Assembly (NCBI RefSeq): GCF_000264455.2
Contig: NC_017956.1
Coordinates: 1,037,501 to 1,101,500 of the forward strand
Length of the DNA stretch: 64,000 nt
Direction of reading: 5' to 3'
From: Tistrella mobilis KA081020-065
GTDB lineage: Bacteria > Pseudomonadota > Alphaproteobacteria > Tistrellales > Tistrellaceae
This document shows positions 1 through 64,000 of the stretch, piece by piece. The stretch's first letter is position 1, and every line of letters begins with the position of its first letter. Position numbers and translations under genes: made by a program. The notes under the pieces are model-generated. The model made no database searches. It was given only the letters and a program-made list of their open reading frames with translations, and was not told where the DNA came from.

Positions 1-462
1 AGCCACCGCCTGATCCACCGCATGCAGCTGCGCGATCTGGCGGCGGCCGATGGCGGCAATCGCGGCGACCGGGTGGTCGAGGCGCTGTTCACCGCCTTTT
101 TCGAGCAGGGCCGCAATATCGGCGATGCGGCGGTGCTGACCGAGATCGGCCTGGCGGTCGACCCCGAGGACACCGATCTCGGCGCATGGCTCGCCTCTGA
201 CGAAGACCGCGACATGATGGCCGAGGCCGATGCCCAGGCGCGGCGGATCGGCGTCGACGGCGTGCCCTGTTTCATCATCGACGGCCGCTGGGCGGTGATG
301 GGCGCGCAGGCGCCCGAGCAGATGATGATGGCCCTGGTCCGCGCCGCCACCAACCCGGCCGGCGGCGGCGTCGCCGATGACGGCGAGGGCGAGATGTCGG
401 ACGACGACGCTGATGGCGACGGCTGCTCGCCCGAGGATGGCTGCGCAGTGCCGCCGCGCTGA
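1..462 (+). CDS. DsbA/FrnE-family thiol oxidoreductase, C-terminal part (5' end outside window)
   Basis: The reading frame is open from base 1, so the gene begins before the window. The visible C-terminal thioredoxin-fold part has the run GVDGVPCFIIDGRWAVMGAQ, whose VP is the cis-proline loop typical of FrnE/2-hydroxychromene-2-carboxylate isomerase-type DsbA proteins. The CxxC active site would lie upstream and cannot be checked. The protein ends in an acidic Asp-rich tail with two cysteines (CSPEDGCAVPPR). Family membership predicts cytoplasmic disulfide exchange; the substrate is unknown. It converges on the AEC transporter gene with only 18 bp between stop codons. Confidence 0.85.
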   Translation, partial: SHRLIHRMQLRDLAAADGGNRGDRVVEALFTAFFEQGRNIGDAAVLTEIGLAVDPEDTDLGAWLASDEDRDMMAEADAQARRIGVDGVPCFIIDGRWAVMGAQAPEQMMMALVRAATNPAGGGVADDGEGEMSDDDADGDGCSPEDGCAVPPR

Positions 463-480
463 TCCCGGCTTCCGTCGGGG

Positions 481-1416
481 TCAGCTGCCGAGCAAAGTGA
501 GGGCGAGAGAGACGGTCGCGACCGAGCCCAGGGTCGAGACCAGGATCGCGGCCGAAATCCGGCTGGTATCCATCCGGTACTGATCGGCCAGTACGAAAAC
601 CGACACCGCGATCGGCAGCGACGCCTCCAGCACCAGGATCCGGACCAGCAGCGGGTCGAGCGCGAAGACGATGGTGGCCATCCCCAGCACCAGCAGGGGG
701 TGGACCACGATCTTGAGCAGAGCCAGCCCCGAGACCTCGATCATGCCGCGGGCGAGCGAGCAGCCGGCGAGGTTGGCGCCCAGCGCGAACAGCGCGCAAG
801 GGGCCGCCGCCAGGCCGACGAGGTTGCCATAGGCCGCAACCGGCTTGGGCAGCGGCAGCCCCGAGACGCCGTAAAGCGCGCCGGCCACGATGGTCAGGAT
901 CAGCGGGTTGAAGGCCAGCCCGCGGGCGATCTTGATCAGGGCCCGCTTCAGCCCGCCGCCGGCCGCGCGCTCGCTTTCGATCAGCAGCACGGTCAGCCCC
1001 ATCATCAGCACATGGTCGAGCACGATGATGGTCATCGCCGGGGCGGCGGCTTCCGGGCCGAAGGCGAAGATCACCAGCGGCAGGCCCATATAGCCGACAT
1101 TCGAAAAGGTGGCGCCCAGCCCGCGGATCCCTGAGATCGCAGGACCCCCGCCGAACAGCCGGCGCCCGCCCACAACCGCGATCGCATAGACGATCAGCCC
1201 GGCGCCGTAATAGGCACCGATCAGCTTGGGATCGAGCAGCCGGTCGAGCGGGATTTCCGCGACCTTCACGAACAGGAAGGGCGGCAGCGCCACCCAATAG
1301 GTGAACCGGTTGAGCCCGGCCAGCCCGCCCGCATCGATGAATCGCCGCCGGCCGACGATCCAGCCGGTCAGAATCACCGCGAAGAACGGCAGGCATACAT
1401 CGATCAGGATCTGCAT
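481..1416 (-). CDS. AEC (auxin efflux carrier) family transporter
   Basis: This 311-residue, very hydrophobic protein has the two-bundle layout of AEC/bile-acid-type permeases: about ten membrane segments from residue 1, with a polar loop near the middle. The start is set at the ATG before MQILIDVCLPFFAVILTGW, because an upstream extension in the same frame is Arg/Pro-rich and does not look like membrane protein. It probably exports or imports an organic acid; the substrate cannot be read from the sequence. It diverges from the candidate small RNA and argC. Confidence 0.88.
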   Translation of the reverse strand: MQILIDVCLPFFAVILTGWIVGRRRFIDAGGLAGLNRFTYWVALPPFLFVKVAEIPLDRLLDPKLIGAYYGAGLIVYAIAVVGGRRLFGGGPAISGIRGLGATFSNVGYMGLPLVIFAFGPEAAAPAMTIIVLDHVLMMGLTVLLIESERAAGGGLKRALIKIARGLAFNPLILTIVAGALYGVSGLPLPKPVAAYGNLVGLAAAPCALFALGANLAGCSLARGMIEVSGLALLKIVVHPLLVLGMATIVFALDPLLVRILVLEASLPIAVSVFVLADQYRMDTSRISAAILVSTLGSVATVSLALTLLGS

Positions 1417-1546
1417 ATCTCGGTCTGTCTCGGGATAGGGACTTCCAGGCGGCCGAAGGCAGCGGCCGATCCTGACCGGGGGGCCCGCACATTGCAAGCC
1501 CACCACACCTTAAGCGATAACATGTGGACCATAACTCGCCATAAGC

Positions 1547-1576
1547 TTGACAGCGGGGGCGGGAAGGGTCGATTAT
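1547..1576 (+). promoter_or_regulatory. Sigma-70-type promoter of the candidate small RNA
   Basis: A perfect -35 box TTGACA (1547-1552) is followed after 18 bp by GATTAT (1571-1576) as -10. The predicted start is near 1583. The next feature downstream is a chain of hairpins ending in a strong terminator, with no credible coding frame between. Confidence 0.6.
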
Positions 1577-1582
1577 CACGAA

Positions 1583-1766
1583 CAGGTTGAATGGTCCTGT
1601 CACCGGATCGATCAGGCGGGGACGCGATGGGGGATCGCTACCCGTCAGGCCGCCGGTGAGCCTGGTGGTCCGTCTTCTGTACCGGACAATGGTACGCGCA
1701 TGGCCCTTGTCCGGCCTTCCGTTCACGAGCAAATTCCGGGCGGACTTCGGTCCGCCCGCTTTTTTT
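1583..1766 (+). ncRNA. Candidate structured small RNA (about 184 nt)
   Basis: The stretch between the promoter at 1547 and the terminator at 1737 has no convincing gene but contains nested inverted repeats. TCACCGG (1600-1606) pairs with CCGGTGA (1653-1659) around an inner hairpin GCGAT-GGGGG-ATCGC. CCGGACAA (1682-1689) pairs with TTGTCCGG (1707-1714). The intrinsic terminator follows. argC appears to have its own promoter further down, which favours an independent RNA over an argC leader. I could not match it to 4.5S RNA, tmRNA or RNase P. The length resembles 6S RNA, but the fold is not clearly the 6S rod. An argC attenuator is the main alternative. Confidence 0.5.
1737..1766 (+). terminator. 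Rho-independent terminator of the candidate small RNA
   Basis: A 9-bp perfect stem CGGGCGGAC/GTCCGCCCG (1737-1745 and 1750-1758) closes a TTCG tetraloop. It is followed by C and seven T residues (1760-1766). This is the best intrinsic terminator in the window. Confidence 0.85.
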
Positions 1767-1817
1767 GTCTGCCGCGGCACGGCGAGTGCTGCGTGGCAGC
1801 CTTGCAGGCGCGACTGC

Positions 1818-1846
1818 TCGCAAGCCCGCACCGGCTGCGCTATAGT
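1818..1846 (+). promoter_or_regulatory. Probable argC promoter
   Basis: TATAGT (1841-1846) is a good -10 box. A weak TCGCAA (1818-1823) lies 17 bp upstream. Both are downstream of the terminator at 1737-1766 and 74 bp before the argC start codon. Confidence 0.4.
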
Positions 1847-1919
1847 GCGCCGCGCCGGCCCGGGCCGGCACACCCATGCGACCCACGCCCATGCGACTCT
1901 TCGAGGAGCGGCCCTTCCC

Positions 1920-2918
1920 ATGAGCGGCAAGCCCACCGTATTCATCGACGGCGAGGCCGGGACCACCGGCCTGCAGATCCGGGCACGTCTGGCCGGGCGC
2001 GAGGATCTCGCGCTGGTCTCGATTGCCCCCGAGCGTCGCAAGGATCCGGCTGAGCGTCGACGCCTGCTGAACGAGGTCGACCTCGCGATCCTCTGCCTGC
2101 CCGATGCGGCGGCGGTCGAAAGCGTCTCGATGATCGAGAATCCGGCCGTGAAGGTGCTCGACGCCTCCACCGCCCACAGGGTCAAGGATGGCTGGAGCTA
2201 CGGCTTCGCCGAGCTGCTGCCCGGCCAGCGGGCGGCCATCGCCGCCGCCACCCGTGTCGCCAATCCCGGCTGCTATCCGACCGGTTTCACCGCCCTGGTG
2301 CGGCCGCTGGTCGATGCCGGGATCATCGCGGCCGATGCGGCGCTGTCGGTCAATGCCGTCTCGGGCTTTTCGGGCGGTGGCCGGCAGATGGTGGAAGATT
2401 ACGAGGCAGCTGCCCCGGTCGGACGCGAGGCGGCCTATCCCTATGGTGACTACGCCCTGGGGCTGGAGCACAAGCACCTGCCCGAAATGGCGGTCTATGG
2501 CGGCCTTGCCGCCGCACCGCTGTTCGTGCCGGCGGTCGGCCACTTCAAATGCGGCATGCTGGTGCATGTGCCACTGACCCGGGCCCAGCTGGCGAAGGCG
2601 GCGACGGTGGCGGATGTGCAGGCGCTGCTGGCCGAACGCTATACCGGCGAGCGCTTCGTCAGCGTCGCCCCCTTGGGCGGCGGCGACCGTCTGCGCGACG
2701 GCAAGTTCCTGGACCCGCGCGAGCTGAACGGCACCAATCGGCTGGAGCTGTTCGTGTTCGGCAACGATGCTGCCGGCCAGATCCTGCTGGCCGCCCGGCT
2801 GGACAATCTGGGCAAGGGCGCCTCGGGTGCCGCGGTCCAGAACCTCAACCTGATGCTGGGCCTCGACGAGGCGGCGGGTCTGGAGACCACGCTGCCGCTC
2901 TCCGAGACGACGATGTAA
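1920..2918 (+). CDS. argC: N-acetyl-gamma-glutamyl-phosphate reductase, short (type 2) form
   Basis: This 332-residue enzyme reduces N-acetylglutamyl phosphate to the semialdehyde with NADPH, a middle step of arginine synthesis. The N-terminus [17 protein letters not shown] is the nucleotide-binding signature of the type 2 ArgC form, which differs from the longer type with GATGY. The catalytic cysteine is in NPGCYPTG. The start is the ATG preceded by GAGGAG about 10 bp upstream; the frame is open further upstream but runs into the small-RNA region. The gene stands alone here, not behind rpsI as in many alphaproteobacteria. Confidence 0.95.
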
Positions 2919-2947
2919 GCCCGTCCTTTCAGGCTCAGAACGACAAA

Positions 2948-2979
2948 GACGGCTGTTCCGCATCGGCGGAACAGCCGTC
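2948..2979. terminator. 14-bp hairpin after argC, possibly bidirectional
   Basis: Perfect inverted repeat of 14 bp (2948-2961 with 2966-2979) around an ATCG loop, 30 bp after the argC stop. There is no T tract on the plus strand. On the minus strand the stem is followed by TTTGTCGTT, so it could also end the regulator transcript coming from the right. I see nothing else between 2980 and 3216. Confidence 0.5.
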
Positions 2980-3216
2980 AGTTCGTTCATCGCGGGGTCG
3001 GCCCGCGCAGGATCCGTGCCGGTCCGGGACCAGAGACCGGGGAACGGGCGGGATGGCGGGCTGGGCTCAGGCGCCAGGATCGGGGGACGATCCGCCATCC
3101 CTTCGGGCCGACGGTGCACGATCGACATAGCCGGAGCCTAGGATGAAGGCGCGGCGTCGTCAATCCTCTTGCGACATCATCAAAATTGCTATGCGCGCCA
3201 TAGTGGCAATGTGTTC

Positions 3217-3765
3217 TTAGAAGCTTGGCGGCGTGCAGGCGGAGACGATTTCGGCTTCCTCCTCGCCGACATTGCGGAAGCGGTGGGGCAGGCGGCTGTC
3301 GAAGTAATAGCCGTCGCCGGCTTCCAGCACGCAGCTTTCGCCGCCGACCGTCAGTTCGATCCGGCCGCGGACCACGATCCCACCTTCTTCCGATTCATGG
3401 CGCAGCAACTGCTTGCCGGTATCGGCCCCGGGGGCGTAGCGCTCGTGCAGGATCTGCATCCGCCGCCGGCTCAGATTCTCGCCGATCTGGGCATAGGCGA
3501 CCGAGCCGCGGGCAATCTGGGTCAGTTCATCGGCCCGATAGAAGGCCCGCTGCCGGGTGGTGAGGTCGAGCGAGAAGAACTCCGACAGCGAGATCGGAAT
3601 CCCCTCCAGCACCTTCTTCAGCGATCCGACCGAGGGGCTGACCTTGTCCTGCTCGATCAGCGAGATGGTCGCATTGGTCACCCCGGCCCGCTTGGCCAGT
3701 TCGCGCTGCGACAGACCGTAGATCTGTCGGATGGTCTTGAGGCGCGTGCCCAGATCGCCGCTCAT
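3217..3765 (-). CDS. XRE-cupin transcriptional regulator (PuuR-like)
   Basis: The 182-residue protein has an N-terminal XRE helix-turn-helix (about residues 5-60, with LSQRELAKRAGVTNATIS as the recognition region). A C-terminal cupin (about 105-180) carries HRFRNVG near its end. This is the PuuR/YdcN architecture, in which the cupin senses a small molecule, often an amine or amino acid. The ATG is preceded by GGGAGA; an upstream in-frame extension lacks family character. It is divergent from the aminotransferase gene, and paired half-sites lie in the shared intergenic region, so it probably controls that operon and itself. The ligand is unknown. Confidence 0.88.
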   Translation of the reverse strand: MSGDLGTRLKTIRQIYGLSQRELAKRAGVTNATISLIEQDKVSPSVGSLKKVLEGIPISLSEFFSLDLTTRQRAFYRADELTQIARGSVAYAQIGENLSRRRMQILHERYAPGADTGKQLLRHESEEGGIVVRGRIELTVGGESCVLEAGDGYYFDSRLPHRFRNVGEEEAEIVSACTPPSF

Positions 3766-3827
3766 CGTCCCGCTTCTCCCTGTTCCTTGCCGGCCGCCCT
3801 GCCGGTTCCTGTTCAAGATATTTGACA

Positions 3828-3876
3828 TTCCATGGGTTCCGCAACGCAAAATCAATAGCTTGCATCTCCCATGGAA
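3828..3876. promoter_or_regulatory. Paired inverted half-sites, candidate operator of the XRE-cupin regulator
   Basis: TTCCATGGG (3828-3836) and its exact reverse complement CCCATGGAA (3868-3876) sit 40 bp apart, about four helical turns, between the divergent regulator and aminotransferase genes. A perfect TTGACA (3822-3827) adjoins the first half-site. The spacing would suit a looped or tetrameric repressor. Assignment to this regulator is inference from position. Confidence 0.45.
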
Positions 3877-3882
3877 ATCACT

Positions 3883-3911
3883 TTGTCGAGTTTAATTGTC
3901 AATGCTAGGCT
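3883..3911 (+). promoter_or_regulatory. Probable promoter of the aminotransferase gene
   Basis: TTGTCG (3883-3888), a 17-bp spacer and TAGGCT (3906-3911) with an extended TGC just before the -10. The second operator half-site ends 7 bp upstream of the -35. It predicts a transcript starting near 3918 with a leader of about 195 nt containing the duplicated hairpin block. Confidence 0.45.
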
Positions 3912-3959
3912 GTTTCACAGGATGAGAGGCACGGCCAGACGGCTGCCGCCGCTCATCTC

Positions 3960-4090
3960 CCCAGCCGCCATTGCGGCGGCGGCCAAGGGCGCGGCAGCGC
4001 CCGCCCGGCGAGGGACTAACAACCACTCCCAGCCGCCATTGCGGCGGCGGCCAAGGGCGCGGCAGCGCCCGCCCGGCGAGGGGCTGACAA
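3960..4090 (+). repeat. 68-bp tandem duplication in the aminotransferase leader
   Basis: The 55 bp at 3960-4014 are repeated exactly at 4028-4082, with similarity continuing for several more bases (period 68). Each copy can form two hairpins: GCCGC-CATT-GCGGC and GGGCGC-GGCA-GCGCCC. The second copy ends about 20 bp before the start codon, close to the ribosome-binding site AGGAG at 4096. There is no T tract. The predicted leader would carry four GC-rich hairpins, which could affect translation or RNA stability. Confidence 0.85.
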
Positions 4091-4111
4091 ACCAACAGGA
4101 GCGACGCGGTC

Positions 4112-5434
4112 ATGGCGCGCATCACGGTTCCGAACGATCTGGACGCGCATTGGATGCCGTTCACGGCCAATCGCCAGTTCAAGGCGGCGCCCCGCCTGCT
4201 GGTCGGGGCGAAGGACATGTACTACACCTCGCATGACGGCCGTCAGGTGCTGGACGGCTGCGCGGGTCTGTGGTGCGTGAATGCCGGCCATGGCCGGGAC
4301 AAGATTTCCGAGGCGGTCGCCCGTCAGATCTCGGAGATGGATTATTCGCCCTCGTTCCAGATGGGCCATCCGCTGAGCTTCGAGCTGGCGAGCCGCCTGG
4401 TCGAGCTGGCGCCCGACGGCATCGACCATGTGTTCTACTGCAATTCCGGCTCGGAAGCGGTCGACACGGCGCTGAAGATGGCGCTCGCCTATCACCGCAT
4501 CCGCGGCGAGGGCAGCCGCACCCGTCTGATCGGCCGTGAGCGCGGCTATCACGGTGTCGGCTTCGGCGGCATTTCGGTGGGCGGCATCGTCTCCAACCGC
4601 AAGCATTTCGGCACGCTTCTGTCGGGCGTCGACCATCTGCGTCACACCCATGATCCGGCCCGCAACGCCTTCTCGTGGGGCCAGCCCGAGCATGGGGCGG
4701 AGCTGGCCGACGATCTGGAGCGGCTGGTGGCACTGCACGATGCCTCGACCATTGCGGCGGTGATCGTGGAGCCGATCGCGGGCTCGACCGGCGTGCTGAT
4801 CCCGCCGAAGGGCTACCTCAAGCGCCTGCGCGAGATCTGCGACCGTCACGGCATCCTGCTGATCTTCGACGAGGTCATCTGCGGCTTCGGCCGGACCGGC
4901 AAGGCCTTCGGCGCCGACAGCTTCGAGGTGACGCCGGATCTGATGACCACCGCCAAGGGCATCACCAATGGTGCGGTGCCGATGGGCGCGGTCTTCGCGA
5001 AGAAGGAAATCTACGACACCTTCATGACCGGGCCCGAGCACCTGATCGAGTTCTTCCACGGCTACACCTATTCGGGCCATCCGCTGGCCTGTGCGGCGGC
5101 GCTCGCCACGCTCGACATCTATGCCGAGGAGAAGCTGTTCGATCGGGCGGCGAACCTGTCGGAGTATTTCGGCAAGGCGGCGCATGCGCTGCGCGATCTG
5201 CCGAACGTCATCGACATCCGCAATTACGGCATGGTCGCCGCGGTCGAGCTGTCGCCGCGGGCGGGTGAGCCGACCAAGCGGGCCTATGAGATCTTCGTGC
5301 GCGCCTATGAGCAGGGCGTGCTGCTGCGCTTCACCGGCGACATCATCGCCATCTCGCCGCCGCTGATCATCGACGAAGCCCAGATCGACCATCTTTATGC
5401 GGTCCTGGCCGAGGCCATCAAGGCGACCGCCTGA
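4112..5434 (+). CDS. Omega-amino acid:pyruvate aminotransferase (class III, PLP-dependent)
   Basis: The 440-residue protein transfers an amino group from an omega-amino acid such as beta-alanine, or an amine, to pyruvate, giving alanine. Class III landmarks are all present: [12 protein letters not shown] for phosphate binding (residues 111-122), [13 protein letters not shown] with PLP-contacting Asp253, and the Schiff-base Lys282 in [15 protein letters not shown]. The N-terminal [14 protein letters not shown] is typical of the BauA/OAPT group. AGGAG precedes the ATG. Next comes alanine dehydrogenase, which would recycle the alanine to pyruvate, so the two probably form one amine-nitrogen pathway. 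Substrate choice is inference. Confidence 0.9.
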
Positions 5435-5478
5435 TCCGCCGTCATCCGACCGGCGTTGTCGTCGCCGATCCGCATCCC

Positions 5479-5501
5479 CCGCCCGGGTATTCCCCGGGCG
5501 G
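5479..5501. other. 9-bp GC hairpin between aminotransferase and ald
   Basis: CCGCCCGGG (5479-5487) and CCCGGGCGG (5493-5501) form a perfect stem around five bases. No T tract follows. It may attenuate or stabilise a transcript covering both genes; it does not look like a full terminator. Confidence 0.4.
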
Positions 5502-5579
5502 TCTGGCCCAGGCCGGCACAAGACCCGGCGGCCCGGAGATGCGGAGGCGGCGCTGCGTCTTTCCTGGGGAGGAAACACC

Positions 5580-6704
5580 ATGCTTCTGGGCGTGCCCAAA
5601 GAGATTAAGACCGACGAATACCGCGTCGGCCTGACCCCCGCCGCCGTGCGCGAACTGGTCCATCACGGCCATAACGTGCTGGTGGAGCAGGGGGCGGGGC
5701 TCGGCGCCGGGCTCGACGATGCGGCCTACGAGGCGGCCGGCGCCACCATCGCCGCCGATGCCGAAGAGGTCTTCGCCCGCGGCGAGATGATCGTGAAGGT
5801 CAAGGAGCCGCAGCCGGTGGAATGCCGCAGGCTCCGCCCCGGCCAGCTGCTGTTCACCTATCTGCATCTGGCGCCCGATCCCGAACAGACCCGGCTGCTG
5901 CTGGCAAGCGGCGCCACCGCCATCGCCTACGAGACCGTCACCGACGCGGCCGGCCGCCTGCCGCTGCTGGCGCCGATGAGCGAGGTCGCCGGCCGCATGT
6001 CGGTTCAGGCCGCTGCCCATGCGCTGGAAAAGACCCAGGGCGGGCGCGGCGTGCTGATGGGCGGCGTGCCGGGCGTGCGCCCGGCGCGGGTGGTGGTGCT
6101 GGGCGGCGGCGTTGTCGGCACCAATGCCGCCCGCCTCGCCATCGGGCTTGGTGCCGAGGTGGTGGTGATCGACCGCTCGCTCGGCCGGCTGAAGGAACTG
6201 GATGCGCTTTACGGCCCGGCCATGCGCACCCTTTATGCCACCCGCGAGACCATCGAAGAGGCCGTGACAACGGCCGATGCGGTGATCGGTGCGGTGCTGG
6301 TGCCGGGGGCGGCGGCGCCCAAACTCATCGACCGGCCGCTCCTGGGGCGCATGCAGCCGGGGGCGGTGCTGGTCGACGTCGCCATCGACCAGGGGGGCTG
6401 TTTCGAAACCTCGCGCGCCACCACCCATCGCCAGCCGACCTACGAGGTGGACGGCATCGTCCATTACTGCGTCGCTAACATGCCGGGCGGTGTTGCCCGC
6501 ACCTCGACCTTCGCGCTCAACAACGCGACCCTGCCTTTCGTGCTGGCCCTCGCCGACAAGGGCGCCGCCCGGGCACTGGCCGAGGATCCGCATCTGATGA
6601 ACGGTCTGAACGTCCATGCCGGACAGCTGACCATCGAGGCCGTGGCCGAGGCCCAGAACCTGACCGCCGTCACCCCCGCCGACGCGCTCTCGCGCGCCGC
6701 CTGA
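5580..6704 (+). CDS. ald: Alanine dehydrogenase
   Basis: The 374 residues match the usual length of NAD-dependent alanine dehydrogenase, which converts L-alanine to pyruvate and ammonia. The N-terminal [20 protein letters not shown] is diagnostic. The pyruvate-binding lysine is in VKVKEPQ and the catalytic histidine in YLHLAPD. The Rossmann motif is [14 protein letters not shown], near residue 170. The ATG is preceded by GGGGAGG. It lies 145 bp after the aminotransferase and ends at a strong terminator, so the two genes likely form one transcriptional unit that recycles amino-group acceptors. Confidence 0.96.
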
Positions 6705-6743
6705 CGGCCGGCCGGGTTGCTCCCGCCTGGACCTCGCCACCGT

Positions 6744-6783
6744 CCGACGCCCGCAGGCCTGGCCTGCGGGCGTCGGTTCTTTT
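6744..6783 (+). terminator. Rho-independent terminator after ald
   Basis: A 14-bp perfect stem (6744-6757 with 6763-6776) with a five-base loop is followed by TTCTTTT. It lies 40 bp after the ald stop codon and closes the aminotransferase-ald unit. Confidence 0.85.
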
Positions 6784-6839
6784 CGGGGCCGTCCGGCAAG
6801 GCTATTCTGAAATGCACCAGTTCAGCCAAGGGGTGCATC

Positions 6840-6986
6840 ATGAGCACGGCCGAACCGCAGCTGCCTCCGCCCCGGAAGGAGCCCAACGAAGCCACGATGC
6901 AGGCCATGGCCGAGCTGAAGGCGGGCAAGGGCGTGAGATTCGACACGGTTGCAGATCTTATGGCGGATCTGACGGCGGAGGACTGA
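6840..6986 (+). CDS. Small RelB/DinJ-antitoxin-like protein, short and without a partner
   Basis: This 48-residue frame has a good ribosome-binding site (AAGGGG, 7 bp before ATG) and a possible -10 TATTCT at 6803. The sequence PNEATMQAMAELKAGKGVRF, then DTVADLMADL, resembles the C-terminal toxin-binding tail of RelB/DinJ antitoxins. The N-terminal ribbon-helix-helix of a full antitoxin (normally about 80-90 residues) is missing. No toxin gene follows; the next gene is a convergent MFS transporter. It may be an orphan remnant or a small standalone protein. Confidence 0.6.
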   Translation: MSTAEPQLPPPRKEPNEATMQAMAELKAGKGVRFDTVADLMADLTAED

Positions 6987-7014
6987 CCGTCCGAGACGGC
7001 AGACGCTCTGCTCC

Positions 7015-8481
7015 TCACACCCCCCGCCGCGTCAACCTGATCGCCGCGATGATGCCGATCAGCCCGACCGGCAGGAAGGCGGCGAAGACCCAGAAGCCGA
7101 CGGTCTCTGCCGTGGCGGGGTCGGGCAGGGCGCCACCATGGGCGCCGCCGAAGCCCGAGAGGTTGGCGGCGATACCGGCGGCGGCGGCGCCGAGCGCATA
7201 GCCCAGGATCTGCATGGTCGGCACGGCCGAGGAGGCGCTTTCACGGACCTCGTCGGGCACGGCGGAGACGATCCGGCGGACCAGGAAGGCCCAGCACATG
7301 CCGAAGCCTGCGCCCTGGGCTGCCGCGAAGGGTGCCACCATCCACAGCTCGCCATGGGGCACGACCACCGCGAAGCCGGCGACGCCCGCCACGATCACCA
7401 GGGCGCCGGCGCGGATCAGCCAGGGCTCCAGCCGGGCGCCGGCGCCTGAGAGGGTGATCGCGGCCAGCGTCCAGGCGACGCTTTCGATCGCGACCAGATA
7501 GCCCGCGGTCAGGGCATCGGCCCCATGCAGCACCACGAACAGGATCGGCCCGTAGACGGTGAAGGGCACGGTTGCGGCCGAGAGGGTCAGCACCATGGCG
7601 AGCCCCATGCCCTGGCGGCGGCGCAGGTCGAGCGCACCCGGCGGCAGCAGGCCCTGGCCCAGCGGCGCCCGGCCGTCCCGGCGGAAGAACAGGGTGAGCA
7701 GGGCAAGGCCGGCCAGGCCCGAGAGGGCAGCGGTCAGGGCGTCGCCGGTGACGCCGGCGGTCGCCACTGCCAGCACCGCCACGATCAGCAGGGCGAGCCG
7801 GCCGGTCGGAACCGCGGCCGAGGGCAGGGCATGGGCTGCGCCCGATGTGGCGGCGGCTTCGGCGGCTGCCGTCACCCGGCGGAGCAGCAGCCCGCCGGCC
7901 ACGGCCACCAGGGCGGCCTGAGCGCCGAAGGCCCAGAAGGCGCCGCGCCAGTGGCCGGCATCGGCGAACAGCCCGCCGACCAGTGGCCCGGCGAGCGCGG
8001 AGGCCCCCCACAGCCCCGACATGATCGCATAGAGCCTGGGCCAGAGCCTGGGTTCGTAAAGCCGCGACACCGAGACATGGGCCAGCGCCACCAGCATGCC
8101 GCCGCCCAGCCCCTGCACCAGCCGGCCGGCAAGCAGCGTGCCCATATCGGGGGCGACGGCGCTGACGACGCAGCCGACCGCGAAGGCGGTGGCCGCCATG
8201 GTGGTGGCCCGGCCCAGCCCGGCCGCGCGGGCGGCAAGCCCGGTGCAGGCCCCGGCCACGATCGACCCCAGCTCGTAGAGCGCCAGCGCCCAGTTCACCC
8301 AGGCGAGCCCGCCGATTTCCGCCGTCACCGCCGGCATGACCGTGGTGGTCAGCAGGCTGTCGGCGGCGTGCAGCCAGATGCCCAGGCACAGCACCATGAA
8401 GGCGCCGAAACGTCCGCCGCGGCGGATCTCGGCCCATTCACTGGCCGGGCGGGGGGTGCGGGCATGGCCTGCGGGGGGCAT
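7015..8481 (-). CDS. MFS transporter, multidrug-type
   Basis: The 488-residue protein has about 12-14 hydrophobic segments. The first follows a short polar N-terminus (about residues 27-50, with WLHAADSLLTTTVMPAVTAEIGG). The LDTTIVNVAL-like start and the GRLVQGLGGGMLVALAHVSVSRLY segment after helix 4 (split here as a motif C-like G-rich run) are typical of drug:H+ antiporters. AAAGGAAG precedes the chosen ATG; a TTG 18 bp upstream is less likely. It diverges from the kinase-like gene over 203 bp of relatively AT-rich DNA. Substrate unknown. Confidence 0.88.
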   Translation of the reverse strand: MPPAGHARTPRPASEWAEIRRGGRFGAFMVLCLGIWLHAADSLLTTTVMPAVTAEIGGLAWVNWALALYELGSIVAGACTGLAARAAGLGRATTMAATAFAVGCVVSAVAPDMGTLLAGRLVQGLGGGMLVALAHVSVSRLYEPRLWPRLYAIMSGLWGASALAGPLVGGLFADAGHWRGAFWAFGAQAALVAVAGGLLLRRVTAAAEAAATSGAAHALPSAAVPTGRLALLIVAVLAVATAGVTGDALTAALSGLAGLALLTLFFRRDGRAPLGQGLLPPGALDLRRRQGMGLAMVLTLSAATVPFTVYGPILFVVLHGADALTAGYLVAIESVAWTLAAITLSGAGARLEPWLIRAGALVIVAGVAGFAVVVPHGELWMVAPFAAAQGAGFGMCWAFLVRRIVSAVPDEVRESASSAVPTMQILGYALGAAAAGIAANLSGFGGAHGGALPDPATAETVGFWVFAAFLPVGLIGIIAAIRLTRRGV

Positions 8482-8684
8482 GGTACTTCCTTTTTCCAAG
8501 TTCTTACTTGTTTTAATTCAGGAGGGCCGGCACGGCAAGGGTGAAAGCCGGGGGCTTCAAGCCCTGCCTGTGGTGCAGGTCGGCCTGTATTTCAAGCATT
8601 CCTCACCGGTGGATATCTCGGCTAATCTTCTTTAAATCAAAAACACACAATAGTCTTGATGCATCTGGAGAAAATCGCCTCCTC

Positions 8685-9851
8685 ATGAAAAAATTGAAGC
8701 TTTATGCCGCGCTCGATCACTTGGGATTGCGCCGGTCTTATGTCGGTAAAATGCTGGCGATCAGCTTTGTCGGCGTCCATGTGCCTCTTATTTGTCTTGT
8801 CATCTATCTCATGCTTGCCGGGGATCTGCCCTGGAACCAGGCGCAGCCGGTGCTGGCGGTGGTGCTGCTGGCGACGCTCGCCGGGACAGGGGCGACGCTC
8901 TGGGCGCTTCATTGTCTGCTCGATCCGGTGCGACTGGCCTCGCGTGCCCTGCATGACTATATGCGCGGCGGTCGGGTTCCCTCGCTGCCGACCGGCCATG
9001 TTGACGAGGCCGGCCGGCTGATGGCCGATGTGCAGGAGGCGGTGACCCGGCTGGCCGCCGCGCTGGATGCCGTCCATGCCGAACGCGGCCGGCTGATCGA
9101 CGAGCGTCAGGCGCATTTCGAAATGCTCTCGCGGATGAGCCACGAGCTGCGCACCCCGCTGAATGCCATTCTGGGTTTCGCCGAGGTGATCCAGGGCGAG
9201 ATGATGGGGCCGGTGGGGGCGCGGGCCTATTCCGATTATGCCGGGCTGATCCACAGCAGCGGCGGCGATCTGCTCCATATGGTCGACGGGCTGCTGAAGA
9301 TGAGCGAGGCCAAGGCCGGCCCGGTCCGCGGCGGTCCTGCCCGCGACGGGTTGGAGCCGGTGGATCTGCATCAGCTGCTGGGCGAGGTCGCCAATCTGCA
9401 GCTGGTCCATGCCGGGCGGCGCGAGGTGGTGGTGACCGTGGTGCCCCAGATGGCGCCGGGGGGAGCCGCTCCGGCACCGGGCCTGGTTATGGAAGACCCG
9501 CGGATCCTGAAACAGCTGCTGATGTTCACCCTGTCGGGCCTGATCGCCGGCACGGAGCGGGGCCGGGAGGTTCGGATCGAACTGCGGCAGGCACCCGGCG
9601 GCCGGCCGGAAGTCGCCGTCTCGGCCCCGGGTGGATTTACCGGCCACGATCTGCCCCGGTCGATTGCCCCTGCCATTACCGGCGATCTGCCGCCCGAGAT
9701 GGCCGGCGCCGATGATTTCGGCCACGTCTCGGTCCAGGGCTTCACCCTGGCGGTCGCCCATGCCATCGCGGTGGCGGAGCGGATCGGCATGACCATCGCG
9801 CCGGGCAGCCATGGTCGACGGGTCGCCTTGGATTTTGCGCCGGCGGCCTGA
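8685..9851 (+). CDS. Membrane histidine-kinase-like protein with degenerate ATPase domain
   Basis: The 388-residue protein has two membrane segments (about residues 23-45 and 54-76), a short linker and a clear HisKA domain with phospho-acceptor His153 in SRMSHELRTPLNAILGFAEV. The C-terminal part should be a HATPase domain, but the N box is replaced by LKQLLMFTLSGLIAGT and the DxGxG box by SAPGGFTGHD. ATP binding may therefore be lost. It may act as a phosphotransfer or dimer partner rather than a kinase. No response regulator is adjacent. The ATG at 8685 was chosen because the upstream frame is not membrane-like. Confidence 0.82.
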   Translation: MKKLKLYAALDHLGLRRSYVGKMLAISFVGVHVPLICLVIYLMLAGDLPWNQAQPVLAVVLLATLAGTGATLWALHCLLDPVRLASRALHDYMRGGRVPSLPTGHVDEAGRLMADVQEAVTRLAAALDAVHAERGRLIDERQAHFEMLSRMSHELRTPLNAILGFAEVIQGEMMGPVGARAYSDYAGLIHSSGGDLLHMVDGLLKMSEAKAGPVRGGPARDGLEPVDLHQLLGEVANLQLVHAGRREVVVTVVPQMAPGGAAPAPGLVMEDPRILKQLLMFTLSGLIAGTERGREVRIELRQAPGGRPEVAVSAPGGFTGHDLPRSIAPAITGDLPPEMAGADDFGHVSVQGFTLAVAHAIAVAERIGMTIAPGSHGRRVALDFAPAA

Positions 9852-9863
9852 GATGTGGCCAGA

Positions 9864-11126
9864 TCAGATCCGGAACCGGTCGAGCGTCAACCCCTCGGTC
9901 GAAATCTCGGGCGTGCGGCCCGAGACCAGATCGGCGACCAGGCGGCCCGATCCGGCGGCCATCGTCCAGCCCAGCGTGCCATGGCCGGTGTTGAGGAACA
10001 GGTTGCGGAAGCGGGTCGGGCCGATCACCGGCACGCCGTCGGGGCTGGCCGGCCTGAGCCCGCACCAGTAGTCCGGCACCGCGTCGCGCGCAATCTCAGG
10101 GAACACCGCCTGCACGCCCTTCAGGATCGCCTGCGAGCGTACCCGGTTGAGGCTGAGATCATAGCCGGCAAGCTCTGCCGTGCCGGCGGCGCGCAGCCGG
10201 TCGCCCAGCCGGGTGAAGACGATCCGGCGGGCATCGTCGGTCAGGCTGCCCTGGGGCGCGTCGTTGCGGCCGGCGACGTTCAGCGTGACCGAATAGCCCT
10301 TCAGCGGATAGACCGGCAGGCGGATGCCGATCCGGCGCAGCAGCAGCGGCGTGAAACTGCCCATGGCGGCGACCAGGGCATCGGCCTCGATCCGCGTGCC
10401 CATGTCGAGCCGCACGGCGGTGACCCGGTCGCCGCTGGTTTCCAGGGCCTCGACACTCCGGCCATAGAGCAGGCGGCCGCCTTTGGCCGCGACCCTCTCG
10501 GCCAGGTTTGCGGTGAACAGCCGGGCATCGCCCTGCTCGTCGATCGGGCTCAACACGCCGCCGGCCAGCCGGGTCTGCACCGGTGCCAGGGCGGGTTCAT
10601 GGGCGACGCACTCGGCCGGGCTCATCACCCGGTGGGGGATGCCGAGCGTGCGGTCCAGCTCGGCCGCATGGCGGCCGGCGGCGTCGAAGCCCTTCGGGTC
10701 TTCGAAAACATGCAGGATGCCGCGGCTCGCCTCGTCATACGCGAAGCCTTCGGCGGCGCGGATCGCCTTCATGCCGTCGAGGGAATAGCGGGCCAGCCGC
10801 CAGGCGCGTTCGGTGTTGCGGCGCGCGGCCGCCCGGGTGCAATTGGCCAGGAACCGCAGGCCGAAGCGCCAGAGATCCGGATCGGCGCGCCAGCGGAACA
10901 CCAGCGGCGCATCCTCGCGCAGCAGCCAGCCGGGCAACGATTTCAGCGTGGCGGGGTTGGCCCAGGGCTCGGCATGGCTGGGGCTGATCTGGCCGCCATT
11001 GGCGAAGCTCGTTTCCAGCCCGGGGCCCATCCTGCGGTCTATGACCGTGACCTCGTGCCCCTGATCGGCAAGGTGCCAGGCGGTGGCGATGCCCACCACC
11101 CCGGCGCCCAGAACCACCACCTTCAC
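9864..11126 (-). CDS. dadA: D-amino acid dehydrogenase, FAD-dependent
   Basis: The 420-residue flavoprotein oxidises D-amino acids, typically D-alanine, to keto acids and passes electrons to the respiratory chain. The start is a GTG giving VKVVVLGAGVVGIATAW, the FAD-binding GxGxxG motif, with GGAGGGG 6 bp upstream. Family landmarks are SFANGGQISPSHAEPWANP near residue 45 and the C-terminal FAD contact PDYWCGLRPASPDGVPVIG. It may complement alanine dehydrogenase nearby, but no alanine racemase is seen. Its stop is 12 bp from the stop of the convergent kinase-like gene. Confidence 0.93.
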   Translation of the reverse strand: MKVVVLGAGVVGIATAWHLADQGHEVTVIDRRMGPGLETSFANGGQISPSHAEPWANPATLKSLPGWLLREDAPLVFRWRADPDLWRFGLRFLANCTRAAARRNTERAWRLARYSLDGMKAIRAAEGFAYDEASRGILHVFEDPKGFDAAGRHAAELDRTLGIPHRVMSPAECVAHEPALAPVQTRLAGGVLSPIDEQGDARLFTANLAERVAAKGGRLLYGRSVEALETSGDRVTAVRLDMGTRIEADALVAAMGSFTPLLLRRIGIRLPVYPLKGYSVTLNVAGRNDAPQGSLTDDARRIVFTRLGDRLRAAGTAELAGYDLSLNRVRSQAILKGVQAVFPEIARDAVPDYWCGLRPASPDGVPVIGPTRFRNLFLNTGHGTLGWTMAAGSGRLVADLVSGRTPEISTEGLTLDRFRI

Positions 11127-11287
11127 GAACGCACCCCTCCGATGGCAGCGGATATGCCGGCAGACCTGCGACCGCGCGCCGCCTTGTCCGGCGCAGGCGC
11201 CCCAGGATATAAGCCCCTCTGGCGTTCGGGCCAAGCTTTCCGCCAGGATCGACCCATGATACGGACCTCAACCGGAAGGGAAGACGG

Positions 11288-11689
11288 ATGACGCGGACGA
11301 TCTGGATCATCGGCACGCTGGGCGCGCTGATCGCCGTGGCGGCAGGCGCCTTCGCCACCCACGGGCTGGAACAGGCAGGCGATCTGCACACCGCGCAGAT
11401 CGTGCGCACCGGCGCGCTTTACGGCCTGGTCCATTCCCTGGTGCTGATGCTGCTCGCGGTGCTGCGGCCGCTGGTCGATCGCGGGCTGGTGGCGCTCGAC
11501 GTCCGGTTGCTGATGGCCGCGGCCGGCGCGCTGGCGGCCGGCGCGATCCTGTTTCCCGGCAGCCTGTATCTCTATGCCGCCACCGGCTGGCGGCCGCTGG
11601 TCTTCGTGACGCCGGTGGGCGGCACCGCCTTTCTGATCGGCTGGGTGCTGGCGACGCTGGCGGCGCTGAAGCGGCCCCGGAAGCGCTGA
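11288..11689 (+). CDS. DUF423 small membrane protein (YgdD-like)
   Basis: The 133 residues contain four hydrophobic segments. The opening GTLGALIAVAAGAFATHGLE, followed by a short helix with TGALYGLVHSLVL, is the DUF423 signature. The C-terminus is basic (KRPRKR). It sits in the inner membrane; the function of the family is unknown. It diverges from dadA and stands just before the 32-bp repeat pair. Confidence 0.9.
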   Translation: MTRTIWIIGTLGALIAVAAGAFATHGLEQAGDLHTAQIVRTGALYGLVHSLVLMLLAVLRPLVDRGLVALDVRLLMAAAGALAAGAILFPGSLYLYAATGWRPLVFVTPVGGTAFLIGWVLATLAALKRPRKR

Positions 11690-11691
11690 TC

Positions 11692-11771
11692 CATCGACGC
11701 CGATATATCGATATCGATGTATCGGGCGCGGGGTAACTTCATCGACGTCGATGTATCGATGTCGATGCATC
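11692..11771. repeat. Two 32-bp ATCGAT-rich direct repeats
   Basis: Copy A (11692-11723) and copy B (11740-11771) start 48 bp apart and match at 28 of 32 positions. All four differences are transitions. Each copy begins CATCGACG and contains TATCGAT flanked by further (A/G)TCGATG units, so the sequence is partly palindromic. The pair starts 2 bp after the DUF423 stop and ends 155 bp before the MoxR gene. It could be an operator or a non-coding repeat; no coding potential is evident. Confidence 0.8.
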
Positions 11772-11926
11772 CGATCGACCTTCGGGCGTGCGCCCGTGTG
11801 TGCGATGCAACTTTTGCGCGGTCGAACATCGCTTGAAATTTTGCTTAATGGTTTAATGCCTTGAACCCGTCGGTCGCGATGCTACCCTCTGGCCAGAGAT
11901 GAGGCTTTCACGGGACCAGACGGGCC

Positions 11927-12808
<882 letters not shown>

Positions 12809-12865
12809 GGCCGGGGGCAGAGGGCAGGCATTGGTGCACAGGTCGAGGCGAGAGGGCGGGTCCGG

Positions 12866-14044
12866 ATGCTGATCGATTTCTTCTTCAAGCTTCGCGAGGC
12901 GAAGCTGCCGGTCACGATCAAGGAATATCTGGTCCTGATCGAGGGCATGAAGGCCGGGCTCGCCCAGTTCTCCCCTGAGGAGTTCTACTATCTCGCCCGC
13001 ACCTCGCTGGTGAAGAACGAGAAGCATTTCGACCGCTTCGACCAGGTCTTCGCCGCCTATTACAAGGGCGCCCAGGCGCATTTCGCGGCCATCGAGGGGC
13101 AGATCCCCGAGGAATGGCTGCGCAAGCTGGCCGAAAAGCATCTCACCCCCGAAGAGATGGCCGAGATCGAGGCCCTGGGCGGCTGGGAAAAGCTGATGGA
13201 GACGCTGAAGCAGCGTCTGGAAGAGCAGAAGGGGCGCCATCAGGGCGGCAATAAATGGATCGGCACGGCCGGTACCAGCCCCTTCGGCGCCTATGGCTAC
13301 AACCCGGAAGGCGTGCGCATCGGCCAGGACCGGTCGCGCCACCGCCGGGCGGTGAAGGTCTGGGATCAGCGGGCTTTCAAGAATTACGACGACGATGTCG
13401 AGCTGGGCACGCGCAACATCAAGGTGGCGCTGAAGCGGCTGCGCGCCTTCGTGCGCGAAGGCTCCGATCTGGAACTGGATCTCGACGACACGATCCGCTC
13501 CACGGCGCGCAATGCCGGCTGGCTGGACCTGAAGCTGGTGCCGGAAAAGCGCAACAAGGTGAAGGTGCTGCTGTTCCTGGATGTCGGCGGATCGATGGAC
13601 GATCACGTCAAGATCTGCGAAGAGCTGTTCAGTGCCGCGCGCACCGAGCTGAAGCACCTGGAATATTATTACTTCCACAACTTCATTTACGAGAATGTGT
13701 GGAAGGACAATTATCGCCGCTTCTCGGAACGCACGCCGACCATGGACGTGCTGAACAAGTTCGGCCCCGACTACAAGGTGATCTTCGTCGGCGATGCGAC
13801 CATGAGCGCCTATGAGATCGTGATGCCGGGCGGATCGGTCGAACACTGGAACGAGGAATCGGGCCAGGTCTGGCTGAAGCGCTTCACCGACCATTTCCCG
13901 AAGATGGTCTGGCTGAACCCCGAACCCCAGCAGCGCTGGCGCTATACCGAAAGCGCCAAGATCACCCAGAAGCTGATGGAGGACCGGATGTATCCGCTGA
14001 CCCTGCGCGGCCTGGACGAGGCGTTGCGCTATCTGAGCCGTTGA
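12866..14044 (+). CDS. VWA-domain protein (CoxE-like), MoxR partner
   Basis: This 392-residue protein begins FFFKLREAKLPVTIKEYLVL, typical of the CoxE-like VWA family that partners MoxR ATPases. The C-terminal VWA domain starts near residue 232 with LLFLDVGGSMDDHV. The metal-site motif is DVGGS rather than DxSxS, so the first serine is replaced by glycine; the later D of VGDATMSAYE is present. Residues 85-130 are highly charged and helical. It follows the MoxR gene closely on the same strand. Role inferred: substrate-binding adaptor of the ATPase. Confidence 0.9.
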   Translation: MLIDFFFKLREAKLPVTIKEYLVLIEGMKAGLAQFSPEEFYYLARTSLVKNEKHFDRFDQVFAAYYKGAQAHFAAIEGQIPEEWLRKLAEKHLTPEEMAEIEALGGWEKLMETLKQRLEEQKGRHQGGNKWIGTAGTSPFGAYGYNPEGVRIGQDRSRHRRAVKVWDQRAFKNYDDDVELGTRNIKVALKRLRAFVREGSDLELDLDDTIRSTARNAGWLDLKLVPEKRNKVKVLLFLDVGGSMDDHVKICEELFSAARTELKHLEYYYFHNFIYENVWKDNYRRFSERTPTMDVLNKFGPDYKVIFVGDATMSAYEIVMPGGSVEHWNEESGQVWLKRFTDHFPKMVWLNPEPQQRWRYTESAKITQKLMEDRMYPLTLRGLDEALRYLSR

Positions 14045-14068
14045 TGCGTGCGTCACCGGGCTTGATGG

Positions 14069-14098
14069 TTGCGCTTGAGCGGCTTTCGACGTTATAGT
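14069..14098 (+). promoter_or_regulatory. Probable promoter of the unknown gene at 14237
   Basis: TTGCGC (14069-14074), an 18-bp spacer and TATAGT (14093-14098) lie 24 bp after the VWA gene stop. This would start a transcript near 14105, about 130 nt before the downstream gene. Confidence 0.4.
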
Positions 14099-14236
14099 TG
14101 CGTCCAACGAACTGCGAGAACGACGGTTCGAGAATCGTGCCACGAAAATCAAACGGCCAGGGGCTTCCCAGGCCTGTCGGAACACGCTGCCGGCCTGACC
14201 GGACGGTGGTGTCCGCGTTTTTCGAATGGTGGCACG

Positions 14237-15148
14237 ATGGTGTCTTCTACATCAGACAGGGACCCGATGCGGTTCCTCAGGTCAAGGACGGCACCGTCGG
14301 CGTGGAGCGATCCGCCGACGGTGCCCAGGCATGTGTCCGACGCGACCATCGAACGCCTGAAGGCCGCGGCCATCGCCGGGCCCGAGGCAGGTGGCGGCGG
14401 CCGTTTCGGCATCGGCGGCGCCGCAGCTTCGACCAGTCTTCCCCTTCTCTACACGGCATCAGCCGATCGCGCGTCGGATGTGTCCGATCAGGACGATCCC
14501 TTTCTGGCCGGCCTGCGCGATCTGCGCGCGGCACTTGCAGCCCTGTTTCGCCTGATGGGCATGAGCCCTGCCGAGGCGGCAGGTGTCGCAGACAAGGCCG
14601 TGGCAGGCGAAGACCTCCCCAAGGGGCAGAGCGACCGCGTCCCGGCGACGGGCGGTACGGCAGCGGCCTCGTTCGGGCTTGCGGGCGTCGCTGTCGAGGA
14701 CGGCGCGGCTGCCCGGCTTGGAGAGGCCATGGCCAAGGGTGCCCAGGCACTGCACGGAGAGCTGATCGCCCTGCTGATGCGGCTGGGGCTCGATCCCTCG
14801 GCGGCACGGATCGCAGCCTCGCGGCTGCTTGCCGGCATCGCGGCATCGGGCGGTACCGGCGGCGCCTCTCCGTCGAGCCTGCTTGCGGATATCCGCAGGG
14901 GCGTGCCGCCAGCCGCAGGGGCGGTCGGACTGGCCGTCGGGGTGAAGGATCTCAGCCTCGCCCGGGATGCGACCCATGTGCATCTTCATCTGGGCAGCCT
15001 TGTCCTGCGCGGCTTCCCGCTTGCCTCCGACGGGGTGCGGCTTGTCCGGTCCGACGCCTCGGGCCTGCGTCTTACCGCGGATCTGGTGATACCGACCGGT
15101 GTGCCGCTGGAGGGCGAGGCCGGCGTCATTCGGCCGCAAGTGCGCTGA
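14237..15148 (+). CDS. Hypothetical protein with two similar helical segments
   Basis: The product of about 303 residues is not recognised. Codon choice is G/C-rich at third positions over most of its length, which supports coding. Residues 103-124 (ALFRLMGMSPAEAAGVADKA) resemble 179-200 (LLMRLGLDPSAARIAASRLL), suggesting a duplicated helical hairpin. The C-terminal 60 residues are strand-like with HVHLHLGSLVLRGF. There is no signal peptide or membrane segment. The start is uncertain: ATG 14237 has a poor ribosome-binding site and ATG 14267 is also possible. Its 3' end overlaps the 3' end of convergent macB by 23 bp. Confidence 0.6.
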   Translation: MVSSTSDRDPMRFLRSRTAPSAWSDPPTVPRHVSDATIERLKAAAIAGPEAGGGGRFGIGGAAASTSLPLLYTASADRASDVSDQDDPFLAGLRDLRAALAALFRLMGMSPAEAAGVADKAVAGEDLPKGQSDRVPATGGTAAASFGLAGVAVEDGAAARLGEAMAKGAQALHGELIALLMRLGLDPSAARIAASRLLAGIAASGGTGGASPSSLLADIRRGVPPAAGAVGLAVGVKDLSLARDATHVHLHLGSLVLRGFPLASDGVRLVRSDASGLRLTADLVIPTGVPLEGEAGVIRPQVR

Positions 15149-17078
15149 CCGGGTCCATGCCGGCCGCCTTGCGGGCCGGCAGCCAGCCGAAGATCACACC
15201 GGTCAGAAAGGCGCAGCCGAAGGCTGCGACCGCCGGGCCGGGCCGGATGACGACGTCGAAGCCGTTGCGGGCAAGGATGAGGGCCGCACCGGTGCCCAGT
15301 GCCACGCCGATGATCCCGCCCAGGCCGCAAACCACGACGGCTTCGACGTTGAACTGGGTGAGCACGTCGCGGCGGCGGGCGCCGGTGGCCATGCGGATGC
15401 CGATTTCGCGGGTGCGCTCGGTGACGCCGACCAGCATGATGTTCATGACGCCGATGCCGCCGACCAGCAGGGAAATTGCGGCCACGGCTCCGAGGAGCAT
15501 CGCGAAACTGCGCTGACTTTCCGACAGGGCCTGCTGGGCCGCGGCGCTGTCAGCGATCTGGAAATTCCGGATGCCGTGCCGCGCCATCATCAGACGGTCG
15601 ATATCCGCGGCGGCCGTGGCCATACGATCGGCCTGATCGACCTTCACGGTGACGGAGCTCAGATAAGGTTTGCCGAGGATCCGCAGGAAGCCCGCCGAGA
15701 GCGGAATGAGCGCGAGATCATCGAGATCGTTGCCCCATTGGTCGGCACCGCGGGTGCTCAGGATACCGATGACCTGAAAGGGCATGTTCCGGATCACCAG
15801 CAAGCGCCCGGTGGGATCGGGGGTGTCGGGGAACAGGTTGTGGGCGACCGTCCGGCCCAGCATCACGACCGCACCGTAGTCGGCGACATCTTCGGCAGTG
15901 ATGAAGCGGCCCGTGACCGCCCGCCAATTGCGAACCATTGCGACATCCGGCCAGACACCGTGGACCATGGTGATATAGTCGGTAGCGCCTGCGCGCAGCG
16001 TGGTCCGCAGACTTCGGACCGGCGAGACCGCGGTCAATCCTTCGATGCCCCGTATGGCCTGGACATCTTCGACCGTCAGCGACGTGAGATCGGCGGTGCT
16101 GCGCACGCCGGGCGCGCCCGGCCTGACCGTCAGCAGATTTGTCCCCATCTTCTCCAGTCGGGCGAGGGTTGCCTCTGCGCCACCTTCACCGACCGCAAGC
16201 ATTGCGATCACCGAGGCGACGCCGATCATCACACCAAAGAGGGTGAGCAGGGTGCGGAACGGGTCACGCCACAGCGACCTTAATGCCGTGCGGGCAGCCG
16301 CAATCGACATGTCCAGATGGCGGCGTCCTGGCTGCGGTGGCGGGGACGCAGATGTTCCGGTGCGTATGTGGTCTGGCGGGTTTTCCGGGCACCGCGTCTC
16401 GTGGCGGGCTATCCGTCCGTCGGCCATGTGGATCAGCCGCCGGGCTCTCGCGGCCACCTGCGGATCATGCGTCACGATGATGATCGTCCGACCTTCGCGG
16501 TTCAGCTCTTCCAACTGGCGGAGCACGTCCTCGCTGCTGGCGGCATCGAGTGCTCCCGTCGGCTCGTCTGCCAGGATGACCTCGGCATCGTTGATCAAAG
16601 CGCGGGCAATCGAGACACGCTGTTGCTGGCCCCCAGACAGCTCCGCGGGGCGGTGGTAGAGACGATCGCCCAGCCCGAGCCGGGAGAGCAGTTCCGATGC
16701 CCGTGCCCGCCGCCATTCCGCCGGAACCCCGGCATAAAGTGCCGGGAGTTCGGCATTTTCGATGGCAGTCGCATCGGAGAGCAGGTTGTAACGCTGAAAG
16801 ATGAAGCCGAAGAGGCGATTGCGCAGGGCTGCAAGCTCGTCAGGCTCCAGAGTCGCCGTATCCCGCCCGTCGACCAGGCATTGTCCGCTGCTTGGCTGGT
16901 CGAGGCAACCGAGGATGTTCATCAGCGTGCTCTTGCCAGAGCCGGAGACACCTGTGATCGCGATCATCTCGCCGCGATGGATGTCGAGGGAAATGTCGTC
17001 GAGGGCGACGACGCCACCGATGGCGGTAAAGCGCCGCGAGACGCTGCGCAGCCTGAAGAGGGGCGGGGTGGTGGTCAT
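15126..17078 (-). CDS. macB: MacB-type ABC transporter, ATPase fused to permease
   Basis: The 650-residue protein has an N-terminal ABC ATPase (residues 8-235). It shows Walker A GVSGSGKST (43-51), signature LSGGQQQRVSIARAL and Walker B VILADEPTGALD. The first membrane segment follows (about 285-305), then a large periplasmic MacB_PCD domain and three C-terminal segments with GGIGVMNIMLVGVTERTREI. MacB powers export of macrolides, peptides or lipids from the periplasm through an outer-membrane channel. It overlaps macA by 4 bp. No TolC-like gene is in the window. Substrate unknown. Confidence 0.93.
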   Translation of the reverse strand: MTTTPPLFRLRSVSRRFTAIGGVVALDDISLDIHRGEMIAITGVSGSGKSTLMNILGCLDQPSSGQCLVDGRDTATLEPDELAALRNRLFGFIFQRYNLLSDATAIENAELPALYAGVPAEWRRARASELLSRLGLGDRLYHRPAELSGGQQQRVSIARALINDAEVILADEPTGALDAASSEDVLRQLEELNREGRTIIIVTHDPQVAARARRLIHMADGRIARHETRCPENPPDHIRTGTSASPPPQPGRRHLDMSIAAARTALRSLWRDPFRTLLTLFGVMIGVASVIAMLAVGEGGAEATLARLEKMGTNLLTVRPGAPGVRSTADLTSLTVEDVQAIRGIEGLTAVSPVRSLRTTLRAGATDYITMVHGVWPDVAMVRNWRAVTGRFITAEDVADYGAVVMLGRTVAHNLFPDTPDPTGRLLVIRNMPFQVIGILSTRGADQWGNDLDDLALIPLSAGFLRILGKPYLSSVTVKVDQADRMATAAADIDRLMMARHGIRNFQIADSAAAQQALSESQRSFAMLLGAVAAISLLVGGIGVMNIMLVGVTERTREIGIRMATGARRRDVLTQFNVEAVVVCGLGGIIGVALGTGAALILARNGFDVVIRPGPAVAAFGCAFLTGVIFGWLPARKAAGMDPVSALAAE

Positions 17079-18283
17079 CTTGGCGCTGCCGCGGCCGGTG
17101 CCCGGCCGCTTGCGCCCCAGTCGCCGACCCGGGCGGTCAGCGTCCCGGGATCGTGGGCATTGATCGGCAGGACGGTGTCGCCGACGTTGAGCCCCGACGT
17201 GATCGCGGCCAGACCCTGAGCGACGACGTCCACCGCCACCCTGCGGCTTTCGATCCGGCCATCCGCCAGACGCACATGCACGCGGTCGCCGTCTTCCCTG
17301 CGATCGAGTGCCGTCAGTGGGATGAGCGGCTGATCGACGGCCTGATCCAGAACGAAGAAGACCTGGGCGGTCATGCTGGTCATCAGCGCACCATCGGGAT
17401 TGGCGACGTCGACCAGCACGTCATAGAGTACGACGTCGTTCAGGGTCTGCGGGGTCGGGAGGATCTGGCGAACCCGGCTGTGCCAGACGCGGTCGGGCCG
17501 GCCGAGGGTCGAGAAGCGGACCGGCTGACCGGGGGCAAGACGTACCACATCTGCCTCGACCACCTGTGCCCTGACCGTCATCGTCGCAAGATCGGCCAGT
17601 CTCAGGATGATCGGGGATGTCTGGTTGGCATTGAGCGTCTGGCCGACCACAGAGGTCTGAGAGACGACGGTCCCGTCGATGGGGGCCAGAATGCGGGTGT
17701 AGGACAGGTTGGTGCGGTCGCCGTCGAGGGTGGATCGCGCCTCGCCGATCTGGGCTTCGATGGCTGCGATCGCAGCCTCGGCGATGATGAGATTGGCCGC
17801 GCTGGTATCGGCGTCCTCGCGGCTGGCGGCACGGCCTTCGAACAGCCGACGGATCCGCGCCTCACGCAAGCGTGCCAGATCACGTTCGGCCTTTGCCTGG
17901 CGGAGCTGGGCTTCCAGATTGAGCAGCCGCGCCTCGTCGCCGGTCACCCGGGTCTCGTAGATTCTGGGATCGATCTCGGCGAGCAGCGTACCTCGGGTGA
18001 CCGCGTCGCCGACACCCACATGGACCGCGCGCAGCTGTCCCGATACCTGGGTGCCGACGTCGACGAAAACCCGGGGCTCCACGACGCCAAGGGCCGAGAT
18101 CGTCCGTTCGATGGTGCCGCGGACGACCTTCAGCCCGGCCGGGGCTTCGTCAGCGGCCGTGGCAGGCAGGGGCGGGATCAGCCGGTCCGACCAGTGGCCG
18201 ATGCCGACCCCGGCCGAAAACAGAACGAGGCCCGCGACAAGGACGGCCGGGCGTCGTCGGGAAGGGGCTGAAGGATGCGACAT
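17075..18283 (-). CDS. macA: MacA-type periplasmic adaptor (HlyD/RND family)
   Basis: The 402-residue protein has one N-terminal membrane anchor (about residues 12-30). Split biotinyl-lipoyl halves follow (GTQVSGQLRAVHVGVGDAV near 77 and TRILAPIDGTVVSQ near 190), and a long helical hairpin lies between them. A beta-barrel and membrane-proximal domain complete it. It links MacB to an outer-membrane channel. The gene precedes macB and they share an ATGA overlap, so they are co-translated. It is divergent from ppk2 across about 170 bp. Confidence 0.92.
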   Translation of the reverse strand: MSHPSAPSRRRPAVLVAGLVLFSAGVGIGHWSDRLIPPLPATAADEAPAGLKVVRGTIERTISALGVVEPRVFVDVGTQVSGQLRAVHVGVGDAVTRGTLLAEIDPRIYETRVTGDEARLLNLEAQLRQAKAERDLARLREARIRRLFEGRAASREDADTSAANLIIAEAAIAAIEAQIGEARSTLDGDRTNLSYTRILAPIDGTVVSQTSVVGQTLNANQTSPIILRLADLATMTVRAQVVEADVVRLAPGQPVRFSTLGRPDRVWHSRVRQILPTPQTLNDVVLYDVLVDVANPDGALMTSMTAQVFFVLDQAVDQPLIPLTALDRREDGDRVHVRLADGRIESRRVAVDVVAQGLAAITSGLNVGDTVLPINAHDPGTLTARVGDWGASGRAPAAAAPR

Positions 18284-18456
18284 CGGGTCCGGTGCTGTCC
18301 GTGGCTCTCGGCGGCAGGGTCCGGAACATGATATGCAGCTGGATGCCGGTCGCCAGGGTGGAAATCGCGAGGTCGCGGATTGATCGCCGCGCCGGCCGGC
18401 GTTTCAATGAGAGCATCCCGGTTCGCCGGCCCATCCCCGCGCAAGGATTGCTGCCC

Positions 18457-19296
18457 ATGGGCAAGAAGGACAAGAAGCAGAAGAAGGCCGAAGAGGCCGA
18501 GCGCAAGGCCAAGGCCGAGGCGGCGGACTGGCGCGAAGATGCGCAGGTTGCAGAGCCGGAGCTGGAGAAGGGTGAAGGGCCCGAGGCGGCGCTGAAGCGG
18601 CTGCAGGATCAGCTTATCATGCTGCAGCATGCCTATGTCATCCACGGCCATCGCGGTATCGTGGTGCTGGAGGGGTGGGATGCCGCCGGCAAGGGCGGGT
18701 TGATCCGCCGGATCGGCTGGTGCCTGGACCCGAGGCATCTGCGGGTGCATTCGATCGGTGCGCCGAGCCAGGGCGAGAAGCGCCAGCACTGGATGCAGCG
18801 CTTCTGGACGCGGGTGCCGGAAAGCGGCCGCATGGCGATCTTCGACCGGTCGTGGTACGGCCGGGTGCTGGTAGAGCGGATCGAGGGCTTCGCCACCGAA
18901 TCCGAATGGACCCGGGCCTATGACGAAATCCGCGCTTTCGAGACAACGCTGCTGGACGAGGGTATCCACATCGTCAAGCTGCTGCTCGACATCACGCCCG
19001 AAACCCAGCTCGACCGGCTGCAATCGCGCTACGACAACCCGGAAAAGCGCTGGAAGCTGACCGAAGACGATCTGCGCAACCGCGCCCGCTGGCGCGATTA
19101 CGAGATCGCCTATGGTGAGATGGTGGAGCGGACCTCGCTGCCCCGGGCGCCCTGGCAGCGCATCGACGCCAACGACAAGGACATGGCCCGGGTCGCCGCC
19201 TTCGAGGCGATCATCAAGGGCCTGGGCGACGGCGTGGATGTCAGCGAGCCGACGGTGCCGCCGTTGATCCGCGCCTTCTTCGGCGACCCCTCCTGA
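18457..19296 (+). CDS. Polyphosphate kinase 2 family protein
   Basis: The 279-residue protein has the PPK2 core: Walker A-like GWDAAGKGGLIRRI near residue 70, lid-region RWKLTEDDLRNRARW and the basic RSWYGRVLVERIEG. PPK2 enzymes transfer phosphate between polyphosphate and nucleotides. A lysine/glutamate-rich N-terminus (residues 2-35) precedes the catalytic part. ATG 18457 has AAGGA upstream and begins MGKKDKKQKK; an in-frame upstream extension looks non-coding. Single-domain PPK2; whether it favours NDP or NMP cannot be read here. Confidence 0.92.
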   Translation: MGKKDKKQKKAEEAERKAKAEAADWREDAQVAEPELEKGEGPEAALKRLQDQLIMLQHAYVIHGHRGIVVLEGWDAAGKGGLIRRIGWCLDPRHLRVHSIGAPSQGEKRQHWMQRFWTRVPESGRMAIFDRSWYGRVLVERIEGFATESEWTRAYDEIRAFETTLLDEGIHIVKLLLDITPETQLDRLQSRYDNPEKRWKLTEDDLRNRARWRDYEIAYGEMVERTSLPRAPWQRIDANDKDMARVAAFEAIIKGLGDGVDVSEPTVPPLIRAFFGDPS

Positions 19297-19312
19297 CCCG
19301 GCGGCCGCTTCC

Positions 19313-20680
19313 ATGCCGGAAATTGCCTGGCCGACGCCCTATCTCGACGTGGCTAGCGCGCTGGCCATCGGCGCGCTGATCGGCTTCGAGCGCGAGAAGC
19401 ACAAGGCCGACGAACATCTCCAGGGCGCGCTCGGCCTCAGGAGTTTCATCATCGCGGCGCTGGCCGGTGCCGTCGGCGCGCTGATGACCCGCGCGATCGA
19501 CAGCCCCTGGCCGCTGGTGGCGGTGCTGCTGGCGGTCTCGGGCGTGGTGGTCGCCTCCTATGTGGTGGAGGTTTCGCTCGATCCGCGCAAATCGGGGGCG
19601 ACCACCGAACTCGCCGCCGTCGCGACCACGGCTCTCGCGGCACTGGCGGTGCTGGGGCATCGCGACATGGCGGTGCCGCTGGCGGTGGCCTGTGCGGCGG
19701 CGCTGGCGTTCAAGAAGCCGCTCCGCCGGGTGGTGAAGGGCTTCGACAAGGCCGATCTGCTGGGCATGATGAAGCTGCTGATCGCAAGCTTCATCGTGCT
19801 GCCGTTGCTGCCCGACCGCACGCTCGACCCGTTCGACGCGCTCAACCCCTACCGGCTGTGGCTGCTGGTGATCCTGATCACCGCACTCGGGCTGGTGGGC
19901 TATGTGGCGGTGCGCCGTTTCGGCGCCCGTACCGGCACGCTGATGACTGCCGTTGCAGGCGCGCTCGTGTCGTCCACCGCGGTGACGCTGTCGCTGGCCC
20001 GCCATGCCGCGGCGGTCGACGGCAACGCCGTGCGCCCCGCGGCCGGCGGCATCCTGATCGGCTGGTCGGTGATGGCCGGGCGCATCGCGGTGCTGCTGGT
20101 GGCCGTCAACCCGTCGCTGCTGGTGCTGCTCTGGCCGGTGCTGCTGGCGCTGATCCTGCCGGCCATGGCCGGGGCGGCGTGGCTGCTGCTGCGACCGACG
20201 GGCGCGGCCGCTCCGGCTGCCGCCCCGGTTGGCGACGGTATGGGGAGCGAGGGTGTGGCGAGCGATGGGGGGGCGGGCGACGGGGGGGCGGGCGATGGGG
20301 CGGCCAGGGTGTCGGCCGCGGTCGCCAACCCGTTCAGCCTGGGCCCGGCGATCCGCTTCGCAGGGCTGATGGCGGTGATCATGTTCGCCTCCGCCCTGGC
20401 CGAACGCTATCTGGCGCCCGAGGCGCTGGTTGCGGTGGGGGCATTGTCGGGCCTGGCGGATGTGGATGCGATCACCGTCTCCATGGCCGAACGCAGCCTG
20501 GCCGAAGCCGCCCGGCTGGATGTGGCCGCGGCCGCGATCGTCGCGGCCGCCCTGGTCAATACCGGGGTCAAATACGGGCTGGCCGCCACCGCCGGCGGCA
20601 GGGTGATGGCCGGGCTGCTGGCGCCGGCGACGGCGGTGTCGCTTCTGGCCGCGCTGGCGGCGGCCTGGCTCAGGCTCTGA
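19313..20680 (+). CDS. MgtC/DUF4010 family membrane protein
   Basis: The 455-residue protein has an N-terminal MgtC/SapB-like region (SALAIGALIGFEREKHKADE, then GLRSFIIAALAGAVGA) and a C-terminal DUF4010 region. About twelve membrane segments are visible. A hydrophilic insert around residues 305-338 is rich in Gly, Ala and Asp and encoded by 15-bp near-repeats containing two runs of seven G. Such proteins are thought to affect ion or metal homeostasis; no function is assigned here. It starts 17 bp after ppk2 and is probably in the same operon. Confidence 0.88.
   Translation: MPEIAWPTPYLDVASALAIGALIGFEREKHKADEHLQGALGLRSFIIAALAGAVGALMTRAIDSPWPLVAVLLAVSGVVVASYVVEVSLDPRKSGATTELAAVATTALAALAVLGHRDMAVPLAVACAAALAFKKPLRRVVKGFDKADLLGMMKLLIASFIVLPLLPDRTLDPFDALNPYRLWLLVILITALGLVGYVAVRRFGARTGTLMTAVAGALVSSTAVTLSLARHAAAVDGNAVRPAAGGILIGWSVMAGRIAVLLVAVNPSLLVLLWPVLLALILPAMAGAAWLLLRPTGAAAPAAAPVGDGMGSEGVASDGGAGDGGAGDGAARVSAAVANPFSLGPAIRFAGLMAVIMFASALAERYLAPEALVAVGALSGLADVDAITVSMAERSLAEAARLDVAAAAIVAAALVNTGVKYGLAATAGGRVMAGLLAPATAVSLLAALAAAWLRL
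20263..20301 (+). repeat. 15-bp tandem near-repeat with two G7 runs inside a coding region
   Basis: Units GATGGGGGGGCGGGC and GACGGGGGGGCGGGC are followed by a partial third unit. G runs of seven lie at 20267-20273 and 20282-20288. Each unit encodes five residues (DGGAG), so whole-unit changes would stay in frame while G-run slippage would not. It lies in a loop between membrane segments of the MgtC/DUF4010 protein. Confidence 0.8.
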
Positions 20681-20725
20681 CGATGGCCGCGGGCTGCGGA
20701 GCGCAGGCCACGCGGCGTGGGGGGA

Positions 20726-22043
20726 TCAGTCCTCCCGCGCCGTGCCTTCGATGCTGCGCAACAGCGGCTCCACCAGATAGTCCAGCGCCGTGCGCTCGCG
20801 CAGCGGCACCATCACCTCGGCCGGCATGCCCGGGGTCAGGCCGGCATCGGGCAGGCGGTGCAGCTCGGTGGTCGGCACCTCGATGCGCATGTCGTAATAG
20901 GCGACGCCGGTGCGCTCGTCGGTGAAGCGGTCGGCCGAGATCTGCGCGACATTGCCGTTCAGGATCGGCGTGGTGCGATAGGGATAGGCGGTCAGACGCA
21001 CCTCGGCGACCATGCCCCGGTGGACATCGTCGATCTGGTCGGGGCGGAGCTGGGCCCGCACCACCAGCGGCGTGTCGCTGGGCACGATCTCCATCACCAT
21101 CTCCCCCGGGCCGGATCACGCCGCCCACCGTGAAGGCCGTCAGGCCGACCACCGAGCCCGAGGCCGGGGCGCGGATCTCGGTCCGGCCCAGCTGGGCGCG
21201 GACGGCTTCCAGCCTGGGCGTCAGGTCGAAGAGCTGTTCCTGGGTCTGGCGCAGCTGCTCGGCCACTTCGGTCTGGCGCTCGCGCTCGATCTGATCGATC
21301 TGCAGGCGGGCCTCGCCGATCGCCTGGCGGGCGCGGGCGGCATTGGCCTCGTTCTCTCCCCGCTCGCCGTCGAGCGAGGCGGCGGCACGCTCCAGCGCCA
21401 GCACCCGGGTCTTGGGCGTGAGGCCCTTTTCGTAGAGCGACCGGGTGCCCTTCAATTCGTCGCGGATCAGCGCCAGCTGACGGGCATTGGCCGCGGCCTG
21501 GGCCTCGAAGCCCTTGATCTGGGCGCCCAGCTGCACGATGCGCTGTTGCAGGATGTCGACCTGGTTACCGCGCGAACTGGTCCGGGTGGCGAAAACCCGT
21601 TCCTGACCATGAACCAGTTGGTCGATTTCTTCGCCCTTGCCCAGCCGTGCGGTGATGTCGGCGGGAAAGACGATCGCGTCCAGCCCGTCGCGCTCGGCGA
21701 CGAGCCGGGCTTCCAGGATCTTCAGTGCGTCGATCTGCTTGGACAGGATCGAGACCTGGGCCGCGAGTTCGGTGTCGTCCAGGCGGAGCAGCAACTGACC
21801 CGCCTCCACCCGATCGCCTTCACGCACCGGCAGTTCGGCGACGATGCCGCCATCGCGGTGCTGCACGGCCTGGCGGTTGTTTTCCACCACCACCACGCCG
21901 GGGGCGACCGCGGCGCTGTCGAGCGGGGCGAAAGCGGCCCAGCCGCCCAGCACGCCGAAGAACAGCACCGAGATGATCAGCCCGGTACGCAGCGGCCGGC
22001 CGGCGCCGTCATCGATGCGGGGAGCGATCGTCGTCGCGGTCAT
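20726..22043 (-). pseudogene. Type I secretion membrane-fusion protein (HlyD/PrtE-like), frameshifted
   Basis: The gene encodes an HlyD-family adaptor with one N-terminal membrane segment (about residues 20-40), a first lipoyl half (VQHRDGGIVAELPVREGDRV), a long coiled coil (about 95-285) and a second half ending GSVVGLTAFTVGGVIRPG. At a run of five C on the plus strand (21103-21107) the frame shifts. The continuation EMVMEIVPSDTPLVVRAQ, with the normal C-terminal domain up to 20726, is in another frame. Removing one base restores about 438 residues, the usual length. It is either an inactivating mutation or a sequence error. It overlaps the ABC gene by 4 bp. Confidence 0.85.
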
Positions 22044-23872
22044 GCCGTGCCTCCGCGCGGGGATGTATCGGGGCCGGGACCGGTTTCATGTCCCGCCTTG
22101 TGCCCCTGATGGGTGGGGGCGGGCGGGCGGCCGCCCTGGGATGCGCTCAACGCCTTCACGACCTCGGCGGTGGGGCCGTACATCTGCACCCGGCCGTCGC
22201 GCATCACCAGCAGCCGGTCGGCCAGGCCCAGAATGCCGGTGCGGTGGGCGACGATCAGCACGGTGCGACCCTCGGCGCGCAGGCGCTTCAGCGCGATGAC
22301 CAGCGCCTGCTCGCCCTCGTTGTCGAGGCTGGAATTGGGTTCGTCCAGTGCCACGATCGCAGGGTCGCCGTAAAGAGCGCGCGCCAGGCCGATGCGCTGG
22401 CGCTGGCCGCCCGACAGGCCGAGACCGCCATCGCCGACCCGGGTGTCGTAGCCCTGGGGCAGGCCCAGTATCATATCATGTGCCCCGGCGCGTTCGGCCG
22501 CCTGGATCACCGCCGCATCATCGGCCTCGCCGAAGCGGGCGATGTTGTCGCGGACCGATCCCGCCAGCAGCACGACATCCTGCGGCAGATAACCGATCGC
22601 CGGGCCGAGCGTCTCGCGCGGCCAGCGCGCCGCATCGGCCCCATCCAGCCGCACACTGCCCGACAGCGGCACCCAGAGCCCGATCATCAGGCGCAGGAGC
22701 GTGGACTTGCCGGCGGCCGACGGGCCCAGAATGCCGATGGTCTCTCCCGGCCGGACATCCAGATCCACACCGCCGATTGCGGCGCGGTCGGTGCCGGGCA
22801 TGCGGAAGACGACCTTGTCGAGGGTGATCGCACCCTTGGGCCGCGGCAGCTTCGTCTCCCCCGGGCGCGGCGGCGGGGTGGCGGCCAGCGCCTTGGTGAC
22901 CCGGCCCCAGGCGTCGCGGGCAGAGGTCATCTGCCGCCACATGCCGACGATCTGCTCGATGGGGGCCAGCGCCCGGCCGATCAGGATCGAGCCCGCGAAC
23001 ATGGCGCCGGGGGTGACCAGCCGTTCGATGGCGAGATAAGCGCCGATCGCCAGCACCAGGATCTGCAGCGACAGGCGCACGCCCTTGGTGGTGGCGGACC
23101 AGAAGGCACCGCGTTCGGCCGCGCGGGCATGGCCGGCCAGGGCCTCGCCCCGCGCGTCGTTCCAGCGCGAAACCAGGGCCGGGGCCAGACCCATGGCCTC
23201 GATCGGCTCCGCCTCGCGGATCAGGGCGTCGCTGGCGGCATGGGCGCGCAGCTGTGCCTGGCCGGCCGTGGTCGTGGCCTTGCGCATGCTGTATTCGCCG
23301 GCGACGGCCAGCGCCATCAGCAGAAGCGCACCGCCCAGCGCCAGCATGCCGAGCCAGGGATGGATGACCCACATGATCGCCACATAGACCGGCATCCAGG
23401 GCAGGTCGAACACCGCCCCCGGCGCCGGGCCGGCCAGGAAGACCCGCACCGTTTCCAGATCGCGCAGCGGCTGTGCCGCCGGCGGCTGGCCGGGCAGGGC
23501 CGACTGGCGGATCAGCCGGGCAAGCAGCGGCCCCGCCAGGGCCCGGTCGACCCTGAGCCCGGCACGGCCCATCAGGATGCCGCGCACCCGATCGAGTGCC
23601 GCCATGGTGGCAAGGGCGACCAGCGCGATGATGCTGACGAAGATCAGCGTTTCCTCGCTGCCGCTGGACAGCACGCGGTCATACACCTGCAGCATGTAGA
23701 GCGACGGCGTCAGGTAGAGCAGGTTCACCGCGGCGCTGAACGCCGCCGTACCGCCCAGATGCCGGCGGATCGAGGCGCGGGCTTCGGCGATCAGGCGGTT
23801 GCCGTCGGCGGCATCGACCGGGTCGGGCTTTCGTTCAACGGCCTGGCGGGCGGCGGGCAGGGTCGCGTTCAT
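22040..23872 (-). CDS. Type I secretion ABC transporter (PrtD/AprD-like)
   Basis: The 610-residue protein has a membrane domain of about six segments (residues 45-310), with YLTPSLYMLQVYDRVLSSGS as the typical PrtD opening. An ABC ATPase follows: Walker A GPSAAGKST (383-391), signature LSGGQRQRIGLARAL and Walker B IVALDEPNSSLD. It lacks an N-terminal peptidase domain, as expected for exporters of RTX proteases and lipases with C-terminal signals. A His/Gly-rich tail follows the ATPase. The adaptor gene downstream is frameshifted. No RTX substrate or TolC gene is in the window. Confidence 0.93.
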   Translation of the reverse strand: MNATLPAARQAVERKPDPVDAADGNRLIAEARASIRRHLGGTAAFSAAVNLLYLTPSLYMLQVYDRVLSSGSEETLIFVSIIALVALATMAALDRVRGILMGRAGLRVDRALAGPLLARLIRQSALPGQPPAAQPLRDLETVRVFLAGPAPGAVFDLPWMPVYVAIMWVIHPWLGMLALGGALLLMALAVAGEYSMRKATTTAGQAQLRAHAASDALIREAEPIEAMGLAPALVSRWNDARGEALAGHARAAERGAFWSATTKGVRLSLQILVLAIGAYLAIERLVTPGAMFAGSILIGRALAPIEQIVGMWRQMTSARDAWGRVTKALAATPPPRPGETKLPRPKGAITLDKVVFRMPGTDRAAIGGVDLDVRPGETIGILGPSAAGKSTLLRLMIGLWVPLSGSVRLDGADAARWPRETLGPAIGYLPQDVVLLAGSVRDNIARFGEADDAAVIQAAERAGAHDMILGLPQGYDTRVGDGGLGLSGGQRQRIGLARALYGDPAIVALDEPNSSLDNEGEQALVIALKRLRAEGRTVLIVAHRTGILGLADRLLVMRDGRVQMYGPTAEVVKALSASQGGRPPAPTHQGHKAGHETGPGPDTSPRGGTA

Positions 23873-24020
23873 CGGGAGGTCGGCTTCCGTGGGGTGCGGC
23901 CGTGACTCATGGCATGAGGATCTGACAACGAATCGGGCTGGATCGGCAAAGGACCGGCGACGGAACCTGTGAGCGAGCCCCGCTGGTCTCTTTTATCAAT
24001 ATCGACGAAACCGCAAGCTG

Positions 24021-25112
24021 TCATCCGGCTTCCGGTGGCACGCTGCTGATGCGCCGCCGCCACCGGAAGAAGACCGGTGCGAACATGATGACGTAAACCA
24101 CCCGCATCACATGGAAAACCGCCACGACGGCGGCATCCAGCCCCAGCGACAGGGCGATCAGCCCCATTTCGGTAAAGCCGCCCGGCACCAGGCTGAGCAG
24201 CATCGCCAGGCGTGGCGCACCGGTCAGCGAGGTGAAGACCGGGGCAAGCAGGACGGCAGTTCCCAGCATGATCGCGGCCGAGAGCAGGGCGAGGATCACC
24301 ACCCGCGCCAGATGATGCAGCGACAGCCCGGCGAAACGTGCCCCCATCATCGCACCGGCCACCAGCTGGGCGAGAGCGATTCCCCAGACCGGGATCTGCA
24401 CGGTGACGGTACCCGAAAGATGAAGGCCGCCCGAGACGATCAGCCCGCCCACGAAGCTGGCCCCCGGCAGGCGGAACCGTTCCGCCAGCCGCCAGCCGGC
24501 AAGGCCGCCTGCGATCAGCACCAGATATTCCAGCACCCGGCCGGTATCGCCGCCGCCTGCCCAGGTCGAGATGATGCCGGTATGTGCCGCAATTGCCGGG
24601 CGGATGGTCGCGGCCACCCCGTGGCCTTCGACATAGGCGAGGTAGAGCGGCACGGTGAAGACCACCGCATAGATCCGGACGGCATGGGTGAGGGCGACGG
24701 TGGCGATGTCGGCGCGGTATTCCTCGGCGACGCGGGTCATTTCGTTGATCCCGCCGGGCATGGCAGCGAAAAAGGCCGTGGCCCGGTCGACCCGGCCGAA
24801 GGCGATCATCAGCCCGTAGCCCAGGGCGAAGAGCAGCAGAATATAAAGGGTGAGGGCGGCGAGCCCCAGCGGCCAGCCCGCGGCATTGGCAAAGGTGTCG
24901 GGCCGGAAACTGCCGCCCAGCACGATGCCGAGCGCCACCACCGTCCAGATCCTGAGCCGGCGGTTGGTGCCGAGCGGCGCCCCCAGAATCCCGGCGGCGG
25001 CGGTCAGACTCATTGCCCCCAGCATCCAGGCGAGCGGGAGGTGCAACCAGGCGAAGAGGGCACCGCCGAGTGCGCCGGTCGCGAGGGTGAGGGCGATCCT
25101 GAGGGGCATCAC
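24021..25112 (-). CDS. AbrB-family (ammonia monooxygenase-type) permease
   Basis: The 363-residue protein has about ten membrane segments and an internal duplication. PLAWMLGAMSLTAAAG near residue 27 and the half-repeat with AMPGGINEMTRVAEEY near 118 correspond to SLVPGGFTEMGLIALSLG near 310. This pattern identifies the Gneg AbrB duplicated membrane family, sometimes labelled AbrB or putative ammonia monooxygenase. It is not the DNA-binding AbrB. Function is uncertain; related proteins are viewed as transporters. The upstream region carries a perfect 10-bp palindrome. Confidence 0.88.
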   Translation of the reverse strand: MMPLRIALTLATGALGGALFAWLHLPLAWMLGAMSLTAAAGILGAPLGTNRRLRIWTVVALGIVLGGSFRPDTFANAAGWPLGLAALTLYILLLFALGYGLMIAFGRVDRATAFFAAMPGGINEMTRVAEEYRADIATVALTHAVRIYAVVFTVPLYLAYVEGHGVAATIRPAIAAHTGIISTWAGGGDTGRVLEYLVLIAGGLAGWRLAERFRLPGASFVGGLIVSGGLHLSGTVTVQIPVWGIALAQLVAGAMMGARFAGLSLHHLARVVILALLSAAIMLGTAVLLAPVFTSLTGAPRLAMLLSLVPGGFTEMGLIALSLGLDAAVVAVFHVMRVVYVIMFAPVFFRWRRRISSVPPEAG

Positions 25113-25167
25113 GTCCGAGGGTATCCTGCTCGCCTTCGGGTTGTAGTGCGGTCGATATAGCGCCAGA

Positions 25168-25177
25168 TGGTATACCA
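25168..25177. promoter_or_regulatory. Palindrome TGGTATACCA, possible GntR-type operator
   Basis: A perfect 10-bp palindrome lies 56 bp before the AbrB-permease start, in the region shared with the divergent deacetylase gene. The form TGGT-AT-ACCA resembles operators of the FadR branch of GntR regulators. No GntR gene is in the window. Apart from this I see nothing clear between 25113 and 25389. Confidence 0.35.
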
Positions 25178-25389
25178 GTTTGGCCGCGGCTTTCCCATCC
25201 TGTCCCCATGCTGCTGCCCGTGCATGTATCGGTACTTGCCTCTGGCGCGCCTGCGCGGGAGAGTAGGGCGACTGTGGAAGTTCGATGCCGATCCGGCGAC
25301 GCCGCCTGCGCTTGAAACAAGAGCGGCGGCCAACGCCGGACAGTTCGTCCCGCTCGACCCGCGGGACATGCGAGGAAACGCTGAACCTG

Positions 25390-26328
25390 ATGTCGGTGCT
25401 GTTGCTGACCCACCCGGCCTGTCTCGATCACGAGACAGGATCCTGGCACCCGGAATCGCCCGATCGCCTGCGGGCGGTGCTGAAGGCGCTGGACGCCCCC
25501 GAATTCGCGGCCCTGGTGCGCGAAGAGGCGCCGCTCGCCTCGGACGAGACGTTGTCCCTCGCCCATGATGCCGCCTATGTGAAAAGCGTGCTCGCCGCCA
25601 TTCCGGCAACCGGTGCGCAGGCCCTGCATCTGGACCCGGATACCGTGGTCTCGCCCGGATCGGGAGAGGCGGCACGCCGCGCCGCGGGCGCCGTTGTGGC
25701 GGCGGTGGATGCGGTGATGGGCGGGCGTTTCGATCGGGCCTTCTGCGCCATCCGCCCGCCCGGACATCATGCCGAGCCGGCGCGGCCGATGGGCTTCTGC
25801 CTGTTCAACAACGTCGCGGTCGGTGCCCTGCATGCGCGGACCGTGCATAAGGTGAACCGGATCGCGGTGGTGGATTTCGACGTCCATCACGGCAACGGCA
25901 CCCAGGCGATCTTCGAAAACGACCCGGACCTGTTCTACGGCTCGATCCATCAGGCGCCGTTCTATCCCGGCACCGGGCGGATTTCGGAGCGGGGTGTTGC
26001 CGGCAACATCATGAACATCCCCTTCGGTGCCGGATCGGGCGGGATCATGGTCCGCCGGGCCTTCATCGAACGGCTGATCCCGGCGCTGGATGAATTCATG
26101 CCCGACCTGCTGCTGGTCTCGGCCGGTTTCGATGCCCATCACCGCGACCCGGTGGGCGGCATGGACCTCGGCACCGAGGATTTCGCCTGGATGACCAAGG
26201 AGCTGATCGAGGTTGCCCGGCGTCATTGCGGTGGCCGGATCATCTCCACGCTTGAAGGTGGTTACGATCTGAGGGCGCTGGCCGATGCCACCGCTTCGCA
26301 TGTCCATGTGCTGATGACGGCGCCCTGA
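25390..26328 (+). CDS. Histone deacetylase-like amidohydrolase (class II / acetylpolyamine type)
   Basis: The 312-residue protein has the arginase-deacetylase fold motifs. IRPPGHHAEP carries the catalytic His pair (126-127). DFDVHHGNGTQ has zinc ligands Asp164 and His166. SAGFDAHHRDPVGG has the third ligand, and LEGGYDL closes the site. Bacterial members remove acetyl groups from polyamines or other small amides, or from protein lysine. The start MSVLLLTHPACLDHETGSWH is preceded by GAGG. It is followed by xseB 107 bp away. Confidence 0.92.
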   Translation: MSVLLLTHPACLDHETGSWHPESPDRLRAVLKALDAPEFAALVREEAPLASDETLSLAHDAAYVKSVLAAIPATGAQALHLDPDTVVSPGSGEAARRAAGAVVAAVDAVMGGRFDRAFCAIRPPGHHAEPARPMGFCLFNNVAVGALHARTVHKVNRIAVVDFDVHHGNGTQAIFENDPDLFYGSIHQAPFYPGTGRISERGVAGNIMNIPFGAGSGGIMVRRAFIERLIPALDEFMPDLLLVSAGFDAHHRDPVGGMDLGTEDFAWMTKELIEVARRHCGGRIISTLEGGYDLRALADATASHVHVLMTAP

Positions 26329-26435
26329 TCCTGCAGTCTGATCCTGGTCTGCCTTGCCCGGCGGCGCAGGGCCGGCTTACACTCCGCCCTCATTCGATCC
26401 GCCCGCCCCAGACAGACCGAGGAGGTTCCGAGGCC

Positions 26436-26693
26436 ATGGCCGCCGCCGACACCCTGCCGCCGGAGATCGCGGAGCTGAGCTTCGAGGATGCGCTGAAGCA
26501 GCTTGAACAGATCGTGCGCAAGCTGGAAAGCGGCGAGGCACGGCTGGAAGAGGCGATCGAGGACTACGAGCGCGGGGCCCTGCTGCGCCGGCATTGCGAA
26601 CGCAAGCTGGCCGAGGCCAAGGCCAAGGTGGAGCGCATCGTGCTGGGTGGCGACGGCCGCCCCGCCGGGCTTGAGCCGGTGGATCCCGAATGA
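26436..26693 (+). CDS. xseB: Exodeoxyribonuclease VII small subunit
   Basis: The 85-residue protein has the signature LSFEDALKQLEQIVRKLESG and, after it, LEEAIEDYERGALLRRHCERK. XseB binds XseA to form the single-strand exonuclease VII; xseA is not in the window. A strong GAGGAGG precedes the ATG. It overlaps ispA by 4 bp, the standard xseB-ispA-dxs arrangement of proteobacteria. Confidence 0.96.
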   Translation: MAAADTLPPEIAELSFEDALKQLEQIVRKLESGEARLEEAIEDYERGALLRRHCERKLAEAKAKVERIVLGGDGRPAGLEPVDPE

Positions 26694-27676
26694 GCACCGG
26701 CCCCCGGGATCCCGTTGCCCAAGACCCCTTCGCCAGTGACGAGACCGTGATGCCGCTGCCGGTGTTCGATGCGGCGGCGCGCGCGGCGCTGAATGACCGG
26801 CTGACCGAAGTGGCGGCGGGCGTCGATGCGGCGATGGACCGTCTGCTGCCCCCCGAAGGCGGCGGTGCCTCTCCCCGGCTGACCGAGGCGCTGCGCTATG
26901 CGGTCTTTGCCGGCGGCAAGCGGCTGCGGCCCTTCCTGATCGCGGCATCGGGGGCGCTGTTCGACGTGCCGGCGGACCGGCTCTACCGCGCCGGGGCGGC
27001 GGCCGAGTTCCTGCACACTTATTCGTTGGTCCATGACGATCTGCCGGCGATGGACGATGACGATCTGCGCCGCGGCCGCCCGACCACCCATCGCCGCTTC
27101 GACGAGGCGACCGCGATCCTGGTGGGCGATGCTCTGCTGACGCTGGCCTTCCAGGTGCTGGGCGAGCCCGAGACCCATCCCGATGGCACGGTCCGCGCCG
27201 ATCTGGTGGTGGCACTGGCCGAGGCCGGCGGTGCCGGCGGCATGGTGGGCGGGCAGATGCTGGACATCGAGGCCGAAACCCGCGGCGAGGCGCAGGATCT
27301 GGGGACCATCGGCCGGATGCAGCGGCTGAAGACCGGCGCGCTGATCGAATTCTGCTGCCGGGCCGGCGCGATCCTCGGCGGTGCCGGCATGGAGGCCCGC
27401 ACCAGCCTGCGCGACTATGCCCGCGCGGTGGGGCTGGCCTATCAGATCGCCGACGACCTGATCGACGTGACCGGCGATGCCGCGGCCGCGGGCAAGGCGG
27501 TGGGCAAGGATGCCGCCCGCGGCAAGGCAACCTTCGTGGGGCTGATGGGAGTCGACGGCGCACGGGCCGAGGCCGCACGGCTGATGGACATGGCGCTGGC
27601 CGCCCTTCAGGGCTTCGACGGCCGGGCCGACGACCTGCGCCGGCTGGCGGTTCATGTCGTGACGCGTGACCGCTGA
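26690..27676 (+). CDS. ispA: Farnesyl diphosphate synthase (polyprenyl synthetase)
   Basis: The 328-residue enzyme condenses IPP with DMAPP and GPP to make C15 farnesyl diphosphate. The first Asp-rich motif is HDDLPAMDDDD (Asp116, Asp117, Asp122), the second is YQIADDLIDVTGD near residue 256, and FAGGKRLRP near 73 binds diphosphate. The N-terminal 20 residues are extra relative to E. coli IspA. ATGA overlap with xseB indicates co-translation. dxs follows after 289 bp. Confidence 0.95.
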   Translation: MSTGPRDPVAQDPFASDETVMPLPVFDAAARAALNDRLTEVAAGVDAAMDRLLPPEGGGASPRLTEALRYAVFAGGKRLRPFLIAASGALFDVPADRLYRAGAAAEFLHTYSLVHDDLPAMDDDDLRRGRPTTHRRFDEATAILVGDALLTLAFQVLGEPETHPDGTVRADLVVALAEAGGAGGMVGGQMLDIEAETRGEAQDLGTIGRMQRLKTGALIEFCCRAGAILGGAGMEARTSLRDYARAVGLAYQIADDLIDVTGDAAAAGKAVGKDAARGKATFVGLMGVDGARAEAARLMDMALAALQGFDGRADDLRRLAVHVVTRDR

Positions 27677-27789
27677 GTGCAACCTTTCTGCAATGATGAC
27701 GGTTGACCGGTACGTGGCCGCGGGCTGTGCAAGTCCCATGGCTGTCGTTATATTGGCGGGATTCCGCCGATCCCCCGTTCGGCGGGTTT

Positions 27790-27825
27790 CATTGCCGGTG
27801 ACGGGATGCCATATCACCGGTAATG
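27790..27825. other. 12-bp inverted repeat between ispA and dxs
   Basis: The arms 27790-27801 and 27814-27825 pair over 12 positions with one G-T mismatch, around 12 bases, with core CCGGTGA/TCACCGG. No T tract follows. A smaller hairpin GAGCCC/GGGCTC lies at 27876-27896. A possible -10 TATATT is near 27750. The stretch may hold the dxs promoter and leader structure, or a protein site. Confidence 0.45.
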
Positions 27826-27965
27826 CCTGATCCCCTCGGCGAAATCCGTCGTTGCGGGTTGCAAGGGCAGGCCGAGAGCCCTAAGAAACGGGGCTCCCGA
27901 TGCGGCAGGGTCGTTTTCTGCCGGGTCGGTCAACAAAACATCGCGTGCGCGAGGAGAGGTCGCAA

Positions 27966-29903
27966 GTGTCCGATCGCCCGTCCACCCCGCTGCTCGACAC
28001 CGTTCGGGTGCCGGCCGATATCCGCGGCTTCAACCGCGACCAGCTGCGCCAGCTGGCCGACGAGCTGCGGGCTGAAACCGTCTCCGCGGTCTCGGTCACC
28101 GGTGGCCATCTGGGCGCAGGGCTCGGTGTGGTCGAACTGAGCGTTGCGATCCACCATGTCTTCGACACGCCGCGCGACCGGCTGATCTGGGATGTCGGCC
28201 ATCAGTGCTACCCGCACAAGATCCTGACCGGGCGGCGCGAGCGCATCCGCACGCTGCGCCAGAAGGACGGGCTGTCGGGCTTCACCAAGCGCGACGAAAG
28301 CGAATACGACCCTTTCGGTGCCGCGCACAGCTCCACCTCCATCTCCGCCGGCCTGGGCATGGCGGTGGCGAGCCGGTTGAAGGGTGAGGAGGAGCGGCGG
28401 GTGATCGCCGTGATCGGCGACGGCGCGATGAGCGCCGGCATGGCGTATGAGGCCATGAACAATGCCGGCGCCATGCCCGACCGGCTGATCGTGATTCTGA
28501 ACGACAACGACATGTCGATCGCGCCGCCGACCGGCGCGATGAGCGCCTATCTCTCGCGGCTGATCTCGTCGCGCTCCTACCGCTCGCTCCGCGACATCGC
28601 CAAACAGATGGCCCGGGTCTTCCCCAAGCCGCTGGAGCAGGCGGCCCGGCGGGCCGAGGAATTCGCCCGCGGCCTGGTCACCGGCGGCACGCTGTTCGAA
28701 GAGCTGGGCTTTTATTATGTCGGCCCGATCGACGGCCACAATCTGGATCACCTGCTGCCGGTGCTGCTGAATGTGCGCGACGCCGACCAGGACGGGCCGG
28801 TGCTGATCCACATCGTCACCCAGAAGGGCAAGGGCTATCCGCCGGCCGAAAAGGCTGCGGACAAGTATCACGGCGTGGCGAAGTTCGACGTGGTGACCGG
28901 CGCCCAGGTCAAGCCGGCGGCCGGCGCGCCCAGCTATACCAATGTCTACGCCGATGCGCTGATTGCGGAAGCCGAACATGATCCGCGGGTGCTGGCGGTG
29001 ACCGCCGCCATGCCGACGGGCACGGGGCTCGACCGCTTCGGCCGGCGCTTCCCCGACCGGGTGTTCGATGTCGGCATCGCCGAACAGCATGCCGTGACCT
29101 TTGCCGCCGGCCTGGCGGCCGAGGGGATGAAACCCTTCGCCACCATCTATTCGACTTTCCTGCAGCGCGCCTATGACCAGGTGGTGCACGACGTCGCCAT
29201 CCAGCGTCTGCCGGTGCGTTTCGCCATCGACCGGGCCGGACTGGTCGGCGCCGACGGCGCCACGCATATGGGCTCGTTCGACCTGACCTATCTGTGCTGC
29301 CTGCCCGATTTCGTGGTGATGGCGCCGGCCGACGAGGCCGAGCTGATGCATATGGTGGCGACCGCCGCCCAGATCGACGACCGGCCGAGCGCCGTGCGCT
29401 ATCCGCGCGGCGAGGGGCTGGGCGTGCCCCTGCCGGCGCGCGGCACCCCGCTCGAAATCGGCCGCGGCCGCATCCTGCGCGAGGGCACCAAGGTCGCGAT
29501 CCTGGCCCTGGGCAGCCGGGTCGCCGATGCGCTGAAGGCGGGCGAGGAACTCACCGCCCGCGGCTATTCGACCACCGTTGCCGATGCCCGTTTCGCGAAG
29601 CCCATCGATGCCGATCTGGTCCGCCGCCTGGCCTCTGAACACGAGGTGCTGATCACCATCGAGGAGAACGCCATCGGCGGCTTCGCGAGCCAGGTGACCC
29701 AGCTGCTGTGCGACGGTGCGCTGATCGAGCGCGGGCTGAAGCTGCGCCCGATGATGCTGCCGGATCTGTTCATCGACCATGCCAGCCCGCGCGATCAGGT
29801 GGAGATGGCGGGCCTCGGCGTGCAGGCGATCGTGGCCAAAGCGCTGGAAGCGCTGGGCCATAACGATGTCGACGTGGTGCTGACCACCAACAGCCGCGCC
29901 TGA
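27966..29903 (+). CDS. dxs: 1-deoxy-D-xylulose-5-phosphate synthase
   Basis: The 645-residue thiamine-diphosphate enzyme joins pyruvate and glyceraldehyde 3-phosphate, the first step of the MEP isoprenoid pathway. Visible landmarks are [16 protein letters not shown] (His), the ThDP motif [18 protein letters not shown] with NDNDMSI, and the transketolase-type [15 protein letters not shown] carrying the catalytic glutamate. A GTG start is chosen because GAGGAGAGG lies about 9 bp upstream; an ATG at 27900 lacks a ribosome-binding site and adds non-family sequence. It supplies precursors for ispA just upstream. Confidence 0.96.
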
Positions 29904-29919
29904 TCCGGACCGCTGCCCC

Positions 29920-30729
29920 ATGGCCACCGCAACCACCCGTCTGGACCAGGCCCTCGTCGATCGGGGGCTGGTGGAGACGCGCAGCCGCGCCCAGGCGCTG
30001 ATCATGGCCGGCCACGTCTTCGTCGACGACCGCAAGGAGACCAAGCCCGGCACGAAAGTGAAGCCCGGGGCGGCCCTGCTGGTGAAAGGGGCCGACCATC
30101 CCTGGGTGTCGCGGGGCGGGCTTAAGCTTCAGGGTGCCATCGACCAGTTCGGGCTGGATCCCACGGGTGCGGTCGCCATCGATGTCGGCGCATCGACCGG
30201 CGGCTTCACCGACGTGCTGCTGACCCGCGGCGCCGCAAGGGTTTATGCGGTCGATGTGGGACATGGCCAGCTGGCCTGGAAGCTGCGTCAGGATGAGCGC
30301 GTGGTGGTGCTTGAGAAACTGAATGCCCGCTATCTGACCGAAGAGCATGTGCCCGAGCCGGTCGACTGGGTGGTCTGCGACGCAAGCTTCATCGGCCTGC
30401 GCACGGTTCTGCCGGCCGCGCTTTCGCGGCTTAAGCCCGGGGGGCTGGCGGTGGCGCTGATCAAGCCGCAATTCGAGGTCGGCAAGGGCCGGGTCGGCAA
30501 GGGCGGCATCGTGCGCGAGCCCGAACTGCATGCCGAGGTGGTGGAGACGATTTCCGGCTGGTTCGCAGGCCTGCCCGGTGTCGAGGTGACCGGCGTGACC
30601 CAGAGTCCGATCAAGGGCCCGGACGGCAATGTCGAATTCCTGATCGTGGCCCGCTTCACCACCGGCGGCGCAGGGCTTTTCACGCCGCGCGATCCGGGCG
30701 AAGCTGAAGCGGATGCCGCCGGCGCCTGA
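29920..30729 (+). CDS. tlyA: TlyA-family RNA methyltransferase (S4 + FtsJ domains)
   Basis: The 269-residue protein has an N-terminal S4 RNA-binding domain (RLDQALVDRGLVETRSRAQA and, soon after, GHVFVDD). A Rossmann methyltransferase domain follows, with SAM motif AIDVGASTGGFTDVLL near residue 87. TlyA proteins 2'-O-methylate cytidines in 16S and 23S rRNA and are often misnamed hemolysin A. The gene starts 16 bp after dxs and is probably in the same transcript. This dxs-tlyA order is common in alphaproteobacteria. Confidence 0.93.
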   Translation: MATATTRLDQALVDRGLVETRSRAQALIMAGHVFVDDRKETKPGTKVKPGAALLVKGADHPWVSRGGLKLQGAIDQFGLDPTGAVAIDVGASTGGFTDVLLTRGAARVYAVDVGHGQLAWKLRQDERVVVLEKLNARYLTEEHVPEPVDWVVCDASFIGLRTVLPAALSRLKPGGLAVALIKPQFEVGKGRVGKGGIVREPELHAEVVETISGWFAGLPGVEVTGVTQSPIKGPDGNVEFLIVARFTTGGAGLFTPRDPGEAEADAAGA

Positions 30730-30746
30730 CCGGTGGCCTGCACAGC

Positions 30747-30782
30747 CCGAGAGGTTCCGCCCCTCACCGAGAGGTCCCGCCC
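30747..30782 (+). repeat. Duplicated ribosome-binding segment before the Crp/Fnr gene
   Basis: CCGAGAGGTTCCGCCC (30747-30762) is repeated with one change at 30767-30782, period 20 bp. Each copy carries GAGAGG. The second copy ends directly at the GTG start codon, with GAGAGG about 9 bp before it. Confidence 0.7.
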
Positions 30783-31484
30783 GTGCAGCCAACCCGGATC
30801 GCCGCCGCCTGGAAGGGTCTCGCCGCGTGCCAGAGCTGCGGCATCCGCCGGCTTGCGCTCTTCGCCGATCTGGAGGCGGAGGATTTCGCCCATATCCATC
30901 TGCCGATCGAGGAACGCAGCATACCAGCCGGGGCCAGTCTTTATGGGCTGGACGATCCGGCAGAGGCGGTGTTCACCGTGCGCGCCGGCTTGGTGAAGCT
31001 GGTCCATATCCAGCCCGATGGCGGCCAGCGCATCGTGCGGCTGGTGCGGGCGGGCGGGGTGGCCGGGATCGAGGCGCTGGTCCGGCCGACCTATCCCCAT
31101 GCTGCGATGGCCCTGCAGCCGGTGGAACTCTGCCGGATCCCGACCTCGGTGGTGACCCGCCTGCAGACCGAAACGCCCCGGCTGCATCAGCGGCTGATGG
31201 AGAAGTGGTACGAGGCGTTGAGCGTCGCCGATGATTTCCTGACCGAGCTTGCGACCGGCCATGCCCGCCAGCGCCTGGCCCGGCTGCTGCTGTGGCTGAG
31301 CGAGGATGCCCCCGATCAGCCGGTGCGGCTGTTCAGCCGCGAGGATCTGGGGGCGATCCTGGGGGTGACGCTGGAGACGACCAGCCGGACGATTTCCGAG
31401 TTTCGCCGCAGCGGCGTGCTGACCACGCTGTCGCATAATCTGGTGCGCTGCGACCGCGCCGCGCTTGCAGACATCGCCGGCTGA
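30783..31484 (+). CDS. Crp/Fnr-family transcriptional regulator
   Basis: The 233-residue protein has a cyclic-nucleotide-binding-type beta roll (about residues 30-125) and a C-terminal winged helix with LFSREDLGAILGVTLETTSR as the recognition helix region. The N-terminus has CQSCG (Cys16, Cys19), but the full four-cysteine set of oxygen-sensing Fnr is not evident. The cAMP-binding arginine motif is also not obvious, so the ligand is unknown. The start is GTG. Its stop is 9 bp from the stop of the convergent PHA-synthase-like gene. Confidence 0.88.
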   Translation: MQPTRIAAAWKGLAACQSCGIRRLALFADLEAEDFAHIHLPIEERSIPAGASLYGLDDPAEAVFTVRAGLVKLVHIQPDGGQRIVRLVRAGGVAGIEALVRPTYPHAAMALQPVELCRIPTSVVTRLQTETPRLHQRLMEKWYEALSVADDFLTELATGHARQRLARLLLWLSEDAPDQPVRLFSREDLGAILGVTLETTSRTISEFRRSGVLTTLSHNLVRCDRAALADIAG

Positions 31485-31493
31485 TCCACAAAT

Positions 31494-32615
31494 TCAATTC
31501 TGGCTGGCAATCCAGCGCGCAATGCCCGGCCAGTATTCCTTGAGCGTGCGTGCGCCCATGAACAGGCCGATATGTCCGCCGGGCACGGTCTGCTGCACGA
31601 TGTCGGCTGCGGGCGTGCCGATATATTTCGCCGCGTCCAGCACCTGTTCCGGCGTGGTGATGTCGTCGCCGGCACCGGCCAGAAGATAGGTCGGGCAGGT
31701 GATCGTCTTCAGGTCCAGCCGGCGGCCGAGCGCGATGAAATCGCCCTTCGCCAGACGGTTTTCCTTGAACAGCAGCCGGATCGCCTGCAGGTACCAGCGC
31801 CCGGGCAGGTCGAGCGGGTTTTCGTACCAGCTTTCGAAGACCTCTTCCTTGGCCAGATAGGCCGGGTCGTCGATATGCTCGTAGAGGTCGATATGGGACT
31901 GGATGTAATGCTGCTCGGGATGCATGTTCTTCCAGCCCTGCAGCATGAACTTGCCGCGCATCAGCCCGCCGCCCAGCTTCACCAGATCCTCGTAAAAGGC
32001 CAATGGCGAGGCATGGGCCATGCGCTTGATCGGCCCGTCGCCGGCATCGGTATCGATCGGCGCGCCGGCCAGCACCAGTGAATTCACCTTCTCGGGGAAA
32101 CGGGCGGCGATCATCGCCGAGGTCCAGCCGCCCTGGCAGAGGCCCACCAGATTGACCCGGCCGCCCAGATCGTCGATCGCGACCACCAGCTGGGCCAGAT
32201 AGTCGTCGATCTCCAGATCCTTCATATCGGCGGTGGCGCTTTTCCAGTCGGTCAGCGCGACATGATCGATGCCGTTGGCGAGCAGGGTTTCAACCAGGCT
32301 CTGGCCCTGGTGATAATCCGCGATCATCGCGGTATGGCCGGCATAGGGGGCGTTCACCAGCGTCGGGATGCCCTTGCCCTGCTGGCCATACTCGCGCAGG
32401 GCCATGGTCCGCAGGTCGAGGCGCAGCCGGCTGGGCGTGGCGAGTTTCGGCCGCAGATCATCGTGGATGCGGATCTCTTCCTCGACGAATTTCGCGTTGC
32501 GGGCGTACAGCTCCAGCCCCTGCTGCAGCATGTCGTTCGCCATGGCGAGCGGCCAGAAGGCGGGGACGGCGCTGGGGGTGGCGGTGCTGGCGGATCCGGC
32601 GGATTTCGATGACAT
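31494..32615 (-). CDS. PHA-synthase-like alpha/beta hydrolase
   Basis: The 373-residue protein has an alpha/beta-hydrolase fold with cysteine as the nucleophile: LVGLCQGGW (Cys160), an acid in AGAGDDITTPEQ (Asp317 or 318) and histidine in VPGGHIGLF (His348). The Cys-Asp-His triad and the DWKSATADMK region resemble poly(3-hydroxyalkanoate) synthases of class III size. A PhaE or PhaR subunit gene is absent here, so it could be a stand-alone PhaC-like acyltransferase or a depolymerase. AAGGAAG precedes the ATG. Confidence 0.75.
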   Translation of the reverse strand: MSSKSAGSASTATPSAVPAFWPLAMANDMLQQGLELYARNAKFVEEEIRIHDDLRPKLATPSRLRLDLRTMALREYGQQGKGIPTLVNAPYAGHTAMIADYHQGQSLVETLLANGIDHVALTDWKSATADMKDLEIDDYLAQLVVAIDDLGGRVNLVGLCQGGWTSAMIAARFPEKVNSLVLAGAPIDTDAGDGPIKRMAHASPLAFYEDLVKLGGGLMRGKFMLQGWKNMHPEQHYIQSHIDLYEHIDDPAYLAKEEVFESWYENPLDLPGRWYLQAIRLLFKENRLAKGDFIALGRRLDLKTITCPTYLLAGAGDDITTPEQVLDAAKYIGTPAADIVQQTVPGGHIGLFMGARTLKEYWPGIARWIASQN

Positions 32616-32754
32616 GAGCGACTTCCTTTGCGTGGCGTCGCCGGGTCTCCGGCTGCGCGTGCAAGCGGGGCAGCCGTTCGGAGCGGAGGCTCGACGATCT
32701 CATCGACGGGTCGAGTCTATGCCGCAATGCAGCATGGCAAAAATGAATTCCCTG

Positions 32755-33186
32755 TCAGGATGCGGCAGCCGGGGCAGGGCAGCCATGCATTTCCGCCCAA
32801 TGAAGCAGGGCCGGCAGCTGAACATGGCTGAGCGCATCATGGAGGCGCATCAGCACGGGCCCGGCCTCGGCATCGCCCTGCACCGCCGGCAGCAGCCGGC
32901 CTTCATAGCAGCCGATCGCCGCCACGGCGTTGTCGGCCGCCATCCGGCAGGCGGCCCGCAGATCATCGGGCAGGGCCGGCGGGGCGGCAACCGGGCGCGC
33001 CGGGGCAGGGAGGCCGCGGGCGGTGAGCAGGCGGATCAGGGTGGCGGCATGCAGATAATCCGACATCAGCAGGTTGCGAAAGGGCATGACCGGCCCGAAA
33101 CGCGCGATCACCGCCTCGGCGATGGCCGCCGCCCGCCAGGCTTCGTCCAGCGCCGCCCGGATCGCGGCATCGGTGGTGACGGGCAT
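32755..33186 (-). CDS. Small ferritin-like (DUF2202-like) helical protein
   Basis: The 143-residue protein appears all-helical. FRNLLMSDYLHAATLIRLLT followed by GLP, then CRMAADNAVAAIGCYEGRLL and LHDALSHVQLPALL, follows the spacing of DUF2202 ferritin-like proteins. Several Glu/His metal ligands of that family are not preserved, so metal binding is uncertain. The start ATG 33186 has GGGAGG 6 bp upstream. Function unknown. It diverges from the rhodanese gene. Confidence 0.65.
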   Translation of the reverse strand: MPVTTDAAIRAALDEAWRAAAIAEAVIARFGPVMPFRNLLMSDYLHAATLIRLLTARGLPAPARPVAAPPALPDDLRAACRMAADNAVAAIGCYEGRLLPAVQGDAEAGPVLMRLHDALSHVQLPALLHWAEMHGCPAPAAAS

Positions 33187-33334
33187 GACGAACCTCCCTC
33201 GGGCCAGGCGGGATCGGGACATCGCCGATCCTGGCGGGGAAGGTGGGCGCGCGCTTTGAGATTCCGCAAGGACAGGACGGCGGATCTGAAGATGATCAGG
33301 GCCAGCCAATCGCAGCAAGGAAAGGTCCGATCCC

Positions 33335-33709
33335 ATGCCGATCCGCGAGATTCTGGGCATCACCGAATTCGATGCCTACACCCCTGAAGAAACCCGCGCC
33401 GCCTTGGCGGCGGGGGAAATCGTGCTGATCGATGTTCGCACCCCGCAGGAATATGCGGTGGAACATATCGAGGGCGCCCTGCTGATGCCCATGGCGTTTT
33501 TCGACCCGCGCTTCCTGCCACCCCAGGACAGCCGCCGCATCGTGCTGCATTGCGGATCGGGCATGCGCTCCACCCGCATGGCCGAACGCTGCGCCGCCGC
33601 GGGCTTCGACCGCATCGCCCATATGGCTGGCGGCATGAGCGCCTGGAAGGAGCGGGGCCTGCCCTATATCGCCACCGACCCTGCGACGGGCGGGCCGGTC
33701 AGGAAGTGA
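33335..33709 (+). CDS. Rhodanese-like sulfurtransferase, single domain
   Basis: The 124-residue protein has the rhodanese fold: LIDVRTPQEYAVEHIEGALL near residue 31 and the active loop HCGSGMRSTRMAE with catalytic Cys73, then GGMSAWKERGLP. It would move sulfane sulfur between thiols. AGGAAAGG precedes the ATG. Its last 11 bp overlap the 3' end of a small gene on the other strand. Confidence 0.92.
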   Translation: MPIREILGITEFDAYTPEETRAALAAGEIVLIDVRTPQEYAVEHIEGALLMPMAFFDPRFLPPQDSRRIVLHCGSGMRSTRMAERCAAAGFDRIAHMAGGMSAWKERGLPYIATDPATGGPVRK

Positions 33710-33863
33710 GAGGGGCGGGTGATGCCGGTGCCGGGTCGTCATCGGCCAGAGATATGTCCCGGCCGGTATCCCGGTCACGGTGCAGGTCGAAGCTGTCCGT
33801 CTTCGGGCCGCTCAGCAGGTAATCCCTGAAGGTCATGCGGTCCTGATCTGAACGCGACACCAT
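33699..33863 (-). CDS. 54-residue hypothetical protein, antitoxin-tail-like
   Basis: The frame has a strong ribosome-binding site (GGGAGG, about 6 bp before ATG). The central sequence FRDYLLSGPKTDSFDLHRDR followed by DTGRDI resembles the C-terminal tails of some Phd/YefM- or AbrB-type antitoxins. The likeness is weak and no DNA-binding domain or toxin is present. The Pro/Ala-rich end overlaps the rhodanese gene. It could be an orphan small protein or a remnant. Confidence 0.5.
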   Translation of the reverse strand: MVSRSDQDRMTFRDYLLSGPKTDSFDLHRDRDTGRDISLADDDPAPASPAPLTS

Positions 33864-33935
33864 CCTGTCCTCCCGCCGCTGGCTGACCAGGTATATGATC
33901 TCCGGCGGCGGGAGGCACAAGTGATGTGATCGACC

Positions 33936-35495
33936 TCAGTTCACCCGCCGGTCCCGGTCTTCCCAATAGGGCTTGCGCAGATCCCGCTTCAGGATCTTGC
34001 CGGCACCGGACATGGGCAGCGGTTCGTCGCGGATTTCGACGCTGCGCGGGCATTTGTAGCCGGCGATGTGCTGCTTGCAGAAGGCGATGATCTCTTCGGC
34101 CGTGGGGCGGGCGTCGGACTTCGGCACCACCACGGCATGGACGATTTCGCCCCAATGCTCGTCGGGGATGCCGATCACCGCGCATTGGGCGACGTCCGGA
34201 TGGCGGGCGACGACGTTTTCGACCTCCAGCGAATAGACGTTCTCGCCACCGGAGATGATCATGTCCTTCACCCGGTCGACGATGTAGATGAAACCGTCCT
34301 CGTCCATGCGCGCGCCGTCGCCGGTGTGCATCCAGCCGTCGACGATCGCCTTGGCGGTTTCTTCCGGGCGTTCCCAATAGCCCATCATCACATTGCGGCC
34401 GCGCACGACCACCTCGCCGACCTCGCCCACCGGCACCGGCCGGTCGTCGGCATCGACGATGCGCACCTCGCAGCCGATCACCGCCCGGCCGGCCGAGCGA
34501 TGGCGGCCTTTGGCCCGGCTTTCGCCCACATGTTCCTGCGGGTGGAGCAGGGTAGCGACGGGGGAAAGCTCGGTCATGCCATAGGCCTGCATGAACTCGA
34601 CCCCGGGCAGCTTCGCCGTGGCGCGGTCGAGCACGGCTTCGGTGATCGGGGCGGCGCCGTAGATGATCCGCTTCATCGACGAGAGGTCGTAATTGCCGAT
34701 CGCCGGATGGTCGACCAGCATCTGGATCATGGTCGGCACCAGCAGGGCCGAGGTCACCTTGTGCTCCTGGATCGCCTTCATCACGCCTTCGGGCGTGAAG
34801 GAGGGGACGATCACATGCGGTTCCCCCTTCATCAGCAGGGAGAAGGTCGCAGCTCCGTCGGCCAGATGGAACATGGGCGCGCTGTGCAGATAGACCGTGC
34901 CGTCGGGAAACAGACCTTCGGCCAGGGAATGCAGGCTGTTGGAGATGATGTTCTCGTGCGACAGCATCACCCCCTTCGACCGGCCGGTGGTGCCGCCGGT
35001 GTAGAAGATGCCGAACAGATCGTCGCCACTGCGCTCGGCATCGGGGATCGGATCATGGTTCCGGATCAGATCCTCGATATGGGGCATGTCTTCAGGCGCC
35101 GGGCCGTCGCCGGCATAGATCAGGGCGAATTGCGAGCCCGAGGCCGCCGCGATCGCCCGGCCCATTTCGGCGAAGGCGTCGTCGACGATCAGCAGGCTGG
35201 CGCCGCAATCCTCGATCGCGTCGGCATTCTCGGCGCGGCTCCAGCGGATGTTCAGCGGTACGATCACCGCGCCCGCCCAGGGGGTGGCGAGGTAGAATTC
35301 GATATAGCGGTCGGAGTTCAGCGTCAGCAGCGCGACGCGGTCGCCATCCTCCACCCCCAGCGCCCGGAAGGCGCCGGCGATGCGGGCGACGCGGTCGGCG
35401 GTTTCGCCCCAGCTGCGGGTGCGGCCGGCGCAGATCGTCGAGGTCCGATCGCGGGCAATGGCGATCGTCCGTCGGAGCCCTGATGTGATGCCCAT
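33936..35495 (-). CDS. Acyl-CoA synthetase (AMP-forming), fatty-acid-CoA ligase type
   Basis: The 519-residue enzyme activates a carboxylic acid to its CoA thioester through an acyl-AMP. ANL-family motifs are in order: P-loop FYTGGTTGRSKGVMLSH near residue 170, MQAYGMTELSP near 300, GWMHTGDGARMDEDGFIYIV near 395, and the catalytic Lys in PMSGAGKILKRDLR near the C-terminus. The chosen ATG has GGGAGG 6 bp upstream. The gene follows tetR on the same strand and diverges from the acyl-CoA degradation genes, so it probably supplies their substrate. The acid is not identified. Confidence 0.93.
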   Translation of the reverse strand: MGITSGLRRTIAIARDRTSTICAGRTRSWGETADRVARIAGAFRALGVEDGDRVALLTLNSDRYIEFYLATPWAGAVIVPLNIRWSRAENADAIEDCGASLLIVDDAFAEMGRAIAAASGSQFALIYAGDGPAPEDMPHIEDLIRNHDPIPDAERSGDDLFGIFYTGGTTGRSKGVMLSHENIISNSLHSLAEGLFPDGTVYLHSAPMFHLADGAATFSLLMKGEPHVIVPSFTPEGVMKAIQEHKVTSALLVPTMIQMLVDHPAIGNYDLSSMKRIIYGAAPITEAVLDRATAKLPGVEFMQAYGMTELSPVATLLHPQEHVGESRAKGRHRSAGRAVIGCEVRIVDADDRPVPVGEVGEVVVRGRNVMMGYWERPEETAKAIVDGWMHTGDGARMDEDGFIYIVDRVKDMIISGGENVYSLEVENVVARHPDVAQCAVIGIPDEHWGEIVHAVVVPKSDARPTAEEIIAFCKQHIAGYKCPRSVEIRDEPLPMSGAGKILKRDLRKPYWEDRDRRVN

Positions 35496-35616
35496 ATATC
35501 CTCCCAGTGGGTTTGAGCGTTGCCTCCGGTATGCCGTCCGCACTTCTTTATCGGGCGGATCGGGCAGGAACGCCGGCACGGGAGGGAGGGCAGGGCGGCG
35601 GGCCGCCGCCCGGGCC

Positions 35617-36237
35617 CTAGCGTGCCAGCGCGTGCCGCGCCATGTCTGCCATGACGTCGGCGATCTCTTCGGCCGTGCGCGGGCCGCCTTCACGGAACCA
35701 CTGGCCGACCCAGTTGACCGCACCGGCCAGCAGGAAGGCGGCGATGCGGATATCGACCTCGCGGATGGAGCCGTCGGCGACACCCTGGGCGATATAGCCG
35801 CGCAGCCTGGTATCGATCGACCGCTTCCAGTCGCGGACCTTGCGCCGGCTGTCGGGCGCCAGGTCGCGATCGTCGACGCTGACCAGACACATGCCGAAAT
35901 CGGCGGTCATGTTCAGCGTATAGGCCCTGAGGAAGGCGACCGCCCGGTCCAGCCCGCGCTTGCCCGCATCATCGACACCGGCAAGCTCGGCTTCGATCAG
36001 CTCCCCACCCAGCTGATAGCAGGCGTAGAGGATGTCTTCCTTGTTGCGGAAATAGTGGTAGAGCGCGGGCTTGGTGATGTGCAGCTGCTCGGCCACGTCC
36101 GCCATCTTGGTCCGGTGGAAGCCGTTCTCGACGAACAGCCGCGCCGCCGTGCGCAGCACCGCATCACGCTTGGCATCGCGGTCGCGCTGGCGTTCGGCGG
36201 CGGGCTTCCAGGGGGAGGCGGGAATCTCGATCTGCAC
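35617..36237 (-). CDS. TetR-family regulator of the acyl-CoA catabolic cluster
   Basis: The protein of about 206 residues has an N-terminal TetR DNA-binding domain: AVLRTAARLFVENGFHRTKM, and MADVAEQLHITKPALYHYFR as helix-turn-helix. A C-terminal ligand domain ends in an amphipathic dimer helix. The start is taken as GTG 36237, because upstream methionines would add a long Arg/Pro-rich leader unlike the family. It precedes the ligase gene and faces the thiolase operon. A 14-bp palindrome in between is the likely operator. The inducer is probably an acyl-CoA (inference). Confidence 0.88.
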   Translation of the reverse strand: MQIEIPASPWKPAAERQRDRDAKRDAVLRTAARLFVENGFHRTKMADVAEQLHITKPALYHYFRNKEDILYACYQLGGELIEAELAGVDDAGKRGLDRAVAFLRAYTLNMTADFGMCLVSVDDRDLAPDSRRKVRDWKRSIDTRLRGYIAQGVADGSIREVDIRIAAFLLAGAVNWVGQWFREGGPRTAEEIADVMADMARHALAR

Positions 36238-36376
36238 GGGGGGTCTGATCTCTCTGCTGCACGGGCCTCGGGTCGCCGCCCTCCGGTAACCGCCGGAGCG
36301 GGCCGGTGGGCAGATCCGGGGGATGATCGCACGACCGGCCCCGGATCGGAACGGCCGCGCATCACAATCCGGACGA

Positions 36377-36406
36377 TTGACGGCCCGACTTCGTATTCGG
36401 TATCTT
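36377..36406 (+). promoter_or_regulatory. Probable promoter of the thiolase operon
   Basis: TTGACG (36377-36382), an 18-bp spacer and TATCTT (36401-36406). The -10 overlaps the palindrome at 36405, so repressor binding would block initiation directly. The first gene starts about 145 bp downstream. Confidence 0.5.
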
Positions 36407-36418
36407 ACCCATGGGTAA
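36405..36418. promoter_or_regulatory. Perfect 14-bp palindrome TTACCCATGGGTAA, likely TetR operator
   Basis: The site is a perfect inverted repeat located between divergent tetR and the thiolase gene, overlapping the predicted -10 and start region. Length and symmetry suit a TetR dimer. The assignment is from position; no second copy was found elsewhere in the window. Confidence 0.6.
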
Positions 36419-36550
36419 AAGAAAATGTCCATGCCCGTCGCGGCGACCGGCCGCCGGGCCTGTCCACAAGTCCAGTCAAGGGCCCAGTCATCCCAAGGAC
36501 GGCGAGCCTTGAGGGCAGTCGTTCCCCCCAACAGGCGAGGAAAGCTCATT

Positions 36551-37732
36551 ATGGTCGAGAGCGTGAGGATCGCGGGCGTCGGCATGATCCCGTTCGTGAA
36601 GCCGGGCACCAGCGCGCCCTATAGCGATATGGGGGCCGAAGCCGCCCGTCAGGCCCTGGCCGATGCCGGCATCGGCTACGACCAGATCCAGCAGGCCTAT
36701 GTCGGCTATGTCTATGGCGACAGCACCTGCGGTCAGGCGGCGCTCTACGAGGTCGGCATGTCCGGCATCCCGGTGGTGAACGTCAACAACAACTGCTCGA
36801 CCGGCTCGTCGGCGCTGTTCCTGGCGCGGCAGGCCGTGGCCTCGGGGGCGGCGGATTGCGTGCTGGCGCTGGGCTTCGAGCAGATGGTTCCGGGTGCGCT
36901 CGCCGACGTCTATCAGGACCGGCCCAGCCCGATGGCGAAGTTCATCGAGGTCGCCAAGGAATTCGACCCCGCCGCCGAGGCGCCGATGGCCATCCGCCTG
37001 TTCGGCGGTGCCGGCAAGGAATACCAGCAGAAATACGGCGCGAGCGACGCGGCTTTCGCGATGATCTCGGTGAAGGCGCGCCGCCATGCCGAGCATAACG
37101 AGCGGGCGATCTTCCGCACGCCGACCTCGGTGGAAGAGGTGCTGGCGTCGAAGCACATGTACGGGCCGCTCACCCGCCTGCAGTGCTGCCCGCCGACCTG
37201 CGGTGCCGCGGCGGCGGTGGTCGTCTCCGAAGCCTTCGCCCGCAAGCACGGCCTGACCGACGCGATCCGCCTGCGCGCCCAGGTGATGACCACCGACTTC
37301 CCGTCCAGCTTCGGCGAGAAGAGTATGATGAAGGCAGTGGGCTACGACATGGCCCGCGCCGCGGCCGATGCGGTCTACGAGCAGACCGGCGTCGACCCGA
37401 TGGATGTGAGCGTGGTGGAGATGCATGACTGCTTCACCGCCAACGAGCTGATCTCCTACGAGGCGCTCCGGCTGACGCCCGAGGGCACGGCCGAGAAGTT
37501 CATCATGGACGGCGACAACACCTATGGCGGCCGCGTCGTCACCAACCCCTCGGGCGGGTTGATCTCCAAGGGCCATCCGCTGGGCGCGACCGGCCTTGCC
37601 CAGTGCGCCGAACTTGTCTGGCAGCTGCGCGGCCAGGCCGGTCCGCGCCAGGTGGAGGGCGCGAAGATCGCGCTTCAGCACAATCTGGGTCTGGGCGGCG
37701 CCTGCGTCATCTCGCTCTACGACCGCGCCTGA
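36551..37732 (+). CDS. Thiolase / lipid-transfer protein (SCP-x type)
   Basis: The 393-residue protein has the thiolase fold. The acyl-accepting cysteine is Cys82 in VNNNCSTGSSALFLARQA, and the C-terminal site is GGLISKGHPLGATG. The middle VVEMHDCFTANELISYEALR is typical of SCP-x/DitF-like non-decarboxylating thiolases rather than FadA. Such enzymes cleave or condense branched, sterol-side-chain or unusual acyl-CoAs. GAGGAAAG precedes the ATG. It is the first gene of a five-gene run with MaoC, SDR and acyl-CoA dehydrogenase genes. Confidence 0.9.
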   Translation: MVESVRIAGVGMIPFVKPGTSAPYSDMGAEAARQALADAGIGYDQIQQAYVGYVYGDSTCGQAALYEVGMSGIPVVNVNNNCSTGSSALFLARQAVASGAADCVLALGFEQMVPGALADVYQDRPSPMAKFIEVAKEFDPAAEAPMAIRLFGGAGKEYQQKYGASDAAFAMISVKARRHAEHNERAIFRTPTSVEEVLASKHMYGPLTRLQCCPPTCGAAAAVVVSEAFARKHGLTDAIRLRAQVMTTDFPSSFGEKSMMKAVGYDMARAAADAVYEQTGVDPMDVSVVEMHDCFTANELISYEALRLTPEGTAEKFIMDGDNTYGGRVVTNPSGGLISKGHPLGATGLAQCAELVWQLRGQAGPRQVEGAKIALQHNLGLGGACVISLYDRA

Positions 37733-37762
37733 CCGGCATCGAGCAGGAGAGGATGATCATCC

Positions 37763-38230
37763 ATGCTCGATAGAGCGGCGATCGGGCGGGTTCTCCCGCC
37801 CGTCACCGCGACGGTCGAACGCGGCCGTCTGCGGTTCTTTCTGAATGCGATCGGCGAGACCAGCCCGATCCACCACGATACGGCCGCGGCGCAGGCCGCC
37901 GGCTATCGCGACTGTCCCATCCCGCCCACCTATCTGTTCTGCCTGCGCATGCTGGATGCGCCCGAGCCCTATGCCCTGCTCGACGAGCTGGGGGTCGATC
38001 TCGGCACCGTGCTGCATGGCGAGCAGAGCTTCACCTATCACCAGCCGGTGGTGGCGGGCGACGAGATCCGCTTCATCGGCCGGATCGCCGACATCTTCGA
38101 CCGCAAGGGCGGGGCGCTCGAATTCCTGGTCGAGGAGATCCGGGTTGAGCGCGTGTCGGACGGTGCCCATGTCGCCGATGTGCGGCAGGTGACCGTGATC
38201 CGCAATCCCGTGGCCGGAGGTGCGGCATGA
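37763..38230 (+). CDS. MaoC-like dehydratase, N-terminal (FAS1-type) hot-dog subunit
   Basis: The 155-residue hot-dog-fold protein includes FFLNAIGETSPIHHDTAAAQ followed by AAGYRDCPIPPTY, and HGEQSFTYHQPVVAGDEI. This form, lacking the catalytic hydratase motif, is the N-terminal half of split MaoC enoyl-CoA hydratases and pairs with a second MaoC protein. That partner is encoded next, overlapping by 4 bp, so the two likely form a heteromer. Confidence 0.88.
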   Translation: MLDRAAIGRVLPPVTATVERGRLRFFLNAIGETSPIHHDTAAAQAAGYRDCPIPPTYLFCLRMLDAPEPYALLDELGVDLGTVLHGEQSFTYHQPVVAGDEIRFIGRIADIFDRKGGALEFLVEEIRVERVSDGAHVADVRQVTVIRNPVAGGAA

Positions 38231-38613
38231 GCGGTGAACCGATCCGGGTGGTGGCCGAGATGCCGCCGATCACCCGCACGCAGCTGGCGCTCTATGGCGG
38301 TGCCTCGGGCGACCACAACCCGATCCATATCGATATCGACTTCGCCAAGGCCGCCGGTTTCCCCGACGTCTTCGCCCACGGCATGCTGGTCATGGGGCTC
38401 GCCGCCCGGGCCGTGACCGGGGCCGTGCCGCTCTCGCGCCTTAAGTCCTATGGCGTGCGTTTCACCGCCATCACCCAGGTCCACGACCGGCTGACGGTCG
38501 AAGCGGTGGAGACCGGCGTCACCGAGGCCGGCGACCGCCGGCTGGACGTGACCGTCCGCGACCAGAACGGCCAGGTGAAGGTGCAGGGCGAAGCGCTGAT
38601 CGCCGCCGGCTGA
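38227..38613 (+). CDS. MaoC-like enoyl-CoA hydratase, catalytic subunit
   Basis: The 128-residue hot-dog protein has the hydratase-2 motif YGGASGDHNPIHIDIDFAKA, with Asp and His as the catalytic pair, and FAHGMLVMGLAARAV. It would add water to a trans-2-enoyl-CoA together with the preceding N-terminal-type subunit. An ATGA overlap couples the two genes. Confidence 0.9.
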   Translation: MSGEPIRVVAEMPPITRTQLALYGGASGDHNPIHIDIDFAKAAGFPDVFAHGMLVMGLAARAVTGAVPLSRLKSYGVRFTAITQVHDRLTVEAVETGVTEAGDRRLDVTVRDQNGQVKVQGEALIAAG

Positions 38614-38675
38614 TCCGGCCCGGGCCTGTCTGCCCTTTTCAAAAAACCTCAGAAAATATCGGGAGTGACGTCAAG

Positions 38676-39503
38676 ATGGGCAAGCTCGACGGCAAGGTCG
38701 CGCTGGTTTCCGGATCCGGCCGCGGCATCGGCCGCTCCATCGCCCTCAAGCTGGCGAGCGAGGGTGCGAAGGTCGTGATCAACGATCTCGACGAGGCACC
38801 GGCCGAGGCGGTGGCCGCTGAAATCCGCGAGATGGGCGGCGAAGCCCTGATCTGCGCCGGCAATGTGGCGGCCGAGGATTTCGGCACCCGCTTCGTGAAC
38901 ACCGCAGTCGAGGGCTTCGGCGGTCTCGACATCATCGTCAACAATGCCGGTTATACCTGGGACTCGACCATCCAGAAGATGACCGACGAGCAGTTCCAGG
39001 CGATGATCGACGTCCATCTGACGGCACCGTTCCGGATCCTGCGGGCTGCTGCCGAACCGATCCGCATCTTCTCCAAGCGCGAGGCGCAGGAGGGGCGCGA
39101 GGTCTTCCGCAAGGTGGTCAACATCTCGTCGATCGCGGGCCTCTACGGCAATGCCGGCCAGGTCAGCTATTCCTCGGCCAAGGCGGCGCTGGTCGGCATG
39201 ACCCGCACGCTGTGCAAGGAATGGGGCCGCTACAAGGTCAACGTGAACTGCGTCGCCTTCGGACTGATCGCCACCCGTCTGACCCAGGCGATCGAGAAGG
39301 AACAGGCGACCATCGATGTCGACGGCCGCGAGATCAAGGTCGGCGTGCAGCATCAGCTGCTCGACACCATGGCCCAGCTGATCCCGCTCGGTCGTGCCGG
39401 CACGCCGGACGAGGCGGCGGATGCGGTCTATCTGTTCTGTGCACCCGAGAGCAATTACGTCAGCGGCCAGGTTCTGGTCTGCGGCGGCGGCATCCTGCTC
39501 TGA
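38676..39503 (+). CDS. Short-chain dehydrogenase/reductase, 3-hydroxyacyl-CoA/FabG type
   Basis: The 275-residue SDR has the cofactor motif VSGSGRGIGRSIALKLA (residues 11-27), NNAG near 90, and the catalytic Ser/Tyr/Lys set in NISSIAGLYGNAGQVSYSSA and the following K. A longer loop (about 125-140) and an insertion near 210-225 exceed FabG length, as in peroxisomal-type 3-hydroxyacyl-CoA dehydrogenases. Context suggests NAD-dependent oxidation of the 3-hydroxyacyl-CoA made by the MaoC pair. Confidence 0.9.
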   Translation: MGKLDGKVALVSGSGRGIGRSIALKLASEGAKVVINDLDEAPAEAVAAEIREMGGEALICAGNVAAEDFGTRFVNTAVEGFGGLDIIVNNAGYTWDSTIQKMTDEQFQAMIDVHLTAPFRILRAAAEPIRIFSKREAQEGREVFRKVVNISSIAGLYGNAGQVSYSSAKAALVGMTRTLCKEWGRYKVNVNCVAFGLIATRLTQAIEKEQATIDVDGREIKVGVQHQLLDTMAQLIPLGRAGTPDEAADAVYLFCAPESNYVSGQVLVCGGGILL

Positions 39504-39579
39504 TACCTGTCGGCGGCGGCGGGCCCCGCGGCGTGACCGCCGGGCCCGCCGCCGCACACGATCCGACGGAGACATCCCC

Positions 39580-40740
39580 ATGACCGCTTCTGCCCCCCGG
39601 ACGACCTCTTCCTGGATGACGCCGGAGCTTGAAAGCCTTCGCGACCAGTTCGGCCGCTTTCTGGACGCCGAACTGAAGCCCCATGCCGCGCGCTGGCGCC
39701 GGCAGCGGATGATCGACCGCTCGGCCTGGACGGCGCTGGGGGGGATGGGCGCGCTGGGTGCTGCGATCCCCGAGGAATGGGGCGGCAGCGGCGGCGATGT
39801 CTATCAGGAGATGGTGCTGCTCGACACCATCAACCGGCGCTGTTCCGACCTCGCCAACGGCTATAGCGTGCATTCGGGCATCGTGACCCATTACGTGCTG
39901 ACCTATGGCACCGAGGATCAGAAGCGGCGCTGGCTGCCGAAGCTGTGCTCGGGTGAGTGGATCGGTGCGATCGCGATGACGGAGCCGGGCGGCGGGTCCG
40001 ACCTTCAGGCGCTGACCACCCGCGGCCGGCGCGACGGCGACGACTATGTCATCGACGGCCAGAAGACCTTCATCACCAACGGCATCGCCGCCGATCTGGT
40101 GCTGGTGGCGGTGCGCATCGACGGCACGCCGGGGGCCAAGGGCATCTCGCTGATCGGTGTGGAGAAGGGCGCGCCCGGTTTCCAGCCCGGCCGGCCGCTG
40201 GAAAAGATCGGCCTGCATGCGGCCGATACCGCCGAGCTGTTCTTCGACGGCGCCCGTGCGCCGGTCGACAACCTTCTGGGCGGCATCGAGGGTCGCGGCT
40301 TCTATCAGATGATGGAGCAGCTGCCCCGCGAACGCCTGATCCTTGCCATTGGCGCGGTTGCGGCGATGGAGCATGCGGTCGAGATCACCCGCGCTTATGT
40401 CCACGAGCGCAAGGCCTTCGGCAAGACCCTGTTCGACTTCCAGACCATTTCCTTCCGCCTGGCCGAGCTTGCGACCGAAGCCCATATCGCGCGCGTCTTC
40501 GTCGACGACTGTCTGGTCAAACTGGCCGAGAACCGGCTCGACAACGTCACCGCCTCGATGGCCAAGTGGTGGTGCAGCGAACGCCAGGTCCAGACCGTCG
40601 ACGCCTGCCTGCAGATGTTCGGCGGCTATGGCTATATCGAAGAAACCGAAATCGCTCGCATGTATACCGACGCCCGGATCCAGAAGATCTATGGCGGCGC
40701 CAACGAGATCATGAAATTGCTGATCGCGCGCTCGCTCTGA
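39580..40740 (+). CDS. Acyl-CoA dehydrogenase, long-chain-type active site
   Basis: The 386-residue flavoprotein shows AIAMTEPGGGSDLQALTT (FAD/substrate loop), ERKAFGKTLFDFQTISFRLA and QMFGGYGYIEETEIARMYTD. Where MCAD-type enzymes carry the catalytic glutamate in YEG, this one reads IYGGANEIMK, as in long-chain acyl-CoA dehydrogenase. The base is then probably the glutamate in HAVEITRAYV. It introduces the 2,3 double bond and is the last gene of the operon, closed by a terminator 28 bp downstream. Confidence 0.92.
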   Translation: MTASAPRTTSSWMTPELESLRDQFGRFLDAELKPHAARWRRQRMIDRSAWTALGGMGALGAAIPEEWGGSGGDVYQEMVLLDTINRRCSDLANGYSVHSGIVTHYVLTYGTEDQKRRWLPKLCSGEWIGAIAMTEPGGGSDLQALTTRGRRDGDDYVIDGQKTFITNGIAADLVLVAVRIDGTPGAKGISLIGVEKGAPGFQPGRPLEKIGLHAADTAELFFDGARAPVDNLLGGIEGRGFYQMMEQLPRERLILAIGAVAAMEHAVEITRAYVHERKAFGKTLFDFQTISFRLAELATEAHIARVFVDDCLVKLAENRLDNVTASMAKWWCSERQVQTVDACLQMFGGYGYIEETEIARMYTDARIQKIYGGANEIMKLLIARSL

Positions 40741-40768
40741 CGGCGCGGCTGCCGGCGATCTGAGGATG

Positions 40769-40803
40769 GGGCCTGCCCGATGATCGGGCGGGCCCGTTTT
40801 ATT
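40769..40803 (+). terminator. Rho-independent terminator of the acyl-CoA operon
   Basis: An 11-bp stem with one T-G pair (40769-40779 with 40785-40795) and a five-base loop is followed by G and TTTTATT. It overlaps the last bases of the convergent antidote gene. Confidence 0.8.
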
Positions 40804-41098
40804 CCCCGGGGTGAGGCAGCGGTTCTACAGAAAGACGAAGACCAAGGGCAGCCAGAACTTTCAGTATAGTTCCGAATTCGGGATTTCCCTTGTCGCTCAA
40901 GGCTCGATAGAGGCTTTCGCGGGAGAGTCCTGCATCTTCGGCAATCTGTCTCATTCCTTTAGCGCGTGCCACGACGCCCAACGCGTCGGAAATAAACGCA
41001 GGGTCTCCTGTTTCGAACGCATCGGATAGATAGCCGGCCATAGCCTCGTCATCGTCCAGATATTCTGCCGGATCAAAGGCCGTGGTCTCCAGCGCCAT
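40799..41098 (-). CDS. HI1420-type addiction-module antidote (HigA-like)
   Basis: The 99-residue protein begins MALETTAFDPAEYLDDDEAM and ends with an XRE-type helix-turn-helix (AEDAGLSRESLYRALSD, then GNPEFGTILKVLAALGLRL). This is the 'downstream' antidote of HI1419/HI1420 modules. ATG 41098 matches the family start; a GTG 6 bp earlier overlaps the toxin stop. Codon use is less GC-biased than the neighbours, suggesting transfer. Its toxin gene upstream is truncated, so the antidote appears to be an orphan. Confidence 0.9.
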   Translation of the reverse strand: MALETTAFDPAEYLDDDEAMAGYLSDAFETGDPAFISDALGVVARAKGMRQIAEDAGLSRESLYRALSDKGNPEFGTILKVLAALGLRLSVEPLPHPGE

Positions 41099-41100
41099 TG

Positions 41101-41268
41101 TCACCTCTCCATTTCCGCCGCAAGTCTCTTTGCTTGCTCAATGTCGTCATTTTGACGGTTATTCGTGCCACCGCATAGAAGAACAATAAGAACAGTGCCA
41201 CGCTGGGCGAAGTAAACCCTATACCCTGGTCCCTCATGAATGCGCAGCTCGGAAACACCCTGCCGCAC
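41101..41268 (-). pseudogene. 5'-truncated HI1419/RelE-type toxin gene
   Basis: Read on the minus strand, the frame gives GVSELRIHEGPGYRVYFAQR, then GTVLIVLLCGGTNNRQNDDI and EQAKRLAAEMER before TGA. This is the C-terminal half of phage-derived Gp49/HI1419-type toxins. Family members are about 95-110 residues, but recognisable similarity starts only near 41268 (a GTG codon), leaving about 55. The upstream in-frame sequence has no ATG or GTG and does not resemble the family N-terminus. The stop overlaps the antidote start region, as in intact modules. DNA at 41281-41340 is unusually AT-rich. Confidence 0.8.
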
Positions 41269-41368
41269 CAGCGCATGCGGCAGACAGTAGTTTTTAGATG
41301 ATTTTATCTGGAGAATATATCGTGAGAGAAAATCTGGCGCATTCCTCTCATCTGAGCGGGCGTCGCGC

Positions 41369-42328
41369 TCACCCCCGCGCCCGCAGCCCCGCGCCGGCGG
41401 CCAGGGTGGGGGGCAGGCGGCCGACCGCCAGCGCGGCGGCGGTGGTGCGCTCCACGTCCAGGCGGTCGAGGGTGAGCCGGCCTTCGGAGTATTCGACCAC
41501 CCGGCCGGTGAGCACGATGTGGTTGGCGCGGGGCATCACCGTCACCCGCCCGCGGCGGGGCGAGAGTTGCAGACCGTCCAGCCGGTCGCGGGTCAGCATG
41601 TCGGCGAAAAGCGGTGCCAGACCGGCATGGACGATGCCGGTGACCGGGTCTTCAGGCACGCCGAGCTTCGGGGCGAAGAAGCGGCAGACATAGTCGGCGC
41701 CATCGGCCAGAGAGGCGCCGTCGGCGAGGCTGGCGACCGCCACCCCCCGAGGCGGCAGGGCGGCAATGGCGGCGTCGTCGGGGCGGATCGCCTCGACCTC
41801 TGCCGGATCCTCGACCAGCACATACCAGTCGTGGCGGCCTTCCAGCACGGCGGCGGGGGCGACACCGCCCAGGGCCGCGGTGATCGCGCGCAGCATCGCC
41901 GGGCGCGGTTCGATTCCGGTCAGCCGCTCACGCGGCAGGGAGAGGCACAGTCGACCGCCATCCGAATGATCGCGGGTGACATGGAGCAGCCCGCCCCGGG
42001 TACGGAACACCACCGCGGGTGCCTCGGGCGCGACCCTGCTCAACACCACATGGGCGGCGGCCAGCGTGGCATGGCCGCACATCGGCATTTCGGTGGTGGG
42101 AGTGAACCACCGCAGATGGAAGGGACCGGCGGCGGCGCCATCGCCCGTGCCGAACCCGCCCGGATCCTCGGGCACCAGGAAGGCGGTCTCGGACAGCCGG
42201 TTTTCGGCCGCGATCGCCTGCATCACCGGCACCGGCAGCCAGGCATCCATCAGGCAGACCGCCGCCGGATTGCCGGCGAACAGCCGCTCGGCGAAGGCAT
42301 CGAGGTGAAAGATCCTGACGTTTCGCAT
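41369..42328 (-). CDS. PhzF-family isomerase/epimerase-like protein
   Basis: The 319-residue protein has the PhzF fold marks FHLDAFAERLFAGNPAAVCL, with the catalytic glutamate in AENRLSETAFLV, and MCGHATLAAAHVVL plus the second-half GVPEDPVTGIVHAGLAPLF. The family includes the phenazine isomerase PhzF and many uncharacterised isomerases; no phenazine genes are near. ATG 42328 starts MRNVRIFHLDAF, as in homologues; a TTG 21 bp earlier is an unlikely alternative. Confidence 0.9.
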   Translation of the reverse strand: MRNVRIFHLDAFAERLFAGNPAAVCLMDAWLPVPVMQAIAAENRLSETAFLVPEDPGGFGTGDGAAAGPFHLRWFTPTTEMPMCGHATLAAAHVVLSRVAPEAPAVVFRTRGGLLHVTRDHSDGGRLCLSLPRERLTGIEPRPAMLRAITAALGGVAPAAVLEGRHDWYVLVEDPAEVEAIRPDDAAIAALPPRGVAVASLADGASLADGADYVCRFFAPKLGVPEDPVTGIVHAGLAPLFADMLTRDRLDGLQLSPRRGRVTVMPRANHIVLTGRVVEYSEGRLTLDRLDVERTTAAALAVGRLPPTLAAGAGLRARG

Positions 42329-42433
42329 GGCGGGACCATTCCTTCGCAAACTGTGGGTTGCGTTTAATTGGAATGATCACGCCAAATGAGATCGTCAGGC
42401 AAGCGGCATCTGCGCGCTGCGGCAAATCCGTGG

Positions 42434-43024
42434 TCAGCGGTTCATATCATGATATTCGTCGTTCGGCAGCATGTCGACGGCGCTCGCGACGCGGTTGGTC
42501 ATGTTGTAGAAGCCGATGACATTGGCCAGGTCGAAAATGTCTTCGACCGAAAAGCCCGCGTCGCGCAGCCGGGCCCGGTCTGCCTCATCGACCAGGGTCG
42601 GGGTTTCGGTGACCTTGGCGGCGAAATCGAGCATCGCCCGGTGGCGGAGCGACAGCGGTGCCACCCGGTAGTTCATCACCAGCATCTCGCCGAGCTTCGG
42701 GTCGCCCGACAGTGCCCTGACCGCCTGGCCATGGGCGACCAGACAGTAATAGCAGCGGTTGATCGACGAGACCACCACCGCCACCATCTCGCGCTCCAGC
42801 TTGTCGAGCCCGCTGTCGCCCAGCATCAACTCGTTGTAGAAGCGGCTGAAGGTGCGGAATTTTTCTGGCCGCAGCGTATAGGCCTGCAGCACATGCGGAA
42901 CCATGCCGAGCTTCTCGCGGCACTTCGCGTAATAGGCCTGGATGTCATCGGCATGGCCGGCTTCGTCGGGGATGGGCAGGGCCATCACCTCGGGCTTCAG
43001 CTGCAGCGGCTTGTCGGCGGACAT
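42434..43024 (-). CDS. AhpD-like peroxidase-related protein (carboxymuconolactone decarboxylase family)
   Basis: The 196-residue helical protein has the redox motif NRCYYCLVAHG (CxxC and His), preceded by LDKLEREMVAVVVSSI. It belongs to the longer peroxidase-related AhpD group. Members reduce peroxides through the cysteine pair. No partner reductase is adjacent. Its start is 78 bp from the end of aroC on the same strand. Confidence 0.9.
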   Translation of the reverse strand: MSADKPLQLKPEVMALPIPDEAGHADDIQAYYAKCREKLGMVPHVLQAYTLRPEKFRTFSRFYNELMLGDSGLDKLEREMVAVVVSSINRCYYCLVAHGQAVRALSGDPKLGEMLVMNYRVAPLSLRHRAMLDFAAKVTETPTLVDEADRARLRDAGFSVEDIFDLANVIGFYNMTNRVASAVDMLPNDEYHDMNR

Positions 43025-43102
43025 GGGTGAGCGTCTCCCCGGTTCTTGTATGATCCGGGGAGTATGCCTGCCGTGGCCGGGGCTGTCTTCAGAAGCCGGG
43101 CG

Positions 43103-44176
43103 TCACCCGCCACATTGGCCGCGATGGCGCAGCAGATGATCGGCCAGCACCACCGCCATCATCGCCTCGCCCACCGGCACCGCGCGGATGCCGACGCAGG
43201 GGTCATGACGGCCCTTGGTCACCACCTCGGTATCCGCGCCGTCGCGGGTGACGCTGAGCCGGGGGGTGAGGATGGAGCTGGTCGGCTTGACCGCAAAGCG
43301 CACCACCACCGGTTCGCCATTGGCGATGCCGCCCAGGATGCCGCCGGCGCGGTTGCCCAGGAAAGCGGGCTTGCCCTCGCGCATCCGCATCTCGTCGGCA
43401 TTCTGCGAGCCGGTGAGACGGGCGGCCGCGAAACCGTCGCCGATCTCCACCGCCTTGACCGCATTGATGCCCATCATCGCCTTGGCGAGATCGGCATCCA
43501 GCTTGTCGTAGAGCGGATCGCCCAGCCCGACCGGCACGCCTTCCGCCACCACTTCGATCACCGCGCCGCAGCTGTCGCCGGATTTGCGCAGGCCGTCCAG
43601 ATACTCGGCCCAGCGCGCGGCGGTTTCGGCATCGGGGCAGAAGAAGTCGTTGCGGCCGGTCTCGTCCCAGTCCCAACGGCTGCGATCGACGCCGATGCCG
43701 CCCATCTCGACCAGGGCGCCGCGGATGGTGACGGTCTCTCCCAGCACCTTGCGGGCCACCGCGCCGGCCGCCACGCGCACCGCGGTCTCGCGGGCGCTCG
43801 ACCGGCCGCCGCCCCGATAGTCGCGGATGCCGTATTTGGCCTGATAGGTGAAGTCGGCATGGCCCGGACGGAACTTGTCTTTGATCTCGCCGTAATCCTT
43901 CGAGCGCTGATCGGTATTGCGGATCAGCAGGCTGACCGGGGTGCCGGTGGTGAGGCCTTCGAAGGTGCCCGACAGGATCTCGACCTCGTCGGGCTCACGC
44001 CGCTGGGTGGTGAAGCGCGACTGGCCCGGCCGGCGCTTGTCGAGGAAAGGCTGGATGTCGGCTTCGGTCAACGCCAGGCGTGGCGGCACGCCGTCGACCA
44101 CGCAGCCGATTGCCGGGCCATGGCTTTCACCCCAGCTCGTGAAGCGGAAAAGCTCGCCGAAACTGTTGCCTGCCAT
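43103..44176 (-). CDS. aroC: Chorismate synthase
   Basis: The 357-residue FMN-dependent enzyme makes chorismate from EPSP, the last shikimate step. Signatures: [17 protein letters not shown] near residue 16, [20 protein letters not shown] and [20 protein letters not shown]. It lies 46 bp downstream of fabI and is probably co-transcribed with it. Confidence 0.97.
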
Positions 44177-44222
44177 GGCCGGTCCGATCCTTCAAAACGG
44201 TGCTGTGGGAGAGAGGTGGGGG

Positions 44223-45035
44223 TCAGCCGAGATTGATGTCGGGCGCATCCTCGGCCTTCATGCCGACGATGTGATAGCCCGCATCGACATGCATCACCTC
44301 GCCGGTGATGCCGGTGCCCATGTCCGAGAGCATCAGCAGCGAGGCGTTGCCGACCTCTTCGATCGAGACCGTGCGCCGCAGCGGCGAGTTCATCTCGTTC
44401 CAGCGCATGATGTAGCGGAAGTCGCCGATGCCCGAGGCGGCCAGCGTCTTGATCGGCCCGGCCGAGATGGCGTTGACCCGGATGTTTTCGGGGCCGAGGT
44501 CGGCCGCCAGATACTGCACGCTGGATTCGAGCGCCGCCTTGGCCACGCCCATGACGTTGTAATGCGGGATCACCCGCTCCGCCCCCAGATAGGAGAGCGT
44601 CAGGATGCTGCCGCCATGCTGCATCAGCGGCCGGGCATACTGCGCCATCTGCACCAGCGAGAAGGCCGAGATCTGCATGGTGCGCAGGAAGTTGTCGAGC
44701 GTGGTGTCGACATACTTGCCCTTCAGCTGGTTCTTGTCGGAATAGGCGACGGCGTGCACCAGAAAGTCGAGCCGGCCCCATTTTTCGGCGATCGTGTCGA
44801 ACAGGGCCTTCATGCTGTCGTCGTCGGTGACGTCGCAGGGGGCGACGAGCGTGGCACCGACTTCGGCGGCCAGCGGGCGGACCCGCTTTTCCAGCGCCTC
44901 ACCCTGATAGGTCAATGCCACCTCCGCGCCGTTCAGCGTCACCGCCCTGGTGATCCCCCAGGCGATCGAGCGGTCGTTGGCGACGCCGACGATCAGGCCG
45001 CGCTTGCCGGCCATCACGTTCGATTGAACGATCAT
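44223..45035 (-). CDS. fabI: Enoyl-ACP reductase (NADH)
   Basis: The 270-residue SDR-type enzyme performs the last reduction of fatty-acid elongation and is the triclosan target in this class. GLIVGVANDRSIAWGI near residue 13 is the FabI cofactor motif, and the catalytic Tyr159 and Lys166 are spaced by six residues in HYNVMGVAK. It has its own predicted promoter 140 bp upstream, and aroC follows. Confidence 0.97.
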   Translation of the reverse strand: MIVQSNVMAGKRGLIVGVANDRSIAWGITRAVTLNGAEVALTYQGEALEKRVRPLAAEVGATLVAPCDVTDDDSMKALFDTIAEKWGRLDFLVHAVAYSDKNQLKGKYVDTTLDNFLRTMQISAFSLVQMAQYARPLMQHGGSILTLSYLGAERVIPHYNVMGVAKAALESSVQYLAADLGPENIRVNAISAGPIKTLAASGIGDFRYIMRWNEMNSPLRRTVSIEEVGNASLLMLSDMGTGITGEVMHVDAGYHIVGMKAEDAPDINLG

Positions 45036-45113
45036 GCGGTCCCCTCGCAGTATCCAGGCGGCCGGTCCAGGGAGGCGCCGGGGGCGCGGCCGGCCCTGGC
45101 GGACCTCGTGTGA

Positions 45114-45136
45114 CAGGTTGCATCCTGCAGGTTGCA
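45114..45136 (-). repeat. Two TGCAACCTG direct repeats in the fabI leader
   Basis: On the minus strand TGCAACCTG occurs twice with a 14-bp period (plus-strand coordinates 45128-45136 and 45114-45122). The second half of the first copy forms the palindrome CCTGCAGG. They lie about 35-55 nt after the predicted fabI start of transcription, so they could bind a regulator or influence the leader RNA. Confidence 0.5.
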
Positions 45137-45176
45137 GACGTGCCGTTCGGCCGGCGGCCGGGCACAGGTGCGGCGC

Positions 45177-45204
45177 ATCCTACACGAAACGGCGGTCCGG
45201 TCAA
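45177..45204 (-). promoter_or_regulatory. Probable fabI promoter
   Basis: On the minus strand TTGACC (45199-45204) is followed after 16 bp by TAGGAT (45177-45182). The leader to the fabI ATG would be about 135 nt. Confidence 0.5.
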
Positions 45205-45236
45205 ATCGGCACCGGACGGGGCCTGAACGGCGGATT

Positions 45237-46190
45237 TCAGCGCTGTCCGGGCCGGTGCATGTGCCGTCGTGCCAGCCTGCGGGCGGCCGCATGCCGGCGC
45301 CGGTGACGGTCGATCCGCGACCGCACGGCGGCCCAATAGCCACCCAGCAGGAAGACATAGGCCGCCAGATACAGTAGCAACAGGGTTGCGATCATGCTGC
45401 CCAGGCTGCCATAGACCGCGTTCATGCCACCCGTCTGGCGCAGATAGACCGAAAAGCCGATCAGCAGGGCCATCCAGCCCAGCACGATGACGGCTGCCGG
45501 CGGCAGCAGCACCCGCCGGCGCGGCGGCAGGGCATCGGGCAGCAGGCGCAGCAGGCCCCAGACCACGGTGACGGTGCCGGCCAGCACCAGGGGCGGGCGC
45601 AGGGTATGGACCAGCCAGACCCAGGCATCGGACAGGCCGAAGAAATCGACCGCAGGGCCGATCACGATCGGCAGGAAGACCAGCAGCGCCAGTGCCACCG
45701 GCAGGGCGAGCGCCCCGCCCGCCACCAGGGCCAGACTTTGCAGCCGCCGTTTCCACAGCGGCCGGACCATCTTCACCCGGAAGGCGCGGTTGAGCGCGTT
45801 GCGCAGGCTTTCAAGCGCATTGGAGGCCGACCAGAGGGCGGTGAGGATGCCGAAGGTGAGCAGCCCGCCCTTGGGGCCGAAGATGATCGTGTCGATCGGC
45901 CCGCGCAGCGCCTGGGCGACATCGGGCGGCAGATAGTCGAGCAGAGTGAGGATCAGGGCATGAACCTCGCCACCCTGGCCGATCACGCCGGCCAGCACCA
46001 CCAGCACGATCAGGAAGGGGAACATCGAAAACAGGCTCGCGAAGGCGATATGGCCTGCAATCTGGTCGGCGCCGTCGCGGGTGAAGCGGCCGTAGGTGAC
46101 CATCAGCTCGCGGACCCGCCGGTTGCTGCGCAACCGGCGGAGAAGAGGGCGGTAGAAGGGGGTCTTGTCAGGGTTTGCCGTTGCCGTCAT
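45237..46190 (-). CDS. YihY/BrkB-family inner-membrane protein
   Basis: The 317-residue protein has about six membrane segments beginning near residue 50. Family motifs are present: AGHIAFASLFSMFPFLIVLV, GLLTFGILTALWSASNALES and VYGSLGSMIATLLLLYLAAY followed by VFLLGGYW. It was once misannotated as RNase BN. Function is unknown. A basic tail rich in Arg and His follows the last helix. ATG 46190 overlaps the DnaJ-like stop (ATGA). Confidence 0.92.
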   Translation of the reverse strand: MTATANPDKTPFYRPLLRRLRSNRRVRELMVTYGRFTRDGADQIAGHIAFASLFSMFPFLIVLVVLAGVIGQGGEVHALILTLLDYLPPDVAQALRGPIDTIIFGPKGGLLTFGILTALWSASNALESLRNALNRAFRVKMVRPLWKRRLQSLALVAGGALALPVALALLVFLPIVIGPAVDFFGLSDAWVWLVHTLRPPLVLAGTVTVVWGLLRLLPDALPPRRRVLLPPAAVIVLGWMALLIGFSVYLRQTGGMNAVYGSLGSMIATLLLLYLAAYVFLLGGYWAAVRSRIDRHRRRHAAARRLARRHMHRPGQR

Positions 46191-47113
46191 TCGATCCCGG
46201 CTCGCCGCCGGACCTGATCGTAATCCGCGGGCGGCTTCCACCGCTTCACGAATTCCGTCAGCGCGGGGTCGTCGCGATCGGGCAGGACCAGTTTCAGCAC
46301 CACGAACAGGTCGCCGCGATCGCTCTTGTCCGCACCCATGCCGCGGCCCTTGAGCCGCAGCCGGCGCCCGCCCGAGGATCCGGGCGGCACGGCGACCCGG
46401 ACCGGGCCGTCCAGGGTGGGAACGACGATGCCGGCACCGAGCACCGCTTCAGGCAGGGTGATGGGCACATCGATCAGGATGTCGCGGCCCTCGGCGCGGA
46501 ACAGGGGGTGGGGTCGGACATTCACTTCCACCAGCGCATCACCGGCCTCGGCATTGCCGAAACCGGGCATGCCCTGGCCGTTCAGCCGCAGTTTCTGGCC
46601 GTCGCGGATGCCGGCGGGCACGGCGACTTCCAGCTCGCGCCCCTCGGGCAGGCGGATGCGCTTGCGGGTGCCGCGGGCGGCCTCGATGAATTCGACCGTC
46701 ACGGTATAGGTGACGTCGACACCGCGGCGATGAATGCCGGTGCGGCCGCCGCTGCCGTTGCCACCGGCGGCCTGGTCGCTGCGCCCCGGCTGCGCGCGGC
46801 GGCTGCGGGCGGGGTCGGTGAAGATGTCCGAGAAGAAATCGGCGAAGCCGCCGCCCTCGGCACCCCGGGGGCGCGGGCGGGCACGGCCGTTGCCGGCACC
46901 ATCGATCTCGCCACGGTCGAAGGCGGCACGCCGGGCCGGGTCGGACAGGATCGCATAGGCGGCAGACACGTCCTTGAACCGGCGTTCGACCTCGGCGTCG
47001 CCCGGGTGCAGATCCGGGTGATAGGCCTTGGCGAGGCGCCGGTAGGCAGTCTTGATGGCGTCGGGCGTGGCATCACGGCCCACGCCCAGTGTCTGATAAG
47101 GATCGGCGTTCAC
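46187..47113 (-). CDS. DnaJ-class co-chaperone without zinc finger (CbpA-like)
   Basis: The 308-residue protein has an N-terminal J domain with the HPD motif (AKAYHPDLHPGD), a Gly/Phe/Arg-rich linker (residues 72-128) and two C-terminal substrate-binding barrels (VTYTVTVEFIEAARGTRKRI onward). There are no CxxCxGxG repeats, so it is CbpA-like and would stimulate DnaK ATPase. It is translationally coupled to yihY. This J protein/fabI/aroC/pdxH grouping is familiar in Rhodospirillales. Confidence 0.93.
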   Translation of the reverse strand: MNADPYQTLGVGRDATPDAIKTAYRRLAKAYHPDLHPGDAEVERRFKDVSAAYAILSDPARRAAFDRGEIDGAGNGRARPRPRGAEGGGFADFFSDIFTDPARSRRAQPGRSDQAAGGNGSGGRTGIHRRGVDVTYTVTVEFIEAARGTRKRIRLPEGRELEVAVPAGIRDGQKLRLNGQGMPGFGNAEAGDALVEVNVRPHPLFRAEGRDILIDVPITLPEAVLGAGIVVPTLDGPVRVAVPPGSSGGRRLRLKGRGMGADKSDRGDLFVVLKLVLPDRDDPALTEFVKRWKPPADYDQVRRRAGIE

Positions 47114-47135
47114 GCGGTCCCCCGTGGACGTAAGC

Positions 47136-47163
47136 GGGCCGCCGCCCGATCAGGCGGCGGCCC
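47136..47163 (-). terminator. 11-bp GC hairpin after the lipoprotein gene
   Basis: GGGCCGCCGCC (47136-47146) pairs perfectly with 47153-47163 around six bases. It lies between the lipoprotein stop and the DnaJ-like start. No T tract follows on either strand, so termination is possible but not certain. Confidence 0.45.
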
Positions 47164-47210
47164 GTGCCCAAGGGTCGTTGCGGCCGGCCCCTGCGTCAAG
47201 CCCGTAGACG

Positions 47211-47687
47211 TCAGGAGTTGACGATCTTCCAGCTGCCGTCCGGCTGACGGCAGGCGGTGCCATAGGCTTCCTCGGTCTTGCCGCCGACATTCACGCGCTG
47301 GGTGAACTCGCGGCAGTATTCGCCGCTGGAGCGCTGATAGGTCTTGACCGGGGTGATCGAGCCGGAATTGCCGCTGTCCGGGTTGCTCCAGCTGCTGCTC
47401 TGTCCGGTGGGGTTGCTTTCAAGCGCCCGCTGGCTGGCACGCTCTGCCTCCAGCTGGTCGGCACGGTCGAGCGACTTGCCGATTTCATTGCCGGCGAAGG
47501 CGCCGAGCAGCGCGCCCGCGGCGGTGGCGGCCAGCTGGCCCGTGCCCTTGCCGAACTGGGCACCGGCGACGGCGCCGCCGACGCCGCCCAGCACCGCACC
47601 GACACCCTGCTTGGTGCCCATGTCGGACTGGGCGCAGGCGCCGAGGGCAAGGCCGGCTGCGACGATCAGGGGGATGAACGGCTTCAT
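47211..47687 (-). CDS. Glycine-zipper lipoprotein (17-kDa surface antigen / RT0821-like)
   Basis: The 158-residue precursor has a lipoprotein signal (LIVAAGLALGAC, lipidated Cys18). A glycine-zipper 2TM-like segment follows (GVGAVLGGVGGAVAGAQFG, then AATAAGALLGAFAGNEIG). The C-terminal domain ends SGEYCREFTQRVNVGGKTEE and then ACRQPDGSWKIVNS, as in rickettsial 17-kDa antigen and RT0821 proteins. It is probably anchored in the outer membrane. GGAAG precedes the ATG. The 350 bp between it and pdxH show only weak promoter-like sequences and no clear element. Confidence 0.92.
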   Translation of the reverse strand: MKPFIPLIVAAGLALGACAQSDMGTKQGVGAVLGGVGGAVAGAQFGKGTGQLAATAAGALLGAFAGNEIGKSLDRADQLEAERASQRALESNPTGQSSSWSNPDSGNSGSITPVKTYQRSSGEYCREFTQRVNVGGKTEEAYGTACRQPDGSWKIVNS

Positions 47688-48039
47688 GGGAGCTTCCGGT
47701 AGATGATGTGTCGGGTGCGGGGAGGTGTGGGGTGCGGGCGCCACATCCGGGCGCCGTTTCGTGTCAGGTGCGCATGGTAGCACGCGACCAGCCATGGCCA
47801 AGCGGCCTCGGCGTGTCAAATTTCGGTCGGAGGACAACACATCCGGGCCTTGGGGAAGATATCGGCGGCCCACCCCCGTCTGCCAAGGGGTGCGACAGAT
47901 GCGACCATGGAAGGGGGCGGGTGCTGCCCGCAGCGCTTGCCGCCCTGCCGGGTGTGGTGCATCTATTGAGCGGAGGGCCGGCTCGCGCCACCAGACCGCC
48001 CCCACTCCCCCGCCCATCATTCGCGGAGCCTTTGAAACC

Positions 48040-48633
48040 ATGTCCCTCCCCGAACTTGAAGATCCGTTCGAGCAGTTCGGCAAATGGTATGCCGAGGTGC
48101 GGGACGAACCCGCGATCACCGAGCCGACGGCGATGTGTGTCGCCACCGCCGGGAGCGACGGGCTGCCGGCGGCGCGCATGGTGCTGCTGAAGGCCTGGGA
48201 CCGCGACGGCTTCGTGTTCTACACGAATTACGAGAGCGACAAGGGCCGCGACCTGCTGGCCAATCCGCAGGCGGCGCTGCTGTTCTACTGGATGCCGCTG
48301 GGCCGGCAGGTGCGGGTGCAGGGCCGGGTAGAGCAGGTGACGGCGGAAGAGGCCGATGCCTATTTCGGCAGCCGGGCCCGAGACAGCCAGATCGGCGCCT
48401 GGGCCTCGCGCCAGTCGCGGCCGATGACCGGCCGCTACGATCTTGAGAAGCGGGTGGCGGAATTCGCGATCAGGTTCAATGTCGGCCGGGTGCCGCGGCC
48501 GGATTACTGGTCGGGTTTCCGGGTGGTGCCGCAGCGTATGGAATTCTGGCAGGAAGGCCGTTTCCGCCTGCATCAGCGTCTGGTCTATCTGAAGGACGGG
48601 GACGGCTGGACCCGTCAGTGGCTGTTCCCGTGA
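48040..48633 (+). CDS. pdxH: Pyridoxamine/pyridoxine 5'-phosphate oxidase
   Basis: The 197-residue FMN enzyme makes pyridoxal 5'-phosphate. Family motifs are visible: AARMVLLKAWDRDGFVFYTN followed by YESDKGRDL (FMN site), LFYWMPLGRQVRVQG, ASRQSR and the C-terminal RLHQRLVYLKDGDGWTRQWL. ATG 48040 gives the normal length; upstream in-frame sequence is Arg/Pro-rich and unlikely to be coding. It overlaps the CDF transporter start. Confidence 0.95.
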   Translation: MSLPELEDPFEQFGKWYAEVRDEPAITEPTAMCVATAGSDGLPAARMVLLKAWDRDGFVFYTNYESDKGRDLLANPQAALLFYWMPLGRQVRVQGRVEQVTAEEADAYFGSRARDSQIGAWASRQSRPMTGRYDLEKRVAEFAIRFNVGRVPRPDYWSGFRVVPQRMEFWQEGRFRLHQRLVYLKDGDGWTRQWLFP

Positions 48634-49556
48634 TCAGACCGCTGGGCGTTCTGGCGCCGCCCGATCCCGAGGTGGCGCGGCTGAAGCGGCGGGTGACGCT
48701 CGCCTCGCTTGCGGTCGCGCTCATCCTGGTGGCGCTGAAACTCGCCGCCTCGATCATGACCGGATCGGTCAGCATCCTGTCGAGCCTGGTCGACAGCGTG
48801 TCGGATTCGGGCGCAAGCCTGGTGACGCTGATCGCGGTGCGCCAGGCCATGCGCCCGGCCGATGCCCATCATCGCTTCGGCCATGGCAAGGCCGAGCCGC
48901 TGGCAGCGCTGGGCCAGGCACTGTTCGTGACCGGCTCTGCCCTGTTGCTGTGTGTCGAGGCGGTGCGCCGGCTGATCGAACCCGAACCCGTGGGCGAAGG
49001 ACCGGTCGGCATCGCCGTGATGGTCTTCGCCATCGTGGCGACACTGCTGCTGGTCCGCTATCAGGACCGGGTGATCGCCCGCACGCAGTCTCTGGCGGTG
49101 GGGGCCGACCGGCTGCACTATGTGGGCGACCTGCTGATCAATCTGGGCGTCATTCTGTCGATCCTGCTCAGCCAGTATGCCGGCGTGACCGAGGCCGACC
49201 CGGTGATCGCCGTGCTGATCGCGCTGCACCTGATCCGCGGCGCCTGGAAGATCGCGCGGGGCGCGCTGGATGCGCTGATGGACCGGGAACTGCCCGAGGC
49301 CGAGCGCGACGAGATCCGTAAGATCGTTCTGGCGGTGCCGGGGGTGCGTGGCATGCACGACCTGCGCACCCGGTCGTCCAGCGTGCACACCTTCATCCAG
49401 CTGCATCTGGAACTGGATCCGGCGGCACCGCTGGCGGATGCGCACGGGATCGCCGATCGGGTTGAAACGCTGCTGCGTGCACGTTATCCCGATGCCGAGG
49501 TCATCACCCATCTCGATCCGAAGGGCGTGACGGAATTCGTTCCGACCTTCCGCTGA
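48630..49556 (+). CDS. Cation diffusion facilitator (CDF) metal efflux protein
   Basis: The protein of about 308 residues has six membrane segments and a cytoplasmic C-terminal domain. The metal-site motifs are SLVDSVSDSG in helix 2 and HYVGDLLINLGV in helix 5, with HHRFGHGKAEPLAALGQ between. DSxSD and HYxGD resemble FieF-type Zn/Fe exporters. The GTG at 48630 overlaps the pdxH stop as GTGA; a GTG at 48618 is an alternative. It probably exports Zn2+ or Fe2+ in exchange for protons. Confidence 0.92.
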   Translation: MIRPLGVLAPPDPEVARLKRRVTLASLAVALILVALKLAASIMTGSVSILSSLVDSVSDSGASLVTLIAVRQAMRPADAHHRFGHGKAEPLAALGQALFVTGSALLLCVEAVRRLIEPEPVGEGPVGIAVMVFAIVATLLLVRYQDRVIARTQSLAVGADRLHYVGDLLINLGVILSILLSQYAGVTEADPVIAVLIALHLIRGAWKIARGALDALMDRELPEAERDEIRKIVLAVPGVRGMHDLRTRSSSVHTFIQLHLELDPAAPLADAHGIADRVETLLRARYPDAEVITHLDPKGVTEFVPTFR

Positions 49557-49586
49557 TCGTATCGACGGTAGTGATGCCGAAACATC

Positions 49587-49615
49587 TCCACTACAGGTTG
49601 TCGGTTTGCTAGGCT
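49587..49615 (+). promoter_or_regulatory. Possible apt promoter with extended -10
   Basis: TGCTAGGCT (49607-49615) is an extended -10, identical to the one before the aminotransferase gene at 3903-3911. The matching -35, TCCACT (49587-49592), is weak. It lies about 80 bp before the apt start. Confidence 0.3.
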
Positions 49616-49697
49616 CTCGCATGGTGGATCGCGTTGCGACCATCAGGCCCCATGTCGGGCGACCCGCCTGTCGACGTCCAGAAGGAAGACTGCCGCG

Positions 49698-50222
49698 ATG
49701 GATCTTGCCAGCCATATCCGCCGGGTGCCCGATTTCCCCAAGCCGGGCATCCTGTTCTACGACATCTCGACCCTGCTGGCCCATTCCGGGGCCTGGCGCG
49801 AGACCATCGACCGGATGGCGGAAGCGATCCGTCCGATGCAGCCGGATCTTCTGGCCGGGATCGAAAGCCGCGGCTTCCTGGCCGCTGCCCCCCTGGCGCT
49901 GGCGCTGGGCAAGGGGTTCGTGATGGTCCGCAAGCGCGGCAAGCTGCCGGGGCGCACGGTGTCTCATGCCTATGCGCTGGAATATGGCGAGGATGTGGTC
50001 GAGGTGCAGGACGGCATGATCGAGCGCGGCCAGCGGGTGGTGCTGGTCGACGACCTGCTCGCCACCGGCGGCACCGCTGCGGCGTCGATCGAGCTGCTGC
50101 GCAAGGTGGGGGCCGAGGTTCCGGCCGCTGCCTTCATCATTGAACTGATGGGCCTCGGCGGCCGCGAGCGGCTGGACGTGCAGGAGGTGCGGACCGAAAC
50201 CGTGCTGCAGTTCCCGGCCTGA
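49698..50222 (+). CDS. apt: Adenine phosphoribosyltransferase
   Basis: The 174-residue enzyme salvages adenine to AMP using PRPP. The PRPP-binding motif is [20 protein letters not shown], and the N-terminal region has [19 protein letters not shown] and [20 protein letters not shown]. Length and motifs are typical. It converges on tag, 27 bp away. Confidence 0.97.
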
Positions 50223-50249
50223 CCAGATCCGCCGGGACCATGGGCAGGA

Positions 50250-50843
50250 TCAGGCGCCGGCGCTGATCTCCGCATGACGCGGGCAGGTCGTGAGGTGGTC
50301 GTTGACCAGCCCCGCCGCCTGCATGAAGGCATAGACTGTCGTCGAGCCCAGATGCCGGAAACCCGCCTGTTTCAGCCGGCGGGCCAAGGCATCCGAGAGG
50401 GCGGTCCTGCCCGGCACCTCTGCACCGGTCGTGAAATGATTGGTCAGCGGCTGCCCGTCCACCGCCGCCCACAGAAAGGCGGCGAGGCCGGGCCCGCTGT
50501 CGCGCAGCGCCAGCGCCGCCCGGGCATTGGCGATGGTCGCCTCGATCTTGCCGCGGTGGCGGATGATGCCGGGGTCGGCCAGCAGGCGGTCCACATCTGC
50601 CGGGCCGAACCGGGCCAGGATGTCGGGATCGAAGCCGGCGAAGGCCCGGCGAAAGCCCTCGCGCCGGCGCAGGATCGTGATCCACGACAGGCCCGACTGA
50701 AAGCTCTCCAGCACCAGCATCTCGAAGAGCGGCCGCTCGTCGCGGACCGGTACACCCCATTCGGTGTCGTGATAGGCCCGGTAGAGCGGGTCGGTGCCGC
50801 ACCAGGGGCAGGGGCCGTGCCTTGCTTCCTCCTGCTCAGCCAT
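50250..50843 (-). CDS. tag: DNA-3-methyladenine glycosylase I
   Basis: The 197-residue base-excision enzyme removes 3-methyladenine. CPWCGTDPLYRAYHDTEWGV carries the N-terminal zinc ligands Cys and His, and LVNDHLTTCPRH the C-terminal His and Cys. The core has ESFQSGLSWITILRRREGFR. Its start overlaps the end of ygfZ by 8 bp, so the two are probably co-transcribed. Confidence 0.96.
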   Translation of the reverse strand: MAEQEEARHGPCPWCGTDPLYRAYHDTEWGVPVRDERPLFEMLVLESFQSGLSWITILRRREGFRRAFAGFDPDILARFGPADVDRLLADPGIIRHRGKIEATIANARAALALRDSGPGLAAFLWAAVDGQPLTNHFTTGAEVPGRTALSDALARRLKQAGFRHLGSTTVYAFMQAAGLVNDHLTTCPRHAEISAGA

Positions 50844-51765
50844 CGGTTCGCGGCCGGGCGGTGATGGTCAGCCCCTGGGCGGTGAGGGCGGGGCCGCTGC
50901 CGTCGGTGGCTGCGGTCGTGCGGTCGATGCGCAGCAAGGCGAGGCCGACGGGGCCGATCGCGCTGCGCAGCTGGCCGGCCTCGCGTTCCCCCGCCATCAC
51001 CGGCGTGCCCGGGGCGGGCAGGGGCGCGCCATCTGTGGCATCGACCACGAACAGGCGCTTGCGGACCTGGCCGCGGAACTTGCTGCGGGTGGTGACCTCC
51101 TGGCCGACATAGCAGCCCTTGTCGAACGCAACCCCGTTCAGCCGGTCCAGATCATGTTCCAGCGCCAGCCCCTGTTCGGGCGGCAGATCCTCGGGGCCTT
51201 CCGGCACGCCCGCCTCGATCCGGTGCAGATGCCAGGCCGCTTCCGGCACCGGGGTGAGACCGGTATCGGCCGCAAAGGCTTCAAGCGCCGCCTCGGGCCC
51301 CCAGAGCCGCAGGCCGAGGCCGGCCCCACGCGGATCGGGGACCTGCAGAACATCGTTGCCGTCGCCCTCGACGACAGGTCCCGCATCCTGCACCCCCGGG
51401 CCGAAGGCGACCGCGACAGCAAGCCCGGCTGCGGGTGCGATCCTCACCTTCGCCCGCAGCTTGTAAAGGGTCAGGCGCCGGATCAGGTCGGCGGCAAGGC
51501 CGGTTGCGCATTCGACCAGCAGCCGGTCGTCGCCGGCGCGGGCCACGATCAGGTCATGCAGGATCTTGCCCTGGGGCGTGAGCAGGGCGCCGTAACAGGC
51601 CCGCCCGTCGGCCACCGGGTCGAGATCGCCCGAGACCAGACCGTCGAGGAATTTGAGCGCGTCCTCTCCCTCCACCGCGACCAGGCTGCGGGCGGGCAGG
51701 CGGGTGAAGGCGGGGACCGTCGGCCGGAGGGGCAGTGTCGCGGTCGTCGTCGCGGGCTCGGTCAT
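50836..51765 (-). CDS. ygfZ: YgfZ/GcvT-like folate-binding Fe-S maintenance protein
   Basis: The 309-residue protein resembles glycine-cleavage T protein and has the diagnostic KGCYVGQEVTTRSKFRGQVR with its conserved cysteine. YgfZ/IBA57 proteins help mature or repair certain [4Fe-4S] enzymes in a folate-dependent manner. The start ATG 51765 begins MTEPATTTATLPLRPTVPAF; further upstream methionines are in GC-rich non-family sequence. It is divergent from the glycosyltransferase operon. Confidence 0.9.
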   Translation of the reverse strand: MTEPATTTATLPLRPTVPAFTRLPARSLVAVEGEDALKFLDGLVSGDLDPVADGRACYGALLTPQGKILHDLIVARAGDDRLLVECATGLAADLIRRLTLYKLRAKVRIAPAAGLAVAVAFGPGVQDAGPVVEGDGNDVLQVPDPRGAGLGLRLWGPEAALEAFAADTGLTPVPEAAWHLHRIEAGVPEGPEDLPPEQGLALEHDLDRLNGVAFDKGCYVGQEVTTRSKFRGQVRKRLFVVDATDGAPLPAPGTPVMAGEREAGQLRSAIGPVGLALLRIDRTTAATDGSGPALTAQGLTITARPRTDG

Positions 51766-51929
51766 GGCGATGGATCCGGATCCTTGATGGGCGGGCGGAC
51801 AAGGTCGCTCAACAGTGGCGTCGCCGGGCCGATGGTTCAAGAGGCGACGGCCGGCCATGACCGGCCATGGTTGCGCCCGAACCCCCGCGCGCCCTATAAC
51901 CGGCGGGATGCCCATCTCCGGGACCGCGC

Positions 51930-52922
51930 ATGGAATTGCTGTTCATCACCTCGACCCGCATCGGTGACGCCGTCCTGTCGACGGGACTGCTCGATCATCT
52001 GATCGCAACCGAAACCGCTGCCGGCCGCCCGGTACCGCGGGTGACGGTGGCCGTGGGCGCGCCCGCCGCACCGCTCTTCGCCGGGGTGCCTGGGCTGGTG
52101 CGGGTGCTGCCGATCGTCAAGCGGCCCCACGCCGGCCACTGGCGCGATCTCTGGCGGGCCACGATCGGCACGCGCTGGGATCTGGTGGTCGATCTGCGCG
52201 GTTCCGCCATCGCCTGGCTGCTGCGGGCCCGGCACCGGCGGGTGCTGTCGCGCCATGAAGACGGCCGGCACAAGCTTTATGAACTGGCGCGCACGCTTGA
52301 TCTGGACCCGCCGCCCGCACCGCGCATCTGGACCCGCCCGCAGGATCATGCCGCGGCTCTGGCGGCCTTTCCGGAAGGTTCGCAGCCCATCCTGGCGCTG
52401 GCACCGGCCGCAAACTGGGTGGGCAAGCAATGGCCGGCGGAGCGTTTCGCCGAACTGGTCGGTCGGCTGGCCGGGCCGGGCGGGGCGATGGCCGGGGCAC
52501 GGGTGGCGGTGATCGCCGCCCCCCACGAACGTCCGCAGGCCGAGCCGGCGCTGGCCGCTGCGCGCGCGGCGGGGCTGGAGGCGCCCGACATCATCGGCAG
52601 CCTGCCGCTGCTGGGCGTGCAGGCGCTGCTGGAACGTAGCGCCCTGTTCATCGGCAATGACAGCGGGCTGATGCACATGGCGGCGGCGGCCGGTGCGCCG
52701 ACCCTGGGCCTGTTCGGCCCCACACCCGATTCGCTCTACGGCCCCTGGGGGTCGCATGCCGTGGCGGTGCGCACGCCCGAATCGTATGACCGCCTGGCCG
52801 CCGAACGGCCGACCTCACCCGCCGATCGCTGCTACATGACCGGGCTGGCCACGGATACGGTGGAAGGGGCGGCGGTGGCGCTGCTCGACCGTGTGGCGCG
52901 GTCGGGACGGATACCGGCATGA
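51930..52922 (+). CDS. Glycosyltransferase family 9 (heptosyltransferase-like)
   Basis: The 330-residue GT-B enzyme has N-terminal LLFITSTRIGDAVLSTGLLD and C-terminal LFIGNDSGLMHMAAAAGAPT followed by LGLFGPT, the ADP-heptose-binding region of LPS heptosyltransferases. It likely adds a sugar to LPS core or another surface glycan at the inner face of the membrane. It is the first of four same-strand genes, overlapping the next by 4 bp. Confidence 0.92.
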   Translation: MELLFITSTRIGDAVLSTGLLDHLIATETAAGRPVPRVTVAVGAPAAPLFAGVPGLVRVLPIVKRPHAGHWRDLWRATIGTRWDLVVDLRGSAIAWLLRARHRRVLSRHEDGRHKLYELARTLDLDPPPAPRIWTRPQDHAAALAAFPEGSQPILALAPAANWVGKQWPAERFAELVGRLAGPGGAMAGARVAVIAAPHERPQAEPALAAARAAGLEAPDIIGSLPLLGVQALLERSALFIGNDSGLMHMAAAAGAPTLGLFGPTPDSLYGPWGSHAVAVRTPESYDRLAAERPTSPADRCYMTGLATDTVEGAAVALLDRVARSGRIPA

Positions 52923-54157
52923 CCGCGCGGCCGGCCGATCTCGCCATTCTGCTGCCGCCGAGCGACAGTTTCCAGGCGGCGAATGCCGGCGCGATCTCGT
53001 TGTCGGTGCGCGATTTCGTCCGCTTCAGCGGCTATGCCGACCGGACCACGGTGTTCGGCGCCCGGGTCGACGAGCCCTTTGCGGGCATCCGTTTCCGCGG
53101 GCTCGCCACCCGCGGGCTGGCGGGCTCTCGCCGGCTTGCCTATCTGCTCTCGGCAACCCGTGCCCTGCTGACCGCGCGCCCGAAGCTGATCGAGGTTCAC
53201 AACCGGCCGGAATTCCTGCCCTGGCTGATGCGGGTGGCACCCGGTGCGGGCTTCGCGCTGTTCCTGCACAACGACCCCCAGGCGATGCGTCGGTTCCGCA
53301 GCGCGGGCGAGCGTCGGGCGCTGCTCGCCCGGCTCGACACGGTGTTCTGTGTCAGCGGCCATATCCGATCACGGCTGCTGGAGGGGATCGACGATCCCGC
53401 GCTGGCCCGCAAGGCGGTGGTCTGCCCGATCGGTTTCGACCTGCCGGTGTTCGACGCGAAGCGTGCCGCGATATCGGCACCCCGAGAGCCGGTCGTGCTC
53501 TTCGTCGGCCGTATCGTGAAGGACAAGGGCGCCGATCTGTTCGTCGAAGCGGCGGCGGCGGCGCTGGCCGACCGGCCGGGCTGGCGGGCGGTGATGGTGG
53601 GTGCCGACCGGCCGCCGGAGGGGGCGACTGCCCGCGCGGCGGCGGTGTCGCCGTTCGAAACGGCGGTGCGGGCGCGGGTGGCGGCGATCAATGCCGGCCG
53701 CGACCGGCCGCTGATCGAGATGACCGGATTCCGGACCTACGACCAGGTGCTCGACCTTTACGGCCGGGCGGCAATGGCGGTGGTGCCCTCGGTCTGGGAC
53801 GAGCCGTTCGGCCGCACGGCGGTGGAGGCCGTGGCCATGGGCTGCCCGCTGATCGCGACCGAACGCGGCGGTCTGCGAGACATCGTCCATGGTGCGGGCC
53901 TGACGCTGGATCCGGCCACGCCGGATGCGCTGGCGGCCGCAATCGGCGCGCTGGCCGATGATCCCGCGCGCCGCGAGGCCCTGGCGCGGAACGGCCGTGC
54001 GCATCTGGACCGCCAGGGCTACGATATCCGCGACGTCGCGGCCGGGATGGACCGGGCCCGCCGCGACCGGCTGGGACAGCCCGTGTCCGCCCCGCCGGTT
54101 TCGACGTCCGGTAACCCGCCCCGACCCCCGCTAACCCAACGGACGGATGATGCCTGA
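52919..54157 (+). CDS. Glycosyltransferase family 4 (GT-B), first copy
   Basis: The 412-residue protein has the GT4 C-terminal domain: VVLFVGRIVKDKGADLFVEA near residue 195, then VPSVWDEPFGRTAVEAVAMG with the nucleotide-sugar-binding glutamate, and CPLIATERGGLRDIV. The N-terminal acceptor domain opens DLAILLPPSDSFQAANAGAI. A Pro-rich tail of about 30 residues follows. It probably extends an LPS or capsule glycan. It overlaps the GT9 gene by 4 bp and the next GT4 gene by 11 bp. Confidence 0.9.
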   Translation: MTARPADLAILLPPSDSFQAANAGAISLSVRDFVRFSGYADRTTVFGARVDEPFAGIRFRGLATRGLAGSRRLAYLLSATRALLTARPKLIEVHNRPEFLPWLMRVAPGAGFALFLHNDPQAMRRFRSAGERRALLARLDTVFCVSGHIRSRLLEGIDDPALARKAVVCPIGFDLPVFDAKRAAISAPREPVVLFVGRIVKDKGADLFVEAAAAALADRPGWRAVMVGADRPPEGATARAAAVSPFETAVRARVAAINAGRDRPLIEMTGFRTYDQVLDLYGRAAMAVVPSVWDEPFGRTAVEAVAMGCPLIATERGGLRDIVHGAGLTLDPATPDALAAAIGALADDPARREALARNGRAHLDRQGYDIRDVAAGMDRARRDRLGQPVSAPPVSTSGNPPRPPLTQRTDDA

Positions 54158-55265
54158 TACCGAACAGCCGCGACCTGCGACCGCCCCCGACCGTCCCATT
54201 CTGCAGAGGGACGGCCTGCAGAGAGACGGGCGGCCGCTTCGGGTGATGCAGCTCATGGCGGGTGCCGCCCATGGCGGTGCCGAAGCCTTCTTCGACCGCC
54301 TGGCCATCGCCTTCCATCGCGCCGGCATCGAGCAGGCCATCGCGGTCAGGCCGCATGAAGAGCGGATGGCGAAGCTGAGGGCCGCGGGGCTTGACCCCAA
54401 GGGGCTGCGCTTCGGCCGCCATGCGGATCTGAAGACCTGGTGGACGCTGCGGCGGATGGTGAAGCGGTTCCGTCCGGACATCGTGCTCACCTGGATGAAC
54501 CGGGCGACGGCGGCCTGTCCCTCGGGCGATTTCGTGCATGTCGCCCGGCTGGGCGGCTATTACGATCTGCGCCATTATCGGGGTGCCGATCATCTCGTCG
54601 GCAATACCCGCGACATCGTCGCCTATCTGCGCCGCAAGGGCGTGCCGGCCGATCGCAGCCATTACGTGCCGAATTTCGTGGACGCAACGCCGCTGCCGGC
54701 CGAACCGCGCGCCCGCTGGGGCACGCCCGAGGATGCGCCGCTGATCCTGGGCCTCGGCCGTCTGCATCCGAACAAGGGCTTCGACGTGCTGATCCGGGCG
54801 GTGGCGCAGGTGCCACGCGCCCATCTGTGGATCGCGGGGGTGGGCTCGCTGGAAGACGATCTGCGCGAGCTGGCGCGGTCGCTGGGCATCACCGATCGGG
54901 TGTCGTTCCTGGGCTGGCGCGCCGATGTCGCCGCCCTTTATGCCGCGGCCGATGTGTTCGTCTGCTCGTCACGCCACGAACCGCTGGGCAATATCGTGCT
55001 GGAGGCCTGGGCGCATCATGTGCCGGTGGTGGCCGCCGCATCCCAGGGGCCGTCGGAGCTGATCGCCCATGGCGTGAACGGGCTGCTGGTGCCGGTCGAC
55101 AATGATGCCGCCATGGCCGCAAGCATCGAGACGGTGCTGCGCGAGACCGCCCTGCGCGAGACCATGGTCGCAGGCGGCCGGGCGACCTATGAGGGGCATT
55201 TCACCGAGGCAGCCGTGGTTCGCGCCTATGCCGATCTTTTTGCCCGCATCCTGCCCACCCGCTGA
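54147..55265 (+). CDS. Glycosyltransferase family 4 (GT-B), second copy
   Basis: The 372-residue protein has RVMQLMAGAAHGGAEAFFDR at the N-terminus, LILGLGRLHPNKGFDVLIRA near residue 195 and SSRHEPLGNIVLEAWAHHVP near 275, the GT4 nucleotide-sugar site. It differs clearly from the preceding GT4, so it is not a recent duplicate. It overlaps that gene by 11 bp. The sugar donor is unknown. Confidence 0.92.
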   Translation: MMPDTEQPRPATAPDRPILQRDGLQRDGRPLRVMQLMAGAAHGGAEAFFDRLAIAFHRAGIEQAIAVRPHEERMAKLRAAGLDPKGLRFGRHADLKTWWTLRRMVKRFRPDIVLTWMNRATAACPSGDFVHVARLGGYYDLRHYRGADHLVGNTRDIVAYLRRKGVPADRSHYVPNFVDATPLPAEPRARWGTPEDAPLILGLGRLHPNKGFDVLIRAVAQVPRAHLWIAGVGSLEDDLRELARSLGITDRVSFLGWRADVAALYAAADVFVCSSRHEPLGNIVLEAWAHHVPVVAAASQGPSELIAHGVNGLLVPVDNDAAMAASIETVLRETALRETMVAGGRATYEGHFTEAAVVRAYADLFARILPTR

Positions 55266-55297
55266 CCGGAACCCGCCGATCTGAGAGGACCGCCCCC

Positions 55298-57112
55298 ATG
55301 TGTGGCATCGCCGGCATCATGACCCGCGACGGCAGCCCGCCTGCGGCGGAACTGCTCGACCGCCTGGCCCGGGGGCTGGCCCATCGCGGGCCCGATGGCC
55401 ACGGGGTCACGGTGCGCGGCGGGGTCGGGCTGGTCCATACCCGGCTTGCGATCATCGACCTCGTCACCGGCGATCAGCCGCTGCTCTGGCCGCTGGACCC
55501 CGGGGCCGGGGAGGCGGGCGGCACGCTCGCACTGGTGGGCAATGGCGAAATCTACAACTATCGCGAGCTGAAGGCCGAGCTGGCCGGCCACGCTTTCCGC
55601 ACCGGATCCGATTGCGAGCCGCCGCTGCCGCTGTACCTGGAACAGGGGTTGGACGGGCTGGATCGGTTGCGCGGCATGTATGCGCTGGCGATCCACGATC
55701 CGCGGCAGGGCGGGCGGCTGGTGCTGGCACGGGACCCCTTCGGGATCAAGCCGCTCTATTATGTCGAGGGGGCGTTCGGTCTTGCCTTCGCCTCGGAACC
55801 GGGGGCGCTGATCCGGGCCGGGCTGGCCGGCGCGGCGCTGGACGATGCCCGCATCCTGGAACTGCTGCAGCTGCATTTCACCACCGGGCCCGAGACCGTG
55901 TTCCCGGCGATCCGCCGGGTGTTGCCGGGCGAACGGCTGGTGGTGACGGCGGGGCAGGTGACCGCTCGCCGGCAGAGCCCGGCCCTGCCGGCAGCCGATG
56001 CCCGACCTGACCCCGATCCCGGCCGCGACATGGCGGCGGCGGTCGAGGCCTTCGACCGGGTGTTCGAACAGGCGATCGACCTGCATCAGCGCAGCGACGT
56101 GCCCTATGGCCTGTTCCTGTCGGGCGGCATCGACAGTGCGGCCGTGCTGGCGATGATGGCCCGGCTGAACCCGCGCCCGGTGACCGCCTTCACGGCCGGA
56201 TTTGCCGATGGCGGCGTCCACGACGAACGCGCCCAGGCCCGCATCGTCGCCGATGCCGCGGGTGCCGAGCTGATCGAGACCCTGGTCACGCGTGCGGATT
56301 TCGACCGGATCGCCCCGCTCGCGGCACAGGCGCTCGACGACCCCACACTCGACTATGCCGTGCTGCCGAGCTTCCGCCTGGCGGAGATCGCCCGGCCGCA
56401 GGTCAAGGTGGTGCTGTCGGGCGAGGGCGGGGACGAACTTTTCGCCGGCTATGGCCGCTATCGCCGGGCCGCGCGCTGGCGGCTGCTGGGCGGCCGGCCG
56501 ATGCGGCGCAAGGGCGATCTGGACGGGACGGGGCTGCTGCGTCCCGAATACGAGGCGGCGGCCGCGCGCTGGCGCGACGGCATGGAGGCGGCAGAGACGG
56601 CGGCGGCGCAGGCGGGCGGCAGCCGGCTGCGCCGGCTTCAGGCGGTAGACTGCACCGACTGGTTGCCCAATGACCTGCTGCTGAAGCTGGACCGGATGCT
56701 GATGTTCAACGGGATCGAGGGGCGCACCCCGTTCCTCGATCGCGGCGTCGCCGGCTTTGCGCTGCCCTTGCCCGATCGGCTGAAGATGGATGGCCGGTGC
56801 GGCAAGCTGGTGCTGCGCCACTGGCTGGCGCAGCACCTGCCGGCCGCCGCACCCTTTGCGCCGAAGCGCGGCTTCACCGTGCCGGTGGGCGCCTGGATCG
56901 CGGCCGATGCCGACCGGCTGGGCCATCTGGTGGCGGACGAGCCGCTGATCGCCCGACTGGCACGGCGCGAGGCGGTGATCGGGCTGTTCCGCGAGGCCGG
57001 CCGCCAGGGACAGCGTGCCTGGGGGCTGCTGATGCTGGCGCTTTGGCATCGCATCCATGTGGCGGGCGGCGCACCCTGCGGGGACATCGCCGCCACCCTG
57101 GCCGAGACCTGA
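55298..57112 (+). CDS. asnB: Asparagine synthase (glutamine-hydrolysing), surface-glycan cluster type
   Basis: The 604-residue enzyme starts MCGIAGIM, giving N-terminal Cys as glutaminase nucleophile. It has the class II amidotransferase marks HRGPDGHGV and NGEIYNYRELK. The synthetase domain has LFLSGGIDSAAVLAMMARL (ATP pyrophosphatase loop) and VLSGEGGDELFAGYGRYR. AsnB-like proteins are common in O-antigen and capsule loci, where they may amidate sugar acids or make asparagine. It follows the two GT4 genes by 32 bp. Confidence 0.93.
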   Translation: MCGIAGIMTRDGSPPAAELLDRLARGLAHRGPDGHGVTVRGGVGLVHTRLAIIDLVTGDQPLLWPLDPGAGEAGGTLALVGNGEIYNYRELKAELAGHAFRTGSDCEPPLPLYLEQGLDGLDRLRGMYALAIHDPRQGGRLVLARDPFGIKPLYYVEGAFGLAFASEPGALIRAGLAGAALDDARILELLQLHFTTGPETVFPAIRRVLPGERLVVTAGQVTARRQSPALPAADARPDPDPGRDMAAAVEAFDRVFEQAIDLHQRSDVPYGLFLSGGIDSAAVLAMMARLNPRPVTAFTAGFADGGVHDERAQARIVADAAGAELIETLVTRADFDRIAPLAAQALDDPTLDYAVLPSFRLAEIARPQVKVVLSGEGGDELFAGYGRYRRAARWRLLGGRPMRRKGDLDGTGLLRPEYEAAAARWRDGMEAAETAAAQAGGSRLRRLQAVDCTDWLPNDLLLKLDRMLMFNGIEGRTPFLDRGVAGFALPLPDRLKMDGRCGKLVLRHWLAQHLPAAAPFAPKRGFTVPVGAWIAADADRLGHLVADEPLIARLARREAVIGLFREAGRQGQRAWGLLMLALWHRIHVAGGAPCGDIAATLAET

Positions 57113-57130
57113 CCGGCTTCCGGCCGGTCA
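57110..57130. other. Short hairpin containing both convergent stop codons
   Basis: TGACCGG (57110-57116) pairs with CCGGTCA (57124-57130) around seven bases. The asnB stop TGA is in one arm, and the DUF1176 gene stop, read on the minus strand, is in the other. There is no T tract on either side. Confidence 0.5.
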
Positions 57131-58234
57131 GTCTACCCCTTCCACCTTTGCCCGATAGACCACCGGCCAGTCGTCCCAGGCGATGCCCTGGCAGATGCCC
57201 ATCATCTCCATGCCGGCCAGACGGAAACGCGCGCCATCCCACACCCAGCGCGCGCCCACCCCGCAATCGCCGATCCCGCGCCCCTTGGCGAAGGTGGAGA
57301 GCGTGCGGGTTGCGGGGTCGTAGCCGGGATTGATCAGCTCGGCCGCGCCCATCAGCCCGTCGGGCACATCGAACACGGCCGGCACCGGCTCGGCGCCCTC
57401 GGTTGCGACGAAGAAATCATAGGCGACGTTGTAGGCGCCGGAGAAACAGGCCTGGCCATAAAGAACATGGGTGTCGTCCAGGCGTTCGATGATCGGATCG
57501 AACTGTTCGGCGGTGGTGGACTCGCAGTCGCCGTCGTCCGACTTACGCGACAGGATCGCCGGCCGGGCCGCCGGCACCGGCTTTTGAGACGCCGGCGCCG
57601 CCCGGATCACCGGCAGTTCCGGCACCGGCGGCACGGCATCGGCCGGCTTCGGACCAGGCTTCCAGGCGGCGGTGACGGTGTCGACCCGGCCCTGGGCGTC
57701 GTCCAGAAACAGCATCGCCGCTGCCGATCCGGAGAGCGAGATGCCGGCCTTGACCGGGATGGTGACGGCGCCGCCCGAGAGTGTCACCGGCAGCGTGTCG
57801 GCGCGGCGCAGCTGGTCGAGCAGCGCCGGCAGGCTGTCGGCCGGCAGGTCCGCCAGGACCACACCGCCTTCGATCCGGGCCGGGGCGGTCGCGACCGCAG
57901 GCCCGGCATCGCCACCCACCCGCAGCGTCGCCGTGCCGCCTGTTGCCTGGTCGACCAGGATCATGCCGATCCGGGCGGTGAGCGGCGCCGTAGCCGCACC
58001 CTCACGGGTAAGGCGCAGCCAGGCACCGTAGTGATCATCGGCCGGCGCCATTTCCGGCCCATAGGCCGAGCACGACCTGAGGTTGTCGCAGGCAACCCAC
58101 CAGTCCTTGAAGCTGCGATCGGCGGCGGCCTCCGAGACGATCGGCGGAAGGGTGAGAACGCCTGCCAGCGTGACCGCGGCGAGAACGGGGCGACGGCGCC
58201 CGGGCAGGGCGGCCGGAAGGGGGCGACGGATCAT
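57128..58234 (-). CDS. DUF1176 secreted protein
   Basis: The 368-residue precursor has a twin-arginine-rich, cationic N-terminus and a hydrophobic signal (PVLAAVTLAGVLTLPPIVSEA, here split at residues 16-36), so it is exported. The mature part begins ADRSFKDWWVACDNLRSCSA, the DUF1176 hallmark, and ends with GIGDCGVGARWVWDGARFRL. Several cysteines (about six) could form disulfides in the periplasm. A Pro-rich linker lies near residues 210-245. Family function is unknown. Confidence 0.9.
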   Translation of the reverse strand: MIRRPLPAALPGRRRPVLAAVTLAGVLTLPPIVSEAAADRSFKDWWVACDNLRSCSAYGPEMAPADDHYGAWLRLTREGAATAPLTARIGMILVDQATGGTATLRVGGDAGPAVATAPARIEGGVVLADLPADSLPALLDQLRRADTLPVTLSGGAVTIPVKAGISLSGSAAAMLFLDDAQGRVDTVTAAWKPGPKPADAVPPVPELPVIRAAPASQKPVPAARPAILSRKSDDGDCESTTAEQFDPIIERLDDTHVLYGQACFSGAYNVAYDFFVATEGAEPVPAVFDVPDGLMGAAELINPGYDPATRTLSTFAKGRGIGDCGVGARWVWDGARFRLAGMEMMGICQGIAWDDWPVVYRAKVEGVD

Positions 58235-58457
58235 GGCGTGTTCCGGTGTGGGTGGGGCGGCTGGTGGTCGACGGGACCGGCATTCTGGCCGCTTCTGCCT
58301 CATGGAACCAGTGTCCCTGATGTGGCGATCAATGGTGTTGTATCGCGTATCAGCTTCGCGCTTCGCGGGTGGTGCGCGCGATAAGCGTAAAATATGATGA
58401 AACGCCACAGGTTCTGCCGCTACACTTCGATCAGCCCCCCTGACAGGTCGGAGACGG

Positions 58458-60860
58458 ATGAGCGAACAGCATCCCACACGCCTGCGTCCTCAACCGGAAG
58501 GACAATCCGGACCCGCCGGCCGGCGTGGCCGCTGGCATGGCCTGCCGCGCTGGTCCCCGGGTCGCTGGCGGCTGATCCATGCGCTGATCGTGGCGGCCGT
58601 AGGGGTGTTTCTGCTGTTCGTCGGTGTGGGGGCGGTGCAACTGGTCACCGCCTATGACCAGCCGCTGAAGGACGCAGCGGTGCGTGCCGAAGGCACCGCT
58701 CGTCTGCTGGCGGAGCATGCCGCCCGGACGCTGGAAGGGGTGGATCTGACGCTCGGCCGCGCGATCGACATGGCCGCCTCCGGGCCGGCTCCCATGGCGG
58801 AGGCCGGCGGCGGTGCCGAGGCGCGCCGGCTTTTCGAGCGGCTTGAGGCGATCATCCGCACCGGCACCGCGCTGAGCGCGATCTGGGTGATCGATCGTGA
58901 GGGACGGATTTATCTGCACACCGGCGTCTTCCCGGCGCCGCCTGTCGATCTCTCCGGGATGGCGGCCGTGCAGCGGCTGATGCTGAACCCGGCGGTCGGA
59001 CCGGTCGTGGGCATGCTGGGCGATGGTGGTGCCGGGGCCCGCAAGGAGGTCTTCCTGGCCCGTGCCTTGACGGACGAGGCTGGCGATTTCACCGGTGCGG
59101 TGGTGGTGGTGGTGGACGCCGACCAGTTCGCGGCACTGTATCGCCTTGCTTCGGTCGGACCGAATGGCCGGGTGATGCTGCTGTCGTCGCTGGCCGGTGG
59201 CGTGATGGCCGCGGCCCCCGACCTGCCCGATGAAACCCGGCTGCGGATGGCGGCGCTGGCGGAGGAGGTGCCGCCGATGCCTGCCGATGCGGACCATCCA
59301 GGCCCTGCCGGGCCGTTTCTGGTGGGAGAGGAGGATGTCGACGGCCCCTGGGTGGCGGCCGTGGCGCCGGTTCATGGCCGCGACATGCAGGTGGCGGTGC
59401 TGCTGGCCACAGCCGATGCCCTGGGCGGCTGGCGGGCTTCAGTCTGGCGGACGGCGGGGCTGACCCTGATCGTGGCCGCCGGGCTCGCCGGCACGGTGCT
59501 GATCGCGCGCAGCACCGTGTCGCGGCCGCTGGACCGGCTGTGTGCGGCGGTGCGCCGGGTGGAACAGGGCAGTTTCGACCGCCCGGTCGGCGGCAGCGGC
59601 GGCATCCGCGAGATCGAGGATGCCATGGCCGGCATAGAGCATCTGCGCCTGTCGCTGGCCCATCTGACCGACCACCTGAATGCCGAGGTGGAGACCCGGA
59701 CCCGCGAGCTGGAAGAACGCAGCCAGCAGTTCAATGCAGCGCTGGAGAACGTCTTCCTGGGCCTCGCCATGTTCGACGCCGAGCGCCGGCTGGTGGTGTG
59801 CAATCAGCGCTATCGCGAGCTGTTCGGTTTGAGTGAGGAACTGGCCTGCCGCGGCACCACGCTGCACGCGATCCTTGAACATGCCGCACGGGCCGAGGGC
59901 TATGTGGTGGCCGAGCTGGGCGACATCCTGTCGCGGCGGCTGGCCCGGCTGGCCACCCGCGAGATCCGCACCTGGTCCGAGGAGCTGCGCGACGGCCGGG
60001 TGCTGGACCAGTTCGTCCGGCCGCTGGCTTCGGGCGGTGCGCTGCTGGCGGTGCAGGACGTGACCGAACAGCGCCGTTTCGAGCAGGCGCTGATGGAAGC
60101 CAAGATGGTTGCCGAGCGCGCCAACCGCGCCAAATCGGAATTCCTGGCCAATATGAGCCATGAACTGCGCACGCCGCTGAATGCGATCATCGGCTTTTCC
60201 GAGATCATCGGCGCCGAGATGTTCGGCCCTGCCGGCAATCCGCGCTATGCCTCTTACGGGCGTGACATCGCGACATCGGGCCGGCATCTGCTGATGCTGA
60301 TCAACGATATCCTGGATTTGTCGAAGGTGGAATCCGGCCGGATGAGCGTGGAGGTGAAGGACGTCTCGCCGGCCGGCCTGGCCGCCAACTGCCTCAGGAT
60401 GATCGAGCCCCAGGCCCAGCAGAACGGGGTCCGGCTGGTGGTCGAGGTTCCGGACGATCTGCCGCGGCTGCGGACCGACGAGCGCCGCCTGGTCCAGGTG
60501 CTGATCAATCTTCTGTCCAATGCGGTGAAGTTCACGCCGCGGGACGGCACGGTGTCGCTGCGGGCAAGCCTGGCTGGTGACCGGCTGATCCTGACGGTAG
60601 AAGACACCGGCATCGGTATGACGCCGGAAGAGATCGAGGTGGCGCTGAGCGTCTTCGGCCAGATCGAAAGCGCCATGCATCGCCGTCATCACGGCACCGG
60701 CCTCGGCCTGCCGCTGGCGGCCCGGTTGGTGGAACTGCTGGGCGGCCGCTTCGACCTGACCAGCGCTCGCGGCGTCGGCACCCGGGCGGTGGTGGTGCTG
60801 CCGATCGATGGCGGTGCTATGTCATCGGTGCGGGATGTGGAGATGAGCGGCGCGTCCTGA
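58458..60860 (+). CDS. Membrane sensor histidine kinase with extracytoplasmic sensor, HAMP-like and PAS domains
   Basis: The 800-residue protein has a first membrane segment at about residues 41-65, a periplasmic dCache-like sensor (about 66-325) and a second segment (about 332-352). A HAMP-like linker follows (STVSRPLDRLCAAVRRVEQG), then a coiled coil, a PAS-4-like domain (about 425-545, with LGLAMFDAERRLVVCNQRYR) and HisKA with His568 in NMSHELRTPLNAIIGFSEI. The HATPase domain is complete (LINLLSNAVKFT, then VEDTGIGM). No response regulator is adjacent. The ligand is unknown. It is divergent from the DUF1176 gene. Confidence 0.92.
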   Translation: MSEQHPTRLRPQPEGQSGPAGRRGRWHGLPRWSPGRWRLIHALIVAAVGVFLLFVGVGAVQLVTAYDQPLKDAAVRAEGTARLLAEHAARTLEGVDLTLGRAIDMAASGPAPMAEAGGGAEARRLFERLEAIIRTGTALSAIWVIDREGRIYLHTGVFPAPPVDLSGMAAVQRLMLNPAVGPVVGMLGDGGAGARKEVFLARALTDEAGDFTGAVVVVVDADQFAALYRLASVGPNGRVMLLSSLAGGVMAAAPDLPDETRLRMAALAEEVPPMPADADHPGPAGPFLVGEEDVDGPWVAAVAPVHGRDMQVAVLLATADALGGWRASVWRTAGLTLIVAAGLAGTVLIARSTVSRPLDRLCAAVRRVEQGSFDRPVGGSGGIREIEDAMAGIEHLRLSLAHLTDHLNAEVETRTRELEERSQQFNAALENVFLGLAMFDAERRLVVCNQRYRELFGLSEELACRGTTLHAILEHAARAEGYVVAELGDILSRRLARLATREIRTWSEELRDGRVLDQFVRPLASGGALLAVQDVTEQRRFEQALMEAKMVAERANRAKSEFLANMSHELRTPLNAIIGFSEIIGAEMFGPAGNPRYASYGRDIATSGRHLLMLINDILDLSKVESGRMSVEVKDVSPAGLAANCLRMIEPQAQQNGVRLVVEVPDDLPRLRTDERRLVQVLINLLSNAVKFTPRDGTVSLRASLAGDRLILTVEDTGIGMTPEEIEVALSVFGQIESAMHRRHHGTGLGLPLAARLVELLGGRFDLTSARGVGTRAVVVLPIDGGAMSSVRDVEMSGAS

Positions 60861-60903
60861 ACCTGCATGCCGGTCGCTTCGTCGGAAAACGGCTCCCGAG
60901 ACG

Positions 60904-60936
60904 AAAAAGCCCGCCTGGAGCACATCTCCGGCGGGC
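60904..60936 (-). terminator. Rho-independent terminator of the tRNA-Thr unit
   Basis: On the minus strand an 11-bp stem with one bulged base (60909-60920 with 60926-60936) is followed by five T (60904-60908). It lies 32 bp after the 3' end of the first tRNA-Thr copy, and also 45 bp from the kinase stop on the other strand. Confidence 0.75.
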
Positions 60937-60967
60937 GGCAAACAATCTGATCTGCACCAGGTCGAGA

Positions 60968-61042
<75 letters not shown>

Positions 61043-61067
61043 GCCTCTGGCGAAGCGGGGCGGAACC

Positions 61068-61092
61068 TGCCATGAAATCCGAAGAGCCGCAA
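61068..61092 (-). promoter_or_regulatory. Conserved upstream motif of tRNA-Thr copy 1
   Basis: On the minus strand TTGC (61089-61092) is followed after 14 bp by CATGGCA (61068-61074), 25 bp before the tRNA. The same two blocks at the same spacing and distance occur before copy 2. TTGC is probably part of the -35; the -10 is not consensus. Confidence 0.45.
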
Positions 61093-61151
61093 CCGGATTT
61101 TTCCGGAAGATCATCCTGATTTCGGGCGAGGCCGCCATCATTCGCGGAAGC

Positions 61152-61226
<75 letters not shown>

Positions 61227-61251
61227 GACGCTCGCGAATGTGGGCGGGGTG

Positions 61252-61276
61252 TGCCATGTTTCCGGGCGTCATGCAA
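61252..61276 (-). promoter_or_regulatory. Conserved upstream motif of tRNA-Thr copy 2
   Basis: On the minus strand TTGC (61273-61276) and CATGGCA (61252-61258) occur with a 14-bp gap, 25 bp before the tRNA, as at copy 1. The spacer between the blocks differs between the copies, which makes the shared blocks stand out. Confidence 0.45.
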
Positions 61277-61323
61277 CCCTGTTCTTCATCGAACCCTGAT
61301 CCGACTGCAAGGCCAGACGCCCG

Positions 61324-61524
61324 ATGACCGACCGCAAGCCGATCGAATCCATTGATATGACATCGAAATCCGCGCCAGAGCCCAGGCCACGCCCGAACGA
61401 GACCGAGGCGGCGCGCCAGGCGGCGGCCGAACGCCGGGCGCGGCAGGCGGCGCAGTTGCGTGCCAATCTGGCCCGGCGCAAGGCGCAGTCCCGCGACCGT
61501 GCCGCCGAGGACGAAGGGCTCTGA
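61324..61524 (+). CDS. Small charged hypothetical protein
   Basis: This 66-residue frame encodes a mostly helical, Arg/Ala/Glu-rich protein (AARQAAAERRARQAAQLRAN, then LARRKAQSRDRA). Small proteins of this kind often sit near murA in alphaproteobacteria (recollection, not checked). There is no clear ribosome-binding site. Third-position bias is consistent with coding. Between its stop and dcd (61525-61760) I see no clear element. Confidence 0.6.
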   Translation: MTDRKPIESIDMTSKSAPEPRPRPNETEAARQAAAERRARQAAQLRANLARRKAQSRDRAAEDEGL

Positions 61525-61760
61525 CCCCCGTGCTGCCGATGCAGGGGAGAGTTCCGCCAACGCGGCGTTGAGCCGTGCTGCGGCGTCGTCTATAAGTGGC
61601 CGGCTGCCTGACCGCAGCTTCGGGCCTGCACCGCCCGCCCATTCGTGCCCGGCCCGCACCATCTGGGGCCGGCCGCATGCCATGGGTGGCGGAATGCGGG
61701 CCTTCGCCTGTTGCCAGCCGCCTGCCTTTGCCCGCTGCCAAACGTCCGGGAGACGCCCCG

Positions 61761-62315
61761 ATGTCGATCATGTCCGATCTGTGGATCCGCGAAACAGCCT
61801 TGAACGAGGGGATGATCGAGCCCTTCGTCGAGAAGCAGGTCCGCGAGGGCATGATCTCTTACGGCCTGTCGTCCTATGGCTATGACGCGCGCGTCGCCGA
61901 CGAGTTCAAGATCTTCACCAATGTCGACAGCGCGGTGATCGATCCGAAGCAGTTCTCGGATCAGAGCTTCGTGGACCGCAAGCTGGATGTCTGCGTGATC
62001 CCGCCGAACAGCTTCGCCCTGGCCCGGACGGTGGAGTATTTCCGCATCCCCCGCGACGTGATGGTGATCTGCGTCGGCAAGTCGACCTATGCCCGCTGCG
62101 GCATCATCGTCAACGTGACGCCGCTGGAGCCGGAATGGGAAGGGCATGTGACGCTGGAGTTCAGCAACACCACGCCGTTGCCGGCCAAGATCTATGCGGG
62201 CGAGGGCGCCTGCCAGTTTCTGTTCCTGAAGGGCGATCGCCCCTGCGAGACCTCGTACAAGGACCGGCTGGGCAAGTATATGGGGCAGCGGGGCGTGACC
62301 CTGCCGCGCCTCTGA
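61761..62315 (+). CDS. dcd: dCTP deaminase
   Basis: The 184-residue enzyme deaminates dCTP to dUTP for thymidylate synthesis. Conserved segments are [17 protein letters not shown], the active-site [20 protein letters not shown] followed by [10 protein letters not shown], and the C-terminal [22 protein letters not shown] 61761 ([11 protein letters not shown]) has GGGAG upstream and matches family length. Confidence 0.96.
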
Positions 62316-62403
62316 GATCGGGATCCACGTGACCGTACTGAATTCGACTGCACTGCAGCAGGCATCGTTGCTCGATCCCACTCCCAGGCAGAACGGGGCA
62401 GGC

Positions 62404-63693
62404 ATGGACAGCATCCGTATCCGCGGCGGGCGGCCGCTCGAAGGGGCGATCCCGATCGGGGGCGCCAAGAATGCGGCACTGCCGCTGTTGGCCGCGGCCC
62501 TGCTCACCGAGGACCGGCTGGTTCTGTCCAACCTGCCGAGCCTGGCCGACATCACCACGATGGTGAAGCTGCTGGCCCAGCACGGTGTGATCTGCGCGAT
62601 CGACGAGGCACGCGATGCCGCCAATGGCGGTCGGGTGATCACCCTGGATGCCGGCCGGATCAGCAACACCACCGCACCCTATGATCTGGTGCGCAAGATG
62701 CGCGCCTCGATCCTGGTGCTTGGGCCGCTGCTGGCGCGGGTGGGCGAGGCCCAGGTCTCACTGCCCGGCGGCTGCGCCATCGGCACCCGTCCGGTCGACC
62801 TGCATCTCAAGGGCCTGGAGGAACTGGGTGCGGTCATCGAGCTTGAGGGCGGTTACATCCATGCGACGGCGCCCAAGGGGCTGAAGGGCGCGCATATCCG
62901 CTTTCCCTTCGTCTCGGTGGGGGCGACCGAAAACCTGTTGATGGCGGCGGCCCTGGCCGAGGGCACCACCGTGCTCGACAATGCCGCGCGTGAGCCCGAG
63001 ATCGGCGATCTGGCCCGCTGCCTGACCGCGATGGGTGCGCGCATCGAGGGCATCGACACCGAGACCCTGACCATCCACGGCGTGGCGCGCCTGCACGGCG
63101 CCACCCATGCGGTGCTGCCCGACCGGATCGAGGCCGGCACCTACGCGATCGCCGGCGCGATCACCGGCGGCGATGTGGAGCTGACCGGGCTCGATGCGGA
63201 ACTGATCCGGTCGGTGCTGGACAAGCTGGAAGATGCCGGCGTGCGGGTCACCCCCACGGCGCGGGGCGTGCGCATCGCCCGCACCGACGGTCCGCTGCGC
63301 GGCACCGATGTGATGACCCAGGTCTATCCCGGCTTCCCGACCGACATGCAGGCGCAGTTCATGGCGCTGATGACGGTGGCGGAGGGGGCCGCCATGGTCA
63401 CCGAGACCATTTTCGAGAACCGCTTCATGCATGTGCCGGAGCTGCACCGCATGGGCGCCAACATCGTGCTCCACGGCGCCTCGGCGCTGGTGCGCGGCGT
63501 GCCGCGGCTGAACGGGGCGCCGGTGATGGCGACCGATCTGCGGGCCTCGTCGTCGCTGGTGCTGGCCGGTCTTGCCGCGCGTGGCGAAACCCTGGTCAAC
63601 CGCGTCTATCATCTGGATCGCGGCTACGAGAACATCGAAGCCAAGCTCGCCGCCTGCGGCGCCGATATCGTCCGGGTCGCCGGCGGCGCCTGA
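62404..63693 (+). CDS. murA: UDP-N-acetylglucosamine 1-carboxyvinyltransferase
   Basis: The 429-residue enzyme transfers enolpyruvate to UDP-GlcNAc, the first committed step of peptidoglycan synthesis. Lys22 and Asn23 ([17 protein letters not shown]) and the fosfomycin-sensitive Cys124 in [20 protein letters not shown] are present. ATG 62404 starts [14 protein letters not shown], as in homologues; a GTG at 62329 would add 25 residues and is less likely. It lies 88 bp after dcd and 51 bp before hisG. Confidence 0.96.
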
Positions 63694-63744
63694 TTGTCGC
63701 CGCGGCCGACCCTGCGGACAGCAAAACCCGAGGACATGTCAGAG

Positions 63745-64000
63745 ATGAGCCCCGCCACCACCGCCCGCCGCGGCCTGACGATCGCCCTGCCCAAGGGGCG
63801 CATCCTGAAGGAAGTGCTGCCGATGATGGCGCGCGTCGGGATCGAGCCGGAGCCCGACTTCTTCGACGACGCCTCGCGCAAGCTGGAATTCGAGACCAGC
63901 GTGCCGGACATCCGGCTTGTGCGCGTGCGCAGCTTCGACGTGGCGACCTTCGTGGCCTTCGGTGCCGCCGAGATCGGCGTCTGCGGCCGCGACGTGATCA
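63745..64000 (+). CDS. hisG: ATP phosphoribosyltransferase catalytic subunit, N-terminal part (3' end outside window)
   Basis: The first 85 codons are visible and begin [20 protein letters not shown], the HisG signature, followed by [20 protein letters not shown] and EIGVCGRDV. HisG joins ATP and PRPP as the first step of histidine synthesis. The start is ATG 63745, with GAGG 11 bp upstream; ATG 63736 in frame is an alternative. The murA-hisG order is common in alphaproteobacteria. Confidence 0.95.

Follow-up and report, generated by a model that had tools for sequence, protein, structure and literature searches.

Palindrome arrays shared within Tistrella as candidate binding sites for a dimeric protein, with one array upstream of a MoxR/VWA gene pair

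Introduction

Dimeric bacterial regulators of the TetR, LacI, MarR and GntR types act on palindromic operator arrays. Palindromic sites are also used by SlmA, Noc and ParB, which are genome-wide organizing proteins. Rickettsia palindromic elements (RPEs) are found also in reading frames, free of stop codons. REP elements have been reported to lower translation when a stop codon is closer than 16 nt (PMC12306157).

Here we analyze clustered palindromes in the genome of Tistrella mobilis KA081020-065, starting from a 64,000-nt stretch of DNA (the window) in which a sequence-only reading had pointed to two repeats ahead of a MoxR gene. Our preferred reading, held with about as much confidence as doubt, is that these palindromes form lineage-specific arrays of binding sites for a putative dimeric DNA-binding protein, one of which is located upstream of the MoxR/VWA genes.

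An array of four palindromes follows the DUF423 gene

The array in the window, array A, lies at the beginning of the 237 nt that separate the DUF423 stop codon (11689) from the MoxR start codon (11927), leaving 157 nt between its end and that codon. The features of this region, in window coordinates, are as follows.

11288–11689, + strand: upstream gene, DUF423 protein of 133 aa (PF04241, E 5.3e-18)
11690–11707, no strand: palindrome 1, TCCATCGACGCCGATATA, two mismatches to TRYATCGAYRTCGATRYA; its first base directly follows the DUF423 stop codon
11692–11723, + strand: first 32-mer, CATCGACGCCGATATATCGATATCGATGTATC
11704–11721, no strand: palindrome 2, TATATCGATATCGATGTA, exact
11724–11739, + strand: poorly conserved spacer of 16 nt separating the 32-mers; site of one extra 14-bp unit in the conspecific genome G058
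11738–11755, no strand: palindrome 3, TTCATCGACGTCGATGTA, one mismatch
11740–11771, + strand: second 32-mer, CATCGACGTCGATGTATCGATGTCGATGCATC; TRF period 14
11752–11769, no strand: palindrome 4, TGTATCGATGTCGATGCA, exact
11770–11926, + strand: remainder of the gap before MoxR, without a sigma-70 consensus or terminator-like site; the part 11773–11926 has the same sequence in G058 and differs in the congener G001 by 10 transitions and no transversions
11927–12808, + strand: MoxR-type AAA ATPase, first gene downstream of array A (AAA_5, PF07728; the name MoxR is given from sequence)
12866–14044, + strand: VWA/CoxE-like protein (PF05762)

The two 32-mers are repeated with a period of 48 and are identical at 28 of 32 bases, and the four mismatches between them (C/T, A/G, A/G and T/C) are all transitions, in agreement with the sequence-only reading. 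Each 32-mer amounts to about two overlapping 18-bp palindromes placed 14 bp apart, so that the four palindromes are spaced by 14, 34 and 14.

The repetition in array A is beyond chance. With up to one mismatch allowed, the 14-mer ATCGAYRYCGATRY has 16 matches in the window, compared with 1.11 expected in shuffles, and seven of the 16 fall in the 80-bp stretch. Plain ATCGAT occurs 24 times in the window against 23.9 expected and is not enriched; the term "ATCGAT-rich", applied earlier to the repeats, thus holds locally but not for the window as a whole.

No sigma-70 consensus was found at 11500–12100, and no terminator-like site at array A, the three such sites that were found all lying inside the DUF423 gene. 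Covariance models applied to 11000–12600 returned no Rfam family match at E ≤ 1, which led us to reject a known RNA family. Elsewhere in the window, the top-scoring tandem repeat is a 68-bp unit present 1.9 times with 96% matches (3960–4090).

The palindrome recurs as a small genomic family

As a long pattern (31 positions, up to three mismatches), the repeat has a single match in the genome, at array A. The 18-bp palindrome TRYATCGAYRTCGATRYA has 10 exact copies in the 6.5-Mb genome and 8 more with one mismatch. The expected numbers are 0.007 and 0.29 under a Markov model that was trained on the window sequence and captures codon runs such as IDVD incompletely. A reversed-pattern control proved weak, as TAG is part of the reversed motif; it was replaced by the Markov expectation together with counts in other genomes. 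The 18 places (≤1 mismatch) group into nine loci distributed over four replicons, the chromosome among them, and six of these loci are clusters of two to four copies.

Locus A, window array, 11690–11769: four palindromes
Locus B, C1:1415269–1415332: three copies
Locus C, C1:2336882–2337015: two copies
Locus D, C1:3082550: one copy and further half-sites
Locus E, C1:3738129: one copy, in coding sequence
Locus F, C2:175175–175254: two copies
Locus G, C3:354927–355001: three copies, inside a nonribosomal peptide synthetase (NRPS) condensation domain
Locus H, C4:1115416–1115475: two copies
Ninth locus, C4:941144: single one-mismatch site

The genome-wide search for the 32-mer proposed earlier therefore gives a divided answer, with the long pattern confined to one locus but its palindrome found at a few others. 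Likewise, the concern that this might be a dispersed repeat is borne out to the extent that the palindrome does recur, but as a small, motif-like family rather than a mass repeat. At locus E and at the first site of C, the DNA looks like ordinary coding sequence, and these matches may be due to chance. Array spacings outside A differ widely (20, 26, 27, 30, 42, 62 and 116). At least one cluster is located on each large contig, four in the source genome and three in the congener G001, whose C2 cluster consists of one exact and one two-mismatch copy.

Information content ends 12 bp from the dyad, a limit that points to a dimer site rather than to a longer mobile element. It was calculated from seven loci (all but E and C4:941144) with 16 sites, of which those in array A overlap one another. 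The family consensus is about AGATRYATCGAYRTCGATRYATCT, a palindromic site of 18 to 24 bp.

The arrays are shared by genus members

We compared the source genome (G000) with two genus members, the conspecific G058 and the congener G001. Array A is syntenic in both, with one extra 14-bp unit in G058, confirming that the repeats are real and conserved. Loci A, B, C, D, E and H align in all three genomes. Locus G aligns in G000 and G001, and has no match among the exact 16-mers of G058. Spacings in G001 are unchanged for B (20/26), C (116), G (27/30) and H (42), and the half-to-half distance in A is off by 1 bp. The gene cluster containing array F has no close match in G058 or G001.

One more locus, J, carries four copies in G058 and two copies in G001, whereas a search of G000 at up to two mismatches found none. 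It comprises L194:2426–2803 of G058 and a homologous region in L212 of G001, with a 125-aa ORF that in G058 carries four imperfect ID(V/A)DASVSAAAVTFRxPGC-like repeats. Each repeat begins at a palindrome copy (0–2 mismatches), and a GNAT gene and a parDE pair lie nearby. Locus J could be a gene for a repeat-containing peptide.

Among 385 class genomes sampled, the exact 16-mer has 11, 10 and 14 copies in the three genus members and 0–4 in the other 382. We also inspected 103 MoxR-relative loci (23 and 80 from two sets, the weaker L031–L035 excluded), with flanks of 1.5–4 kb, some ended by contig ends. The 18-mer (≤2 mismatches) is present at two of these, in both cases as a single copy with no other inside 300 bp even when four mismatches are allowed, and tblastn found no DUF423 relative at any of the 103. 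A scan for upstream palindromes at 22 of the 23 loci of the first set yielded one other palindrome, of 20 bp. With neither a DUF423 relative nor clustered palindromes at these loci, a MoxR-linked element common to other taxa was rejected. The 291-bp region has no match in the plasmid collection, three viral contigs each contain one exact 20-mer, and the motifs ATCGACGTCGAT and GCATCGATGTCGATGC have no printed occurrence in the literature searched.

Genes next to the arrays

At five of the nine loci (A, B, C, F and H), a predicted stop codon is 0–15 nt away or is overlapped by the array. Locus B lies between the stop of an AMP-binding ligase gene and the start of a gene for a MarR–enoyl-CoA hydratase protein. 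At locus C, whose neighbors are PhnF and cyclophilin genes, the first site is inside the gene of the PhnF regulator and the second overlaps its stop codon. Locus D follows ATP synthase b genes and precedes a gene for a SpoIIE-type phosphatase, F is located between a biotin carboxylase gene and an ORF whose translation reads as BCCP-like, and H between the genes of two Liv/Urt-type permeases. No common pathway was found among the neighbors, which include CoA ligase, MarR–enoyl-CoA hydratase, PhnF, cyclophilin, ATP synthase b, SpoIIE, acyl-CoA carboxylase, permeases and NRPS.

Several of these genes have features of their own. In L178:1210–2451 (− strand), a MarR winged-helix domain is fused to enoyl-CoA hydratase; the gene adjoins that of the AMP-binding CoA ligase, and three palindromes lie just before its start codon. 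In L182:1950–2600 (− strand), the biotin carboxylase and the BCCP-like ORF share one frame, parted by a stop codon and the two array F palindromes, and the pair looks like a split carboxylase subunit. Upstream of the Cache-HAMP-SpoIIE gene (L180:2500–2640), direct repeats of a half-site of the form RTCRATRTAATG surround the palindrome in each of the three genomes. In the C-domain alignment, the NRPS has a variable loop that is about seven residues longer than in the best solved relative; on this evidence, an insertion into the NRPS was not accepted.

RNA hairpins are the main rival

The main rival to the binding-site reading is that the palindromes are REP-like intercistronic elements, acting as RNA hairpins after a stop codon and altering translation, decay or read-through of the upstream gene. 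We regard this as possible, though clearly less probable. The stop-codon proximity of arrays A, B, C, F and H speaks in its favor and resembles that of REP elements (PMC12306157). Predicted folding is also strong in A (z −2.6; −3.2, −4.0 and −7.1 in the three genomes) and in B (−3.2 to −5.1). It is, however, weak in F (−1.2), and in two of three genomes for H (−1.9 and −1.3) and D (+0.5 and −1.4, with −2.7 in the third).

The sequence-only reading had suggested that transition-only differences might be chance or reflect G–U-tolerant RNA pairing. Intergenic DNA outside the motif shows 38 transitions and 8 transversions, similar to the 9:1 at the R/Y positions of the motif (p = 1). A transition-only difference is thus the local norm, since the flanking intergenic DNA is equally transition-rich. 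The gene-strand pairs R2–Y17 and Y3–R16 of A, B, D, F and H (72 pairs, a rough count because the rows are related sequences) comprise 33 Watson–Crick, 16 G–U, 13 A–C and 10 other combinations. G–U is hardly above A–C, although pairing at the RNA level would be expected to favor G–U, so RNA pairing is not needed, and we rejected the transition-only pattern as a sign of it.

Further points stand against REP-like hairpins. Array A has no terminator-like site and no Rfam match, and several gaps are too short for an array to be far from a stop codon in any case. Instead of many extragenic copies, there are 18 places at only nine loci, some inside ORFs, including three copies within the NRPS ORF. 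The RAYT domain (Y1 transposase, PF01797) is absent in G000 and G058, and contig C3 of G001 contains a single partial match to it.

Fixed bases change slowly and R/Y positions frequently

We counted changed bases at the G000 intergenic sites of A, B and D. This count does not include F, which has no ortholog, J, which is part of a small ORF, H, where a start codon is overlapped, or the coding arrays C, E and G. Against G001, 2 of 92 fixed bases, 10 of 44 R/Y bases and 46 of 346 other intergenic bases are changed (p = 0.0012 for fixed bases versus the rest, 0.0002 for fixed versus R/Y bases and 0.11 for R/Y bases versus the rest). In the comparison with G058, the closer relative, the corresponding counts are 1 of 92, 7 of 44 and 9 of 346, with fixed bases not significantly different from the rest (p = 0.70) and R/Y bases above it (p = 0.0008). 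A wider count that adds H and coding flanks gives 3/128 fixed, 12/62 R/Y and 134/1722 flank changes against G001, and 3/128, 7/62 and 87/1722 against G058.

The coding group (C, E, G and J) shows no such contrast against G001 (fixed 11/108, R/Y 8/56, flank 203/1784), with 9 of the 11 fixed changes coming from locus J; for the coding loci against G058, the counts are 1/36, 0/18 and 55/893. At third-codon positions of the NRPS copies, 0 of 12 fixed bases are changed, compared with 212 of 1076 elsewhere in the gene (p = 0.14, a suggestive difference only); of the R/Y bases, 3 of 6 are changed. Since fixed CpG bases stay while the central Y–R step changes, deamination alone is no explanation. Gene conversion among copies could keep the fixed bases uniform. 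From these comparisons, the palindrome arrays are apparently kept by selection.

The counts bear on a neutral short tandem repeat, in which 14-bp units would arise by slippage, palindromy would be a by-product and copies would be spread by rare recombination or insertion. The 14-bp period of array A, its one extra unit in G058, the variable copy number at locus J (four in G058, two in G001) and the lack, in both G058 and G001, of a close match to the gene cluster around array F are all compatible with this origin. We nevertheless consider it unlikely: relative to G001, though not significantly relative to G058, fixed bases resist change compared with their surroundings while R/Y bases change, and the spacings of the other arrays indicate that the 14-bp period is not general.

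Candidate binding-site arrays

We therefore return to binding-site arrays for a putative dimeric protein as the preferred reading. Each palindrome would bind one homodimer of this putative protein, clustering would allow cooperative binding, and occupancy of array A would influence transcription of the MoxR–VWA operon. The binder could be a local repressor or activator, or a global nucleoid-type factor. An operator array would be expected to have a dyad-symmetric conserved site with specific bases constrained, and this is what the comparison with G001 shows, with no significant effect against G058. It would also be expected upstream of a coherent gene set, and the neighbors here are unrelated; because of this, the global nucleoid-type factor is favored. 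The location of several arrays between co-directional genes or inside genes would likewise be unusual for operators. The lack of a sigma-70 consensus at 11500–12100 and the incomplete sharing of arrays F, G and J among the three genomes also count against this reading.

A more specific proposal is that the clusters are sites of an undescribed, genus-specific genome-organizing protein, placed where they are tolerated (gene ends, operon gaps and the NRPS loop), with the DNA kept even where it is coding. We consider this version improbable as it stands. Least likely of all are operators of one specific local regulator, for which the best candidate is the MarR–enoyl-CoA hydratase fusion: the gap directly before its Shine-Dalgarno-like AGGAG and its ATG is filled by three palindromes, a placement typical of autoregulation, and genes for acyl-CoA carboxylase and branched-chain-type permeases lie next to some of the other arrays, but the PhnF, SpoIIE, NRPS and MoxR neighbors do not fit one pathway.

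With this analysis, an isolated oddity becomes a testable object: a motif of 18 to 24 bp that has a small number of listed sites in three genomes and shows evidence of constraint. Should the motif be bound by a protein, the genus has an undescribed regulator or chromosome-organizing factor with sites that are directly recognizable in the sequence. If there is no binder, the arrays are a compact example of conserved intercistronic palindromes.

Comparison with known systems

The palindromes described here share with RPEs their occurrence inside reading frames, and differ in that RPEs are much longer. Like enterobacterial REP/BIME elements, they are palindromic, clustered and often located within 15 nt after a stop codon; unlike these, they occupy nine loci and not hundreds, occur also in ORFs, and come without a RAYT in G000 and G058. 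The sites of SlmA, Noc and ParB are similar in that few palindromic sites are distributed over large replicons and are tolerated inside genes, whereas the tight clusters are particular to the present arrays. In comparison with operator arrays of dimeric regulators, the loci here have no common pathway, and several copies lie between co-directional genes or in ORFs, but they share with them a dyad-symmetric site of 18–24 bp, a Y–R central step, conserved half-sites and clusters of two to four.
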